Program-made: the position numbers and the translations under genes
Notes under the pieces: model-generated
What the model was told of the DNA's origin: nothing
What the model saw: only the letters and a program-made list of their open reading frames with translations
Database searches by the model: none
Shown here: positions 1 to 64,000 of the stretch, piece by piece
Layout of the letters: the number at the start of each line of letters is the position of its first letter
Numbering within the stretch: position 1 is the stretch's first letter
Assembly (NCBI GenBank): GCA_029706075.1
Contig: JAINUG010000328.1
Location: 372,001 to 436,000, forward strand
DNA from: Aldrovandia affinis
Lineage: Eukaryota; Chordata; Actinopteri; Notacanthiformes; Halosauridae
DNA length: 64,000 nucleotides
Reading direction: 5' to 3'

Positions 1-905
1 TTTACATTACATTTAAATTTTAAGCATTTAGCAGACACTCTTATCCAGAGCGACTTACAAGATGTGCATAAATACTTGCATCATTTATTTGCAAGCATTA
101 GTCGTAGTTCATAGTTTGCGCGAGAGATCAGTGCAGTAATACAGCGATAGACATAATTGCAGCCAGCTGTGTACCATACCTGTGACACTGGACACTATAT
201 TTTTTTATTAAATGGAGTACAAAGGGGTATATAGTGTTGAGCAAGTAGGCAGTGGTGATGACAATTAGCTAGATGTACAGAATTCAGTGGTAGTGGAGTT
301 TGAAAAGGTGGGTTTTGAGTCTCTTGCGGAAGATCGCAAGTGATTCCGCGGTCCTGACCGATTGCGGAAGGTCGTTCCACCAGCGAGGGTTCAGGACAGA
401 GAAGAGACGAGACCGCGAGGAGCGGCTGCCAGGCGCCCAGAGGGATGGGGCAGTCAGTTTGCCAGAGGAGGCGGAGCGGAGGGGTCTAGCTGGGGTGTAG
501 GGAGTGATGAGTGAACGGAGATATGGGGAGCAGTACCTCTAGCCGCTTGATAAGCCAGCACCAGTGATTTGAATCTGATGCGTGCTGCGATGGGGAGCCA
601 GTGCAGAGAGGAGAGTAGAGGGGTGACGTGGGTGAACTTCGGCTGGTTGAACACCAGACGAGCGGCGGCCTTCTGGACTAGTTGCAGTGGCTTGATGGCA
701 CAGGCCGGTAGGCCTGCCAGCAAGGAATTGCAGTAGTCTAGACGTGAGATCACCAGGGCCTGGACCAGGAGTTATGTGGCCTCTTGGGTGAGGAACGGTC
801 TGATGCTCTGGATGTTTTGGAGGGAGAATCAGCAGGTCCGAGTGAACGCTGCAATGTGGCCCGAGAAGCACAGTTGGTTGTCCAGGGCCACTCTGGCTGG
901 CTCTT
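1..905 (-). mobile_element. L2-type LINE, 5'-truncated 3' end
   Basis: On the - strand, several frames give the end of an L2 reverse transcriptase: VALDNQLCFSGH-like start, then SRLDYCNSLLAGLPACAIKP and QKAAARLVFNQPKFTHVTPL at 454-753, then RLFSVLNPRWWNDLP near 370-410. The coding part is broken by frameshifts. The 3' end is the tail gtaagtcgctctggataaga and an ATGTAA-type repeat at the window's left edge. No longer active. Confidence 0.9.
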
Positions 906-1469
906 ACCAAGCAGCAGGAGATGAAGAAGCACAACCAGGTGTGTTATGCTGGCTAATGAGTACATACCTTCTGCTAAAGTCACTCAAAACCCACCAATGT
1001 CAAACCCACTGGTGTTTGCACTTTACCTCAAAAGCACCCCGTATGTGTCAGTTTCTGGCGCCTCACTGCGCCCTTCTCTCATTAGAAAAGAGGGATGTGC
1101 TAGACCCTTCCATTAACGAATGTCCTGCTTTTCCCTTCATCAACTGTGTGTAATTAAAGCTTGGAAATGTATCAGTCTGTTCTTTTAATTAGCTGGCTGC
1201 ATTGTGCGCGATTCATACCAGAATCTCAGAGGGGTTTTTCAGGTGACACATGAATGCACTTGGTGCTGGCGATAGAGAGGCCAGGCTTATCTGCTAGTGT
1301 CAGTCAGAGAAGTGTGAAGCATTGACTACCAGGAGAACAGGAAATGTGCAGCATTTAGTTTCTGCCAGTGATCCGCCTGGCTTGGACAGAAATGGTAATA
1401 TAGCCATGCCCTTTCTCCTGGGGTGGCTGTGTTTGTGGGGGAGGGAGAGCCCACTTGGGTTTTGTTTGT

Positions 1470-1500
<31 letters not shown>

Positions 1501-2660
1501 GGTGCTTTTATTTTTTTCTTCTACACTGCCACTCCTGGTGTTGTCGAGGCTCCAAGAACGTGGCAAACTTGATAATGACCAAACTGTGCTGGACCATCTT
1601 TGTCACGCTGCGGACACTGTGGCGTGTGTGTAACTCAGAGGTGCCAAGTTCCCCTGATTCTGGCGCTTGGCATTGGCAGTGCGCATTACCGACAGCTGTG
1701 GAAGAAAATGGGGCTGTTGCCTTGTTGTATTTGAGCCGAGGACCTTCTTTAAATAGATTCTCCACAAAAGATAGATTGAGCAGAAAAGGCAATTTCAGCC
1801 TCAATCTGATGAAAGGTAAAACCACAGAAAAACACATATTAATCAAATAATCAGGTATGAGGGGCCAGTGTTTGCTCTGGTGGGAGGGTCAGCTGGGCTC
1901 GGCTGAGAGTGATGGAAATGCCAGCGGTGAAACGACTTGTATCCCGTTCCACCCCGAATCTTCACATGATGGCAGTGGCATGCCAGTCATGCCTAGGGGG
2001 GGTAGTCCTGCCTCACAGTGCCAGGATGGGGGTTGGGGGGGGGGTCAGGCCCGCTGACAGCTGCTAATGGCCGGAATGTGCTGATTGCAGTGTGTCCTGG
2101 GGGAGGGGTGCCTGCTCTCGAGGGTTATCAGGGCGCTCCCCTCCAAAACACCCCTGAAGTCTAAAAAGATGTGCATTCCTAGGTTCGACCACCGTGGTTT
2201 CGGTTCCTCTCTGACTCTGGGCATTGACAGGCCCTTTTGGAGAAGGGGTCTGACAATGGCGGTTTCCCCCCCCCCCCTTTTCCCTGAGTACCTTTGCCTG
2301 TTACACCAGCCTGAGAGCCATAAGTACTCTGCTGCTGCACTCTGCTGCTCCTCCTGCTTCTGCTGAGTTATAGAGACAGACAGCCCCTGGTGAAGAGAAA
2401 TGCCCCGCCCATTTTGTTTCAAAAACAACAAAAAATGAAGTCAGGAAGAGACTGCAGCACATTAAATGTGTTTTATCCTCCATGAAAGATTGATGTGCAC
2501 TTGCTGTTTAACCCTGCAACTCAGTACAGCGCTTTGTGTGCCGCAGTCAAATTCACTTAATGTGCCGCTTCGCAGTCTGCAGAGTGGGCTCTCGGCAAGG
2601 CCTGCCTCTCGATGCACACAACAAGAAATACTGGGACCTGAGAACCGCGTCTTTATCTGC
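906..2660. other. Unassigned intronic sequence
   Basis: Apart from the GT tract at 1466 and short G and C runs (2025-2045, 2267-2278) nothing is recognised. Frames up to 131 codons overlap on both strands and have no family likeness or splice-site support. Confidence 0.6.
1466..1501. repeat. (GT)n microsatellite
   Basis: Short imperfect GT array with ttgtgtgtg interruptions. Confidence 0.9.
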
Positions 2661-2662
2661 TG

Positions 2663-2743
<81 letters not shown>

Positions 2744-2745
2744 TT

Positions 2746-2807
<62 letters not shown>
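2663..2807. repeat. (TG)n microsatellite
   Basis: About 145 bp of TG dinucleotides with one ctttgtc interruption near 2743-2750. It creates spurious Cys-Val and Thr-His frames on the two strands. Confidence 0.98.
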
Positions 2808-2808
<1 letters not shown>

Positions 2809-3110
2809 AGCTCTCTCTCTCTCTCAGCCACTCCACCAGACCAATGAACAAATGTGGTCAGATACGCAGACCACAATTAAAAAAACATTGCGCCTCTGTG
2901 AAAATCAAACCGTCGACAGGAACAGTATGGCATATCAGCTGACATAAACATACACAGGGCCCAGAAAGACTGCATTTGATCCTCTCTGGGAAGTGTAGTA
3001 AAATGAGAAAATTGCACAGGAAGATTGAGTTCAAATATTATGTTCCATTTTGTACCTAAAATAGAGCTCCATATGAATGTACAGTACTACACTACTGGTT
3101 TGCCTCATGG

Positions 3111-3336
3111 CAGGGGTCTCCAATCTTATCCAAGAAGGTCTGCTGTGGGTACAGATGGGTCAGTGTGGGTGCAGGCTTTTGTTCTAGCCCAGCACTAAAA
3201 CACCTGATTCAACTAATCAAGGTTCTTGATTGAAGACCACGATTCCTTGATTAGTTTAATCAGCTGTTTTAGTGCTGGGCTAGAACAAAAGCCTGCACCC
3301 ACACTAGCTCTTCTCGGATAAGACTGGACACCCCTG
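3111..3336. mobile_element. Palindromic hAT-like MITE
   Basis: Ends caggggtctccaatcttatc and caggggtgtccagtcttatc (other strand), with arms running through gtgggtgcaggcttttgttc and agcccagcactaaaacacct to a short centre at about 3225. The whole 226 bp can fold into one hairpin. No clear 8-bp duplication. Confidence 0.8.
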
Positions 3337-3346
3337 CTCTTTAGTG

Positions 3347-3560
3347 CAGTGGTCCTCAACTCTGGTCCTGGAGGTCCGCAGGGTCTGCTGGTTTTTGTTG
3401 TTACTCGGCACTGAATTCATCAGTTAAAGGAGTTGTTAAGGCATATACACTGTTATCTCACCTCACCTGGTTTCCTAGATCTGAAATTGTTGTTGTTTTA
3501 AAGATGAAAACAAAAACCAGCCGACCCTTTGGATCGTGATTGGAGAATGACACCAGAAAA
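3347..3560. mobile_element. hAT MITE, right end diverged
   Basis: Left end cagtggtcctcaactctggt with cctggaggtcc, a very common fish hAT MITE end. A second copy start is at 35655. The right end (aaaaccagccgaccc near 3515) is decayed and its border is uncertain. Confidence 0.55.
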
Positions 3561-5114
3561 TGAGTGGAGCCATAATTAGCTCTCAAGCACGTGTTTGAAC
3601 CAATAAAAAAGTTTTGCTCCTTACAACAAATCACAATGATTGGTTCAAATCAGTGAGTCACTGGAAGCATAGGGTAGCTACACCCATTTTTAGTTTCATA
3701 ACACTTAATTCTCCCATCACTACCTGTGGATGTCTGTGACCAGGGGTTAGGACCACTTTCTCCTTTGCGAGTCACGGTTTTTGGGTTTAATAGACGTAGC
3801 GGTGCAGCTGCGGTGTATGGGTAATACAAAGTTTCTCCTTATTTAGGCCGATGCCCGAGCTAGGTGAGCGTGGGTGAGAGTGGCTCAGGTGTATATTCCT
3901 GCACTCTGTCATCAGGGCTGGTTCAGTTTATTGGTTGATTATCTGGTGGATTGTCCCAAAATGATTAACTCCCTACACTGGGAAGTCTCCTCCACACACC
4001 TCCCAAGAATTCGTCAAAAGAAGCCAATAAATTCCTTATCTGAATATAACACTTTTTATCCAGAGAGAGAGGGAAAATGAGATTGGAATGTCATTATAAA
4101 GCGCTATATTATCTTTGCTGGTGCTGGAACTGACTCCTCTGCTGCGCCAGCGGGGAAATGGAGATTAAAATAATTTATTGCTATTACCGCAACCAAGATA
4201 TTGGATTTGATTAAAAACAATAATCACAAAATACAAAGCAGGCAGTGACTGTACACTAAATATACTCCATCATCAGCACTCTGTGGAAGAGCTTCCCTCT
4301 GCTTGGAGGTGTGCAACTGTGTGTAACGTCCTGAGGTTTGAGCGTCTTTCACGATGCTGAAACATCCCCTGGAATGGGGATACAGTACAGGTGTAATGGT
4401 GTAATGCTATCATACCTGTATCAAAAATGTGAAATACTTTAACACAGGGGTGCACAATTCTGGTCTTTATCCAACCAATTATTCTGGCTAAATTAACACC
4501 CGTATACCCCAGTGCTGGTTCACTCCTGTATCGGACCGCAGTAAAACACCAAACATACATGTGCAAAAAAAGACATGATCTAATTAAAGAGCAGATGTTG
4601 GAACAACATCCTGAAAAGGTTTGGCCCTGGTTGCGCACCCCTGCTTTAACTCTTTAGACACGAGTACAATTCCTACTGATGACAATTTTTCACCAATATT
4701 CAGAACATAATTCTTATTTGATATGATTGTACATTTTGGTTTGTGTGCCGTGCTCTGTTGAAAATTCTCAGGGATCTGCAGGAGTGTTTTCAAATCATAC
4801 CAGTATCTAAAGAGTTTCAAATATGCATTTCACACAGGTCTGAATGCCATCCTGGCGGATGTAGAATATTGGCCTGCAAGAATTCTCTATCAATGCTCAC
4901 ATTCTGTAGCCGGCTGTACTCAAAACATGTTGATAATAATTTTAAAAATAAAGCTCACAGTGATGTAAAGACCACCAAGCATCGGAAAAGGTACACATTG
5001 ATCTTTCTTAACTCCCTGGCCCTCGTATACAAACCCTAACCCTAAAGTCCCAGGATGTTGGAGAGGTCTGATTCTGACTGGGTTCCTTTGCCCCTATCAG
5101 GTGTGTGTGTGTGT

Positions 5115-5979
5115 TAGGAGTGGGCGCTATACCAGTATGAAAGTGACTACCGGTATTATGCTGCGCCACGATATGGATTTTGCTATACCGTGGATACTGT
5201 TATATATTCATAAATTCTAATTTGGCATTCATATTGTTTTGTTCAAAATTTAAATTGAGTGATAGTAGTTAGTAGCTACATCTATTTTTTATTTTAATCT
5301 AACCTCCAGGTTCCTACGAAAAAAAGAAGCATGTTAATATGTTGACCTTTTTTTTTGAGTGGACGTTTTATGCATTTGTAGCAACAAACAAGCGTGCAGG
5401 CAGCTGCAGTTAGCAGGCAGACTACGTACTAATATTTATAGCCTATTACAAGTGCAAAAGTGAAGAATCGAAAATGAGCGAACACGCAGAAAGTGATGTT
5501 GCTCAAGAGCAGGATGATGACGAATTGGTTAAAAAGAAAGGGGGCTCCTCTGTCGTTTGGAACTGGTTTGGGTTCAAAATCTCCGACCTCGACCAACAAA
5601 CAATACTATGCAGGTTGTGTCGCCGTGTTGTTTTAGCCAAAGGTGGAAACAACAGCAACCTGTTTACCCACCTGGAAACCATGCATGTCCGTGAATATGA
5701 CGAATGTACCCGAATGCGTGAAACAGTTAGTCCAGGAGCTCGCCCGAAGACAAGCCAGACTCCCGCTCAGCAATCAATCAAGTCATCATTCGCTGCCGGT
5801 AACTCTTTCTGGTTATATAAGGTTAAAATACATATTTTGCCTTAACTAATGTCATTTAACTAAGAAGGGCTATTCAAATGTGATTCAGATTTTGTTTCTC
5901 ATATATCGTGATATCATATCGATATCGTCTGGACAGTGGAAAATATCGTGATATGAATTTTAGCTCATATCGCCCACCC

Positions 5980-5982
<3 letters not shown>
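5115..5982 (+). mobile_element. hAT element remnant with BED-finger exon
   Basis: Inverted ends TAGGAGTGGGCGCTAT (left) and TAGGGGTGGGCGATAT (right, other strand). It lies in a (GT)n array, so the 8-bp flanks are both gtgtgtgt. The only coding part is the BED exon below; the catalytic part is missing. Confidence 0.85.
5474..5845 (+). pseudogene. BED-type zinc finger exon of a hAT transposase
   Basis: ATG at 5474, MSEHAESDVAQEQ, then a BED finger VVWNWFGFKISDLD with CRLCRRVV and HLETMHV (C-x2-C...H-x4-H). After SFAAG there is gtaactc at 5800, a good splice donor, so the open frame beyond it is likely intron. Normally followed by the RNase-H-like domain, which has been lost here. A DNA-binding-only product is possible but expression is not shown. 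Confidence 0.75.
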
Positions 5983-6032
<50 letters not shown>

Positions 6033-6045
6033 GTGTGTGTGTGCA
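5983..6045. repeat. (GT)n microsatellite split by a hAT element
   Basis: Continuation of the short GT tract at 5101-5114; the hAT element lies between the two parts. Confidence 0.95.
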
Positions 6046-9000
6046 CTTACCATATGGGCCATTAATCTCCACACGCGATACGCGGGGGCCCACACCGAGG
6101 CCACGCCAGCCGCTGGTCACATGATTTGGGGGAGGGGCGCAATACCATCACATTGTATCCAAGCCACCACTGTAAGACCCAAATTTAGATCTGTGACTCA
6201 TAAATAACCGCCGCCTGCCTCGATGCTAACGCTGATATAACTCGTCAGTAAACCTTGAGGTGGTTTCTGCACGGCGACACAGTGATACTAACGCCGGTAG
6301 TGTCTGCACAGTGATACGGTGGTTGACCTTGGCACGTGCTGGGGGTTTATCTCATGTTATCTCATAAATAACAATACACAATGTGTGTCGATCCTCAATT
6401 CTGCCCAGTATGTTTGTTCCTCTCAAGCGAAGAAAGGTATTTTTCCTCTGTGTGTCATTTCAGTTATTCACACATACAGTATATCGGTGTGTATATTTAT
6501 ACTTGTATCATTCGGACACATTTGGACATATTTAACACATATTTGTAAAAGTTTGTAACTGTTAATACCAGCTTGACTGACTCTGCTTTTCCCATTATGA
6601 TAGTGTTCCGTGGTCAGCGCATGCATTTTGTTGTCAGAAACAGCCAAGAATATTTATGAATAATTACATTGACTAAATTATGAAAAATTATGGAGTTTAT
6701 TCTTGGGACTGTGACAGTAACTTAATGTAACAGTACACTTAAAAGTCAAATGCCACCGGCACTGGTGGCTCCATTTGAGTGATTTTATAAGTTTGAACAG
6801 GTCTTTCCCTCTGTGACGGGGCTTGTGTGTACTATATTAACCAGGGGCTTCCCATCTGGAGAGGCATCTATGGGGAAAAACAATGCACTGTAAGGCAGAG
6901 CCCAAACTGGAGCTATGGAGATATGGGCCTAGTTGTCTTTAGCATTAGAAGGTCTCCAGTTCCCACAGGCAGAGTACACAGCCTCATTTGCTGAACCTAT
7001 GAGGGGGATTGCACTGGACAGCACTGACCCATAGCAGCCTGCTGGTCATAAATCTTCAGTGGGCGAGTGTGGGGCCCATGAAAAGCCCTCCTTTAGAAGG
7101 AGGTTTGCTGCTAAGGTTGAACGAAACCCTGGAATGATACCTCCTGTGCCGCTTTATAGGACCTCCTGCCTGCATGCATGCAAAAAATACCAAGCCAATG
7201 TCGTAGCCTGTGTCATTCGGTATAGCCGGCCATGGTCATGTGGTACAACCAGAAGAAGTAACGTATAATGTACAGCGAACAAGTAGGTTGTTTAAAAACA
7301 ACCATATGACAGGGTGATGCGACCCCCAATGCAAAGCGAGTAACCATAACAACCATGAAACCATAACAAGTGCGGTTATTTGGAGACAACTGACTTGCTT
7401 GCTGTAAATTATCCCGCTTGTACCCCGGCTATCTCCACAGCTAGCTAGTGCATACTAGCTAGCTAGCTAACTCTAATGTTGCACTGAAAAGTGCAGTTGA
7501 ACAGCAAATTAGCCGGGATGTGCATGAGCCTTTTGCAAAATCAAGGTTGTGTAGCGCTGTTCACTTTTCCTCAGTTCTGTCCTGATGAGAGAATGTGGGG
7601 GTCAGCAGGGAGAGAGAGTGGGAGAAAGATGAGTCCTGTTTGAGTCAAAGACAAGCTCTGTATGAGTAGACCCAAAAACACATCTTCAAGTGTTAGAACT
7701 CAAACTGACAGGGTGGCTGGAACAGGCTAAAAACTGTCTTGCTGTGATTTTCAAATAGCTGAGTAATACAACAATTTGTATCTTAACAAATTGGTCATAT
7801 ATTTACGTAAAAGTCGGTTCTAGCTGGTGACAGCAGCGATTTCCTGTTTTCTGTATTAATCCTCCCATTGGACCGTAGGGATTCCGCCTGTTGCTAGGGT
7901 ACCGAAACACCCATTCCTCCCCTGACTGACTCTTCCGTGTGCGACAGCCATTTTTCTTCATGTGTCGTGTGACGCGGGCGTCACCTCTACGGCTATTGGG
8001 CAGACAGGTCAGAACGCAAAGCTCTTGGCGCTTTGATACTTGTGTTTTCACGGCAACGGCGGTGAAATTTTGTGGAAACGGGCTCAATGGTTGGCTGGTG
8101 AGCCCACTGGCCCACTCCAGGACATGGGCTTCAATTCCACAGGAACTGCGAACCGCCCAATGAACTGCATGCATACAAACACAGTATTACTGTACACAGG
8201 TCCCTTTTTATACTGTTACACCCACAGTTTGATACAATTTCAGAACAAAACAACTGGGAGACGGAGGGAGAGAGTATGTGAAAGAGAGGGGGAGACCGAG
8301 GGAGGGGGGCCAGGCTCAGAGACAGGGAGAGGAGAGATGGAGAGAAAGAGGGAGGTGTGTGGAGAGGGAGAGCGAGGTTGTATTGGCCTACTTTACTTAA
8401 AAAACAAACAATTGCTCACTTTTGAGTGAGAGAGGGGGGGAGGGGTTGTAACAGCTTATTTTAGCCAAAGAAACAACCGGATGTTACTAAAGCACAGAGA
8501 TAAACTGGTGTCTATGTACTGTGCGCTCTGGGTTAAAACAAAGGTGCATAGATCAAAGAAATTAAATAACTGCATTCATAAACAATCCGCACTCCACGTT
8601 TTTAATTTAAGATGAGGCTAAAAGATTTAAAAGTTTTGATGTATTGTCTTCATCACTGAAATGGTGATGGTGAAATGTACTGATGGCAGACTTGCATACC
8701 TAACTCTAAAGCATCACCATAGGTGTACAAGCTAATTAGAGAGGAACTAACACACCTGTTTCTTTTCCAGTGCAGAACATTACTGTTGATCATTATGCTT
8801 TTCTATGGAGAATTGCCAGATCTGGTGTTTCATTAGGGCCTTCCCCTGTGTTTATTACCTGCCTGTGTTTCTCATGAAGCAGGAAGTGTTTATAATCCAG
8901 AGTTCTGTCAGGACGTGGCTGTAACATTACATAATAAACTAAATATTTCAGACTTATTATATATTTCACCGTTGAATTTCATTTGAAAGTGAAATCACAC

Positions 9001-9480
9001 TATAGCATGCACTTGACTTTCACTTTAGTTCCCTGTACAGCTCATGAAAATAAATTAATTGCAGGATTATATAAACACATCTAGCATTTTTTTAATGTAT
9101 GAGAAGGTTACACTTCCATATGTTATTCCGTATGTCTTATTCTCAGTTAAAATGAGTGATATTTTGAGCCATTGATTGCTGCAAGTAAATAAAGCTATAT
9201 TTCAGGGGGTTTCCGTGGCGATGTCGGTTGAAGGATTTGCCGGTGAAACGGTGCCAGCGAGTCGTTATTACAGCAGCCATTGTGGCAGGGGACCTCCACA
9301 GTGTCCAAATAGTGTCCAAATAAACCTCACACTCTTATCAGGAAGTATCACGCAAAAGCGAACATCAGTACGAGACAGAGGGAGCTTTGCGTGGGATCAG
9401 TAAGGAGACAAGACAGTCCTGATATGCCTGTGTCTGATTTATGACCATTATTACAGATACAGAAGTGGAAACTGAATCGG
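6046..9480. other. Unassigned intronic sequence
   Basis: No gene or clear transposon apart from the purine tract. A tagctagctagc run lies at 7440-7470. A frame of 123 codons on the - strand (7803-8174) has no recognised domain. Confidence 0.55.
8246..8375. repeat. Purine-rich (GA/GGA) tract
   Basis: About 130 bp, almost all A and G on the + strand with units gagagag and gggagac. No gene feature. Purine mirror tracts of this kind can form triplex DNA (inference). Confidence 0.8.
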
Positions 9481-9481
9481 T

Positions 9482-9600
9482 GGGGGGAGTGTGTGTGTGT
9501 GTGGTGGTGTGTGGAGGTGTGAGTATGTCGGTGGGTGTCTGTGTATGAGCGTGGTGGTGTGTGTGTGTTTGTGTGAGTGTGCGGAGGTGTCTTTGAGGGC
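9482..9600. repeat. Imperfect (GT)n tract
   Basis: GT-rich with interspersed ggtgg and gagtatg; degenerate microsatellite. Confidence 0.75.
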
Positions 9601-10345
9601 CCCCGGGTCAAACGTCCAGTGTGCAGCAGCATGGTTGCAACCTCATACCGTCTGCTACGAGACATTGTGTCTATTTCACGCCTCTGAATTTGGAAGCGCG
9701 GTTCATGGGGACTGGCCTGAGACCAGCCAAGGCCAAACTGATACGAATGGGAACGATAAGTGCTGCTTTATCCCTGCCGTTAATGGTTTTATATCGTAGG
9801 TGAATTTTGAAATGAATCTACTGTAGCTTTAAAATGTGTGTCGTGCCGGCACACTAGGAAAACTCCCCGGCTAATGCTGCACTGGCTACTAGTTTGAAAC
9901 GAGGTCTTCTGACTTGTGGCCGTTCCAGCCAAGTTCTGACAAACCCTATTAATGTTGAAGTGTAGCGTGATTCTGAGGATTGGACTTTGGATCACAGCCT
10001 CCATTCCAGCATGTGTTCGACAACCTGTTGCATCCGTTGTGTGACAGACACGGTTTCCTTGTTCCTCTCGCTCATTGGTGAAGAGCGTCTCTATGTGGAA
10101 TTTAGTATTGCTTCATGCTGCTGCTCTATGCGTATTTGATTTCTTACAGCTTGTGAATAGTTGAGTACCAGATAAACTGGTTGATGTAGGTAGCGTAGCG
10201 CAGTGCAGGAATGGTTCCCTAAACTTCCAGGATGACGGAAGATTCCGTCTTGAAGGGCAATCCAAGGCCACAGCTTTTGTATAGTCAGTGTGACAGGAGG
10301 CCAGGTCAAATGCAGTTAGCCTCCGTGGCTATAAGCATTTAGAGA

Positions 10346-10515
10346 GTGGAAATGGATTGCATTTATATAGAGCTTTTCAACTCATGATCTCAAAGCACTT
10401 TACAGTGAAGGGGAGAAACTCACCTTAACCTCCACCAACACCCACCTGGGTGATGCACGACAGCCATTTTGCACCACCGGAACGCTCACCACATATCAGC
10501 TGAGGCGGAAGACCT
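10346..10515 (+). repeat. Dispersed fish repeat (atttatatagagctttt type)
   Basis: Begins attgcatttatatagagctt, then caaagcactttacag, then a Cys/His-codon-free stretch with cacccacctgggtgatgcac. This motif order is frequent in fish genomes; its element class is not settled here. Confidence 0.5.
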
Positions 10516-12403
10516 GTGGTTCTGTACCTGTGTACAGAACATAGTGGATACCTGTGTATTTAATATTATAAATCTTACTAATGTGTTCATTAAAGTTCTG
10601 GTCCTTAAGTCTTAAATACTGTATTACATTATATTAAATATTACATTATCTTTAAAAATAAAAGTAGAGATGACTTCTCTACTACTATATTACTTTTCTA
10701 GAGAAGGTTTTGGTTGCGTTTTCATTGGCATACGGGCTGTGGTGCTGATTGCAGAGGAGCAGAGAGTGTGCTTGGATGACATCCTTTGTTTTCTCCTCTC
10801 TTAATGAGTGAGGAAATCCACAATCGGACCTGGAGAGGATCCAGAGGGGGGCCTGGAGAGGATCTACAGGGGGGTTCCGGGTCCTCAGTGGCTCAAGTGT
10901 AGAGGTTTAGACTTTCACTTTACAGCTAACAACAGATCCATTGATGCTTTCTGGGCCATGGCGCAACTTGTGCCTGGATTAGAAATGTATGAAAGGTATG
11001 AATTCGGTAACTTTGGTTCAGTAATGTGTGCCATTTTGGTGATTACTGTGGAGAAATAAGAATTATAGTCTTGATATAGTATCAAGATCAGAATACCTAT
11101 TGCAACACTTCACAATATATTGGCAAATATACAGAGCTGCGGTTTTCGGATATGGCAATTTATGTATTTAAAAAAACAGTACTGTGAAAGACATTTTATC
11201 AATTTATTTTCCAAGAAAAAAGTCCATATATTTACAGTATATTGCAGTGTATTCCATGCCCATGGGGAACAGCTGCATCCTTGTTGCTTGGAGACCAGCG
11301 CCAGGCCCCCTCACCCCAGGGGGCCTCTCTGCTGCACCTGTCTCTATGGAAAGACATCAGCGCTCAACTTTCCAGCCCCCGCCCACACATCCCGACTCCC
11401 TGTTTCCCTATTGGACGCTCCTGTTCCAAAGGGTCTCTTATTGGCTTATATATCATTTCACACAGCTGTGTTTTGTAATCTGTAGGGAGGAATGCCTTGT
11501 GTTTCGATCCTTTGCCGTGTCAGCAGCTCCAGAGAACTTGGGAGAGGCATGAGGCGTCTCAGAGGAAGCGCATAGTGCGTGGCGGTGCTGTGCCACACAG
11601 GATTCAAACACTGATGTCATTTTGAGACCTATGCACCTGGCTCACTGTGATCATGGACCTTTGATTGTGCTGTATGTCACCCTCGTTCGCTTATAAAAGC
11701 AGGTGCCAGACATGTCTAAACGCACTCTCAGGTTATCAGATTATTGTCTGATAGAGTTTTCACATAAAAATACATATTTATTTTTACTCGTGACCCAGGC
11801 ACGGGTCCATATTAATGTGGAGATGCTTTTGATTTATTTTATTCTCTGGGGAAATGTCATTATGTTACGCTTGGAGTAGATGTTTTCCACAAGCGTTGCC
11901 ATAACTCCCGCACCCCTCTCCTCTGAACGGGGTGGCATAAGAGCACAATGCTGGTGGGAACATCACCTGCAGTGCCTCACCACTACCTCTGCGTCTCCCG
12001 GGAATAGCGCTGTATTGGGACTGGGGTCGGCGGTAAATCCTCATTAATGCGTCATCGTATAAACACTGATGGGACACCGTTATCTGGCAGGTTGATGCTC
12101 CGTAGGTGGCACCCCGCCGATCCGTGACACGGCGACTGTCACCGTGACGACCTTGTTTTCCCAAACCCTCCCGTATGGAGAGAGTGGCTCATGTCTGTCC
12201 TGCTGTGTCTGTCTGTCTGCATCCAAAGCCCCGCTGACCTCAATGATGGGCCCACGTACACCCCCCCCCCCTTGGGTTGACTGGATACAGTGCAGGGCGC
12301 AGGGCGAGAAGCAGAGTGAGGCAGACAGGAACTGAACGCAGCACAGCACCTGACAGACAGAGATTGGCCGCCTCTTCTCATTGTCTGCTTCCGACCACAC
12401 ACG

Positions 12404-12492
12404 CACTCTGTCTACACGCTCACTGACTGCTTCCATCCACACAATCACTGTCTGCTTCTGTCCACACACTCACTGTCTGCTTCTGTCCACAT
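12404..12492. repeat. Tandem repeat, ~29 bp unit
   Basis: About three imperfect copies of cactgtctgcttctgtccac with acacact. Confidence 0.7.
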
Positions 12493-12804
12493 GCCCACTC
12501 TCAGCATGTTGTGTTTCAATGAGTCTATGGAGACAAAGTCTGTGGAGGGGGTTCTTCCACCTCTGGAGAAATCCTTTCTTTGTGAATACAGAAAGGGATC
12601 AAGGTAGACAAATGAACACTGCAAATGAACACTGCACTGAAGGCAATCATTTTATGAAACCATTAGTACCTAGCAGTAAGTTTCAATGGAATGCTGTAGC
12701 TCTTCTATATAGTGTGGAATCGGATCGTGTAGGATCTTATCATTGCATTAGGTGTTCTAATGTCAAATTATGAGTGAACCAATGGCACTTGAGGGTGTCA
12801 CTGT

Positions 12805-12892
12805 GGCAGAGTATGTGGGCGTGGCCAGGGCAGGGTCTGAGGGGGTGGGGTCTGAGGGTGTGGCCAGGGCGGGGTCTGAGGGGGCGTGTCTA
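12805..12892. repeat. GC-rich tandem repeat
   Basis: Three imperfect units of gtggccagggcggggtctga with gggg. Confidence 0.75.
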
Positions 12893-14406
12893 AATTACAC
12901 AAGGGATTGGAGCCCAGGTCTTGCTTTAGCACAGACATTCTGAGCGCTGAGCCCGGTGCATAAATCAACCCTCTTTATTTAGCTCTGCCAAAACTAGTCT
13001 GATCCCCATGCCAACTGACCACTTAATGGTGGCCGGAGAGAGGGGTCTCTGAACACGGTGGCAGCCGTGCCGTGATCGATTCTGTGGGCTCTGGATCAGA
13101 CAGAGTGGCCCTGCCCCTCCTCAGGCCATAACTGATATTGTGTATTGTGATTTATATCGGCTATCTGTCAAAAACAATTGTTTCTGCGACAAAGATATAT
13201 TGGCGAATATGCTGATATGATTTGTGATATACTTCACGTTATTACCCCTGCAGTTTTTAATAAAGGAAAGTGTTTGTTTGCCATGGGCATTAAGATCAGA
13301 ATTTTACATTGATAGGTTGGGTGTATAATTGAAGTGTTTTTTCACTCAAAACTCACTCAAGTCCCTTGATTTTTGGAAAAACACTCTACAATTCCCTCTC
13401 TCACTTTCACAGTACGAGGCTCTGGTTCCTCAGCAGGGGTGCTGTATGGGTGCTCTTGGTTTCATGAGCGTTCCCAGCGTCATTTGTGGCAACAGTGTTT
13501 TTACCAGCAGTAGGCCTAAAGTGCCGTTATTATCCTACATACATAACATGTGACAAGAACAGGTCATTCCCCACACCTTAGCCACGCCACATGCCTCAGT
13601 TGAACATTTCAATGTGAGTTTGAGCTTTTGACGCAAATGTAAACCTCAAGTTATTCCACGCAGTTGTTTATAATGACTGCTCTGTAGGTTACAGAGGACT
13701 AATTGGGCTTGAAAGCCTGGCTTTAGCAACACAAACGCTTTGACATCAAGACTCGGAGAGACCATTGTTTGTTGGCTTTCTGTTCTGTGCATTCAGTTCT
13801 TCCAATACACCTGTGAAATATTGTCTATGGAATGACCTTTATCTGAATCCCTCCATTCAGAACAGGCTCATTAATCATCAATCCTTTGCCATTTTACAGA
13901 TTGCTGCAACCCCCCTCCCCCAAATACCGCCTGCCCAGCCGTGCTGGTGTCCTGATCTGCCCGCTTTCTGGAAATTGGCTGCTTATTCGTGACATTTTTG
14001 CGTGTTGGAGACACGTAACGTGGCACCGGGCCCATGTGACCCTGGGGGGGAGGAGTGAGGGAGTGAGGGGTGGCAGCCGTGGTTACATTTGGAAAGAGCA
14101 GCTGATAATACTGCCACGGGGAAAAAGAGAGCGTGGCAGCTGTTCCCCACTGACCCTCTCTGCAGCCGTTACAATGCCTGAGATACCAAACTTCTTACCT
14201 CTGCGTCATTTCCATGCCGTCACTCCACTTTGACAAGGTGCTAAACAGGATTTCGAAAGATCCTTTACCACTTTGTTAGTTGTGCATTGAGATGCAGTTA
14301 TGCAGTGCTCTGTGTGTGAAATTTTGGGAATTTTATTTATTATTATATATTTTTTTAATGAGCTAGGTTGATTTGGGGTTCTGTGCTGCTGTCACAGATT
14401 CATTGA

Positions 14407-14602
14407 TTAAGAAGATAATTTTACGGCGACCGGGGTTCGATTCCCCATTGCGCCAGAGTCATCTTTGGTCAGGAGTACCAGCGGGGTGGCAATTGGCTGT
14501 CCGCCCCAGGTAGGGGGAGTTTGGGAGGAGTGTTTCCGACACACAGAGTGTTGTCTTGAACTAAGCACACGGGCAACCAATTGGGAGAAAAAGTAAAATC
14601 GA

Positions 14603-14603
<1 letters not shown>
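14407..14603 (+). mobile_element. tRNA-headed SINE, partial
   Basis: B box ggttcgattccc at 14434, then core caattggctgtccgcccca and tail caattgggagaaaaag. Same family as the copies at 21885 and 38881 but shorter. A (TA)n tract and a T run follow directly. Confidence 0.75.
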
Positions 14604-14641
<38 letters not shown>

Positions 14642-14645
14642 TTTA
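14604..14645. repeat. (TA)n and T run after SINE
   Basis: (AT) array followed by about 12 T; probably grown from the A-rich tail of the SINE at 14407. Confidence 0.85.
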
Positions 14646-15363
14646 AGATCATTTTAAATGATCTGGTTCTGTTGTCTGGTGAAAGAAAAATTGAGTAAAA
14701 TTAGCTTCCCCTGCCTCTGCTGAATGTGCTTTGGCCTCTGTAGCAGTGACTGTGTGTACTTAGAGCAAGCAACTCTGACTCCCTCCAGGGTGAGAGGTGT
14801 AATCTGGCTGTGATTGGATGTGTCTTATGTGGCCTTACCTGCAGGGTGTGGCTACTGCTCACCGTGACCTGCTACATTTCCAAATGGCAGATGGACGAAT
14901 GGGGAAGGATGGATGGATGTATGTATTGACAAAAATGCAAACAGATGTCCTATTTCCACCCTGTTGGCCAAGCCTGGGAATAATGTATTGATGTATAAAT
15001 GATACAGTTTTTCATAACTCCAGTGCAGTAGTAGTGGTGCTGAGTCTCTCCCCTGTTCTGCCAGCTGTGGTTCTGAGTCTCTCCCCTGGTGGTGAGTCTC
15101 CCCCATTTCCCCTGGCTGTGGGTTATGGTGGGGACATGGGCACCCACATGTCAGGGTGAGTCAGGCACAGATACACTCTTCTGTCGGCTCAGGCACCAAC
15201 TGTGGCGGCTCATCCGGCAGCTTCGGGTTCCACCACAGGAATTCAGGAACTTAGGAATTTGGTGAGCGCTCAACACCACCATGCCAAAACGGATGGGCCG
15301 GGGGAGGAGGCCACATTCATTTCATTGTGATCAAGCTGCCACAAGAGCCTGCATATCACTGGA

Positions 15364-15426
15364 GATCATATATACAGTATGTAAATATATACGTATATAC
15401 TGTATATATATATATACATATATCAT
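15364..15426. repeat. AT-rich tatata/tgtata tract
   Basis: Imperfect TA array with cagtatgtaa and actgtatata; palindromic in places. Confidence 0.7.
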
Positions 15427-15561
15427 TAGCGATTTGTCGCCTTGACAAGGAGGCTGAAACCCATACCTTTAAACCAATAATTACTCTCAACCTATTTGTT
15501 TACACTCCATAATTATCAATCAAGCTATTAATTAGCTGAATAATCAATACTAACAGGTATT

Positions 15562-15782
15562 CCATTGCATTACAGGACATTTAGCAGACACTCTTATCCA
15601 GAGGGACTTACGCAGTTTGACATTTTCTTTACATACAATCCATTTATACAGCTGGATATTTACTGAAGCTATTTAGGTTTGAGTACCTTGCTCAAGGGTA
15701 CAGCAATCAAACCTGCAACGTCAGAGTTACAAGCCCAGCCCCCTAAGCACTGCTGCTCACTGCAGAGCATACACTGGGTAGA
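15562..15782 (-). mobile_element. tRNA-headed SINE with L2-type tail
   Basis: On the - strand: tRNA-like head (cagtgcttagggggctgg), degenerate B box ggtttgattgc, body cccttgagcaaggta with catacagctg-like sequence, and the tail agtccctctggataagagtg ending in tgctaaatg. The tail matches the 3' end of the L2 element at the window's left edge. Confidence 0.75.
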
Positions 15783-16395
15783 CCTGAGCTACAGCAGCAC
15801 TAGGCACAGCGGCAGTGCCAGCACCCCACCTGGGAATCATACAGTTCCCTGACCACTATAGCCACAGGTGTAGCTTCTCAATTTTGAAAACAAAAAAGAA
15901 AATAATAATTTTTACATCATAAAAAATGTGTAGAATTTTCTTATATCTACAGATTATCTGGATTTGTGGATAAATGTTCCCCATGCCCAAATTCTGTATT
16001 GATGTAGGAAATGTTCTTTAATATGTTCTGTTCAGATCTGTTCAGTTTAATGCCTGAAAAAGTACAAATGTTTTTACCTAACTGAAGTTTGCTAGGCTTT
16101 ATTGCACGTATCTCTAAGCTACTGTGCTATGCTACTGTGCTATACAGTTAATGGCAGGAATTCAGTGTAGTCTATTCTCTGAAAATCTGTAGATTTTTAC
16201 TCAGTTAAACCCTGCCATTTACGTTCTCTAACGTGATATGAAGAAAAATATTGCTACAATGAGAGACACAATTAAGAAGAAGCTTTGTGATTACTCACCA
16301 ACTGATTACTCACTTAATTGGCATGCTTGATAATTAAGACAAATAAATGAAAAATAAATGAGACCAATGGTCACGTTAAGGGTATTTCACTGATC

Positions 16396-16469
16396 TATGT
16401 ACTGTATATGTATATATGTATGTATGTATAATATACATGTAAATGTATGTGTGTATATATATATATATA
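16396..16469. repeat. TA/TATG tract at the left edge of the Tc1 chimera
   Basis: TA, TATG and TGTA units leading into the Tc1 end; provides the TA target. Confidence 0.8.
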
Positions 16470-17504
16470 CAGTATATTCGCAAAGTATTCAGACCCCTTC
16501 ACTTTTTCCAGCCTTTATCTAAAATTGATTAAATAAATAAAAAAATCCTCATCAATCTACACATAATACCCCATAATGACAAAGCAAAAACAGGTTTTTA
16601 GACATTTTTGCTAATTTATTAAAAATAAAAAACTGAAATATCACATTTACATAAGTATTCAGACCCTTTGCTATGACACTTGAAATTGAGCTCAGATACA
16701 TCCTGTTCCCTTTGATCATCCTTGAGATGTCTCTAGAACTTGACTGTAGTCCACCTGTGGCAAATTCAATTGATTGTACATGCTTTAGAAAGTCACACAC
16801 CTGTCTATATAACATCCCACAGTTCACAGTGCATGTCAGAGCAAAAACCAAGCCATGAAGTCCTAGGAACTCTCCATAGACCTCCGAGATAGAATTGTGT
16901 TGGGGCATAGATCTGGGGAAGGGGATAAAAACATTGCTAAAGCATTCAAAGTCCCCTGGAGCCCAGTGGGTTCCATCATTGTGAAATAGAAGTGGAGTGG
17001 AACCCAGTGTGGTCTTCTGCTGCTGTAGCCCATCCACTTCAAGGTTTGACGTGTTGTGCGTTCAGAGATGCTCTTCTGCATACTACTGTTGTAACGCGTG
17101 GTTATTTGAGTTACGGTCGCTTTCCTGTCAGCTTGAACCTTTCTGGCCATTCTTCTCTGACCTCTGTCGTTAACAAGGCGTTTTTGCCCACACAACTGCC
17201 GCTCACTGGATGTTTTTAGTTTTTGCCACCATTCTCTGTAAACTCTAGAGACTGTTGTGCATGAAAATCCCATGAGATCAGCAATTTCTGAGATACTCAC
17301 ACCACCCCGTCTGGCACTAACAATCATTCCATGGTCAAAGTCACTTTTCTTCCCCATTCAGATTTTTGGTCTGAACAACAACTGAACCTCTTGACCATGT
17401 CTGCATGCTTTTATGCATTGAGTTGCTGCCACATGATTGGCTGATTAGATCATTGCATTAACGAGCAGGTGTACAGGTGCACCTAATAAAGTGGCCACTG
17501 AGTG
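16470..17504. mobile_element. Head-to-head chimera of two Tc1 families
   Basis: Left part (16470 to about 17000) is the 5' end of one Tc1 family read on the + strand: TIR cagtatattcgcaaagtatt, then leader and a decayed start of its transposase. The right part (about 17000-17504) is the 5' end of a different Tc1 family read on the - strand, TIR cactcagtggccactttatt. Both lack their catalytic halves. The outer ends are each flanked by TA (16468-16469 and 17505-17506). Confidence 0.82.
16863..17357 (-). pseudogene. Chimeric frame: Tc1 transposase DNA-binding half plus foreign tail
   Basis: ATG at 17357. MGKKSDFDHGMIVSARRGGV, HTH region SISEIADLMGFSCTTVSRV, then ITTRYNSSMQKSISERTTRQ and MGYSSRRPH are Tc1 transposase. 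After about residue 118 the frame reads antisense through the other Tc1 family and has no family likeness. The catalytic DDE domain is absent. At most it is a DNA-binding fragment. Confidence 0.78.
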
Positions 17505-17883
17505 TATATATGAGACTAAACTTTTATAACTGTTTTTGAACTGTGTACACATTACCTTTCTGAACCACAGTGGTCCGTATTGTTCTGTTAGTCTGCGGTT
17601 GTGAGTGATGTCCTTTTCCACTGTGTGTGTTTTTGTGTACAATTATAGAACAGCAAGTGTAATGAGAATGAATGAAATCTGTTGAATGTTGTTTTCTGTG
17701 TTTTTCCTGTGCTGTTGCAGCTGTTAAAGGAATAAAAACATAACAAAAGTCAAAGGAGTAATGTATTCCCTGGGCAGTAAAAGTGTTTAAAATGTTGGCA
17801 GTCTGGCAGGTTATGCCGTGGCGAGCTGAGAAAGGAACATTCTTTCCAGTTAACACATTTCAAATGAAGCAGCACAGCTCAGC

Positions 17884-17966
17884 TTTCAACCTGCTGGCCC
17901 CAGTGCTTTCCTCTCCTCTGCTCACTCACTCACAATGTGCTCTCCTCTCCTCTGCTCACTCACTCA
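17884..17966. repeat. Two-copy tandem repeat
   Basis: Two copies of a ~37-bp unit containing ctcctctgctcactcactca. Confidence 0.7.
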
Positions 17967-18186
17967 CCATGGCCTGCCTCAAATCTGCCCCGGAAATGTA
18001 CGTCTTAATACTCCTTTTCCCACCACCGCTGATCTCCCATTTCCCCATGAATGACATTGTTCTTCAGCTTCTCATCACAGTCCACAGCCTCACTGTTCCA
18101 GCCTGTTACCTCATACAGACTCCAACACCCAGACAGCTCATCCCCAGACATCTTCAGTGTGCCCAGTGGCACCAAGCACCCTGGTG

Positions 18187-18815
18187 CTAAAGCACAGACA
18201 CTGAAGTACACTGACGCTAAAGTACACTGGCGCTAAAGCACACTGAGACTAAAGAACCCTGGTGATAAAGCACACTGATGCTAAATTACACTGAGACTAA
18301 AGAACCCTGTGTTAAAGCACACTGACGCTAAATTACACTGAGACTAAAGAACCCTGGTGATAAAGCACACTGATGCTAAAGCACACTGGCGCTAAGAACA
18401 CTGGTGTTAAAGCACACTGACGCTAAAGCACACTGGCGCTAAAGAATCCTGGTGTTAAAGCACACTGACGCTAAAGCACACTGACGCTAAAGAACCCTGG
18501 TGTTAAAGCACACTGATGCTAAAGCACACTGGCGCTAAAGAACACTGGTGTTAAAGCACACTGACGCTAAAGAACCCTGGTGTTAAAGCACACTGACGCT
18601 AAATTACACTGAGACTAAAGAACCCTGGTGATAAAGCACACTGACGCTAAAGTACACTGACACTAAAGCACACTGACGCTAAAGAACCCTGGTGTTAAAG
18701 CACACTGACGCTACATACACTGACACTAAAGCACACTGACGCTAAAGAACCCTGGTGTTAAAGCACAGTGATGCTAAAGAACCCTGGTGCTACCCTGGTG
18801 GTGCTAAAGCTAAGA
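18187..18815. repeat. Minisatellite, 16-bp unit with 48-bp higher order
   Basis: About 39 units of the type gctaaagcacactgac, alternating with gctaaagaaccctggt, so three units often make a 48-bp block. Many point differences between units. Confidence 0.93.
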
Positions 18816-21190
18816 CAATTGAATTAATTTATTAGGTCATTAAAAACACATAAACAGACACACGTTAAAGCAAAAGCAGGATGTACATTAAACATGATAG
18901 CACAAAAAGTCAAGGACTCATTTCCATCGTGGCCCCATTGTGTTGTAGCAGTTTCTAGTGAGCTCTCATTCATAGCACCAGTCTCTAGACGGCCTTTTAT
19001 GAGATCCCCCTCCCTTGGCCCAGTCGCAGGGCGGTGTGCAAAGCCATGAAGGTACACACACACACCTCTCTCAAAGGGCAGCTTTTTCTGGACCGCAGTT
19101 GATATATACGCCACTACATCGCAACATCACAGTACTGCCTGGTGTCAAAATGGCAGCGTCGGAATGTTTTACGTGTGGAAAAGAGTCCCATTGAATCTGG
19201 TTAAAGCTGACGGCTGCAGCTTATTTGGCACAATTTATGTGCATAAACAGAGCCTCGCAGTCAGGCGCAGGGAGGCTTAATAGTCGATAAAGCACAGCTG
19301 GGTTGTAATCACACTTTTTTTCCAGTTGCGTTCGCCAGGGACCTGACTGCTGACCGGATTTTTCCCCCGTCTCTATTCTTTAACACACGGTGTCTCTTCG
19401 GAGGAGGTGATAGTATGATCTGCCTCATTTGTGTCCAATGGGGAGTCACAACACATCATCTTAGAGTACTTTCATCAACATTTGCTCTATAAACTGGGAT
19501 GCACCAAGAGTGCTTAGTGTAGCGATAGTGTTCAATAATCCTCCATTGTACACCATTGTACATCATACCTGGCTGGCATGACTGTTCATGTTTTTTCAGC
19601 TCTTGACTATGGCTGACACACTGCCATTTTTACTGGCGTGTGTATCCATTTCCCAGGTATTCCATGTATCCAATTTAAAATAAATTGGTTGCCTTCTCCG
19701 TTCCCATAATTCAGTTGTGTTTTTCTTCGGACGAGACGAGCTGCTAACGGTATGATGCCGTGGCGTCCTTCCCCCGGACCAGCTCTCGTTTCTCTGTGTT
19801 CCCCGCGTGGGCGTGTCTGCTGGTAACGTGCGACGGTGTAGAGAGAGCAGCGCTGAAATCATTATGCCCCCCCTCCTTGTTCTCGATTTCAGGCGAACGT
19901 GAATAAACCGTAGACAGCAGCGCAGAGCTGAAAATTGTCTGGCATTTTTTTTCAGGGACCCTCCCGTGGCTGTTTCCAGCCGTATGCGGTTATTTCCACA
20001 ATCAGTCCACACTCTTTAAGTCACGCCAAATATCACTAGGCCTTTTCACGTGCAAGGTTGAATTGGCACGCGCCCATATATTGGTGTTCTGTCTGGACGG
20101 GGGCGGGGGCAGGAATGGGCTAACACTCTTATCAAGAGTAAAGTCTGAAGCGGCCTCTTATTCAGCACGTTTGAGTGTATTGCTCGGGAAGCAGTATTTG
20201 TAGGTGTTTTGTAAGCATAGCTGGACAGACAGACTTATTTAGAGGTAGAAACACCCGGGTCTAACTGTAATAACTGCAGTATTGGGCATTACTCGTTGCA
20301 AACAGTTTTTTTTCCAAGGGCGTAACCACACATGTTAACTATTGTGGGGTGGGGGGGAATAAAGGGAATGTTTTATATCTACAAATTATTAGGGGGACAG
20401 ATATGACTGTTTTGAATATGGGGGGGGGTGTATGTTGCCCATGTGTGTATGCCCCCCCACTTGTTACACCTATCCTTTTCTCTGCGAGCCAAACTGAAGT
20501 AATATTACAGGAGGAGCATAAGCTAGGGGAATTACACAGCGGCTGGCTGACATAAATCCAGATTAAAAGGTGTATGCAATGCTAGACAACTTTAGCCCTC
20601 AATGGGGACACACATACAGTCTAAACTGGACAAACTCTAACACAACTGCTAATAAGGGGATTTTTACTTTCTCCAGTTAATGTGATGCACAAATTATAAA
20701 ATATTTACAACAAATAATGTACAGCTGTGTGCAACTCCTTGTGTGTGGACATTTGTTGATTATATTTCACTTCCCTGAGCAGGAGCATATGTATGTTTAG
20801 TTATTATCTGTTTCTTATTATTTTCTTTACTTATGTGAATGAAAATGTGGAGCCAGACTCCAGGACGCTTTCTATAATGACAGAAAACGCAGTTAAAGGC
20901 TGACAATCCATAAGTCCGTCTCCATGTTCCCCGGGCCTGTCCATAAACATCAGTCCCTGTCAAAGGCAGGATTGCTCTGGTCATATCAGATGAACGGCTC
21001 CGCCAAGAATATGCCACAGGTTTTGTGGGCCCGTAGTTACCAGGTATCTCAGAATTACTTGTAGGTATCACGCTAAGAAGCGACTTCTGGAGTAAAAAAT
21101 TCCTAGCTCATAGTAGAACGTGGAGTGAGTTAATAGTAAGTATGTCTTAAGTAAGACATCATTCCTGTGAGTGGATTTCTGTCTTTTTGC
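18816..21190. other. Unassigned intronic sequence
   Basis: Contains a 138-codon open frame on the - strand (19596-20012), Arg- and Thr-rich, with no family likeness; no promoter or splice evidence. G runs at 20345-20435. Confidence 0.55.
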
Positions 21191-21199
21191 GACAAGTGA

Positions 21200-21780
21200 A
21201 GTGCCAAAAACTGAAATAATAGACTACTTTCATGATACGGAGAGCCAACATTGTTTTCTTCAGTGGAGGTCATGCTTAACAAACCTCCTTGACTTTATTG
21301 AGGAGGCTACAAACTGTTTTGACTTGAGCCAAGCTTATGATTATATATGTAGACTTGCATTTGACAAGGTACCACACAAGAGGCTCATTTTTAAAATTCA
21401 TTGTTAATTCAGTAGGAAGTACAGGAGTTGTTTCAGCGTGGATTCATAATTGGCTGCAAAGAGTAACAGTAGGTGGGGTCGTATCTGCTAGGTGCTGTGG
21501 GCAGTGGAGTCCCGCAGGGATCGGTGCTGGGACCTCTGCTCTTTCTTATTATCTTGATTGAGATGTTAGTAGCAAAATAGTTACATTTGCAGATGATACA
21601 AAACTTGGGGGTTTAGCAAACAGTTTGGAATAGACTAAAGTAATCCAAGATGATTTAAACAAAATCCAAGAATGGGAAGAAACATGGAAGATGACATTCA
21701 GTATTGCTAAATTTAAAGTTAGCATAACTAAAAGAAAAATGTGTAGGTGTTCAGTTTGAAACATTTCAAACAGAGGAAGC
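21200..21780 (+). mobile_element. CR1-clade LINE reverse transcriptase remnant
   Basis: Recognisable RT blocks on the + strand in changing frames: RSCLTNLLDFIEEA, AFDKVPHKRLIFKIH, SGVPQGSVLGPLLFLI (21506-21552) and FADDTKLGGLANSLE (21586), with the FADD catalytic pair kept. Stops and frameshifts make it a pseudogene. No 5' or 3' ends were found. Confidence 0.85.
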
Positions 21781-21884
21781 ATAATTAATCACCTTGCAAT
21801 GCACTTGCCGTTTCCGTTATGCATACTGCATGTGCCCAGCTCATTGGTAATAAGTATTTAATCTGTTTTCTTTTTTGTTTCAGA

Positions 21885-22205
21885 TTTTTCTCCCATTTTC
21901 TCCCAATTTGGTAGCCAATTACACCCGCTATTTTCAAGTCAAACCCCCCCCTTGTATTGTGAGTTCACTGCCGTAGCCCTGTGACCGGTAGTGATAAAGG
22001 CAAAGTATTGTCTCCTCTGAGACGGCACTCGCCAGGCCGTCGACCGTTACCCCGATACTACAGAGCCACTCCTGTGTGCAGCGAACATCCTGTCGGCTTT
22101 CCTCCCCCCTCCCTGGGGCGGACAGCCAATAGCCGCCTCCAGGATCGAACCCTGGTCACTGTGGGCAGCGTCAAACATTGTAACCACTGGACCACGTGGG
22201 AGGCT
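21885..22205 (-). mobile_element. tRNA-headed SINE, near full length
   Basis: On the - strand: A-box-like tggtccagtggttac, B box ggttcgatcc, then core attggctgtccgccccag and a tail of ttggctaccaaattggg with gggagaaaat. Same family as at 14407 and 38881. Confidence 0.8.
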
Positions 22206-23399
22206 TCCTTCGCATATTTGAGTCCCTCGACTCAGCCAACAGGTGACTCCAAGAAAATGACCACCCTGGCATTTGAGCGACGCCCTTTGTACGCCGCTTG
22301 TGTATATTCCCTCGTATGCAGTCACGGCGTGTTTCGCTTATTCGCTCTGTCCTCTGTCCGCAGTTAATTTGCACGGCGAGGCCTCCGTGTCTGTGATGTG
22401 GCTGCTGTCCCCAGTCCAAGACGAGCAGGGCATCTAGGGTCAGTGGCGTCCTTAGATCAGATGGCAGAAAAAGCGCGACCAGTAAAGATTAATGGAGTGT
22501 GAAAGTGCAGACCCTCCCAGGACAATAAATGCAGAGTTTATGAACAGCGGCATTCTTGACACTCGCCTTTAAAAGCAGTTTTACTGGCCACTTCGTTCGG
22601 ACGACAAAACAGAAGCGCTAACTAGCCAATACGAAACGTGTTAAAATGCACTGCTGTTCAAAGGATCTCTGTCTCAGGTGTGTCCTCTGCTAGACCCCCC
22701 CCCCCCGAAGCCCATCCTTCAATTTATAAATTTTAAGTTTTAAAAGGAGAAAGATGCAAAAACAGACATTTAATTCCTCTGAGATTTTGAAATGCACATG
22801 GGAGTGTACTCTTCTCTACTTTGTTCCCCATTGGAGGTGCTGCTGCCTCTCCCCCTATCACTCCATGTGAATTTGAGCCCTTATACTGTATTACCCAGCA
22901 TGCAGTAGTCCTCAGTATAGATTGTGGTTTTGTTTCTGTAGGTGCTGTGTGATAGAATAACAGCACATGATGAAGTGATCTCTGTGACATGACTGATCTA
23001 AGGGCTCCTTTCTTGGCTCAGAACAGTATGAACTCTTTACTAATGTTCCTATAGATATTGACAAGATTTAACATTGAATAGAAGGGATGCCTGGCCAAGG
23101 CATTCTCTCTGAGAATACATTATTGTCTTCTGGGCTTGTGAGAACCTTAAGAGAACAATATAATGGTAGATATTGAGTCCAGTAAGTATGTTCTTTTGAC
23201 TAATCTGTTCTGAGGTTCATGCTGACCAGGAGTAATGGAATATCTCACACAAAACAAAATCAAATATGGCCTCTGTGAGTTATTTGTGGTCGTTCCTTCC
23301 TCAGCTGTCAGCAAACGGCAGTTTAGCCACCTGTTAGCACTGCTAATGAAGCTCAACCCGGAGACACAAAATGCCCTTGACATCCGTTGGTTTGGATTG

Positions 23400-23568
23400 A
23401 AAATGCACGTATGCATACACACAGGCACACGCATGCACACACACACACACACAATTCTTATACACACGCACACACACATGCACAAACACACATACATGCA
23501 CAATGCATGTACAAACACAGACACACACATGGACACGCACACAGAATACACGTGCACACACATACTTA
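23400..23568. repeat. Degenerate (CA)n array
   Basis: CA-rich with acacgca, acatgca and cacaatgcatg interruptions. Confidence 0.85.
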
Positions 23569-24496
23569 GTTTCTGAGCTGTATGTATGTCTCTCTTCTCA
23601 TGCAGTACTTCAGTGAGACTCTTTTGACAATGGCTGTCTGAAATGAGCGAGGTTCATTCATTTAAAAAGAGAAACATGCGCATCTCTCTTGACTCATTAT
23701 GGATGAAGGGCTGTGATTCGCTGTGTTGAACTTCATCATGGTTCCTTCTGCTGAGCGTGCCTACTGAAAGGCAGTTGAAGTACTCCTTTTCATCCTCAAA
23801 TGTATGATTTATGATTTATGATTTAGCTGAAAATATGGTGGTGTGTTCTATTCACAATAAGAGCTCATCTGAAAAAGATTGTGTGTTTGATTCATGATCG
23901 CTATTAAGATACAATTTTACCGTAAGACCTGATTGTTGGCATGCATTCTGATCACATCATTCAGTTGATATCATACAAATTTTATTTGTTATTGTTGCAA
24001 CAGTGTGTATTGCCTTGCACAGTGAAATGTATTTGGTCTCTTGTTGTCTCTGGCCTGGTTTGCTCTATGGTGTTATTAACTGAAATGTTCCAGTTGTTGT
24101 GATCCTCATACTTAATGAGCAGCTTTTGAAATGCAGTGTTATGTTACAGCAGCGTCTTATAGCTGAGATGTGTTAGTTGGCCTGAAGAATGTTCACAGTT
24201 CACCCTTGGCTAGAACCTGCAAACAAAACAAATAAGGGGTTTCTTTGGTACTTGAATATTTAATCACCAATGCAGACTAGCATGTTTGAAACCATATATG
24301 GATTCCCAAACCTGGCCCTCCCAGTGCATTCTGTACTAGTTTTGATTTTCCTTCCAATCTAATCTGCCTCTCCTAATTAGACGACAGTATGAAGGAGCAA
24401 TAAACAATAATCTCCTGTTTCACGTTTATGATACCTAAGAACTATGTGCACTGTAAAAAGAGTGAATGTCTTCAATGTTTTTTGAATCAGTTCTGA

Positions 24497-24785
24497 AATG
24501 GAATAGAATAGAATAGAATATTCTTTATTTTGCCATGTTACACACAAGGTAATTGGAATTTGTTTCTTCACAGAGCAGGTCAGCCATAGTACAGCACCCC
24601 TGGAGCAGTTAGGGGTTCACTGCTTTGCTCAAGGGCACTTTGGCAGTGCCCCAGGTAGTGAATTCGCATCCCTCCAGTCTCCAGTTCATTGTTTTTTTTC
24701 CATTTAGCCTTGCTGGGATTTGAACCAGCAACCCTCTGCTGGCCAGCCCGTGTCACCAACCCGATGAGCCACTGCAGCCCCTAAA
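24497..24785 (-). mobile_element. tRNA-headed SINE
   Basis: On the - strand it starts ggggctgcagtggctcatcg (A box) with B box ggttcaaatccc, then a body with cccttgagcaaagcagtg. It ends at a (GAATA)4 run near 24500-24520. Confidence 0.65.
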
Positions 24786-24789
24786 TAAC

Positions 24790-27700
24790 TCATAAAAAGT
24801 AATTTTATGGAATGTTCCTGTGACAAGGGGTGCTACAGTATACAGTATATATTGAGTTGTGATTGACTGACTGACTGACGGATTGATTGATTGATTTATA
24901 TGCTCATGAAATTCCTTTTGAGTCCTATACACTGAAAGTGTGGTAAGTTAGGCAAGTTACTGAAACCAAACACCTGCCTGTGAAAAAAACAATTATTTAA
25001 ACAAAGCAAATGGTAGTGAGCCGAAAAACTTTTTTTAAATGTGTGTTTTATGTAACTTCAACTGTTTAAGAGATTGGTTAAAAAACAAAACCCGTTGTCA
25101 AATGTTGGGTTTATTAATTCTACATGAGGTTGGTACTGAAAAGTGTAATGCTTCCTCTACATTTCCATTTCAAAAGACCCTGAACACATGGTTGTTTTCA
25201 ATGATCAAGCCCACAAGAGCTTGGCCCTGCCTTGTGATTTTCCCACCGTCTCTGGAGAGATCAGTGGCACTATGGTGCGAAGGCACCCACGAGGCCAGTT
25301 TGTTTGTTTTGCTGACATGGACACGCAACGTGTTTGGGCGAGTCCGGTAGAATGTTCCACTGCACCACAAGTCAGGAGGGGTGAATGGCTGGGTGGGGTG
25401 GGGGCAACAACACTTGAAGAAGCGGGTAACCCAATCTGATCAAATGGTTTATTCCAACAACAGCAAAAAATAGAAATGAATACTGATGTTGGGAGGCAGT
25501 GAGTGAACTGTACTTACAACAAACACAGGAGTGGGAGAGAAAGAGGAGAGTCAGCACGGAGAGACTTAGAAACAGCTGCATCTCTTTGTTTGCAAGCTCT
25601 AGGTGTGCCTCTGTGAATACAAATAAGACAGTCACCTTCCCATTCATCAGCCCTTAGATCCCAATGCCTATTATCTGTCCTTTCTGCCTGTGCTTAAACA
25701 GAGACTGCACAGCCACAATACTGTGGTACAAAGAATGGGATTAGATATTGTAAATCATAATATGAGTCCCCCCCATGACAGAAAGTGCCTGTATCAGTTC
25801 TGTTTGGCTGGGTATGCATGGTAAGCATTGTCCTATTGTGAGATGGAAATGCCAAGTGTATTTATTTCAGCTGCGTAAACACAAATACGATTGCGCTCCC
25901 AGCTCGTTGCGTTACCTAGATAGACATCTCTCATGTGTTCACTTCAACAGTGCTGAAGCTTAGCAACTGCTAGTGCTAAGACGGGACCGGCTTACAGCAT
26001 ACAGTATACCAATACTTTTATTTGTAATATATTTTTGAGGCATTACATTTTGCCAGTTGCTGCTGTTTGGGGTTGAGTAGGATGGTTGAGTAGGACAGTT
26101 TGAATAGAATGGGTTGGGTGGGACAAGTTGAGTAGGATGGGTAGAGGAGGGCAGCCATGATGAGGAACACTCCGTCAGTGGTCAGTGCTCCCAGCTGTGA
26201 GGGACATTCTATTAGTTCTCCTGCTGATCCTGGACTTGTCCCTGTCACACCCAAATCCAAATATGCTTGGTGTTCTGATGAAGAAGAAAGCCATTGCTTT
26301 GAAGGTTTTTAACTGATAGCATCTTTATTTCTTCTGACAAATGATTGAGTTAACTGTGCTTGATTATTGGATGCAGTATCAGTCAATCATAATCAGAGTG
26401 GATCATTGTTGCATTTTTTGTTTATCAAAATGTTAACTTTTAAACTAGAAAGACTTCCTCTTAAGAAACCTACATAAACCTGTAGATATGGATTTGTTGT
26501 CGTATGGCTAAACATTCTCCCATTCATAATGAACAGTAACACAGTGAATGAATCAGCTAGCATTAGATGTGATTGATTGCTATTTGATAATAATGTTTCC
26601 GTTGGAAGTGCGGTCGTTTATCGTTAAAATAGAAAAGCCAAAAGTTCTGGGTTACATTCAGATCCAGACAGGAACACATAAGGGCACGCCACACTATAAG
26701 TCAATATCAAGCCGTGAGCATTTATACCCTCTTACCATATTACCATATAAGCCTGGGAAGCGCGAAGCCGTGTTAAACTCCTAAAATGGAAATTGCTCTG
26801 ATTTTATTATTTCTCATTACATCCTCTTAAAATAAACAGAAAGACGCGAGAGTAAGAACTTTCCCGCTATGTACGATTGTGTTTATTTTACGGCAGCCTA
26901 CGATGGCAATAGACGCGTTACATAAACATTCCTCGGAGAGGAAAGGAATGGCATTCCAGAGGCCTCGAATTCCTCTCTGTCTTGGTTTGTGTTCAAAGGG
27001 TTTGGAGCGCGGGGCCATTTTTAGAGCTGGCGCGCAGCCATGCGGTGCAGGCAGCTGAGAGAACCTGCAGGGATATGGTACAAAGGAGAATGCGTTTAAA
27101 TAACGGATTTAAACCGACGCACGTCCAGAATGGCACCAGAAATAGCAGCATTAGATACGGGATCCTACGGGTTTCCTGTAGGAGTCCAGCCTAAGAAAAT
27201 AGTTTTTGCTAGTTTCAGGATTGTCTGGCCTCATTCACTGCATAGGCACACCCGGGTAATGGAAATTCAGTGTCACCTGTGACTGACCACACTTTACAGT
27301 TTCGGTATGCATATAGCAGTAGTGTTCAACTCCTCAGAAACCACGCCGCACTGACCTGCCGAGAGCTGAGAACATTTTCTTACTGAAATTTAGCCACGTA
27401 TGCTGCGGTACCATTTTGAAAAGTTGTGTATGTTGGGAAAGCATTATCGTGACACAAGTCAAGTATGAGCGCTGTATATTTTCATGCCTTTTCACGGTCA
27501 TTTTTTCAGGAATACGTAGCGTGTATGTATAAAAGAGACACGTCTCTGGTTAAACGCTTTGCTATTGTACATGCGCAAAAGAGAACATTCCGTTTTATAA
27601 TGGATTGAAATAACAAAATGGAATGGTTGAATTCATTTTAGCAAGGGACAACGTGTTCGTGTGGTTTCGAATATAACCTGATTCCAGTCTATTTGTCTGG

Positions 27701-28619
27701 CATTATTCCGTTTTTTAAGAAGCATATGAATAACTCAAAATGAGACGAATATGGTCTTATAACTATAGCCTATGGTTAGGCATATTTTACAATACGCACT
27801 TAGTCGGTCATTGTACTTTAGACTGGTAATACGGGATGAAATGTAGTTTACAGACTCATGTAGGTTATGATGTGGGCGTTGAAAGCCTGTTAATACATCC
27901 ACAAAATGGTATTCCGCAGTGTTATTTAGTATTTTTAACATGTTTACCGACTGACAGATGTCTTCAATCTCCAGAAAGCGTAAACTCATTTTAGAATAGT
28001 ATTGATTTTCGGTGGAGGCGCTCTTCAATCTCTGCAGTATCTGAGGGCAACAGTCGTGTTGGGGATGCGTCTAATTTAAGATTGCCCGCAGGGGGGAAAG
28101 CCAGTGGAAATTTTGATATGCTACCCCACACAGAGAAATATGCTGGACAAACAACAACAGCATTGTGCGTGGAGGAGGCAGAGAGAGGTGAGACGTGAAT
28201 CATCTTCATTTTTTATTTACTTTCCTATGGAGCGCTTCATCTCATCCTGCCCCGGGAGTCCACTGATACAGCGCGCGGCCACACCCCTGGAGAGCGCTTG
28301 GAAACCATGCACGTGGAAGACACGCGCGTCAGTGTGGCCTTATGATCATTCCCCATCAAAGCCTGACTATCTGAAGGATTGTTAATGGACCCAATTAACA
28401 AGCGTTTCATCTAACGTGGTGATAACTCAAACACGTGCTCTGCGTTTTTAGAAATGGAACCATGGGCTCATGCACAGCTCCTTAGCATCCAAGCATTTTA
28501 TTCTTTTGAAATGGAAACAAAAACCACGAATGATACATCTTCAAAGCGCCTGGTCCTGTGCGGTCGTGAGTTTGGCCCGGTGAATGGTGCTTGGTGGGGG
28601 GCTTATTCATAAAGAGTCT
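24790..28619. other. Largely repeat-free block
   Basis: I see no transposon from about 26150 to 28600. The part 26800-28500 has many CpG and no tandem repeats. No exon was recognised. It is a candidate for conserved non-coding sequence. Confidence 0.45.
26060..26148. repeat. Short tandem repeat
   Basis: Imperfect units of gttgagtaggatgg and relatives. Confidence 0.6.
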
Positions 28620-28726
28620 CAGAGTAGGAGCGCTGATCCAGGATCAGGTTTCCCTTGTCCATACCCTAGCCATGTCCATTGTGAGCTAAAAGTCCAAACT
28701 GATCCTAGATCAGCACTCCCACTCTG
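28620..28726. mobile_element. Short palindromic MITE
   Basis: Ends cagagtaggagcgctgatcc and cagagtgggagtgctgatct (other strand), each followed by aggatcag. 107 bp, a common foldback repeat of fish genomes. No family name assigned. Confidence 0.65.
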
Positions 28727-29339
28727 TATCTGTGCACCTGCAGGTCACTCTGACTCCAGCCCCAGTCCACAGTCAGCCCCCCTTGGTTTAAATATTCATA
28801 TGTTTACCAGGCCCAGTCCTGCTGGTTGCTCTTCTGCTGTGTTAGGTAGTGAGGTCTCCTGCTGGAGATGGTAATTAGCACCATGTGGCCCAGCGTCTCC
28901 TCCGGCTCTCACGCGACACACTTTCCTGTGAGTGACACTCTGCAGAGCCAACACTCACAGGTTTACCTTCACCATCACCGTCTTGTCAAGAATATGTAAA
29001 AACATTGAAGCATTGCTCTAACCAAAAACAACATGTCTGTTTTGTACTATTTTTAAGTTGGTGAATATGAATGAATAAACCACTGTTTCCATGTTATTGT
29101 CCTAAAGTGTATTTGTATTTTGCTATATATAGAGATGTTTCGTTTGTTGTTCATTAATAAAAACATTTTGAAAAAGTCTTTGCCGTTGCTGCTTACAAAG
29201 GTGTGTGTGATGTCATCATGCTTCTTGTGAGCTTGGTTGGACGGTGGATATCAGTGCTGCCACATGCTGTTGATACAATGCTGTTTGCTGAATTGTACTG
29301 AAACGTTCACTGCATTGGGCTGAATGGATTTGTTTTGGT

Positions 29340-29565
29340 ATACTGAATGTGGAGTTGGATGGGAGTGGTAGTTGTGGAACTGGACCTCTCAGCAGAGTTT
29401 GCAGGTTTGAATCCTGGATGGGACACTGCATCTGACCAAGGCATTTTTCCGGAATTGCCAGAGAAAATACATACAGCTGTAGAAATGGATAATGAGTTTA
29501 ATTCACCGTTAAGCTATGCAAGCTGCACTGGATGAGGAATGTAGATGAGGAAAATGTGCCTTCTA
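29340..29565 (+). mobile_element. Diverged tRNA-headed SINE with L2-type tail
   Basis: Degenerate A box tggtagttgtggaac, B box ggtttgaatcc at 29404, body with acatacagctgtagaaatgg, and a decayed tail gcactggatgaggaatgtag. Same plan as the 15562 SINE but older. Confidence 0.6.
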
Positions 29566-29989
29566 TGAGTCTTGGGATGTTGCTGTTTCTAGATTTGGGC
29601 GGAAGTTGAGCACGAGGCACCAGTCTAATTCATTATCAATGAGCTTAGCGGTGATTACCGCAGGCCCTTGCCTGCTAAATAGTTGATCTTGTTTACATTC
29701 GTGAATCTTAGCACTAAAATCGTTTTTTTTGCGGTAATATTCACATGGGAAAAAGAAAATGAAAGTGGTTTAAATTACTTCACTGAATTCCACCTTTAAG
29801 TGAATGGCCTTTATTATAAGCATGCCTGTGTCGTAACGTGTCTGATTGAGGGAAATGGCTCGAAACATGTTTAACAGCATCTTTGTTCTGCTTGTTGCTT
29901 AACTTAAAAAAATTAAATCTTGTTTATCACAAATGCTTTTGTGCCTTTGCGTCTTGTTTGTGCTGCGCTTTTTACTGTAAATTTAAAAT

Positions 29990-30592
29990 AGACTTCATTA
30001 TTAGCCACCTCTGATATAGACTGCATTGTTAGCCACCTCTGATATAAACTGCATTGTTAACGACCACTGATATAGACTGCATTGTTACCCACCACTGATA
30101 TAGACTACATTATTAGCCACCTCTGGTATGGACTACATTGTTAGCCACCTCTGGTATGGACTACATTGTTAGCCACCTCTGATATAGACTACATTATTAG
30201 CCACCTCTGGTATGGACTACATTGTTAGCCACCTCTGATATAGATCGCATTGTTAGCCACCACTGATATAGACTGTATTGTTAGCCAGCTCTGATATAGA
30301 CTACATTATTAGCTACCTCTGATATAGACTGTATTGTTAGCCACCTCTGATATAGATCGCATTGTTAGCCACCACTGATATAAACTGTATTGTTAGCCAC
30401 CTCTGGTATACACTACATTATTAGCCACCACTGATATAGACTGCGTTGTTAGCCACCTCTGATATAGACTGTATTGTTAGCCAGCTCTGATATAGACTAC
30501 ATTGTTAGCCACCTCTGATATAGACTGTATTGTTAGCCAGCTCTGATATAGACTACATTGTTAGCCACCTCTGATATAGACTGTATTATTAA
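29990..30592. repeat. Minisatellite, 28-bp unit
   Basis: About 21 copies of gatatagactgcattgttag followed by ccacctct, with few changes per copy (ggtatg for gatata, gcc/gct, cgc/tac). Ends about 970 bp before dip2c exon 2. Confidence 0.95.
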
Positions 30593-30599
30593 TGGGATG

Positions 30600-31560
30600 A
30601 AATGACCCTGCTGCCCAGAAGCTTTGTGCAACATCACCATGCTTTGTGCAGCTTGCACATGCACGAATGCACCTCTGAATATCTCAATTCTGCTTTGCAA
30701 ACAGCCACTGCAGCCTATGCGTTTCCATGCCTACAGCGGCCCATGCACCTCCGTGCCTACAGACCTTAATTCCACCAGGCATTTCCTCCACCTCCACCAC
30801 CACCACCATCTTCATCCTCATCTCTCTTCACCCTCTTCCTCCCCACCCCGCACTTAATACCCTACTAATTATCACCGTAATTAAGAGGGGTCGATAGGTG
30901 ACCTGCTGTGACAGCTGCCAATGTGGCACCTGCTGCTCTGATCTGACTGTTGCCGACGCACACATTGTCCTCCTTCTGAGGTCCTCTCTCCACTGAGTCC
31001 AGAAAACCAAGCATCCAGCACTTGCCTGAGTCCTGTTTCCTTTCTGGGAAAAATAAGGAAAACAAAAACTAGCTTGAAAACAAAAACCTGGTTAGCTCTC
31101 AATGAAGAGGAAAGACTAATTAGTAGCCCACGTAGCACAATATGTTATTGCCCTTTTTTTCCCGGCGTTACCGTAAGATTGTGTAAGGTTGTGGTGAATA
31201 ACAAAAACATTTTTACTAGCCCCCTAAACTACAAGCTACATTGTAAATAAGTCCAGGCCAAAAAGACGTTTGCAACCCAACAAAATCACGAGAGCACAAC
31301 GTCTACCATAACTTTCCACAACCTGAACTAACACATAGTTAAAAAAGCACCGTAAAGCAGTCCTACATTGTTAGTCACCACAATCGTAACTGCAATGTAA
31401 AGAGCTGCAGTAGCCTCTTATGCTAGTTGGGAAGAGCTCAGGTAATTTCTGTTGCAATCAGGTGATCACACCTGTAGAGGCATAGAGAGTCGTGGAGACG
31501 CCCGCTTCTGAGGTCAACTGGCTCTTCCATTCACTAATGTCAGTTTCCTCTCTTTGACAG
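30600..31560. other. Intron sequence before exon 2
   Basis: A (CCA)n-like run at 30786-30812 and otherwise unique sequence leading to the pyrimidine-rich acceptor of exon 2. Confidence 0.6.
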
Positions 31561-31632
31561 GTGACATCACACAGAAAGGCTATGAAAAGAAGAGATCAAA
31601 GTTAATTGGGGCCTACCTCCCTCAGCCGTCAG
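31561..31632 (+). CDS. dip2c: dip2c exon 2 (DMAP1-binding region)
   Basis: Exon of disco-interacting protein 2 homolog C. DIP2 proteins have an N-terminal DMAP1-binding region followed by two adenylate-forming (fatty-acyl-AMP-ligase-like) domains and have been linked to diacylglycerol lipid balance and neural development; only the N-terminal region is in this window. The exon reads GDITQKGYEKKRSKLIGAY and ends LPQPS. The KLIGAYLPQP end fits vertebrate DIP2C better than DIP2A or DIP2B as I remember them. The acceptor is a pyrimidine-rich tract ending ttgacag at 31560 and the donor is gtaatg at 31633. It is 72 nt, phase 1 at both ends: the first Gly codon is split with exon 1, which is not in the window. 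Nearest repeats are a 28-bp minisatellite about 970 bp upstream and a tandem repeat about 450 bp downstream. Confidence 0.95.
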
Positions 31633-32084
31633 GTAATGTTCCAGAACAGCCTTGGGTGTGCCTCCTTCAATGGAATGTCTAGGCTAATATGAAACACAGG
31701 GCTCAGTTTTTGACTGTGGACCACAAGCCAAGCTTTTATAAAATGGATACAGATACAGCCCCCCACCACCACCCCCCTGAGGCATGAGCTATTGAAAAGT
31801 GTGGGAATGACTCTGTCTGCTGGAATGCGCGAGGGCATAACTCCAGTTCTATCTGTTTTATTCCCCATAATGAAGCTTTGGCCTGGAAGTAATATCAGCC
31901 TTTTAAACACAGGAGTAATATTACAATGATGTTTAAAAAAAATTTTAATTTTATTATTTATTTATTATTTTGCTCATTCATTTCTCATCTCATCTCAACA
32001 CCAATACAAGTCATTAGGTCTCCCTCCCCAAGCCTCTGACATCTGAGTGCTGCTGCAGAGTGGCAGGATGAGTGGAAGTCACAC

Positions 32085-32520
32085 AGTGCGTATCGTGTAG
32101 TCTATAGCCTGTAGCATGTGTCTAGTGTCAGCACAAGTGATAGTCACACAATGTGTAGCGTGTAATGTGTACAATATAGCGTGTAGCGTGTATCTAGTGT
32201 GAGAGCAAGTGGGAGTCACACAATATGTAGCGTGTTGTGTGTAGTGTGTATCTAGTGTCAGTGCAAGTGGAAGTGACATACCGTGTAGCATGTAGTGTGT
32301 ATCTAATGTTAGCGCCAGTGGAAGTAACACAGCATGTAGTGTGTATCTGGCATCGGTGCAAGTGGAAGTCCAACAAAATGTACCATGTAGCCTGTAGCAT
32401 GTATTTAGTGTCAGCACAAGTGATAGTCACACAGCATGTAGCATGTAGCGTGTATCTAGTGCCATTGCAAGTAGAAGTCACACAACATGTAGCATATAGC
32501 GTGTAGTTAGTGTCAGTGAG
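32085..32520. repeat. Minisatellite, ~50-62 bp unit
   Basis: Seven or so imperfect units built from gtgtatctagtgtcagcgca, agtggaagtcacacaa and tgtagcgtgtag. Begins about 450 bp after exon 2. Confidence 0.85.
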
Positions 32521-33857
32521 GGCACTTGTGAGTGGGGTCCCTCATGCCAGGGGGCCGGTGAGAGGTACGGGAGGGAGGATGTCTGGACTCTCCTCAGCAG
32601 GGGCTCTCACTCTGTGAGTCTGTAGGTGGCTCTGGCTGGGAGGGAGGCACATGGGGGAATGAAGACCAGCTGCTCTGACTGGGAGGCACACGGAGGAATG
32701 AAGACCAGCTCCAAAAAACATTTAAGTGTGGTCATACAGGATTTCTTTCTCTTTTTGAATGAAAAACAAATAATAATGTTTTCAATTTTTACACAGAGCC
32801 TAACCCTGAGAGCTGACTGATCCTTTTACGCAGATGAGACTGAATTTGTACGAAACCCAAGGTTGTGCGTCATGTGCAAAAGTAAACGCAGCCAGGCCAG
32901 TGTGACCCGTCATGCCAGATTTCATTAAGTGTGTTATTGTTAGCCCCCCCCCACCCCCGGTTTCAGTGACTAGGATGTGTAGCCTGTAATTCAGTCAAAA
33001 TCCACTACATGTCCCTACATGCTGCTTGAGCTGGACCAATATCAGGGTAACTGGCTGTTATTAAGCAATGATTGATTAGATACAGAGACCAGTCATAACA
33101 AGGTTGGTTATTTTAAATTTATTTATGTAAATACATTTATGTAAATAAATTATTTTTTTAATATAATAATTATTATTTATTATTGTTATTAAATTTATGT
33201 AAATAAACTGAGAATGCAATTCTCATTTGCAGTAGCCTCACTTGTCATGCTCATAACTATGAGCCTGTCTAGCTTCTCACATTGATGTGGTCAAACTCTG
33301 CCCAACTTCCAGGGATGTGCTTTGCTAATAAACCAATGTTCAGTTACTACTTCTGATGAATCCCACAATTGAGTGGGTGCATGAAATAATAGAGCGCTCA
33401 GAAATCTGCTGGCACCAATCAGACTGCAGGAAGTCTAGGCCAGGCCACAAGAGACTGAGCGTCTGGAGTCAAGACTACATGTACAGTGACAACCTGGGGA
33501 ATCGAAGTGGGTGGGGAGTGCAAGGGGTTGTGTAGCCAGTCGTGTGTGGGTGGGGAATATTTAGTGGTTTGATGTAGAGAGAAAGGTTTTGTGGGAATTT
33601 GACACGGACACCGGGGTTAACGCCCCTACTCTTTGAAAAAGTGCCCTGGGATCTTTAATGACCACAGTGAATCAGGACTTCAGTTTAACATCTCATCCAC
33701 AGGCTGGAGATCCACTTAATTTCCAATCGAACAAAATATATTTTTAACTGAATGCAGGAGCAAATGCAGCACTTCAAGTCAATCCATGACAGAAGGAAAA
33801 TTATAATAGGCAAATATAATAGTCACTTAATAGATGTGTGGCCGTCACATGTGCCCA

Positions 33858-33996
33858 GTATGGCCTGTATGCTCAATGGCACAGAGTCTACCAGTATGGC
33901 CTGCATGTTCAATGGTACAGAGTCTACCAGTATGGCCTGTATGCTCCATAGCACAGAGTCTACCAGTATGGGCTGAATGATCCATGGCACAGGGTG
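33858..33996. repeat. Tandem repeat, 36-bp unit
   Basis: About four copies of agtatggcctgtatgctcaa with tggcacagagtctacc. The 36-bp length keeps one frame open on both strands. Confidence 0.9.
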
Positions 33997-34480
33997 CACC
34001 AGTGCCAAATTCTGCAGGAGGAACATGACACCACTCTTCCACGAGAAAGTCAATCGACTTACACTGTTGTTCGAGAATATTCCATAAATGCTTGATTCGG
34101 TTCGCACTGATGACTGAGAAGGCGATGACATATGGATAACATCAGTGTCATGCTCCTCAGTGCCACCCCTCTCTGCAGGAGAGAAATGCTTTAACATGGG
34201 GTGAAGATGATCACTCAGTATCATTAATTAATGACTGACATTAACCTTGCCTTCTAAGGGTAAGAGTGCACCCAAACCATGCCAGGAAAATGTGCCCCAC
34301 ACCATTACAGAACCACCATAACCCTTCACTGTTGTGTTTCTGCTGGGGGAATTGCAGGCTACCAGGCCTGTTTGTTGAAAACATGAAACACAGGGCCTTA
34401 ATTATAGTCTGAGTGGACTCATTATCATGTAAAAATGCCTCTGTCCTAGTGTGAAGGGAAGGGCACTGTGGCACAGTACA
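33997..34480 (-). mobile_element. Tc1-like transposase remnant
   Basis: On the - strand in broken frames: SVMVWGTFSWHGLG-like start (34275-34330), VILSDHLHPMLKHFSP near 34200, DLNPIEHLW-like and EEWCHVPPAEFG at 34000-34040. Same family as the 38573 element. Both ends are missing; a 36-bp tandem repeat adjoins its left side. Confidence 0.75.
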
Positions 34481-34639
34481 CAAAACCTGGATGAGCAGTA
34501 GCTTTAGGCAGTTTATTTCTACAAATCAAACAAAACAAATAAAAGCTTCAACAAAACTTCCCCCAAGTCTGGGTACTGAAAAATAGAAGTTCCTCCCACA
34601 GTGTCTTTATAATGCCTTTATAACAGGTCTAAGGAAAGC

Positions 34640-34935
34640 GATTGGTTATATCTCAGCTGATTGCAGTTGTGCATGCCTGTATGTGATTGTTCATCAGCCT
34701 GCCTGTGTGTGATTTTTGCATGCATGCATGTTTGTGTCGTGATTGCTGATCATGCCTGCTGCAAGTGTGAATGCTTCAGTCTGTGATTGCTGATCAGCAT
34801 GTCAGATGCTGCAAGTGTGAATGCTTGTCCTCAGTCTCAGATGTGCATGCCTCAGCTGCTGTGATTGTCTGTGATTGCTGATCAGTCTCAGATGTGCATG
34901 CCTGTCTGTGATTGCTGATCAGTCTCAGGTGAGCA
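34640..34935. repeat. Imperfect tandem repeat region
   Basis: Repeated tgtgattgctgatcagtctc and agatgtgcatgcctg units, the last two ~45 bp units nearly identical (34869-34930). Confidence 0.75.
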
Positions 34936-36867
34936 TGCTGCTGTCCAGGGTCCTGCAGGCCTCCCAGTCTGTGGGAGGAAACAAGAGCAGCTGGCAGCAG
35001 CCAAAAAGTAGGAGCAGCCCTCCACCCCACCCAGTGCCACAGGCACTCTATGTGTGGTCCAGCAAGAACACATGGCATTCTGGGACTGCAGCTCTGTGTG
35101 TCATAGTGAAGTTCCCTGTCATGGGAGAGCTTTGCTATATTCAAATCTGAGCACTTTCAGATGAGCATAGGGGGTCATGCTGTTTACACGGTGGGTTCAC
35201 TGGAATTGTAATACCTCATCTTACTGTAGGGCCTGTCACACTGCCTGGCAGTTAGAGAACATCTCTCTGCCAGAGAGATATTCCTGCTTACATTATTTTT
35301 TGGGGGTTGTTTATATTGTTGTTCTTGGAGATGTGGAGAGGACATTCTTGCTGTAGTGAAATATGAACCCTGTCCTCTCGGTCTACTGTGATTGATTCGT
35401 GCTTGCCCAGCTTACCGGAGACGCTCCTCGGCTGCCATTGTCATGGCAACGCACAGTTGGCGCTTTCTCCGTCTACAGTGTCGCACTTGGTCAAGGTCGC
35501 ACTAAGGCCGTCAATTGAGAACATTACCGCCCATGGACTTGAAATCAGGTGGTGGGTGCGGTATAGATGACCAAAATACATGCATTTTGCCTGTTATATT
35601 TAGAATTATGCAATAGGCACTTGATTGACAGTTTTTGTGACACAGCGTTTATGGCAGTGGTCTCCAGCGATATTGGAGAGCCGCATCGTCTGCCGATTTG
35701 TGTTGTTACTCAGAACTTAATTGATCAATTAAAGCAGTTGATTACACAGCTCAATTTGAGTTTTATTTTTATTTTTATTTTTAGCTCTTTTGACTTCTGC
35801 AGTCCACCAGCTGGGCCACATAGCTCATTCACTGGAAGATGCAGTAGCCAGTGCAGGCGTCCGATCAACCAGAGGGGGCACTGTTGCTTGATGAGGCATG
35901 TGATTTCTCCCTTCCTGGGCCAGGCTGTGGGCCCCCCTTGAGTCTCCCAACCGCTGGCACGGTCAGGGTTCAACTTCAGACCGTGGGACCTGTTTAAGGA
36001 CCAATGCTATTCAAACAAACAAGACTTACATTTGATCCGGATCCAATCAAACCAACCTTATGATCATAAGGGCTGCTTTATAAGGACTGAAAATCCAGGA
36101 AACAGGAAAAGGTGAAATCCCCGTGTACCCTGCCTGGGTAGGTGGTGGGAGCTTTTTTAAAGGGCAAGATAGTCTGTCCAAATAATATGTTCGCCTGTCT
36201 CCCAACTTTACAATCCCTGCTGTTTTAATAAGGTTAATGAAATATAACATTCTACTAAGATGGAGTACCCCCCTTTGTTTTAATCACAAACATTAAAGAT
36301 GATGATGATATGTAATATGATGATGATACAGAAATGGACTGGTTGACATCATCGTTCTGTATTTGTCCAGGAACTTTGTGAGACTGTCTGTATTGCATTG
36401 TTGTGTTTTCTTTTTTCAAACTATATTAAATTACACCTGTGTGTTAATGTGCTAATGACGCTTAAATTCAATTTAGTCAGCAAGATGCATAAGTACTTTT
36501 CAGTGTGTGCAATTTTCAGATATCCAAATGCCTTTACGGGGTCAAATTTACACACCGTTTGATCTGTCTGTGCCCAGGTGAAATTAAGTTTGGCAGAAGT
36601 GTATTGGATCCTTCACTAGTCCTGTTAGGACTTGGATATCCCAGACGGCTGCCCTAGCAGAGACACTACAGGAGGCTGTAAACGGACTCACTATCACATG
36701 AAGGGAGCAGGAGGTTCTTCTGCTTTATTTGTGAATCCATGTCTGTCACAGTTTCCTTAAAAAATACTGGTCATCTAACAAAATATGGAGGGTAAGCTAC
36801 ACAGCCATTGTAAGTGACTCTGACTGCAGCCATAATATAAAATAATATATTTCACCCATTACCCCAG
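34936..36867. other. Unassigned intronic sequence
   Basis: Apart from the hAT MITE fragment at 35655 and an ATG/ATGATG run at 36298-36325, no feature recognised. Confidence 0.55.
35655..35760. mobile_element. hAT MITE fragment, same family as at 3347
   Basis: Starts cagtggtctccagcgatatt and shares ttgttactcrgmactkaatt plus the following agttgatta stretch with the 3347 copy. It breaks off into a (TTTTTA)n run at about 35760-35785. Confidence 0.55.
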
Positions 36868-37890
36868 GTACACATATGCATGAACAGCATTGTCCTGCTG
36901 GAAAAAACAATCCTCAGAGTTGGGGAACATTGTCAGAGTAGAAGGAAGCAAGTTTTCTTCCAGGATAACCTTGTACGTGGCTTAATTCATGCATCCTTCA
37001 CGAAGACAAATCTGCCCGATTCCAGCCTTGGTAAAGCACCCCCAGATCATCACCGATCCTCCACCAAATTTCACAGTGGGTGCGAGACACTGTGGCTTGT
37101 AGGCCTCTCCAGGTCCCTGTCTAACCATTAGACGACCAGGTGTTGGGAAAAGCTGAAAATTTAAGTCATCAGAGAAGATGACCTTACCAAGGAAGATGAT
37201 CCAATCCTTGTGGTGTTTTGCAAACCTCAGCCTGGCTCTTCTTTGCTTCTCATTGATGAAGGGCTTTTTTCTAGCTTTGCACGACTTCAGCCCTGCCTCT
37301 AGGAGCCTGTTTCGAACCGCCCTCACCGTGCACTTCACCCCAGCTGCTGTTTGCCATTATTTTTGTAAGTCACTTGATGTCATCCTACGGATGTTGAGTG
37401 ACATTCGAATGAGTTGGCGGTTATCCTGGTCAGTAGAGAGTCATTTTTGCCCTCTGCCGGTCTGTAGCTTTGTTGTCCCCAATGTCTGCTGCTTGACCTT
37501 GTTCTTATGAACCGCCGTCTTTGAAATTTGAAGGATAGAAGCAACCTTACGCTCACTGTATCCCAATTGAACCCTTCTTTTCTCACTCAAAAAACTGTTC
37601 TTTTCAACTCTTTTGGCATGGTCAATAGTTCTTTTTATTCCAATTACTTTTGAGGTACTACTAGCACTGTTTTTTGCCATCCAGCTGGTCCTATTGCAAG
37701 AGGATAGTGATGACCACAGCAGTGGTTTTTATACTTTTCCTCGTTAAATAAGATTTGGTTCAGGTGATCACCTAATCAATACTTCATTAAGTAGAATTAG
37801 GTGTGCTTGTGTTGGAATTCAACAGACATTGGAATGGAATGGCAGATCTAAGAAAAATTTGGAGTGGTCCCTTAATTTTTTCCAGAGCTG
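36868..37890 (-). mobile_element. Tc1 element, 3'-truncated
   Basis: The right end on the - strand reads cagctctggaaaaaattaag, the TIR of a common fish Tc1 family, with TA next to it at 37891. Transposase starts at 37680 (MAKNSASSTSKVIGIKR), with helix-turn-helix YSERKVASILQISKTAVHK, then in another frame ARLRFAKHHKDWI, VIFSDDLNFQLF and GGGSVMIWGCFTKAGIG, and ends after FFQQDNAVHA. The left TIR and the third catalytic residue are lost. Confidence 0.85.
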
Positions 37891-37898
37891 TATATATG

Positions 37899-38036
37899 CC
37901 ATTTAGCAGATGCTTTTATCCAAAGCGACTTACAGTAGTGAATGCATAATTTTTTCAGTATATGTGGTCCCAGTGGGGATTGAACCCACAACCTAAGCAT
38001 TGCCAACACCATGCTGTACCTACTGAGCCACACAGA
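37899..38036 (-). mobile_element. Short tRNA SINE with L2-type tail
   Basis: On the - strand: A box tggctcagtaggtacagc, B box ggttcaatccc, then directly the tail gtaagtcgctttggataaaa with tgctaaatggca. About 138 bp, compact and well preserved. It begins 8 bp from the end of the neighbouring Tc1 element. Confidence 0.85.
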
Positions 38037-38572
38037 ACTAACTATGTATAAAAAAAAAAAGTCAGAAAGTGACATGATCCCCGCAAATTCCATCCTAATA
38101 GCGATTTGCGACCGTTTAGTAAATCCGACGTAGATATTGCGACCTTGTAGCGACTGCTTTTCCAACCCAGGTCCTTCAGTAAATCTGGCCCTTGGACTGC
38201 ACCCATGATATAATAATCACACTCTTAGCTTGTCTGGACTGTAACACATCTCCTTCAAATGCTTGTTTAGAGAAAATGTTGCACGGGAAATTTTGTCAAG
38301 GGTCCGGAACTTCCTCTTCTTTTTTCATTCTTTTTTATTATATATATATTTTTTAAATCTGTTTATTCACCAGCAGTCTGTAATACATTGCTTTTTACCA
38401 TGCTTATACAGTGAACAACCTGAGTTTGGCCTCTGTACTGGGCTGTGAGACACACATTGGGGTGTCATAGTTCAGTTCAGTGTTTTGTGTCGAAGTTTAG
38501 AGAGTAATTGGCAGCTGGGTTACAAAGGTTTGCATGTTATGTTTTTAGTTTTGTATATTTGGTATAAATACA

Positions 38573-39447
38573 CACAGGTAACTGACAAAATAAAGGAAAC
38601 ACCAATAAAGTGTCTTAATGGAGCATTGGACCACCACAAGCCACCAGAACATTTTCAATGTGCCTTGGCATAGATTCTACAAGTGGAAAATGCTATTTCA
38701 GATGCTGCTCCAGAATCTCCCATGTTCAACTGAGTTGAGATCTGGTGACAGACGGCCACTAGCATATGGTTTACATAATTTCCATGCTCATCAAACCATT
38801 CAGTGACCACTCTTGCCCTGTGGATGGAGCATTGTCATCCTGGAAGAGACCACTCTCATCAGGATAGAAATGCTTCACCACCAAGCCCCTGGGCAGTGTA
38901 AAGGCACTCGCCCGGAGTGTAAGTTGCCCACTTTGGCTGGGGTTCGATCCCTGGCTGCACCAGCCCGGCTCTGGCCAGGAGCCCCATTCGGGGGCAGCGA
39001 TTGGCTGCCCACCCCAGAGGGAGGAGGAAAGCCGGCAGGAGCTTCCCGTATGCAAAGTGGCTCTGTGTGTTTCGGAGTTATAGTCGACAGTCTCTCGGAG
39101 GAGGCGGTTCAGCGCCTTTGTCACTGCGCCTTTCTCAGGGTTGCAGCGGTGAGCTCGTAGTACGAGGGAAGGGATAGTTCAATTTAAAAAAGGGTACAAT
39201 TGGCTACCAAGTTGTGTGAAAAATGAGAAAAATTCTTAAACTTAAAAATCGGAACTTAACAGAAATGTATAAAAGAAGAAAATAAATGCTTCAACATAGA
39301 ATGATGGTGATCACTCAGAATGGCTTTGTATTTATTGGCATTTACCTTGCCCTCTCAGGGGTTGAGTGGACCTAAACCATGGCGGGAAAATGCAGTCCAC
39401 ACCATAACAGAGCTTTACCAGAACACTTAATTTACTCAAGTGTTTCC
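38573..39447 (-). mobile_element. Tc1-like element remnant, interrupted by a SINE
   Basis: Left end reads aggtaactgacaaaataaag and the right end on the other strand reads aggaaacacttgagtaaat, as in a widespread fish Tc1-like family. On the - strand the transposase has FYPDESGLFQDDNAP, holding the second catalytic Asp, and further right a region homologous to its GxxVMVWG-FSWHG part. Frames are broken. The right end stops at the AT tract where the LTR element sits. Confidence 0.75.
38881..39283 (+). mobile_element. tRNA-headed SINE nested in a Tc1-like element
   Basis: Head with an A-box-like gcagtgtaaaggcactcgc and a B box ggttcgatccc at 38941, then a core shared with two other copies in this window (gattggctgcccaccccag), then a tail caattggctaccaag and A-rich end. 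Flanked by a 13-bp target duplication aaatgcttcaMca (38868-38880 and 39284-39296, one mismatch), which marks it as inserted after the Tc1-like element. Confidence 0.85.
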
Positions 39448-39456
39448 TATATATAT

Positions 39457-39788
39457 TGTGGCGTCCCCAAGGGTTGGGCGACACTCACGGACCTTGCAGG
39501 GGGCGTAGGCAAGTGTAAGAACACAGAGGAGGCAGTAATATGAACAAAAATGATAATTGATTAAACTAACACGAACAAGGGCAACACGAAACAAAGGGTG
39601 GGGTCTTCAGGGGAATACAAACAAAGTCCACAAATCCTTATCTCGTTGTCCAAGTCCGTTCCAATGTCCAAAATCCAGTTCGTAGTCCGCAATCCAGTCC
39701 GTAGTCAAAGTCCAAAACAATCCGATTTCCAACAAACAAACACACTCCAATACGCTCTCCAAATCCTGGCTGGTCCACGACTTCCACA

Positions 39789-39823
<35 letters not shown>

Positions 39824-40086
39824 CTCTCGCTCTCTCGCTCTCTCGCTCTCTCTCTCTCTCTAAACACACCGCACTCCTTCCCCAAACACGTTCCTACTCC
39901 TATCCCAGAACAATGGGATTCAGCCCTTTAAATAGGCCTTCAAAATGGCTTTCAGCTGGTCGTTAGCTCCCCATGCCTGACTTCGTTCAGGTGTTGCGGT
40001 GGCATGCTGGGAAATGTAGTGAAAATGGCTGCCATGTGTTGGAGGCCAGGCAGCCATTTTCTGGTGCAACCCTTTGGGCTGCCACA
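39457..40086 (-). repeat. Left LTR (3' LTR of the retroelement)
   Basis: 630 bp, TG...CA ends. On the - strand it has TATTTAAA at about 39931-39938 as a TATA-like box and a (GA)n tract. The AATAAA present in the other LTR is AATCAA here (39557-39562). Against the right LTR it has three substitutions, about 21 extra bases near 39745 and a longer CT tract. Confidence 0.92.
39931..39938 (-). promoter_or_regulatory. TATA-like box in LTR
   Basis: TATTTAAA on the - strand within the left LTR, about 150 bp from its U3 end. In the right LTR the same site holds the piggyBac insertion. Function is inferred from sequence and position only. Confidence 0.5.
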
Positions 40087-40104
40087 CACCCTCCTCCTCA
40101 GCTC
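40087..40104 (-). promoter_or_regulatory. Polypurine tract
   Basis: On the - strand GAGCTGAGGAGGAGGGTG lies directly against the start of the 3' LTR, where second-strand DNA synthesis is primed in LTR elements. Confidence 0.8.
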
Positions 40105-40353
40105 TGACCTCGGGGAGGGCCGAGCGGCCCATGTCCAGCGGCCACCAGGAGGGCCCCCCTCTCCCGGTCCACCCAGGCAGTGCTCCACCGGGATCAAATG
40201 TCCAGACTCCATTGTCTCCGTTTGCCTGAAAAAACGTCTGCAAACCGTTAGTGAATGGCGAAAGTCGCTCACCTTGTCTGCCCCCAACTGGCCATAAGGG
40301 TGTACCGGCTCTGGGCTCCACGGACGGAGCGGTCACCGCTCCTGTTCTGGTCT

Positions 40354-42315
40354 TCACCAGCCCCCCATGGCTCCTCCGGTATGCTTCAGCCTTTTCCTCC
40401 ACATCCCTTTTTCTTTCAGGGGGTCCGGTGGGGTAACTGGGGAAAAAATGCTCTTCACAACACTGTTACTTTTATTCTTTGATTTATTTTCCACATTTTC
40501 CTTAAAATCCCCCTTCCCTAGCCATTTCCTAGGGTCATCCCATTCCATCATCTGCCGGTTCCGTTTCCCGTTTTTCTTCCGACCAGAATTTCTGCGCTCC
40601 ATTCTTCTCTGTCTTTTTACTGTTGGTGAGGGAGATGGACTTACCACGTCAGGAGAGGGTCGGGTGCTCAAACAGGCCTCGGCCATAATTAGGAGACCTT
40701 CCTCAACACTATGGTCCCACCATAACTCATCCTCTGCCAATTGCTCCTCCAGTTCCCCTCCAAGATCCGGCAGGCTGAGTGGGACTGAGGACCATCTATC
40801 CCGCGCCGACTCCAACGTCTGGTCATGGTCTCCTGCTGGATCTACTGGCTGCGAGATCTCCACCTGGGTGCCAAAATCTTTCCTGACCGGAACACATTTT
40901 ACAAATTCGAGTTCTTCACTCACCTCTTCCAGTTGATCTTGTAGATCCAGCAGAGTCTCGGTCTGGATTTTTAAAACCTCGCGAAAGGATTTCTCTGTGG
41001 CCCGCTGCTGGGCTTCTATCTCCGCCATTTTCCCCTGAAGCTGTGCGGTCTGCTCCAGCTGCAGCTTCTGGACCTGCTCCTGGTGCTCCAGCGCACTCTT
41101 CTCCGCCGTCTCCTCCGCCTCTTTGAGTCCGCGCTCGAACCATCCCTTGGTGCCCTCCATGGACTGGATTTGAGCCTGCAGCTCCTCCACCGTCTGCTGT
41201 AGGCTCTCCAGCTCCCGAGTGCGGGCCTTCTCGTCGCGGAGCTGTGAGCGGATATCCTCCTCGGTGCGGTTCTTGTCCTCGTGCAGGCCGCGCAGCTCCT
41301 TCTCGTAGCGCGCCCCCACGCCCAGCACCTCCTTCTCGTGCTGCAGCCGCGCGTCGCTCAGCTCCTCCTTGTGCCGCGACTTCTCCTGCGCCACGTCGAT
41401 GGCCAGCTCGTCCAGCATGGCCTTGCGCTTGTCCGCCGTCTTCCTGGTTGCCTCCAGCTCCTGCTGGAGTTTGTCCTTCTCTTGGCCCCGTTCAGTCAGC
41501 TGCTCCAGGAGCCGGCTGTTGGCGCAGTTCACCTCCTGCAGCAGGGAGCTGACGTCATCTCTCTGGGCCAGGAGCTTCTCCTGCTCGGTCTGTAGCAACT
41601 GGTTCTGGGCCTTTGCCTGCTCCACGCTCTTCTCCAGCTGGTCACGGAGCTCCTTGAGCTGTTGGCCGTGCTTCTCGGATTCCCCCCTCAAGGCCTTCTC
41701 CTGGACCGCCTGTAGCTCCTGGTTCTGGGCCTTTTCCTGCTCCACGCTCTTCTCCAGCTGGGCCAGCTGCTCTCGCAGGGCGTTGGCCTCGACCTGGTGC
41801 GCATCCCTGCTCTCCTGCTCCACTCGGCACCGGAGTTGCTCTGCCTCGGACGCATGGTTCTCCGCTGCTTTCCTTAGCTCTGCCTCCTTCTGGGCGAGCC
41901 TGGTCTGTGCATCCACCAAGGCCCTGGCATACTCATCTGTGGCCTGGTCCTGGGACTCCTGCATGTCCAGACACTGTCGCTGCTCATTCTCAAGCCTCTG
42001 GGTTAGGTTTCTCACCTGCTCTTTGAGCGCCAAGTTGTGGGACTCTACACGCCTCATCTCATCGCCAAGGGATGCCTTCTCCTTTTCCATCTCCCCAGCC
42101 ATGATTCCCAGCACTCTCAGGGAGTCCAGGTGGTGCTCCTCTTGCAATTTCATCACTGCCAGCAGGTGGCGCTCCTCTGAGGTGTTCAACTCCACCTTTG
42201 CCTTGCACAGCTCAATCTGGGCACTCTGCTTCAGCTGCTGGACCTCACGGAGGGTGACACGCCATCGGTCCTCCACCATGGCTGCCCGTCTCTTCAGTCT
42301 CTGCATCTCTTCCAT
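40354..42315 (-). CDS. Coiled-coil protein encoded by the LTR retroelement
   Basis: Uninterrupted frame ending in TGA at 40354. I choose the ATG at 42315 (A at -3, G at +4; MEEMQRLKRR), giving about 653 residues. The frame is open further upstream to an ATG at 42396 inside the primer-binding site and, without ATG, into the LTR. Residues about 1-473 are almost continuous heptad-type coiled coil rich in Glu, Gln, Lys and Leu. A ~40-residue unit (LEKSVEQ-KAQNQ-LQ) is repeated in tandem (nt 41575-41655 and 41695-41775). About 474-560 is acidic with Ser-Pro runs, about 565-590 is strongly basic (KRQRRMERRNSGRKKNGKR), and the tail is Lys-rich. There is no CCHC knuckle or catalytic motif. I cannot assign a family; weak likeness to intermediate-filament or lamin rods is probably coiled-coil composition. 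It could act like Gag (self-assembly plus basic RNA binding) or be a captured host gene. Function unknown. Confidence 0.75.
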   Translation of the reverse strand: MEEMQRLKRRAAMVEDRWRVTLREVQQLKQSAQIELCKAKVELNTSEERHLLAVMKLQEEHHLDSLRVLGIMAGEMEKEKASLGDEMRRVESHNLALKEQVRNLTQRLENEQRQCLDMQESQDQATDEYARALVDAQTRLAQKEAELRKAAENHASEAEQLRCRVEQESRDAHQVEANALREQLAQLEKSVEQEKAQNQELQAVQEKALRGESEKHGQQLKELRDQLEKSVEQAKAQNQLLQTEQEKLLAQRDDVSSLLQEVNCANSRLLEQLTERGQEKDKLQQELEATRKTADKRKAMLDELAIDVAQEKSRHKEELSDARLQHEKEVLGVGARYEKELRGLHEDKNRTEEDIRSQLRDEKARTRELESLQQTVEELQAQIQSMEGTKGWFERGLKEAEETAEKSALEHQEQVQKLQLEQTAQLQGKMAEIEAQQRATEKSFREVLKIQTETLLDLQDQLEEVSEELEFVKCVPVRKDFGTQVEISQPVDPAGDHDQTLESARDRWSSVPLSLPDLGGELEEQLAEDELWWDHSVEEGLLIMAEACLSTRPSPDVVSPSPSPTVKRQRRMERRNSGRKKNGKRNRQMMEWDDPRKWLGKGDFKENVENKSKNKSNSVVKSIFSPVTPPDPLKEKGMWRKRLKHTGGAMGGW

Positions 42316-42387
42316 CGTGGAGTCTGTTGCACAAACGAAACACAAACCCTGCTGCACTACCTCCTCTTGCCTATCTGTGCTGCCCTC

Positions 42388-42405
42388 TGCCCGCATTCTC
42401 CACCA
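42388..42405 (-). promoter_or_regulatory. Primer-binding site, tRNA-Ala type
   Basis: TGGTGGAGAATGCGGGCA on the - strand, two bases inside the 5' LTR. It is complementary to the CCA end and acceptor/T-arm of vertebrate tRNA-Ala(AGC), recalled as ending GCCCGCATTCTCCA plus CCA; the match runs 18 nt and then stops. It contains an in-frame ATG (42396) for the coiled-coil ORF. Confidence 0.85.
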
Positions 42406-42407
42406 TA

Positions 42408-44526
42408 TGTGGCGTCCCCAAGGGTTGGGCGACACTCACGGACCTTGCAGGGGGCGTAGGCAAGTGTAAGAACACAGAGGAGGCAGTAATATGAACAAAA
42501 ATGATAATTTATTAAACTAACACGAACAAGGGCAACACGAAACAAAGGGTGGGGTCTTCAGGGGAATACAAACAAAGTCCACAAATCCTTATCTCGTTGT
42601 CCAAGTCCGTTCCAAAGTCCAAAATCCAGTTCGTAGTCCGCAATCCAGTCCGTAGTCAAAGTCCAAAACAATCCGATTTCCAACAAACAAACCCCCCTGG
42701 CTGGTCCACGACTTCCACAGGTTTCTCTCTCTCTCTCTCTCTCGCTCTCTCGCTCTCTCGCTCTCTCGCTCTCTCTCTCTCTAAACACACCGCACTCCTT
42801 CCCCAAACACATTCCTACTCCTATCCCAGAACAATGGGATTCAGCCCTTTAACCCTCTGAGGTCCGTGCTAAGCTTTTAGATGTTTTTTGATTTTGGCAT
42901 GGTCTGATATTTATCTCAATTTCATCAATTTAACACACACTTACTCCAAAGTGTTTGATATTTTTATTTGAAGGACAATCACAGCTACATTTGTATGCCA
43001 TCAATAGTTTGGTCAGTATCATATGCAGCTTGTAAATAGATCTACAAACACACAAGTTAAAAATAGTAAATTTTTCTGCTGTCACAAAAGTTGTGAAAGC
43101 ACACACTAAACTATAGTGACGAATTGTTTTGCCAATGTACGTTTGTTCATCAAGGTCTTGGTTATGTAAGGGTGTGAAAACAGTTTAGCACATCTGAGAT
43201 CTAAATAGCTAAAAACCTGTTTTTATCAGAACTGGTCACATTTATTTCAGGCTGTGGGAGGGCTAAATGCTAAATACCTGAATATTCATTATTCATTGTC
43301 CACACCTCTAAGATCTGTCAGATGGGCCATCTCACTGGGCCATCAGTGTTATATTCTGAGTTCCTGTTCTGTTGTTTTTTGGTCTTTGTTTATTTTTCAT
43401 TCAGTCCTTATTCATTATTCTTTATCCAGTATTGCATTTTCCCTGTTCTGTCACGTTCTGCTCCCTGTCTGTCCTTGTTCCGTTTATTTCGAGATCCACT
43501 CCTTGTCGTGTCATGCACTTCGGGAGTTTATACTTTTCGGGGTTTTTTCCGCCTTCGCTTATTATCTCGTTTTCTTCCTTCTTACTTTCTAGATTGCACT
43601 TTGTATATATTAGGTAGATGTGTGTAGTACTAACCAACTAATCTACTAACGTTAGGGGTTTAGATTAAGTTACTAACACGCGGAATATGTTTGGCGTCAC
43701 AAGACGCGGAATCATATATTTTCACGAGTATTTGAAAACAAGCGAAATAAATAACATTTTAGGCTGTTCTTCTTTAGAAAAGTATTCTTCCATAGATCTT
43801 GTGTGCATATTGCAATTTGTTACATTGCAACACGCGGAATATGTAGTCACAAGACGCGGAATTCATATATTGAATATATATACGAGTATTTGATAACATG
43901 GCAAATCAAATATAGTTACTTACTGTTCGTCAGTTATTGTCTTCGCCGCTTTTCATCAATACTCTCAAACACTGCAGCGCAGAAATTCTTTCCATCTTGA
44001 ATAAAATTGTATGTCTGTATAAAATCTTGCTTCAAATTGTCGGGACAGTTTATGTGTTTACGCGGCGTTTTCACACATGGCCCCACGCCCCCCACACCTC
44101 CCGAAACTCGCACCTAGTTACCATGTCAATAGAAGGGGACGTTACTACCAGGTAAAAAAAAGAGAGTAAAAGGCAAGGTTTACTTTTGGTCTAATTAACC
44201 TAATTTAAAAAATCCCATTTGATTTGCCAGTGCTCAAATCGGAAAGTCGCGATTCTAAGGTTTCTGTCAATGTTTTTGTCGCGTGTGTATGATAAAATAT
44301 CGCGAAGTTAGAAATAGTAATATACTTGTATTGCTGCTTGGATCGGCGCCGATCCAGCCGACCTCAGGGGTTAAATAGGCCTTCAAAATGGCTTTCAGCT
44401 GGTCGTTAGCTCCCCATGCCTGACTTCGTTCAGGTGTTGCGGTGGCATGCTGGGAAATGTAGTGAAAATGGCTGCCATGTGTTGGAGGCCAGGCAGCCAT
44501 TTTCTGGTGCAACCCTTTGGGCTGCC

Positions 44527-44529
<3 letters not shown>
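42408..44529 (-). repeat. Right LTR (5' LTR), split by a piggyBac element
   Basis: About 600 bp of LTR sequence in two parts, 42408-42852 and 44371-44529, separated by the piggyBac insertion at TTAA. Rejoined across one TTAA the two parts align end to end with the left LTR. On the - strand it carries AATAAA at 42508-42513. Confidence 0.92.
42853..44370. mobile_element. Non-autonomous piggyBac-type element
   Basis: 1518 bp flanked on both sides by TTAA (42849-42852, 44371-44374), the fixed piggyBac target. Ends are CCCTCTGAGGTC and, on the other strand, CCCCTGAGGTC: CCC-starting inverted ends as in this superfamily. The interior is AT-rich with only short frames and no transposase was recognised, so it is probably moved by a partner's enzyme. 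It sits in the right LTR. Confidence 0.85.

Positions 44530-44568
<39 letters not shown>
44530..44568. repeat. (TA)n tract at the right edge of the LTR element
   Basis: Pure AT repeat; the same kind of sequence borders the left LTR, so this was the insertion target. Confidence 0.9.
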
Positions 44569-44570
<2 letters not shown>

Positions 44571-45792
44571 AATTGTTTATTTAACAGGGACAGTGGGCAA
44601 ATACATTAATTGTCCCAGAGTTATTAAAACTGCTAAACTCTCATCTGTCGTCCCCGGACAGGTGATAAGGACACATCGCAGGTTAAGCAGTAATACACAA
44701 TATATCTCATTTACATGAAAAAGGACAAAATTACAGCAGTAGCACCAAAATAAATAAATATTAATCATTAAAAAAAATGTAATGTTGAAAACATATCTTT
44801 TTCATCAACAAACTGCTTTCTCCCTCTCAAAACCTGTTGATGGCACACAGTGATCTGTGTGTTGATAATTCACCAGTCCCAGAGTGAATTCATTTAGTAT
44901 CTGCATGTTGATTTTCATAAGATTTTCCTTCTATCCCATTCTTTCATGTTCACCTTCATGTGGATCTCAGTCCCCCACATTTTATCCTGCACCATGATAA
45001 TTACATTTCCCCACCATACAGCTGCAGTTCTACTAACTGGAACAGGCAACTCAATCCTCCAAATCAAATTCACAAGTTTAGGATTGCTATCTTAGTGTAA
45101 CCCTATTGGCACGTAGTTCGTGCTAGACAGGATGTTTGCTCTCTAAAGGGTTAAACTCTTTTTAGATTGGATTTTCGGGAGTGGAGATAGGAGATATAGT
45201 GGTTGATGAAAATTGAAGTCACTCAATTCGATAGAGACCTAACTGTTGCGCGGGAGGTTTTTTCTTGACAGTGTCAAATCTGGGACTTGTGGAGTTGTTA
45301 CTTCTCCAACGCAGAGGAGGGTTTCCCATAGTTCTCGATATCCGAGCACATTATGGAGGCCGCAGACCCTTTCAGCGAGGGCCTTATTGAATTCATAAAT
45401 TTCCCTCTGTACTGAGTAACAGCAGCTGAGGCTGAAATTGATTTCTCCTCCGCGCGCTGCTCTCCTGGAGCAACGGGGCCGTGCAGACTGCAGCCAGAGA
45501 ACGTGACCCTTAAACGGCCAACGGAGAGCGGACAAACGGCGAGTCTCTGGCATTCCAGCGATCCGTTTCCGTGGTGATCCGTTGCCGCGCGATATCGCAG
45601 GACAATTCACTCTCTAGCCAACGAGAAATGGAGGTGTTTCGTTCTGTCGCACCTGGCAGGTTCATTTTCTGAAGCGCGCAAATCATCATCCCACTTGTCA
45701 GCAATCTTGATAACATAACGTTTGTTGTTAAATGCAGTGGTTAATAATCTATTAAGCATTTATAACAGTACAACAAACTCTTGAAAACCTTT

Positions 45793-45793
<1 letters not shown>
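44569..45793. other. Unassigned intronic sequence with a GC-rich block
   Basis: 44569-44760 looks like a dispersed repeat end (ttgtttatttaacagggaca) but I cannot name it. 45230-45720 is GC- and CpG-rich with a 123-codon - strand frame lacking any domain. Confidence 0.45.

Positions 45794-45838
<45 letters not shown>
45794..45838. repeat. (TA)n tract left of Tc1
   Basis: About 22 TA units; continues as 47440-47461 on the far side of the Tc1 element. Confidence 0.93.
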
Positions 45839-47439
<1,601 letters not shown>

Positions 47440-47461
47440 TATATATATATATATATATACA

Positions 47462-47981
47462 CAGTACCAGTCAAAAGTTTGAGTACAACTTCCATCTGGA
47501 TTACGGCTAATCAGGTACTCCTTCATTCTTCAGCAAGATAACAACCCAAAACACACCTTGTAGTTGTGCAAGAACTATCTGGTGAAGGAGGACCATGAAA
47601 GGCAACTCAAACTAATTACCTGGCCTGCCCAGTGTCCAGACCTCAATCCCATAGAACTTGTATGGGACGAACTGAACAGAAGAGTCAAAGCAATGCAACC
47701 CACTAGTGTCTCTGGGAATTACTGCAGGACAGCTGGGAAGACATGTCGGATGATTTCCTGCTGAAACTTATTAACCGAATGACCCGTGTTTGTGAGGCTG
47801 TTATCACGGCAAAAGGTGGCTATTTTGAGGAAATCAAGATTAATTCATTCTCTTTTCAATTTTCTTGAACATTGCTTTGATGTTCCTTTTGTTTATTGTT
47901 ACATGTGTTTTTTGTAATTTTATACAATTATGAGATAAACCTAGTTTCCAGCAGGTGTACTCAAACTTTTGACTGGTCCTG
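47462..47981 (+). mobile_element. Internally deleted Tc1 element of another family
   Basis: Ends CAGTACCAGTCAAAAGTTTG and CAGGACCAGTCAAAAGTTTG (other strand), flanked by TA. Inside are only transposase C-terminal parts: QQDNNPKHT-like, CPDLNPIELVWDELNRRVKA with the third catalytic residue. The N-terminal half is deleted. It lies 22 bp from the preceding Tc1 in the same TA tract. Confidence 0.88.
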
Positions 47982-48654
47982 TATATATTTATCTCCTTAA
48001 CACAATTTTACCACACATTTAATATTTTAATAACACTTTTACTTGCAATCAGCATGAGCTTTAACTTTAATTTCTGGCTATGAACAGAAAATGAGATCAA
48101 TGCATATATGTATTTTATTGAAAAAAATCTCAAATGTAATTCGCAGGTGTTCATATTTCATGCACGCTGCCGTCAGTGTAAAAGCTATCCTCATTACCAG
48201 CATATGGATACTGTACGTGTGTACATCACTGAGCAAATGAGTGCTGTATATGGACCTTAATGTCTCCTTCATTCACACCATTAGCCACAGGGTTCCATGG
48301 GCCTGTTAAACGTGGCGGTTTAATATACTGCCAGAGACTGTGACCCATTTGATGGATGCATGCCCACAGCAGGACAGAGGTTCATGGACATTGTGTTTAA
48401 TGACACGACACAGGCCTCGCTGTGACAGGAGCTATGCTCCTTGTGGCTGGTGTGAATTGTGCTCATAGAGCTCCTTCGTCAGAACAAGGAAGCCTGGGTG
48501 TTGGAGTGAAGGTGGCAGTCATTATGTGACCTTTCGTTTGTGTTTACAGTCTGATTAAAACTGCGGCTTTTTGCCATTTGTCCCTACTGCACGGAAGGCT
48601 TTATTAAAGCTCTATTTTATCAGGTGTAGTGTTCTTGTTTAGCTTTGTCTAGCC

Positions 48655-48926
48655 CAGGGGTCGGCAACCTGTAACACTCAAAGAGCCATTTGGACCCGGT
48701 TTCCACGGAAAAGAAAACACTGGGAGCCGCCAGTGGCGTAGCGTGGGTTGCCAGCACCCGGTGCCTGTCGACGGGGGGGTGCAACGCGAAAAAATACTAA
48801 AATACTTGCGCCCCTAAATACACTTCAATTGGATACTTATAATTTATTTTCCCAAGCCACGCGGAGCCGCAGCATAAGGATGAAAGAGCCGCATGCGGCT
48901 CCGGAGCCGCGGGTTGCCGACCCCTG
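48655..48926. mobile_element. hAT MITE with perfect 8-bp target duplication
   Basis: Ends CAGGGGTCGGCAACC and the matching GGGTTGCCGACCCCTG. Flanks are gtctagcc on both sides (48647-48654 and 48927-48934). Subterminal gagccgc motifs are repeated near both ends. The interior has cagtggcgtagcgtgggttg, which looks like the end of another element nested inside. 272 bp; 128 bp upstream of the exon 3 acceptor. Confidence 0.92.
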
Positions 48927-49062
48927 GTCTAGCCTATGCTGTATGTAAATGTGAATGAGTGGTTTTGGGGACATTTGACACTGCTGAGTGTTTTGGGGGT
49001 GGTGCTGAGTGTTTTGGGTGAGTGTTTTGCTGACGGAGTCTGTCCCTCTGTTCCTCCGATAG

Positions 49063-49173
49063 GGGTGGAGCTCTCCGTGCCCCAGGAGAGGAGAACCCCG
49101 GTCACCCCCTCCTCCTCGTCCAGGTACCACCGGCGGCGCTCTTCTGGCTCCCGAGATGAGCGGTACAGATCAG
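49063..49173 (+). CDS. dip2c: dip2c exon 3 (basic Ser/Arg linker of DMAP1-binding region)
   Basis: Second dip2c exon in the window, reading VELSVPQERRTPVTPSSSS then RYHRRRSSGSRDERYRS. Human DIP2C, as I remember it, has nearly the same PVTPSS-RYHRRRSSGSRDERYRS stretch; DIP2B is clearly different here. Acceptor ccgatag ends at 49062 and donor gtacgt starts at 49174. The exon is 111 nt, phase 1-1, in frame with exon 2 across a 17.4-kb intron. RRRSS is a basophilic-kinase type site (inference). A hAT MITE with a perfect target duplication ends 128 bp upstream of the acceptor. Confidence 0.95.
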
Positions 49174-50929
49174 GTACGTTCCCCAACAGGGACACGCCCT
49201 GCCCCAAATATCCACAGAAAATGAATGGGCTAATTGAGAGCAGAAATGATCCCTGGGAAAAGGGGTACACAAGGGAAAGATACCAGGGAACCAGGGATAC
49301 CACAACCAGCGAGACATATGTATGACACATGCATTTGCTGCCACTGAGGTAGTGTTAGCATTGGGTACCCCTCTCTGAACTGCAGGGCATTTCATTCTGA
49401 TAGTACAGCAGTTACAGTGGCTGGGAAACAGAATAAGCTGGAGAGGGAAAAGGGTAGTGTCTCTTGGTTACTTCATTAATCCTAACTTTGTGATTATGGC
49501 TAAATATACCTACACGTTTGTATGTAGGTATACATAAAGCATTACAGCAGATAATTGAATGTATTAATTTGTTTCACATGATGTCACTCCCCTCCCCATA
49601 GTGATGACTTATATGCCATGTAATCTGTTGCACTTTCCCTTGTTTGGAATCTGGGTTCACCACGCTAGGCATTCAGATGTCATATGTGGGAAGGTTCATG
49701 AAAAGTCACGTGGGTGAAACCTACAGAACAGCCTCATAAATCCTAAATAATTGTTGCCTCTTCAACATAAAAAATGCAATTATAAAACACAGTGACAGGT
49801 TGTGAAATGGAATTCCCAAACAGTGAAACAATTATTCATGCCATGAGTGTGTATGGCACCTATTACATATTCAGCAGAAGCCTTGCTTTGATAGCTGCAC
49901 ACCATAGTTTGTAGAGTGAAGTGAGTTTCTCTCTGTGGAAGAGTGAGCCATCTCTGGCTCTGTAATGAACCTGTTCGCATTGCCCCAGGCGCTGTTTAAC
50001 TGCCATTCTGCTAGTTGTGCCATGTGTGTGTGTTTGAGTGTGTGAGTGTATGTGTGTGTATGTGTGCAGGTGACAGTGTGCAATGTGTGACCAGGTGCTG
50101 TAACGAACCTGTGTTCACCTTGCCCCAGGCACAGTTGAACAGTTGAGCCATGCAGTCATGACAGAGTAGTCAAATTATCAAGGCTTTGTTTTTCCACAAG
50201 GTAAGAAAAAAAGGTAGAGGCATCTACTAAAGGAATACGGCACAAGAGGCCGTAGTATAACACAAATATAGTCACGGATGAAGGGTGTTGTATGGACCGA
50301 TCAGCAAGCAGGACTGAAACATTTTATATGTATATGTATGACAAACATTCTGGGCCTTTTTATTACACAGTAATCCATTCTAATCCCCCTACTGTACGAT
50401 GTGACCACTCACAATACAGTCTGTGGTGAGTCACTGACGTGGCTGTGACCGTAAGCCCTCAATAGCATGATTTTTGTGGTCGGAATGACTGATGAGGTGG
50501 CATTGATATGCGGTCTGGAGCTGTGTTGTTATTAGCTGGTCAGAATAGTCTCCGTGGGCAGTTGTAGTCAGGCGTTTCCTCGCTGTCTTTGTGAGCAGTT
50601 TTGAGCAGCGAAGCTCAGGTCGTGACCACATCCTAATAATTGCTAGTCTCCCTCTCGTCAGCGCTCCAAATCAGTTTTGGTGCTGTGGTCATGGTCCCCA
50701 CACCATGGTCTGTAAATACTCACCAGGCAAAAAAAGGTTTAAAAAATCAGCTGATCTGTGGTCAAGATGACTGAAAAACTGCCTTTGCAAACCTGGTCAG
50801 AAATATTTGCTGACTCATGGCAATTGCTTGAAAAAAAAAAAACAGCATTGAAGACAAAGCGCCAAAACACAACCACAGGATGAGAGAGAAATGGAATTCC
50901 CAAAACAGTGAAAACGTTATTCATGGCGT

Positions 50930-50944
50930 GAGTGTGTGTGTGTG

Positions 50945-50993
<49 letters not shown>

Positions 50994-51212
50994 AGCAGTT
51001 AGTCTTGCCATGTGTGTGTGTACGTGCTTGTGTATGTGTATGTGTATGCACAGTTGTTCATGCTGTGTGTGTGTGTGTGTATGCCCAGTTATTAATTCTG
51101 TGTGTGTGTATGCACAGTTATTTATGCTGTGTGTATGTGCGTGCATGCATGCGTGCTTGTTTGTTTGTGTGTTTGTGCAGTTATTCATGCCATGTGTGTG
51201 TGTGTGTGTGTA

Positions 51213-51254
<42 letters not shown>

Positions 51255-51260
51255 TGCTTG
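50930..51260. repeat. (GT)n arrays with diverged spacers
   Basis: Several GT tracts (50930-50990, 51012-51044, 51065-51082, 51190-51252) separated by a repeating spacer tatgcacagttattcatgc. The spacer repeats about six times, so the block is a higher-order tandem repeat. Confidence 0.85.
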
Positions 51261-51348
51261 TGTGTGTGCACAGTTACTCATGCCATGAGTGTGTATGGCA
51301 ACTATTGCATATTTTAAAAAAATTCAATAAAAATAAAAACTCTTCCCC

Positions 51349-51592
51349 TGATACTGTGGTTATTTGCTGTAGTTTGTAGAGTTTGACACTGCGGTTGTAC
51401 GCTTTACTTTGTAAAGTTTGATACTGTGGTTGTAGGCTGTACTTTGTAGAGTTTGATACTGTGGTTGTACGCTGTAGGTTGTAGAGTTTGATTCTGTGGT
51501 TGTACGCTGTAGGTTGTAGAGTTTGATTCTGTGGTTGTACGCTGTAGTTTGTACAGTTTGATACAGGTGGGTGTATGCTGTTGTATGTAGAG
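51349..51592. repeat. Minisatellite, 35-bp unit
   Basis: Seven copies of tttgatactgtggttgtacg with ctgtagtttgtagag. The last copy is diverged. Confidence 0.93.
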
Positions 51593-52597
51593 TGTAGAAG
51601 AGCACAGAGACGGAGCACCAGAACACAACATTGAGGGATGACAAGCTCCGCTCATTCCCAGAAGGCTATCTGCCACTTTCAATGTCTTCAAAATACATTT
51701 CAGTTAAAGAAAAATGGGTTTGCTACAAAACAAACAGGTTTTGTTATTCTGAAGCAGATACTTGGATAAAGCAATTTTATATTTAAATAAAACCAATGCT
51801 GTGCAGTATATGCCTAAACGTGCTATTCAATATCGTACAACTTTTTAAAAACGTTTTGTCTGTTTGAAGAAATGGTCTTGTGGCTTCTACTTAGGTTATT
51901 TGTTTAATCTGTAGTTGTGATTATAACAAGCTATTTTCTCACATATGTTTATGCTCATCAGTGGCATTATGCAGTCAGTATACCACAATATTTTATACGA
52001 AAGGGGTCATTCAGATGGGTTAACTAGCTTTAACTTTTGGAAAGCACCCAAAAATTGGGAATTGGCTCGCTAGTTTGTTAAAGTTAAAGTGCATTAACCG
52101 GCAAGCATTGTAATAAGTCTTTAGCTTACATATGGTTAGTACATAACAATTGTGATTATTTTGATAATTAATTCGATAATTATATAGATTAGATAATTAC
52201 ATAGATAAATGTATTGTCATACTTGTTGTGCTGCAATATTTCAAGTGATGCAAGTTCCTATTTACTTTAGTCTCAAAATTGCCAAATTTTCCGGCTAAAT
52301 CAAGATATTCTCTGAAACACAGTAGGCCTTTCTGTTGTCACTCACATTAACCTTAACCTCGTAGAGCTGTCAATGTTGTGGGCATGAAAACAAGCTCAGA
52401 ACATCTTGTTTCCCTGACACCGTATATCACTGATTCAGTCGACAAAATGGCTTTCCTAATTATCAGATGAACAGCTTGCTTCATTAGGAGTGTTTTTTTC
52501 TGTCCCCATCGTACCGCTTTCCATTTTCTGTGGTTTCCATGCAAATCAGTCTGTACCCGGTTGCCAGATCTGCTTTTGGCACTGTTTACACATTTGG

Positions 52598-52599
<2 letters not shown>

Positions 52600-52646
<47 letters not shown>
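52600..52646. repeat. (CA)n microsatellite
   Basis: About 23 CA units, nearly perfect. Confidence 0.97.
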
Positions 52647-52648
<2 letters not shown>

Positions 52649-53782
52649 TAAACAGGCCCAGTGCACACAAGTTCCCAAGTTGAACAGTTCCCATGGCCTT
52701 TATCTCTCCTGCCAGGTGTTCATTTAACCTGCACAAACAAATGCCCAGTGTTAATCCAGCTCTGACAGTTTATATCAATCCAGATTGGAATAAATGTACT
52801 CTATCAGAGTAGATTTTACACTGAACATTTTTCTGAGATGGTGTGTGAAAGAGGCATTCTTATACCTGTAATTGCACCTGTACTTGGTGCCGTACTCAGA
52901 TTGGCTAAACTGGGAGTGGGTGGGGCAAGATAGAGCACACTGCAGTCTTCTATGGATAAATCAGAAAACAATAGCTATGTCATGTTACATTGTTAAATAG
53001 AGAGAACAATTCCAAATGTATTGGTCATTGATTTTGATCAGACATTTCACTGATCAGATAAAATAATAATAATGTTTTTATGTATTAATAATTTAATATT
53101 CTAATTATTAGACACGTTGTTATTATTGTTGGTAACAAAAAGGTATGCATCAGTATTTGTAAAACTCAAAATATCTGTTCCTAGCCTTGACCTTGGCATT
53201 TATTCAGCTGTATGACTGACATTTCATTAATCAAGGAAATGGTCATTCAGGCTAACGGTCTTTAAATGTTAAGGTCATGTTTAGAGCTCAATATGAAAAA
53301 TGTTCCACCTTGAAGCAAAACCTCTTCATATATTTTGATGTTACCTCTTGAAGATTTTTTACTTTTTTGAAAATATGAAATGGGTAGCAGTTGATTACAA
53401 TCAATAACAATCACTGTGCGAATGTGTGATTTAAGTGAACAGAATTTTCCCAAGCCCGTCTCTCAGTTAATTAAGATTAGGCTGAATGTGATTATGTTAT
53501 CTCAAGGTTGTGTTTACCCAGGCAGGGCTCCACAACATTATTATTTAAAGCAGTTCATGTTTAATTTATTTCGGAAGAGGAAACATTTATCCATTCTGTG
53601 TTTAATTTCTGTCATCTCATTTCATGTTTTATGCGACTGTACAGTCCTGGTCCTACAGTGTGCATTTGTTCCAACACTACTGACAAATTCCATAACTGGG
53701 AGGCCACATTATTTAGAGTAGGGTCTCTAATCTTATCTGAGTGTGTGCAGAGGGGCCGGTGTAAGTGCAGAAGGGCTGGTGT

Positions 53783-54034
53783 GGGCCTCTACATGCTCGA
53801 GCGACTGCAACGTGACATCCTCTGCAACACATCGCAGAGGTTGCGTTGATGTTGCAGAGGATGTCGCGTACAGGCCTCTACATGCTTCTCTGTAACTTGA
53901 GACATCTTCGCGGTTCGCACAATGCAACATGTCGCAAGCACTTGGCAATTTAAGGCCTCTACATGCTTCTGCATAACTTTTGCGACATCTTCGCGGTTCG
54001 CGCAATGCAACATGTCGCAAGCACTCGGCAATTT
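53783..54034. repeat. Hairpin plus two ~81-bp tandem copies
   Basis: The start ggcctctacatgct occurs at 53783, 53874 and 53954. The last two introduce near-identical ~81-bp units containing acatcttcgcggttcgc and atgcaacatgtcgcaagcac. The first unit instead holds a perfect inverted repeat gacatcctctgcaac (53814-53828 and 53851-53865). CpG-rich against its AT-rich surroundings. Confidence 0.85.
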
Positions 54035-54773
54035 ATACTTCTGTGCAACCTATGCGACATGGTGTCCTTACACTTCTGTACACTAGTAGGTGTCAATGTA
54101 TTGAACAAGGTCGGTAACATTTTCAGGAAAGCAGGGAAACTCCTGTACCTTCAAACTTCTTCAAATTATGCTAGCTATCTATAGTAATTAAAAATAAAAA
54201 TGATTTCACCAAAAACTCAAGAGAAATGCAGAAGTAACGTCAGGTGTGTTTTAACATATAACAAAACCGTTTTGTCGTTGTAAATTGTTTATTTTGTGAA
54301 ATACCGTATTGCTAGATATATTTTATAAAATCAACAAGGGTTTAACTGTTTCAACGCAATATTACACTCATTAGAGTTTGTTCTATTGGATAACTGTGAT
54401 ACATAATCGTTAATTTGATATGCTTGATCTATTAAACTCTTAACGGCAATTAATTGATCATTAACCATTAACATCCCTAGTTTATAGGTGTTTATCTGTA
54501 TCTCAGCAGCTGTTTGACACCAGGGCCTTTGAGCACTATGCAGCAGACTCTGCGTTCTTACATTATCTGTCATAACATCACTCCAGGGCTGGACATAGGA
54601 CTCCCAATGCATAGCAATTTGAGCCGTTCCATGTCTTACCCATTCACCTTTTAATGTGAATGGGGAAGGGCTGTGCTTTAAAGGAAAAGTCCTTTCATGT
54701 GAATGGGGGAAGGGCTGTGTCTTGTGTAATGGCAGCAGGGTTACAACAGGGGGCGTTGTGTTGTGTCTTCCAG

Positions 54774-54899
54774 ATGTACACACAGAGGCCGTGCAGGCGG
54801 CCCTCGCCAAGCACAAAGAGCGCAAGATGGCGGTGCCCATGCCATCAAAGCGCCGCTCACTGGTGGTGCAGACCTCGATGGATACCTACACTCCCCCAG
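54774..54899 (+). CDS. dip2c: dip2c exon 4 (core of DMAP1-binding region)
   Basis: Third dip2c exon in the window. It reads DVHTEAVQAALAKHKERKM, then AVPMPSKRRSLVVQTSMD and ends TYTPP. The HTEAVQAALAKHKE stretch is the most conserved part of the DIP2 N-terminus and the MAVPMPSKRRSLVVQ form is that of DIP2C. Acceptor cttccag ends at 54773 and donor gtgagg starts at 54900. It is 126 nt, phase 1-1; the Asp codon at its start is split with exon 3. The next exon should begin with the rest of a split Asp codon (DTSSGSEDEG in the family) and was not found before the right edge, so intron 4 is longer than 9.1 kb. Confidence 0.96.
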
Positions 54900-55177
54900 G
54901 TGAGGAACATATACCCATCCAAGGTAATGCTATGGCTTTGAGTACACCTGTGCTGTGTGAATGTGCCCCCCTCTTGCATGACTCTCACTGCGTCCTGTCA
55001 GGTGTCATGTGACTGTATCTGTCTGTCTGTCTGTCTCCTACCACTGTCTGTGGCCCACCACTTACCCCACCAGACCGATAGCCAGATAGCCAGATCACCT
55101 CATTCTGTTCACTCTCATCTCAGGACGTCCCATCTGTGGGATATTGGGAACTGAAGAGATCATTTTGTTTTCAGGAA

Positions 55178-56085
55178 TACCCATATCAGGAATACCCCGG
55201 GTTACGAACGTCCGGCTTACGGACAACTGACTGCCATAATGCCTATTATGTTTAAAAAATTGAGTTAAATACAATGGTTTGTAATAACGAATGCACGCAC
55301 TACTTTGTGATGCTCATGAAAACATTGCACGGTTTCAGCGGTTCGTCGGCTCAAGGAACAGAGATCACCGTCCGTTATTTTAAGTCAGATCATGGTCCCG
55401 TTTTTCTCTTTCTCTTACCCTTACAATGATGCCTCCAAAGCGTCAATCCAATGCAAGTGCTGGTGATGCATCAAAGAAAAGGAAAACAATCACCATGGAA
55501 AGTAAAGTTTAAATAATAAAGAGATCGGAGAGAGGTGAAATGCCATCAGCCATTGGGAAAGCATTAGGCTACAGCCGGTCAACGATCGGTTTTTAAAAAA
55601 CAATTTAAAAAGACAAAGGGAGAATAATGAAGCATGTGAAAGGCCATGCCCCGATGAATGCCACGATTATTACCAAGCCACGCAGTGGTTTAATTATTGA
55701 GATGGAAAGGCTATTGATAATTTGGATAGAAGACCAAAATCAGCGTAATATGCCTATTAGCCTTTATTTAGTGCAAGAAAAGGCTCGAAGCCTTTCTTTA
55801 ATGTTTTTTTTACAGTACAGTACTGTATGTACATAGTTACTTTTATTATTACTATTATTATTATTAATATTACAGTATTGTTATTATTACAGTATTATGT
55901 ATTGAATGTTATGTTTTTTTGTATTTGGAAGTTTTTCTTAAGTATTTTATATGCACAGAAAGGTAAAATACTATACTAAAACAAACATTTGACTAAGTGA
56001 CGATTAATAAGAACTGTATGTACCTGTTCCGACTTACATACAAATTCGACTTAAAGACAGACTTAAGAACGTTAAGAAGTTCTTA
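55178..56085 (+). mobile_element. Tigger/pogo transposon remnant
   Basis: Left part has ccccgggttacgaacgtccg. On the + strand MPPKRQSNASAGDASKKRK at 55430 starts a pogo-type transposase, followed in broken frames by KRSERGEMPSAIGKALGYS (CENP-B-like helix-turn-helix) and MERLLIIWIEDQNQRNMPIS. It stops before the DDE core and runs into AT-rich sequence; the right end near 56085 has related gacttaaagacagacttaag. Confidence 0.75.
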
Positions 56086-56873
56086 CCCTGATACATCTGC
56101 CCCCCCTTCCCCCATAAAGAAAGAAAACCTGAAGAAATTTTGGGATTCAATGCGTGTCTGTGCAGTTATCTTAGCAAAAACATTTGGTCATATATTGTAT
56201 GAATTACGATAATGTTCTATAACTACTGGCTAATGTTAACGTTGCCGTGTATCAACTAGCTAAGCTAGATTAACGTTCATTAGCTACCAACGTTAACTCG
56301 TTAAATTAGTCCAGGGAGTCAAAACGTGAAAATGCCAATATCACTTATATGGAAATTAAATTAAACGTAAAGTACTAACGTGGCCTGCATTGTACACCAG
56401 ACCCTTTATTACTTCAGACTCGTGTGTGATGGGTTATAAACTAACGACAGGCGCCATTGTATTTGAAAGTGTAACAGGGTTCCTACAAGTTTCAACAAGT
56501 CAAATTTAAGACTTTTTTAGACCTTTTTTAGACCTCTTTGAATAGAATTTTAGACCTATTCGCGACACCATATGATAGCTTTTTGTCATCCTCAAGGTGA
56601 TGAAATTAGGGATTTCACTGCCATACAGACAAAAAAGTCTGAAGGATAATTAATATAAAATAAATAAGTCTCAAAAGTACATTTATTTTTATATTTTTAT
56701 TAACTGTAGAAAGTCACTTCAAAGCTTCAAAGCTTATAACAGCTTAATGTTACAGTATGTCTACAAAGAGACACGACACTTGTTACTATGTAACAGAGCT
56801 GGGGAGGAACTACTTGGGGGCATTTCTGTGAAAACTTTGTGAAAACTGAACCAGTCCCCAACAACAAAAAACG

Positions 56874-57236
56874 TCACTCAATCTTTCTGAGCTCTGCTCC
56901 CTTTGCCTCTATCTCCTTCTCAATTATCTCAAGCTCAGCCAACTTCTTCTTGCTGCCCTTTCGCAGGATGTTTGACTTGGAGATGAGCTCGGCCATCTTC
57001 ATGCCAAACTTAGCCTCTGCCTCTTCTGCTGTCTTGTCAGCCTCTCTGGCCAGACCTTGAGACACCTCTAGGATGGTTTTCTTTATCTTTCTCAGCTCCT
57101 CGAGGTCGTCCTCTGCAGCCTTGCTCTTCCGAGCCTTTGCTTCCAACTCCTTCTTCCTTCTCTCCTCTGTAAGGTAGTTACGGTACCTGGTCCTAGCTGC
57201 TTCCACAGACTTCAGGAGCTCCTTAGTGAGTGGCAC
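56874..57236 (-). pseudogene. hAT transposase last exon, charged coiled coil
   Basis: Follows acceptor ctgacag; begins VPLTKELLKSVEAARTRYR and runs as a Lys/Glu-rich coiled coil to a stop at 56874. The apparent start at 57236 is GTG, so it is an internal exon start, not a translation start. Confidence 0.75.
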
Positions 57237-57406
57237 CTGTCAGGGAAATTCATATAATTGTATTATAAAACATTGCATTGCTTTTAAAACTAATATATCA
57301 GTTAAAACTCTCTACCGTTGGGCCTGTTGACTAGAAAAGGAAGTGACATGTGTTTTAAATAAACAGTTTTTTTAATAAATGAAGAAACTTGATGAAATTA
57401 ACACAC

Positions 57407-57586
57407 CTTAGTAACACCTCCGTGTAGAGCGACATAGTCGCACACAAGCCGCCGAGCAACAACAGTGTCCCCCATTATGTTGGTTGTCTCCACCTCTTTG
57501 TTCACCGAAAAGCCTCTCTCGACAGACGCTTGACCGTGGGACAAGATGAGCAGCTTCTGGCAAAAAGCCCAGAGGTCAGGGTAGGG
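57407..57586 (-). pseudogene. hAT transposase C-terminal dimerisation exon
   Basis: 60 codons between acceptor ctgtag and donor gtgtgt on the - strand: PYPDLWAFCQKLLILSHGQ, ASVERGFSVNKEVET, RRLVCDYVALHGGVTK. LSHGQASVERGFS is the hAT C-terminal dimerisation signature. Too short to be found by a simple frame scan because it is cut by splice sites. Confidence 0.8.
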
Positions 57587-57857
57587 CTACAGGAAGGGTG
57601 ACTGAGAATATTCAAATGGCTGTGATAATTGCAATATTGGCTAACAACAATCATTTCAAATGTACTCAAACACTCATTCCTATGAAGCTGAAAATTAACA
57701 TGTACTGTAGCTAGTATGTTCACAGATGAGACAAGTAGGCTAAGTTAACGTTAGCCTACAATAGGCCCACTGATGTAAAGTTAGCTGTGACACACTACAG
57801 CTAATGGCATTATAGAAAAATAGCTACCAAATGGAACAGATCAATAATTGATTTGCG

Positions 57858-58376
57858 TTACTTACTTTGACATTCGCCAGCAAGTCCTGCGCTGTTGCAT
57901 GTCACATGAACTGGGACCCCAGGTAGCCTACCGAGACTGGACTTTCCCCTCATCCCAGAAACGAACATGTAGGCTATGTCCAGCTGCTTGGTCTTGGTCA
58001 CCTTGTTCAAACTTTCATCAAACATAACAACGAATGGTCCGTTGTTGACTTTCGCGACGAGATCCCTTTTTATGTATTCCGCCAAACCCAACTTTGTGAT
58101 ATAAGCCGTCTTATCACCACACGCAAATGTTTTCGCGATGTCAGAATCGGGGAACATGCGGGCAAAAAGCTTGCCAATGCCTTCGTTGCTGTTATAGGTT
58201 TCCAGCGTCCACATCACTTCTGCCATCAGTGTTGGCGTGGATCCCAGCGCAAGGTCGATTCTTCCTTGAGTAGCGGGAGGCCGATTAGAGGTAACGGGAG
58301 ACTGGGCCGCGGTAGCGGGGAGCTGGGAGGCCGGAGGCGGAGCTGCAGGCACTGCGTCCCCCGAAGGAGGAAGCAT
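57858..58376 (-). pseudogene. hAT transposase exon with first catalytic Asp
   Basis: Continues the zinc-finger frame. A Pro/Ala-rich linker, then TLMAEVMWTLETYNSNEGIG, FARMFPDSDIAKTFACG, KTAYITKLGLAEYIK and FVVMFDESLNKVTK, where FDES carries the first catalytic Asp. A strong donor caaa|gtaagta lies at about 57868. The remainder of the catalytic core between this exon and the next is missing. Confidence 0.75.
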
Positions 58377-58600
58377 GGAGGAGAGTTGTCTGGTTTGTTG
58401 CAGACCTCTTATTTGGGTCTCATGTTTCGAGGACTTCGCATGCGATTCCAGACTTTACCCCGAATGTTCCGAGTTTAATATTTTTTTTGCACAAAGTGCA
58501 ACGGCCTTCGTGCGGATTCCCATCCACTGCCTTTAACCAGGACCTAAACGCGCTTTTCTCTACCCATAGCTCATTAAGCCTACACTTACCCGTGGCTTAT
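58377..58600 (-). pseudogene. hAT transposase N-terminal zinc finger, frameshifted
   Basis: On the - strand: CRLNELWVEKSAFRSWLKAV, GNPHEGRCTLC, then after a 1-nt frame change near 58455 ESHAKSSKHETQIRG. This is the C-x2-C...H-x5-H finger at the start of this hAT group. The frameshift separates the two halves of the finger. No start codon is clear. Confidence 0.7.
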
Positions 58601-58927
58601 TAAATTACATAGCGAGGAAACTCAAAACAAAACACGAGTAGTTAGCTAGCTAGCTGTTGTCTACGTTCAACCAACTCGAACGATACGTAGCTTCTTTCGC
58701 CAATAATTTCTCCCGGGGGCAGCGAATTGGCATTTTTTTGGTTCCAGCTTGATTCATTTCTGTGTAAATAGGCCTAGATAGGACTGATTTCTTTGCAGGA
58801 CACTCAAAACATTTTTAACACAATAGAGAGCTAATCTCACTTTTAAGACCTAGCACCTCATTTTTTAGGCCTTAAAATTGGATTGTTGGATTTTTAGACT
58901 TTTTAAGACCAGCGCGGGAACCCTCTG

Positions 58928-60589
58928 TAAATCGGTGCCTCGACCAGGTGGGTTGGTCCCGGAGAATAGTAGCAAATCGTGAGCGAATTCGTGTTTGGCA
59001 ATAGGTAAATTGGCCTAGTATTAGATAGGTAGTACTGAAATTGTATGAAATAGCTAGCTAATCTACATAAAGTAATGACATAAATATTCTGAAAGATTTA
59101 CTTAAACCATAGGCTACTGTAACGTTAGCAAACTAGCGTACTAGTGTTAATTGACTTAAAACATACCATTGGCAAGCGAAAGAACGTGATTTATTGCAAT
59201 TTGTCAAGTTATCACACGAAATTAGTAAATTAGGCTATGGAAACACGACTAGCATTTATTAGTTAACCAGTCAAATTACATGTTTTGTTTGAGCAAGGGC
59301 TTTTTTGCGGTCCATGAGGAAGGATTCGCAAAAGTAAGCATGGCTCAGTTTGATGTGCTCAATTTCATTTCAGCCGGGAAATAATGCCAGAGCAACAGAG
59401 GCGAACTCTTCGCGGCAGCCAAGCTGTCCACAGTCATAGCATATTTCGCGGGAGATTGAGTGCTACAGAGTAAACCACTAGACTTTTTTCACCATTTCCT
59501 TCTTACCGCTTCAAAACTTCCCGCGAGGCACTGAAAGCTAGAGACAAAACAGTAACCACATCTGCGGAAAGCACAAACAAATTAGGGTTAGGCGTTACTC
59601 TGCGAAAAGTTTTAGTTGTGTCGAAGACTTTATAGTGTCTGTGACGTAGGGTTAGCCACACCCCTTGGGTACTACTGACTAAAACCTTCAATATCTGTGC
59701 GTATTTATCCGTGATGTATTGTGTCAAATTGAACCAATACGTTTATAGAGGGTTCTAGAGTCATGCTTGCTCAAGAAAGTAAGCTTAACCAATACAACAT
59801 AAATCATAAAAATAGCACAGTGGTTCCCAAACACATCTATATGTGTTTCAGTTGTACCATATTTTTGGCCCTTCAATTTATTAACGCAATGCAGGTATAG
59901 TTCATTGCCATTTGCGCTGTCTTTTAACTCTTAATTTTCCATAAATGGTTTAGTTTCAGTGATCAGTTGTCCACACTTTCAGAAACTAGGACCCCACTGA
60001 TTTCAACTGCCAGAGTATCGTTTAATCAATGAAAACATGAAACCTATATCTAAAGGAATAATTTCCCGTATAGCACATTACAGAAAATAAAAGCATTAGT
60101 TTATTTGACTGATGTAAAGTCTTGGGATGTGACCATTGGACATTTCTTCTTCTGTGTTGCTTAAGAAGGTACACCATCCCTCAGTATACATTAAAAGTGT
60201 CTGATTAAATGTCCCAGGCAAGTGCCAAAAGCAGATCATTGTGAACCATTTTAGCAGCCACGTTTAAAACTGGAGGGTAAGCTCAATGAACTAGGGTGAA
60301 TTGTATTATTTCTGTATCATGAGATGCCATTTTGGTTGTGACTTGGGGAGATGAAAGTGGACACTTCCAGTTAGCCCACAGAGACAACTGTACAGGCCAG
60401 CCCTGGGGCGCGTCTGTGCTGGAGAGCGTATGTGCTGGAGCGCATCTGTGCTGTGAGTGGCCTGCTCATGCCACTGCTAAAGTGGTCTTTTAAATAGTCA
60501 AGGACACTCTCATCTGGATACCCTGAACCAGTAAATATAGCTAAGAGCAATCACTTTAACAGCTGTTTAAGAATAATTTTCTATATTCA
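58928..60589. other. Unassigned intronic sequence
   Basis: AT-rich with tagctagctaatc-type runs; no gene or named repeat found. Confidence 0.5.
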
Positions 60590-61025
60590 CAAGCACATGA
60601 TCTCAAAACACAAGCACGTGATCTACTCCAAAGCCAAGCACATGATCTCCTCCAAACACAAGTACATGATCTCCTCCAAACACAAGCATATGATCTCCAC
60701 CAAACACATGCATGTGATCTCCTCCAAACACAAGCACACAGTCTCCTCTAAAGACAAGCAGACAATCTCCTCCAAACACAAGCATGTGAGATCCTCCAAA
60801 CACTAGCATGTGATCTCCTCCAAACACAAGCATGTGATCTCCTCCAAACGCAAGCATGTGATCTTCAAACACAAGCACTTGATCTACTCCAAAGACAAGC
60901 ACTTAATCTACTCCAAAGACAAGCACTTGATCTCCTCCAAACACAAGCATGTGATCTCCTCCAAACACAAGCATGCAATCTACTCCAAAGATAAGCATAC
61001 GATCTCCTAAAAACACAAGCTTAAG
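60590..61025. repeat. Minisatellite, 24-bp unit
   Basis: About 18 copies of cacaagcatgtgatctcctc with caaa. Unit length is a multiple of three, so both strands show open repeat frames (SSKHKHMI on +, VFGGDHML on -); these are not genes. Confidence 0.95.
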
Positions 61026-61169
61026 ATCTCCTGCAAAGCCCACCTCTTCATGTCACTGTGCAGTCCAACACCTGAGCGGTGCAGCCAGTGCTTCTGAGGA
61101 GTGCACTTCATGTGCAGCTGGTGCAAACAGAGTGCAGGGGCCTGATCAACCAGAGGGAGGCACTTTTGT

Positions 61170-61325
61170 GCAATGAGACCTATGTGAGGCTCAGATCAGT
61201 CATAGCACCTCTATGAGGATCAGAGTTACAGCAGAGTCACAGCATCTCTGTGAGGCTCAGAGTCACAGCAGAGTCTCAGCACCTCTGTGAGGTTCAGAGT
61301 CACAGCACCTCTGTGATCAGTGAGT
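61170..61325. repeat. Short tandem repeat
   Basis: Three to four imperfect units with ctctgtgaggctcagagtca and cagcagagtc. Confidence 0.75.
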
Positions 61326-64000
61326 TATGACCAGCAGGTTAGTCACCTCATGAAGGAATTTTCTCTTCACAGCATGCACACACAGGGCTTGCAAATACTA
61401 ATGAGCTCATGGATTAGTTTGTTTTGCCTTTGCTTCTGCTAAGCAATTGCAAATAATTTGTCTGAGTTTACCTCCTGGGACTGTTTTTCAGTATCTAATG
61501 AAAACGACCAAAAGACATGAAAGGATATGATTATATCCATAATGAACTCTTGGGTGTGTGGCCTCCACATGATCAGTAAAAATTGTTGTTTTTTCACCAT
61601 TCATTTACAGCTGATATGTATTGCTTGCCTTATCACAATAGACATAGCTGAAGTGGCCTAATGAAATTAATTAACTTTATCATGGTCCTGGTTGCAAAGA
61701 GCTTAAGATTTAGAGACAGATCTGAGCCAAATACTGCAGTTAATAGTTACTGGGATTAGATTTGGATAATCCTAAATGCTCAGCTAAGCTTTCCCCACCC
61801 AACCCCAACTAACCCCACCCCATCCAACCCCATCCAACCCAACCTCTAAAGATAGCTCCATTCTGAAGGCTGGCGGTCGTGTCTGGTTTCACATTTAGCA
61901 TCCCACTCCACTTAATCATCAGCATAGGGAACTTACCAGACTTGTGAGGGTAATGCGATTGAAGGGTTGCCAGGCAACAACTTATTTTTTGCCATCAACA
62001 AACAGAGGGCTCTCGGCGGCACCAGACCTCCCTTTTCCTCCTTGCCTCTCTGTGGCATTACACGCGATTGTGCCTGTCATCGGGGTGGAGGTGCGGGGGT
62101 GAAACGGTGTTACTATACTGTGGGCAACAGTTTCACGCGATCATACAGTACTGAGGCACCTGTTGTCGGGTATGCTAGCTGATTGACGGTTGCTACAGAG
62201 CGATTTCCTTGTAAACCCACAGGATTGCAGAACAGATACGGCACCAATAACATAAGTAAGGAATACACTATGTCAAGCTGTGCATTCTCAGGATATATAT
62301 ACACATGCTTGGGGTGGTGACATTTTCCCACCCCAGGAGTGCATATATATCCTAAGAACTCATGGCTTGGAGTGAATTATTCCGCTTATACCACAGCTAC
62401 ATACCGTAAGTAAAATAGAGTAAAAATGATCATATTCTGGCATATTCCGCCAAAAAATATAGTTCCTCATTTACACAGGTTCAGGACGAAACGCTCATTA
62501 CTTTGAATTGGAAAAAAGGCGATATTTAAATCCAATTCAATTAAACTTGCACAGTAGCCAGCAAACTGCCAGCAAACAAAATAAAACATGTGAGATATTG
62601 GGGAAACTGTGTTGGAAGCAGACATTTATTCCAGCCATATCCTTGCTGTCAAGAACACAGAGAGGATTATAGCAAAAAGTATGTTAGCTTGAGTCAAGAT
62701 TAGCTAAAAGTAGCAATAGGACAAATAAAAAGATGTACATTAACAGAAATAATGTTAGCTAGCTAGCTAACATAAATTACCTAACTTAACAAGCTTGTAA
62801 ACTACCTGAGTACAGTGCATTATTGTAATGATACATAACGCCGTCAAGCTATCTGAGTTAGTGGGACTTGTTGTACCCTTCAAGTTGGGAGAAGTGCTAG
62901 GTGTCTACCTACCAAACTTTCCTAGCACTGGCTATGAATGCATTACATAGCTTGCTAGTCTGGTTAGTAGTAATGTTATACAAAACATCTGCCTAGCTAG
63001 CTTGCTAACTAACTTTGTTAGCCACTGCTAGCTAAAATGTTTGATATAGCGTTAAACTATTTCATCGTTTCAAGTAAGAAATATCACGCAACCCAAGTTA
63101 GTGTATAAGTATAAGTTTGCTGAAAAAGTTATAGAAGCTGGCTGCCTAACAAGATATGTTTCTGGGTAATTTCATTTTGAAAGCAATTCCTTATTCCACT
63201 AAGTTATTGAAGTTAGCAAAAAAGTCCTGTTGCTTTAGCAAACTCCTACACAGGCTTTCTGATCGATGGTCTGGGCATTCATTTCCATAACTTGACAGAA
63301 CTGCAGATGAGCTGCCATGTCCATTTGAATTTGAAATATTGATCTTACAATTGAGAAGAAGTTCCGGCAGTGAAGTAATGTTGATCCTTGTTTATGCAGC
63401 GTGTGTGTTAAATTAATATAGAACTTGTTTTAGAAGTGAGAAGAATTTACAGTATATTTACATTATATATACGGACAGCTGTCAGCCAATCGGAATCATC
63501 TATTCATCCAAGCCATGGTATAAATATACATATTTTTAAAACAAGACTGGTAGAACATTTTTCTCAGGGTAAATTGGCCATATACAGACAACTCATGGAA
63601 TCTCCCTTCATAAATAAACTTTTCAGGACTCAAATTTCACAAAACCTGCACACTACAGTTAAAATGAGCAAATTTTCCTTAGATTTCCCAAATAGTTCGA
63701 TTAAGCCGGAGCCTGATCTGGTGTTAGTAGCTACAGAAGTGATGAATGAGGGAGAACAAATGCAAAATGTCATGCCTTAAATTCCTCTTAGATCTCTCTG
63801 AGGTACACACGTTATGCACAGTTCAATATTTCTCATTTGAAACATCAATATGTTCATGAACAAAGAAAACTATGGGGAAAAACTCACCCCCAACATACAT
63901 TGATAAGAGTATAAATTAGAGTTCTAGATGTATAGTTAAATTACTCCTGTGTATCATACAGCACTATTCCTACTACACGGAAGTATATTGATTCCCACCC
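61326..64000. other. Unassigned intronic sequence
   Basis: (C4AAC)n-like run at 61796-61845, the hairpin at 62287, and tagctagc runs near 62758 and 62995. A 114-codon + strand frame at 63436-63780 has an unremarkable sequence and no family. Confidence 0.5.
62287..62356. repeat. Inverted repeat (hairpin), ~30-bp arms
   Basis: Left arm ctcaggatatatatacac with cttggggtgg; right arm pairs through ccaccccaggagtgcatata and tatcctaag; loop about 9 bp (tgacatttt). Downstream gaattattccgcttatacc resembles aattatcccgcttgtacccc at 7407, so it may be part of a dispersed foldback family. Confidence 0.7.

Follow-up and report, generated by a model that had tools for sequence, protein, structure and literature searches.

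The locus considered here lies on the − strand at positions 39457–44529 of a 64,000-nt stretch of Aldrovandia affinis DNA (the window), where two LTRs, a tRNA-type primer site, and a polypurine tract form an LTR-element skeleton around one uninterrupted frame. The question it raises is what this single frame encodes, whether it was taken from the host or belongs to the element itself, and how such an element could have been copied.

Structure of the element

The structural features are as follows.

39457..40086, − strand: 3′ LTR of 630 bp with TG...CA ends
40099–40087, − strand: polypurine tract GAGGAGGAGGGTG, abutting the 3′ LTR (sequence reading)
42405–42389, − strand: primer binding site of 17 nt, TGGTGGAGAATGCGGGC, beginning 2 nt past the 5′ LTR (sequence reading)
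42408..42852, − strand: inner piece of the 5′ LTR, beside the primer site, ending at TTAA (42849–42852)
42853–44370, no strand assigned: nested insert of 1,518 bp, bordered at each end by TTAA and having short terminal inverted repeats, not part of the element
44371..44529, − strand: outer piece of the 5′ LTR, starting with TTAA (44371–44374)

The paired direct TG...CA LTRs, the primer site, and the purine tract are the hallmarks of an LTR retrotransposon, and an earlier sequence-only reading of this DNA, which had claimed the same skeleton, is borne out by inspection of the sequence. Read on the + strand, both LTRs (39457–40086 and 42408–44529) start with TGTGGC and finish with GCCACA. When the insert is excluded, they differ by three substitutions in 600 aligned bases (pieces of 445 and 159 bases that share the 4-bp TTAA) and by 30 gapped bases, 20 of which lie just before a CT microsatellite and 10 within it. 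The inner piece of the 5′ LTR shows three substitutions in 445 aligned bases to the 3′ LTR, and the outer piece is identical to it (159/159). An AATAAA poly(A) signal in the 5′ LTR (42513–42508, − strand) reads AATCAA in the 3′ LTR (39557–39562). The primer site TGGTGGAGAATGCGGGC is presumably that of tRNA-Ala; a literature search for tRNA-Ala primer binding sites in fish LTR retrotransposons found no paper. The LTRs enclose an internal region of 2,321 bp, and the element occurs once within the window. It is flanked by AT repeats, in which a duplication of 4 or 6 bp (ATAT or ATATAT) fits but one of 5 bp does not, the repeats hiding the exact length.

The nested insert has the inverted ends CCCTCTGAGGTC and CCCCTGAGGTC and, judged from its sequence, carries a piggyBac-type signature; the longest ATG frame listed inside it encodes 101 aa. 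Of the two LTRs, only the 5′ one contains it, and it is therefore younger than the insertion of the element. Because it interrupts the LTR at 42408–44529, the element proper measures approximately 3.55 kb. The span of 39457..44529 given in the sequence-only reading thus stands for the skeleton but not as an uninterrupted extent.

Elsewhere in the window, a vertebrate telomerase RNA (Rfam RF00024) was detected at 59283–59612 (− strand) with 75.1 bits over the full model length. There are also two UnaL2 LINE 3′ ends, at 37893–37946 and at 18–70 (− strand), the former adjoining a weak tRNA-like match at 37973–38030.

Open reading frame and its product

The frame and its parts are as follows.

42396–40354, − strand: single ORF of 680 codons, with the first ATG inside the primer site and Met28 as an alternative start (653 codons)
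41821..42315, − strand: N-terminal helical part (residues 28–192), predicted helix, all relatives found being Aldrovandia gene models
41590..41820, − strand: helical segment (residues 193–269), comprising most of a 78-bp repeat pair with a spacing of 120 bp (in frame)
41011..41589, − strand: captured GRIPAP1 segment (residues 270–462), corresponding to native residues 413–605 and 95.3% identical to Aldrovandia GRIPAP1
40357..41010, − strand: residues 463–680, a helix end (QQRATE...) common to some copies, followed by a tail of low confidence that contains a basic patch

The uninterrupted frame of about 653 codons noted previously is the count from Met28; from the first ATG, it has 680. The longest stop-free frame of the internal region is 683 codons, as compared with 227 on average and never more than 504 in 1,000 dinucleotide shuffles. 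An antisense stop-free frame of 386 codons (41309–42469, + strand) is probably a by-product of biased codon composition.

Searches against Pfam returned no family for the whole 680-codon protein at E 0.1 and no domain for three pieces of it at E up to 10, the best value of the N-terminal piece (E 0.3) not being meaningful. No gag, protease, RT, integrase, or env family of Pfam was found in the frame, which agrees with the absence of gag, protease, RT, and integrase noted earlier, and neither was a Gag domain or zinc knuckle. Solved structures gave five weak matches at E up to 1, the best of them keratin (E 0.021), whereas the last 180 residues had no match; viral contigs searched with the protein contained no relative. 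In searches by region, which reach only proteins of similar length sharing short exact words, so that distant sources may escape, residues 20–195 were related to 15 of 1,082 candidate proteins, all of them Aldrovandia gene models, and residues 465–680 to 0 of 999. The structure model places helices at residues 26–233, 246–486, and 665–668, in addition to a low-confidence tail (mean pLDDT 68.7, pTM 0.27). The long predicted helices may form a coiled coil. A basic patch is seen in the sequence of the C-terminal tail.

GRIPAP1 origin of the central part

The protein search scored 7,999 candidates, and 1,601 proteins matched at E ≤ 0.001. Fifteen of the best 16 were Aldrovandia affinis proteins, including P0016 (native GRIPAP1), and the rest of the best 120 of the 1,601 were GRIPAP1 orthologues, mostly, or unnamed fish proteins. 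Residues 270–462 of the frame (193 aa) match residues 413–605 of P0016 (882 aa) with the 95.3% identity given above, and this core is 85.9% identical to eel GRIPAP1. By sequence comparison, the middle of the frame is captured from the host gene for GRIP1-associated protein 1 (GRIPAP1/GRASP-1), a coiled-coil protein of endosome trafficking; in the window copy, the demonstrable host-derived share is only about 193 of the 680 residues.

A maximum-likelihood tree of the core was constructed from 16 native rows and 12 element rows (the window copy and 11 of the 17 gene models described below; P0004, P0008, P0013, and P0121–P0123 were left out). The element copies and P0016 form one clade (UFBoot 96), whose sister group consists of Anguilla, Conger, Synaphobranchus, and Gymnothorax; Albula and Megalops branch off outside these. 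For the element copies by themselves, support as a clade is only 70. P0007 and P0015 are on long branches, apparently because parts of these gene models are missing or misaligned, and the branches were not taken as divergence. Since the element copies group with P0016 apart from the other fish, the capture took place in the Aldrovandia lineage after its split from the eels.

The frame could instead be the element's own gag, its likeness to GRIPAP1 reflecting the generic similarity of coiled coils, which commonly match each other; that the N-terminal part matched Aldrovandia models only would suit this. It is nevertheless extremely improbable, given the identity over 193 residues, the placement in the tree beside the native gene of one species, and the orthologues in many fish. 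For the central part, these three observations exclude convergence, and generic coiled-coil similarity is refuted.

The core differs from native GRIPAP1 by nine changes. Of its 193 columns, 109 are invariant across the 16 native sequences, and six of the changes fall at invariant positions, where about five are expected at random; therefore, no purifying selection or preserved host function is visible in the GRIPAP1 part.

Spliced RNA as the captured template

In eight of the 10 GRIPAP1 protein pairs compared, one member lacks a 31-residue block (QVACQ...LAALE) as a unit, as expected of a skipped exon on sequence grounds; two of those eight, P0018/P0019 and P0064/P0081, are on contigs of differing length and are perhaps not isoforms of a single locus. 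The relatives P0007, P0121, and P0123 start within this exon (native residue 366) and run straight into the next (...LER-IQTVK...). From this intronless crossing of a junction inferred from isoforms, it follows that the captured template was a spliced RNA. In the window copy, residues 193–269 occupy the place where these three copies hold GRIPAP1 residues 366–412; the tested junction stretch is thus replaced by another helical segment, and the intronless evidence comes from the three relatives. In these relatives, the captured piece begins at native residue 366 and, in P0007 and P0123, extends to residue 605, with inner stretches missing in each.

The intronless, host-derived sequence in this frame would also be expected of an ordinary LINE-type processed pseudogene of GRIPAP1, and two UnaL2 ends are present in the window; alternatively, a host gene might be flanked by LTRs by chance. 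Both are very improbable. The frame begins inside the primer site, which is exactly in register with the LTRs and the purine tract. Moreover, the captured fragment comes from the interior of GRIPAP1, and both of its ends are fused to sequence that recurs in other copies.

Copies and junction forms in Aldrovandia

The chimera, that is, GRIPAP1 joined to element sequence, was found in at least 17 Aldrovandia gene models (P0001–P0010, P0012–P0015, and P0121–P0123) on at least 16 contigs, a lower bound at the level of annotation. The possibility considered in the sequence-only reading that only one copy exists is therefore not borne out at the protein level. Its proposal of a captured host gene holds for the central part, with regard to GRIPAP1, the spliced RNA, and the many gene-model copies; for the N- and C-terminal parts, the searches by region yielded no source. 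The other chimera copies presumably also lie between these LTRs.

There are at least four junction forms among the copies, some of which may be artefacts, as the models are automated predictions and many run into unrelated genes. The element part is joined to native residue 366 in P0007, P0121, and P0123, to about residue 404 in P0005, to residue 413 in the window copy, P0003, P0009, P0012, and others, and near MNVELQQRQ in P0001 and P0122. These different joins, as well as the support of just 70 for the element-only clade, might point to two or more separate captures of GRIPAP1 and not to one capture followed by rearrangement. We regard separate captures as unlikely: native position 425 is V in 10 of the 12 element rows but L in 16/16 native rows, and an identical C-terminal join (QQRATE) recurs in several copies. 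As to the remaining two element rows, P0007 reads V at this position in another alignment, and P0010 does not contain that stretch.

The chimera is annotated inside doublecortin-, plectin-, methyltransferase-, GalNAc-transferase-, and fibronectin-type-III models (P0008, P0010, P0012, P0014, and P0015), which are either annotation artefacts or exonized insertions; in P0008, it appears to sit between two DCX domains. A set of misleading gene models of Aldrovandia that hold this frame, plectin-like and doublecortin-like ones among them, is probably explained by the element.

Proposed mechanism

The locus is very probably a non-autonomous, pol-less LTR retroelement of a halosaur-type fish that carries captured spliced GRIPAP1 mRNA and was presumably copied to many loci via a helper. 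The ancestral element would have acquired, in frame, at most about 240 codons from the spliced mRNA of GRIPAP1, a figure read from the outer ends 366–605, which no model shows unbroken. Most likely, host GRIPAP1 mRNA was co-packaged with the element RNA and joined to it by template switching in reverse transcription; a template-switching model of mRNA capture is described for LTR-mediated retrocopies in PMC5408686. The pol of the element may have been lost or may never have been present in its lineage. The chimeric RNA would have retained the LTRs, primer site, and polypurine tract, which are the needs of trans-mobilization, and the Gag-Pol of a helper that recognizes the LTRs and primer site may then have spread it in trans to many loci.

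Whether the protein has a function in the element is a separate matter, and on balance, we favor a passenger over a working element protein. A functional product, in which the host-derived coiled coil serves as a Gag-like assembly or RNA-binding scaffold that aids entry into, or the use of, helper particles, has a smaller but appreciable probability; the self-encoded assembly protein proposed in the sequence-only reading is compatible with the long predicted helices and the basic tail. A functional product would be in keeping with an open frame longer than in all 1,000 shuffles, the in-frame spacing (120 bp) of the repeat pair, rearranged forms that stay in frame among the copies, and the long predicted helices with a basic tail. 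However, Pfam shows neither a Gag domain nor a zinc knuckle, and purifying selection on the GRIPAP1 part is not visible, with six of nine core changes at invariant positions. In-frame forms are also favored by the construction of gene models, and the young LTRs would suffice to explain the intact frame.

According to PMC2808209, the interaction of GRASP-1 with Rab4 requires residues 280–300, in the numbering used there, and syntaxin 13 binding requires the C-terminal region. The captured middle of GRIPAP1 probably comprises neither of these binding parts. It is a rather doubtful proposition that the element made a host Rab4-effector coiled coil its structural protein; such a scaffold, derived from GRIPAP1 and provided with a basic tail that binds RNA, would allow an element without pol to assemble together with helper particles or to be brought to them, and its coiled-coil segments would be continually reshuffled in frame between copies.

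Comparison with known systems

Among titles and the openings of abstracts, the literature on GRIPAP1 and retrotransposons described no LTR capture, and that on the Aldrovandia affinis genome contained nothing on the element. TRIM and LARD elements, which are normally non-coding, have LTRs, a primer site, and a purine tract without pol, as here, and the fish element differs from them by its 680-codon frame. In defective oncogene-carrying retroviruses (v-onc, gag-onc), which are LTR-bounded, pol-deleted, and helper-dependent, a host segment is fused in frame to the coding sequence of the element. The N-terminal part of the fish frame, in contrast, is not recognizable as Gag, and we know of no role of GRIPAP1 as an oncogene.

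Maize Bs1 is non-autonomous and reportedly has a hybrid frame. In PMC13317346 and PMC5408686, it is an LTR retroelement with host-gene segments, none of them full-length. Both Bs1 and the present element carry host-gene segments between LTRs, but Bs1 is a plant element with three host genes (H+-ATPase, xylan endohydrolase, and β-1,3-glucanase), whereas one host gene was identified in the fish element. Like a Bs1-type capture, it contains sequence of an identified host gene, has a spliced-RNA source (from three relatives), and forms a multiplied chimera (at the annotation level).

According to PMC4299795, it is relatively uncommon for vertebrate LTR elements to capture host mRNA; the paper presents the crocodilian endogenous retroviruses CrocERV29 (KIT-ligand) and CrocERV31 (nectin3) as LTR elements that took up host mRNA and then multiplied. 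CrocERV29 gained its gene without loss of an ERV domain, and CrocERV31 carries its gene in place of env, whereas no gag, pol, or env was detected in the fish element; the nectin3 of CrocERV31 spans the length of the host gene, and the fish element holds an internal fragment of GRIPAP1. LTR-mediated retrocopies in zebrafish, chicken, mosquito, and Drosophila (Tan and coworkers, cited in PMC5408686) share with it the proposed capture by template switching, but in the fish, the captured sequence ended up within a chimera present in many copies. That LTR elements capture host genes is thus already known; what is new is GRIPAP1 as the donor, in a multi-copy, pol-less fish element. Since the gene that was captured and the lineage in which this happened are both identified, and several forms of the junction exist side by side, capture, rearrangement, and spread could be read from one genome.
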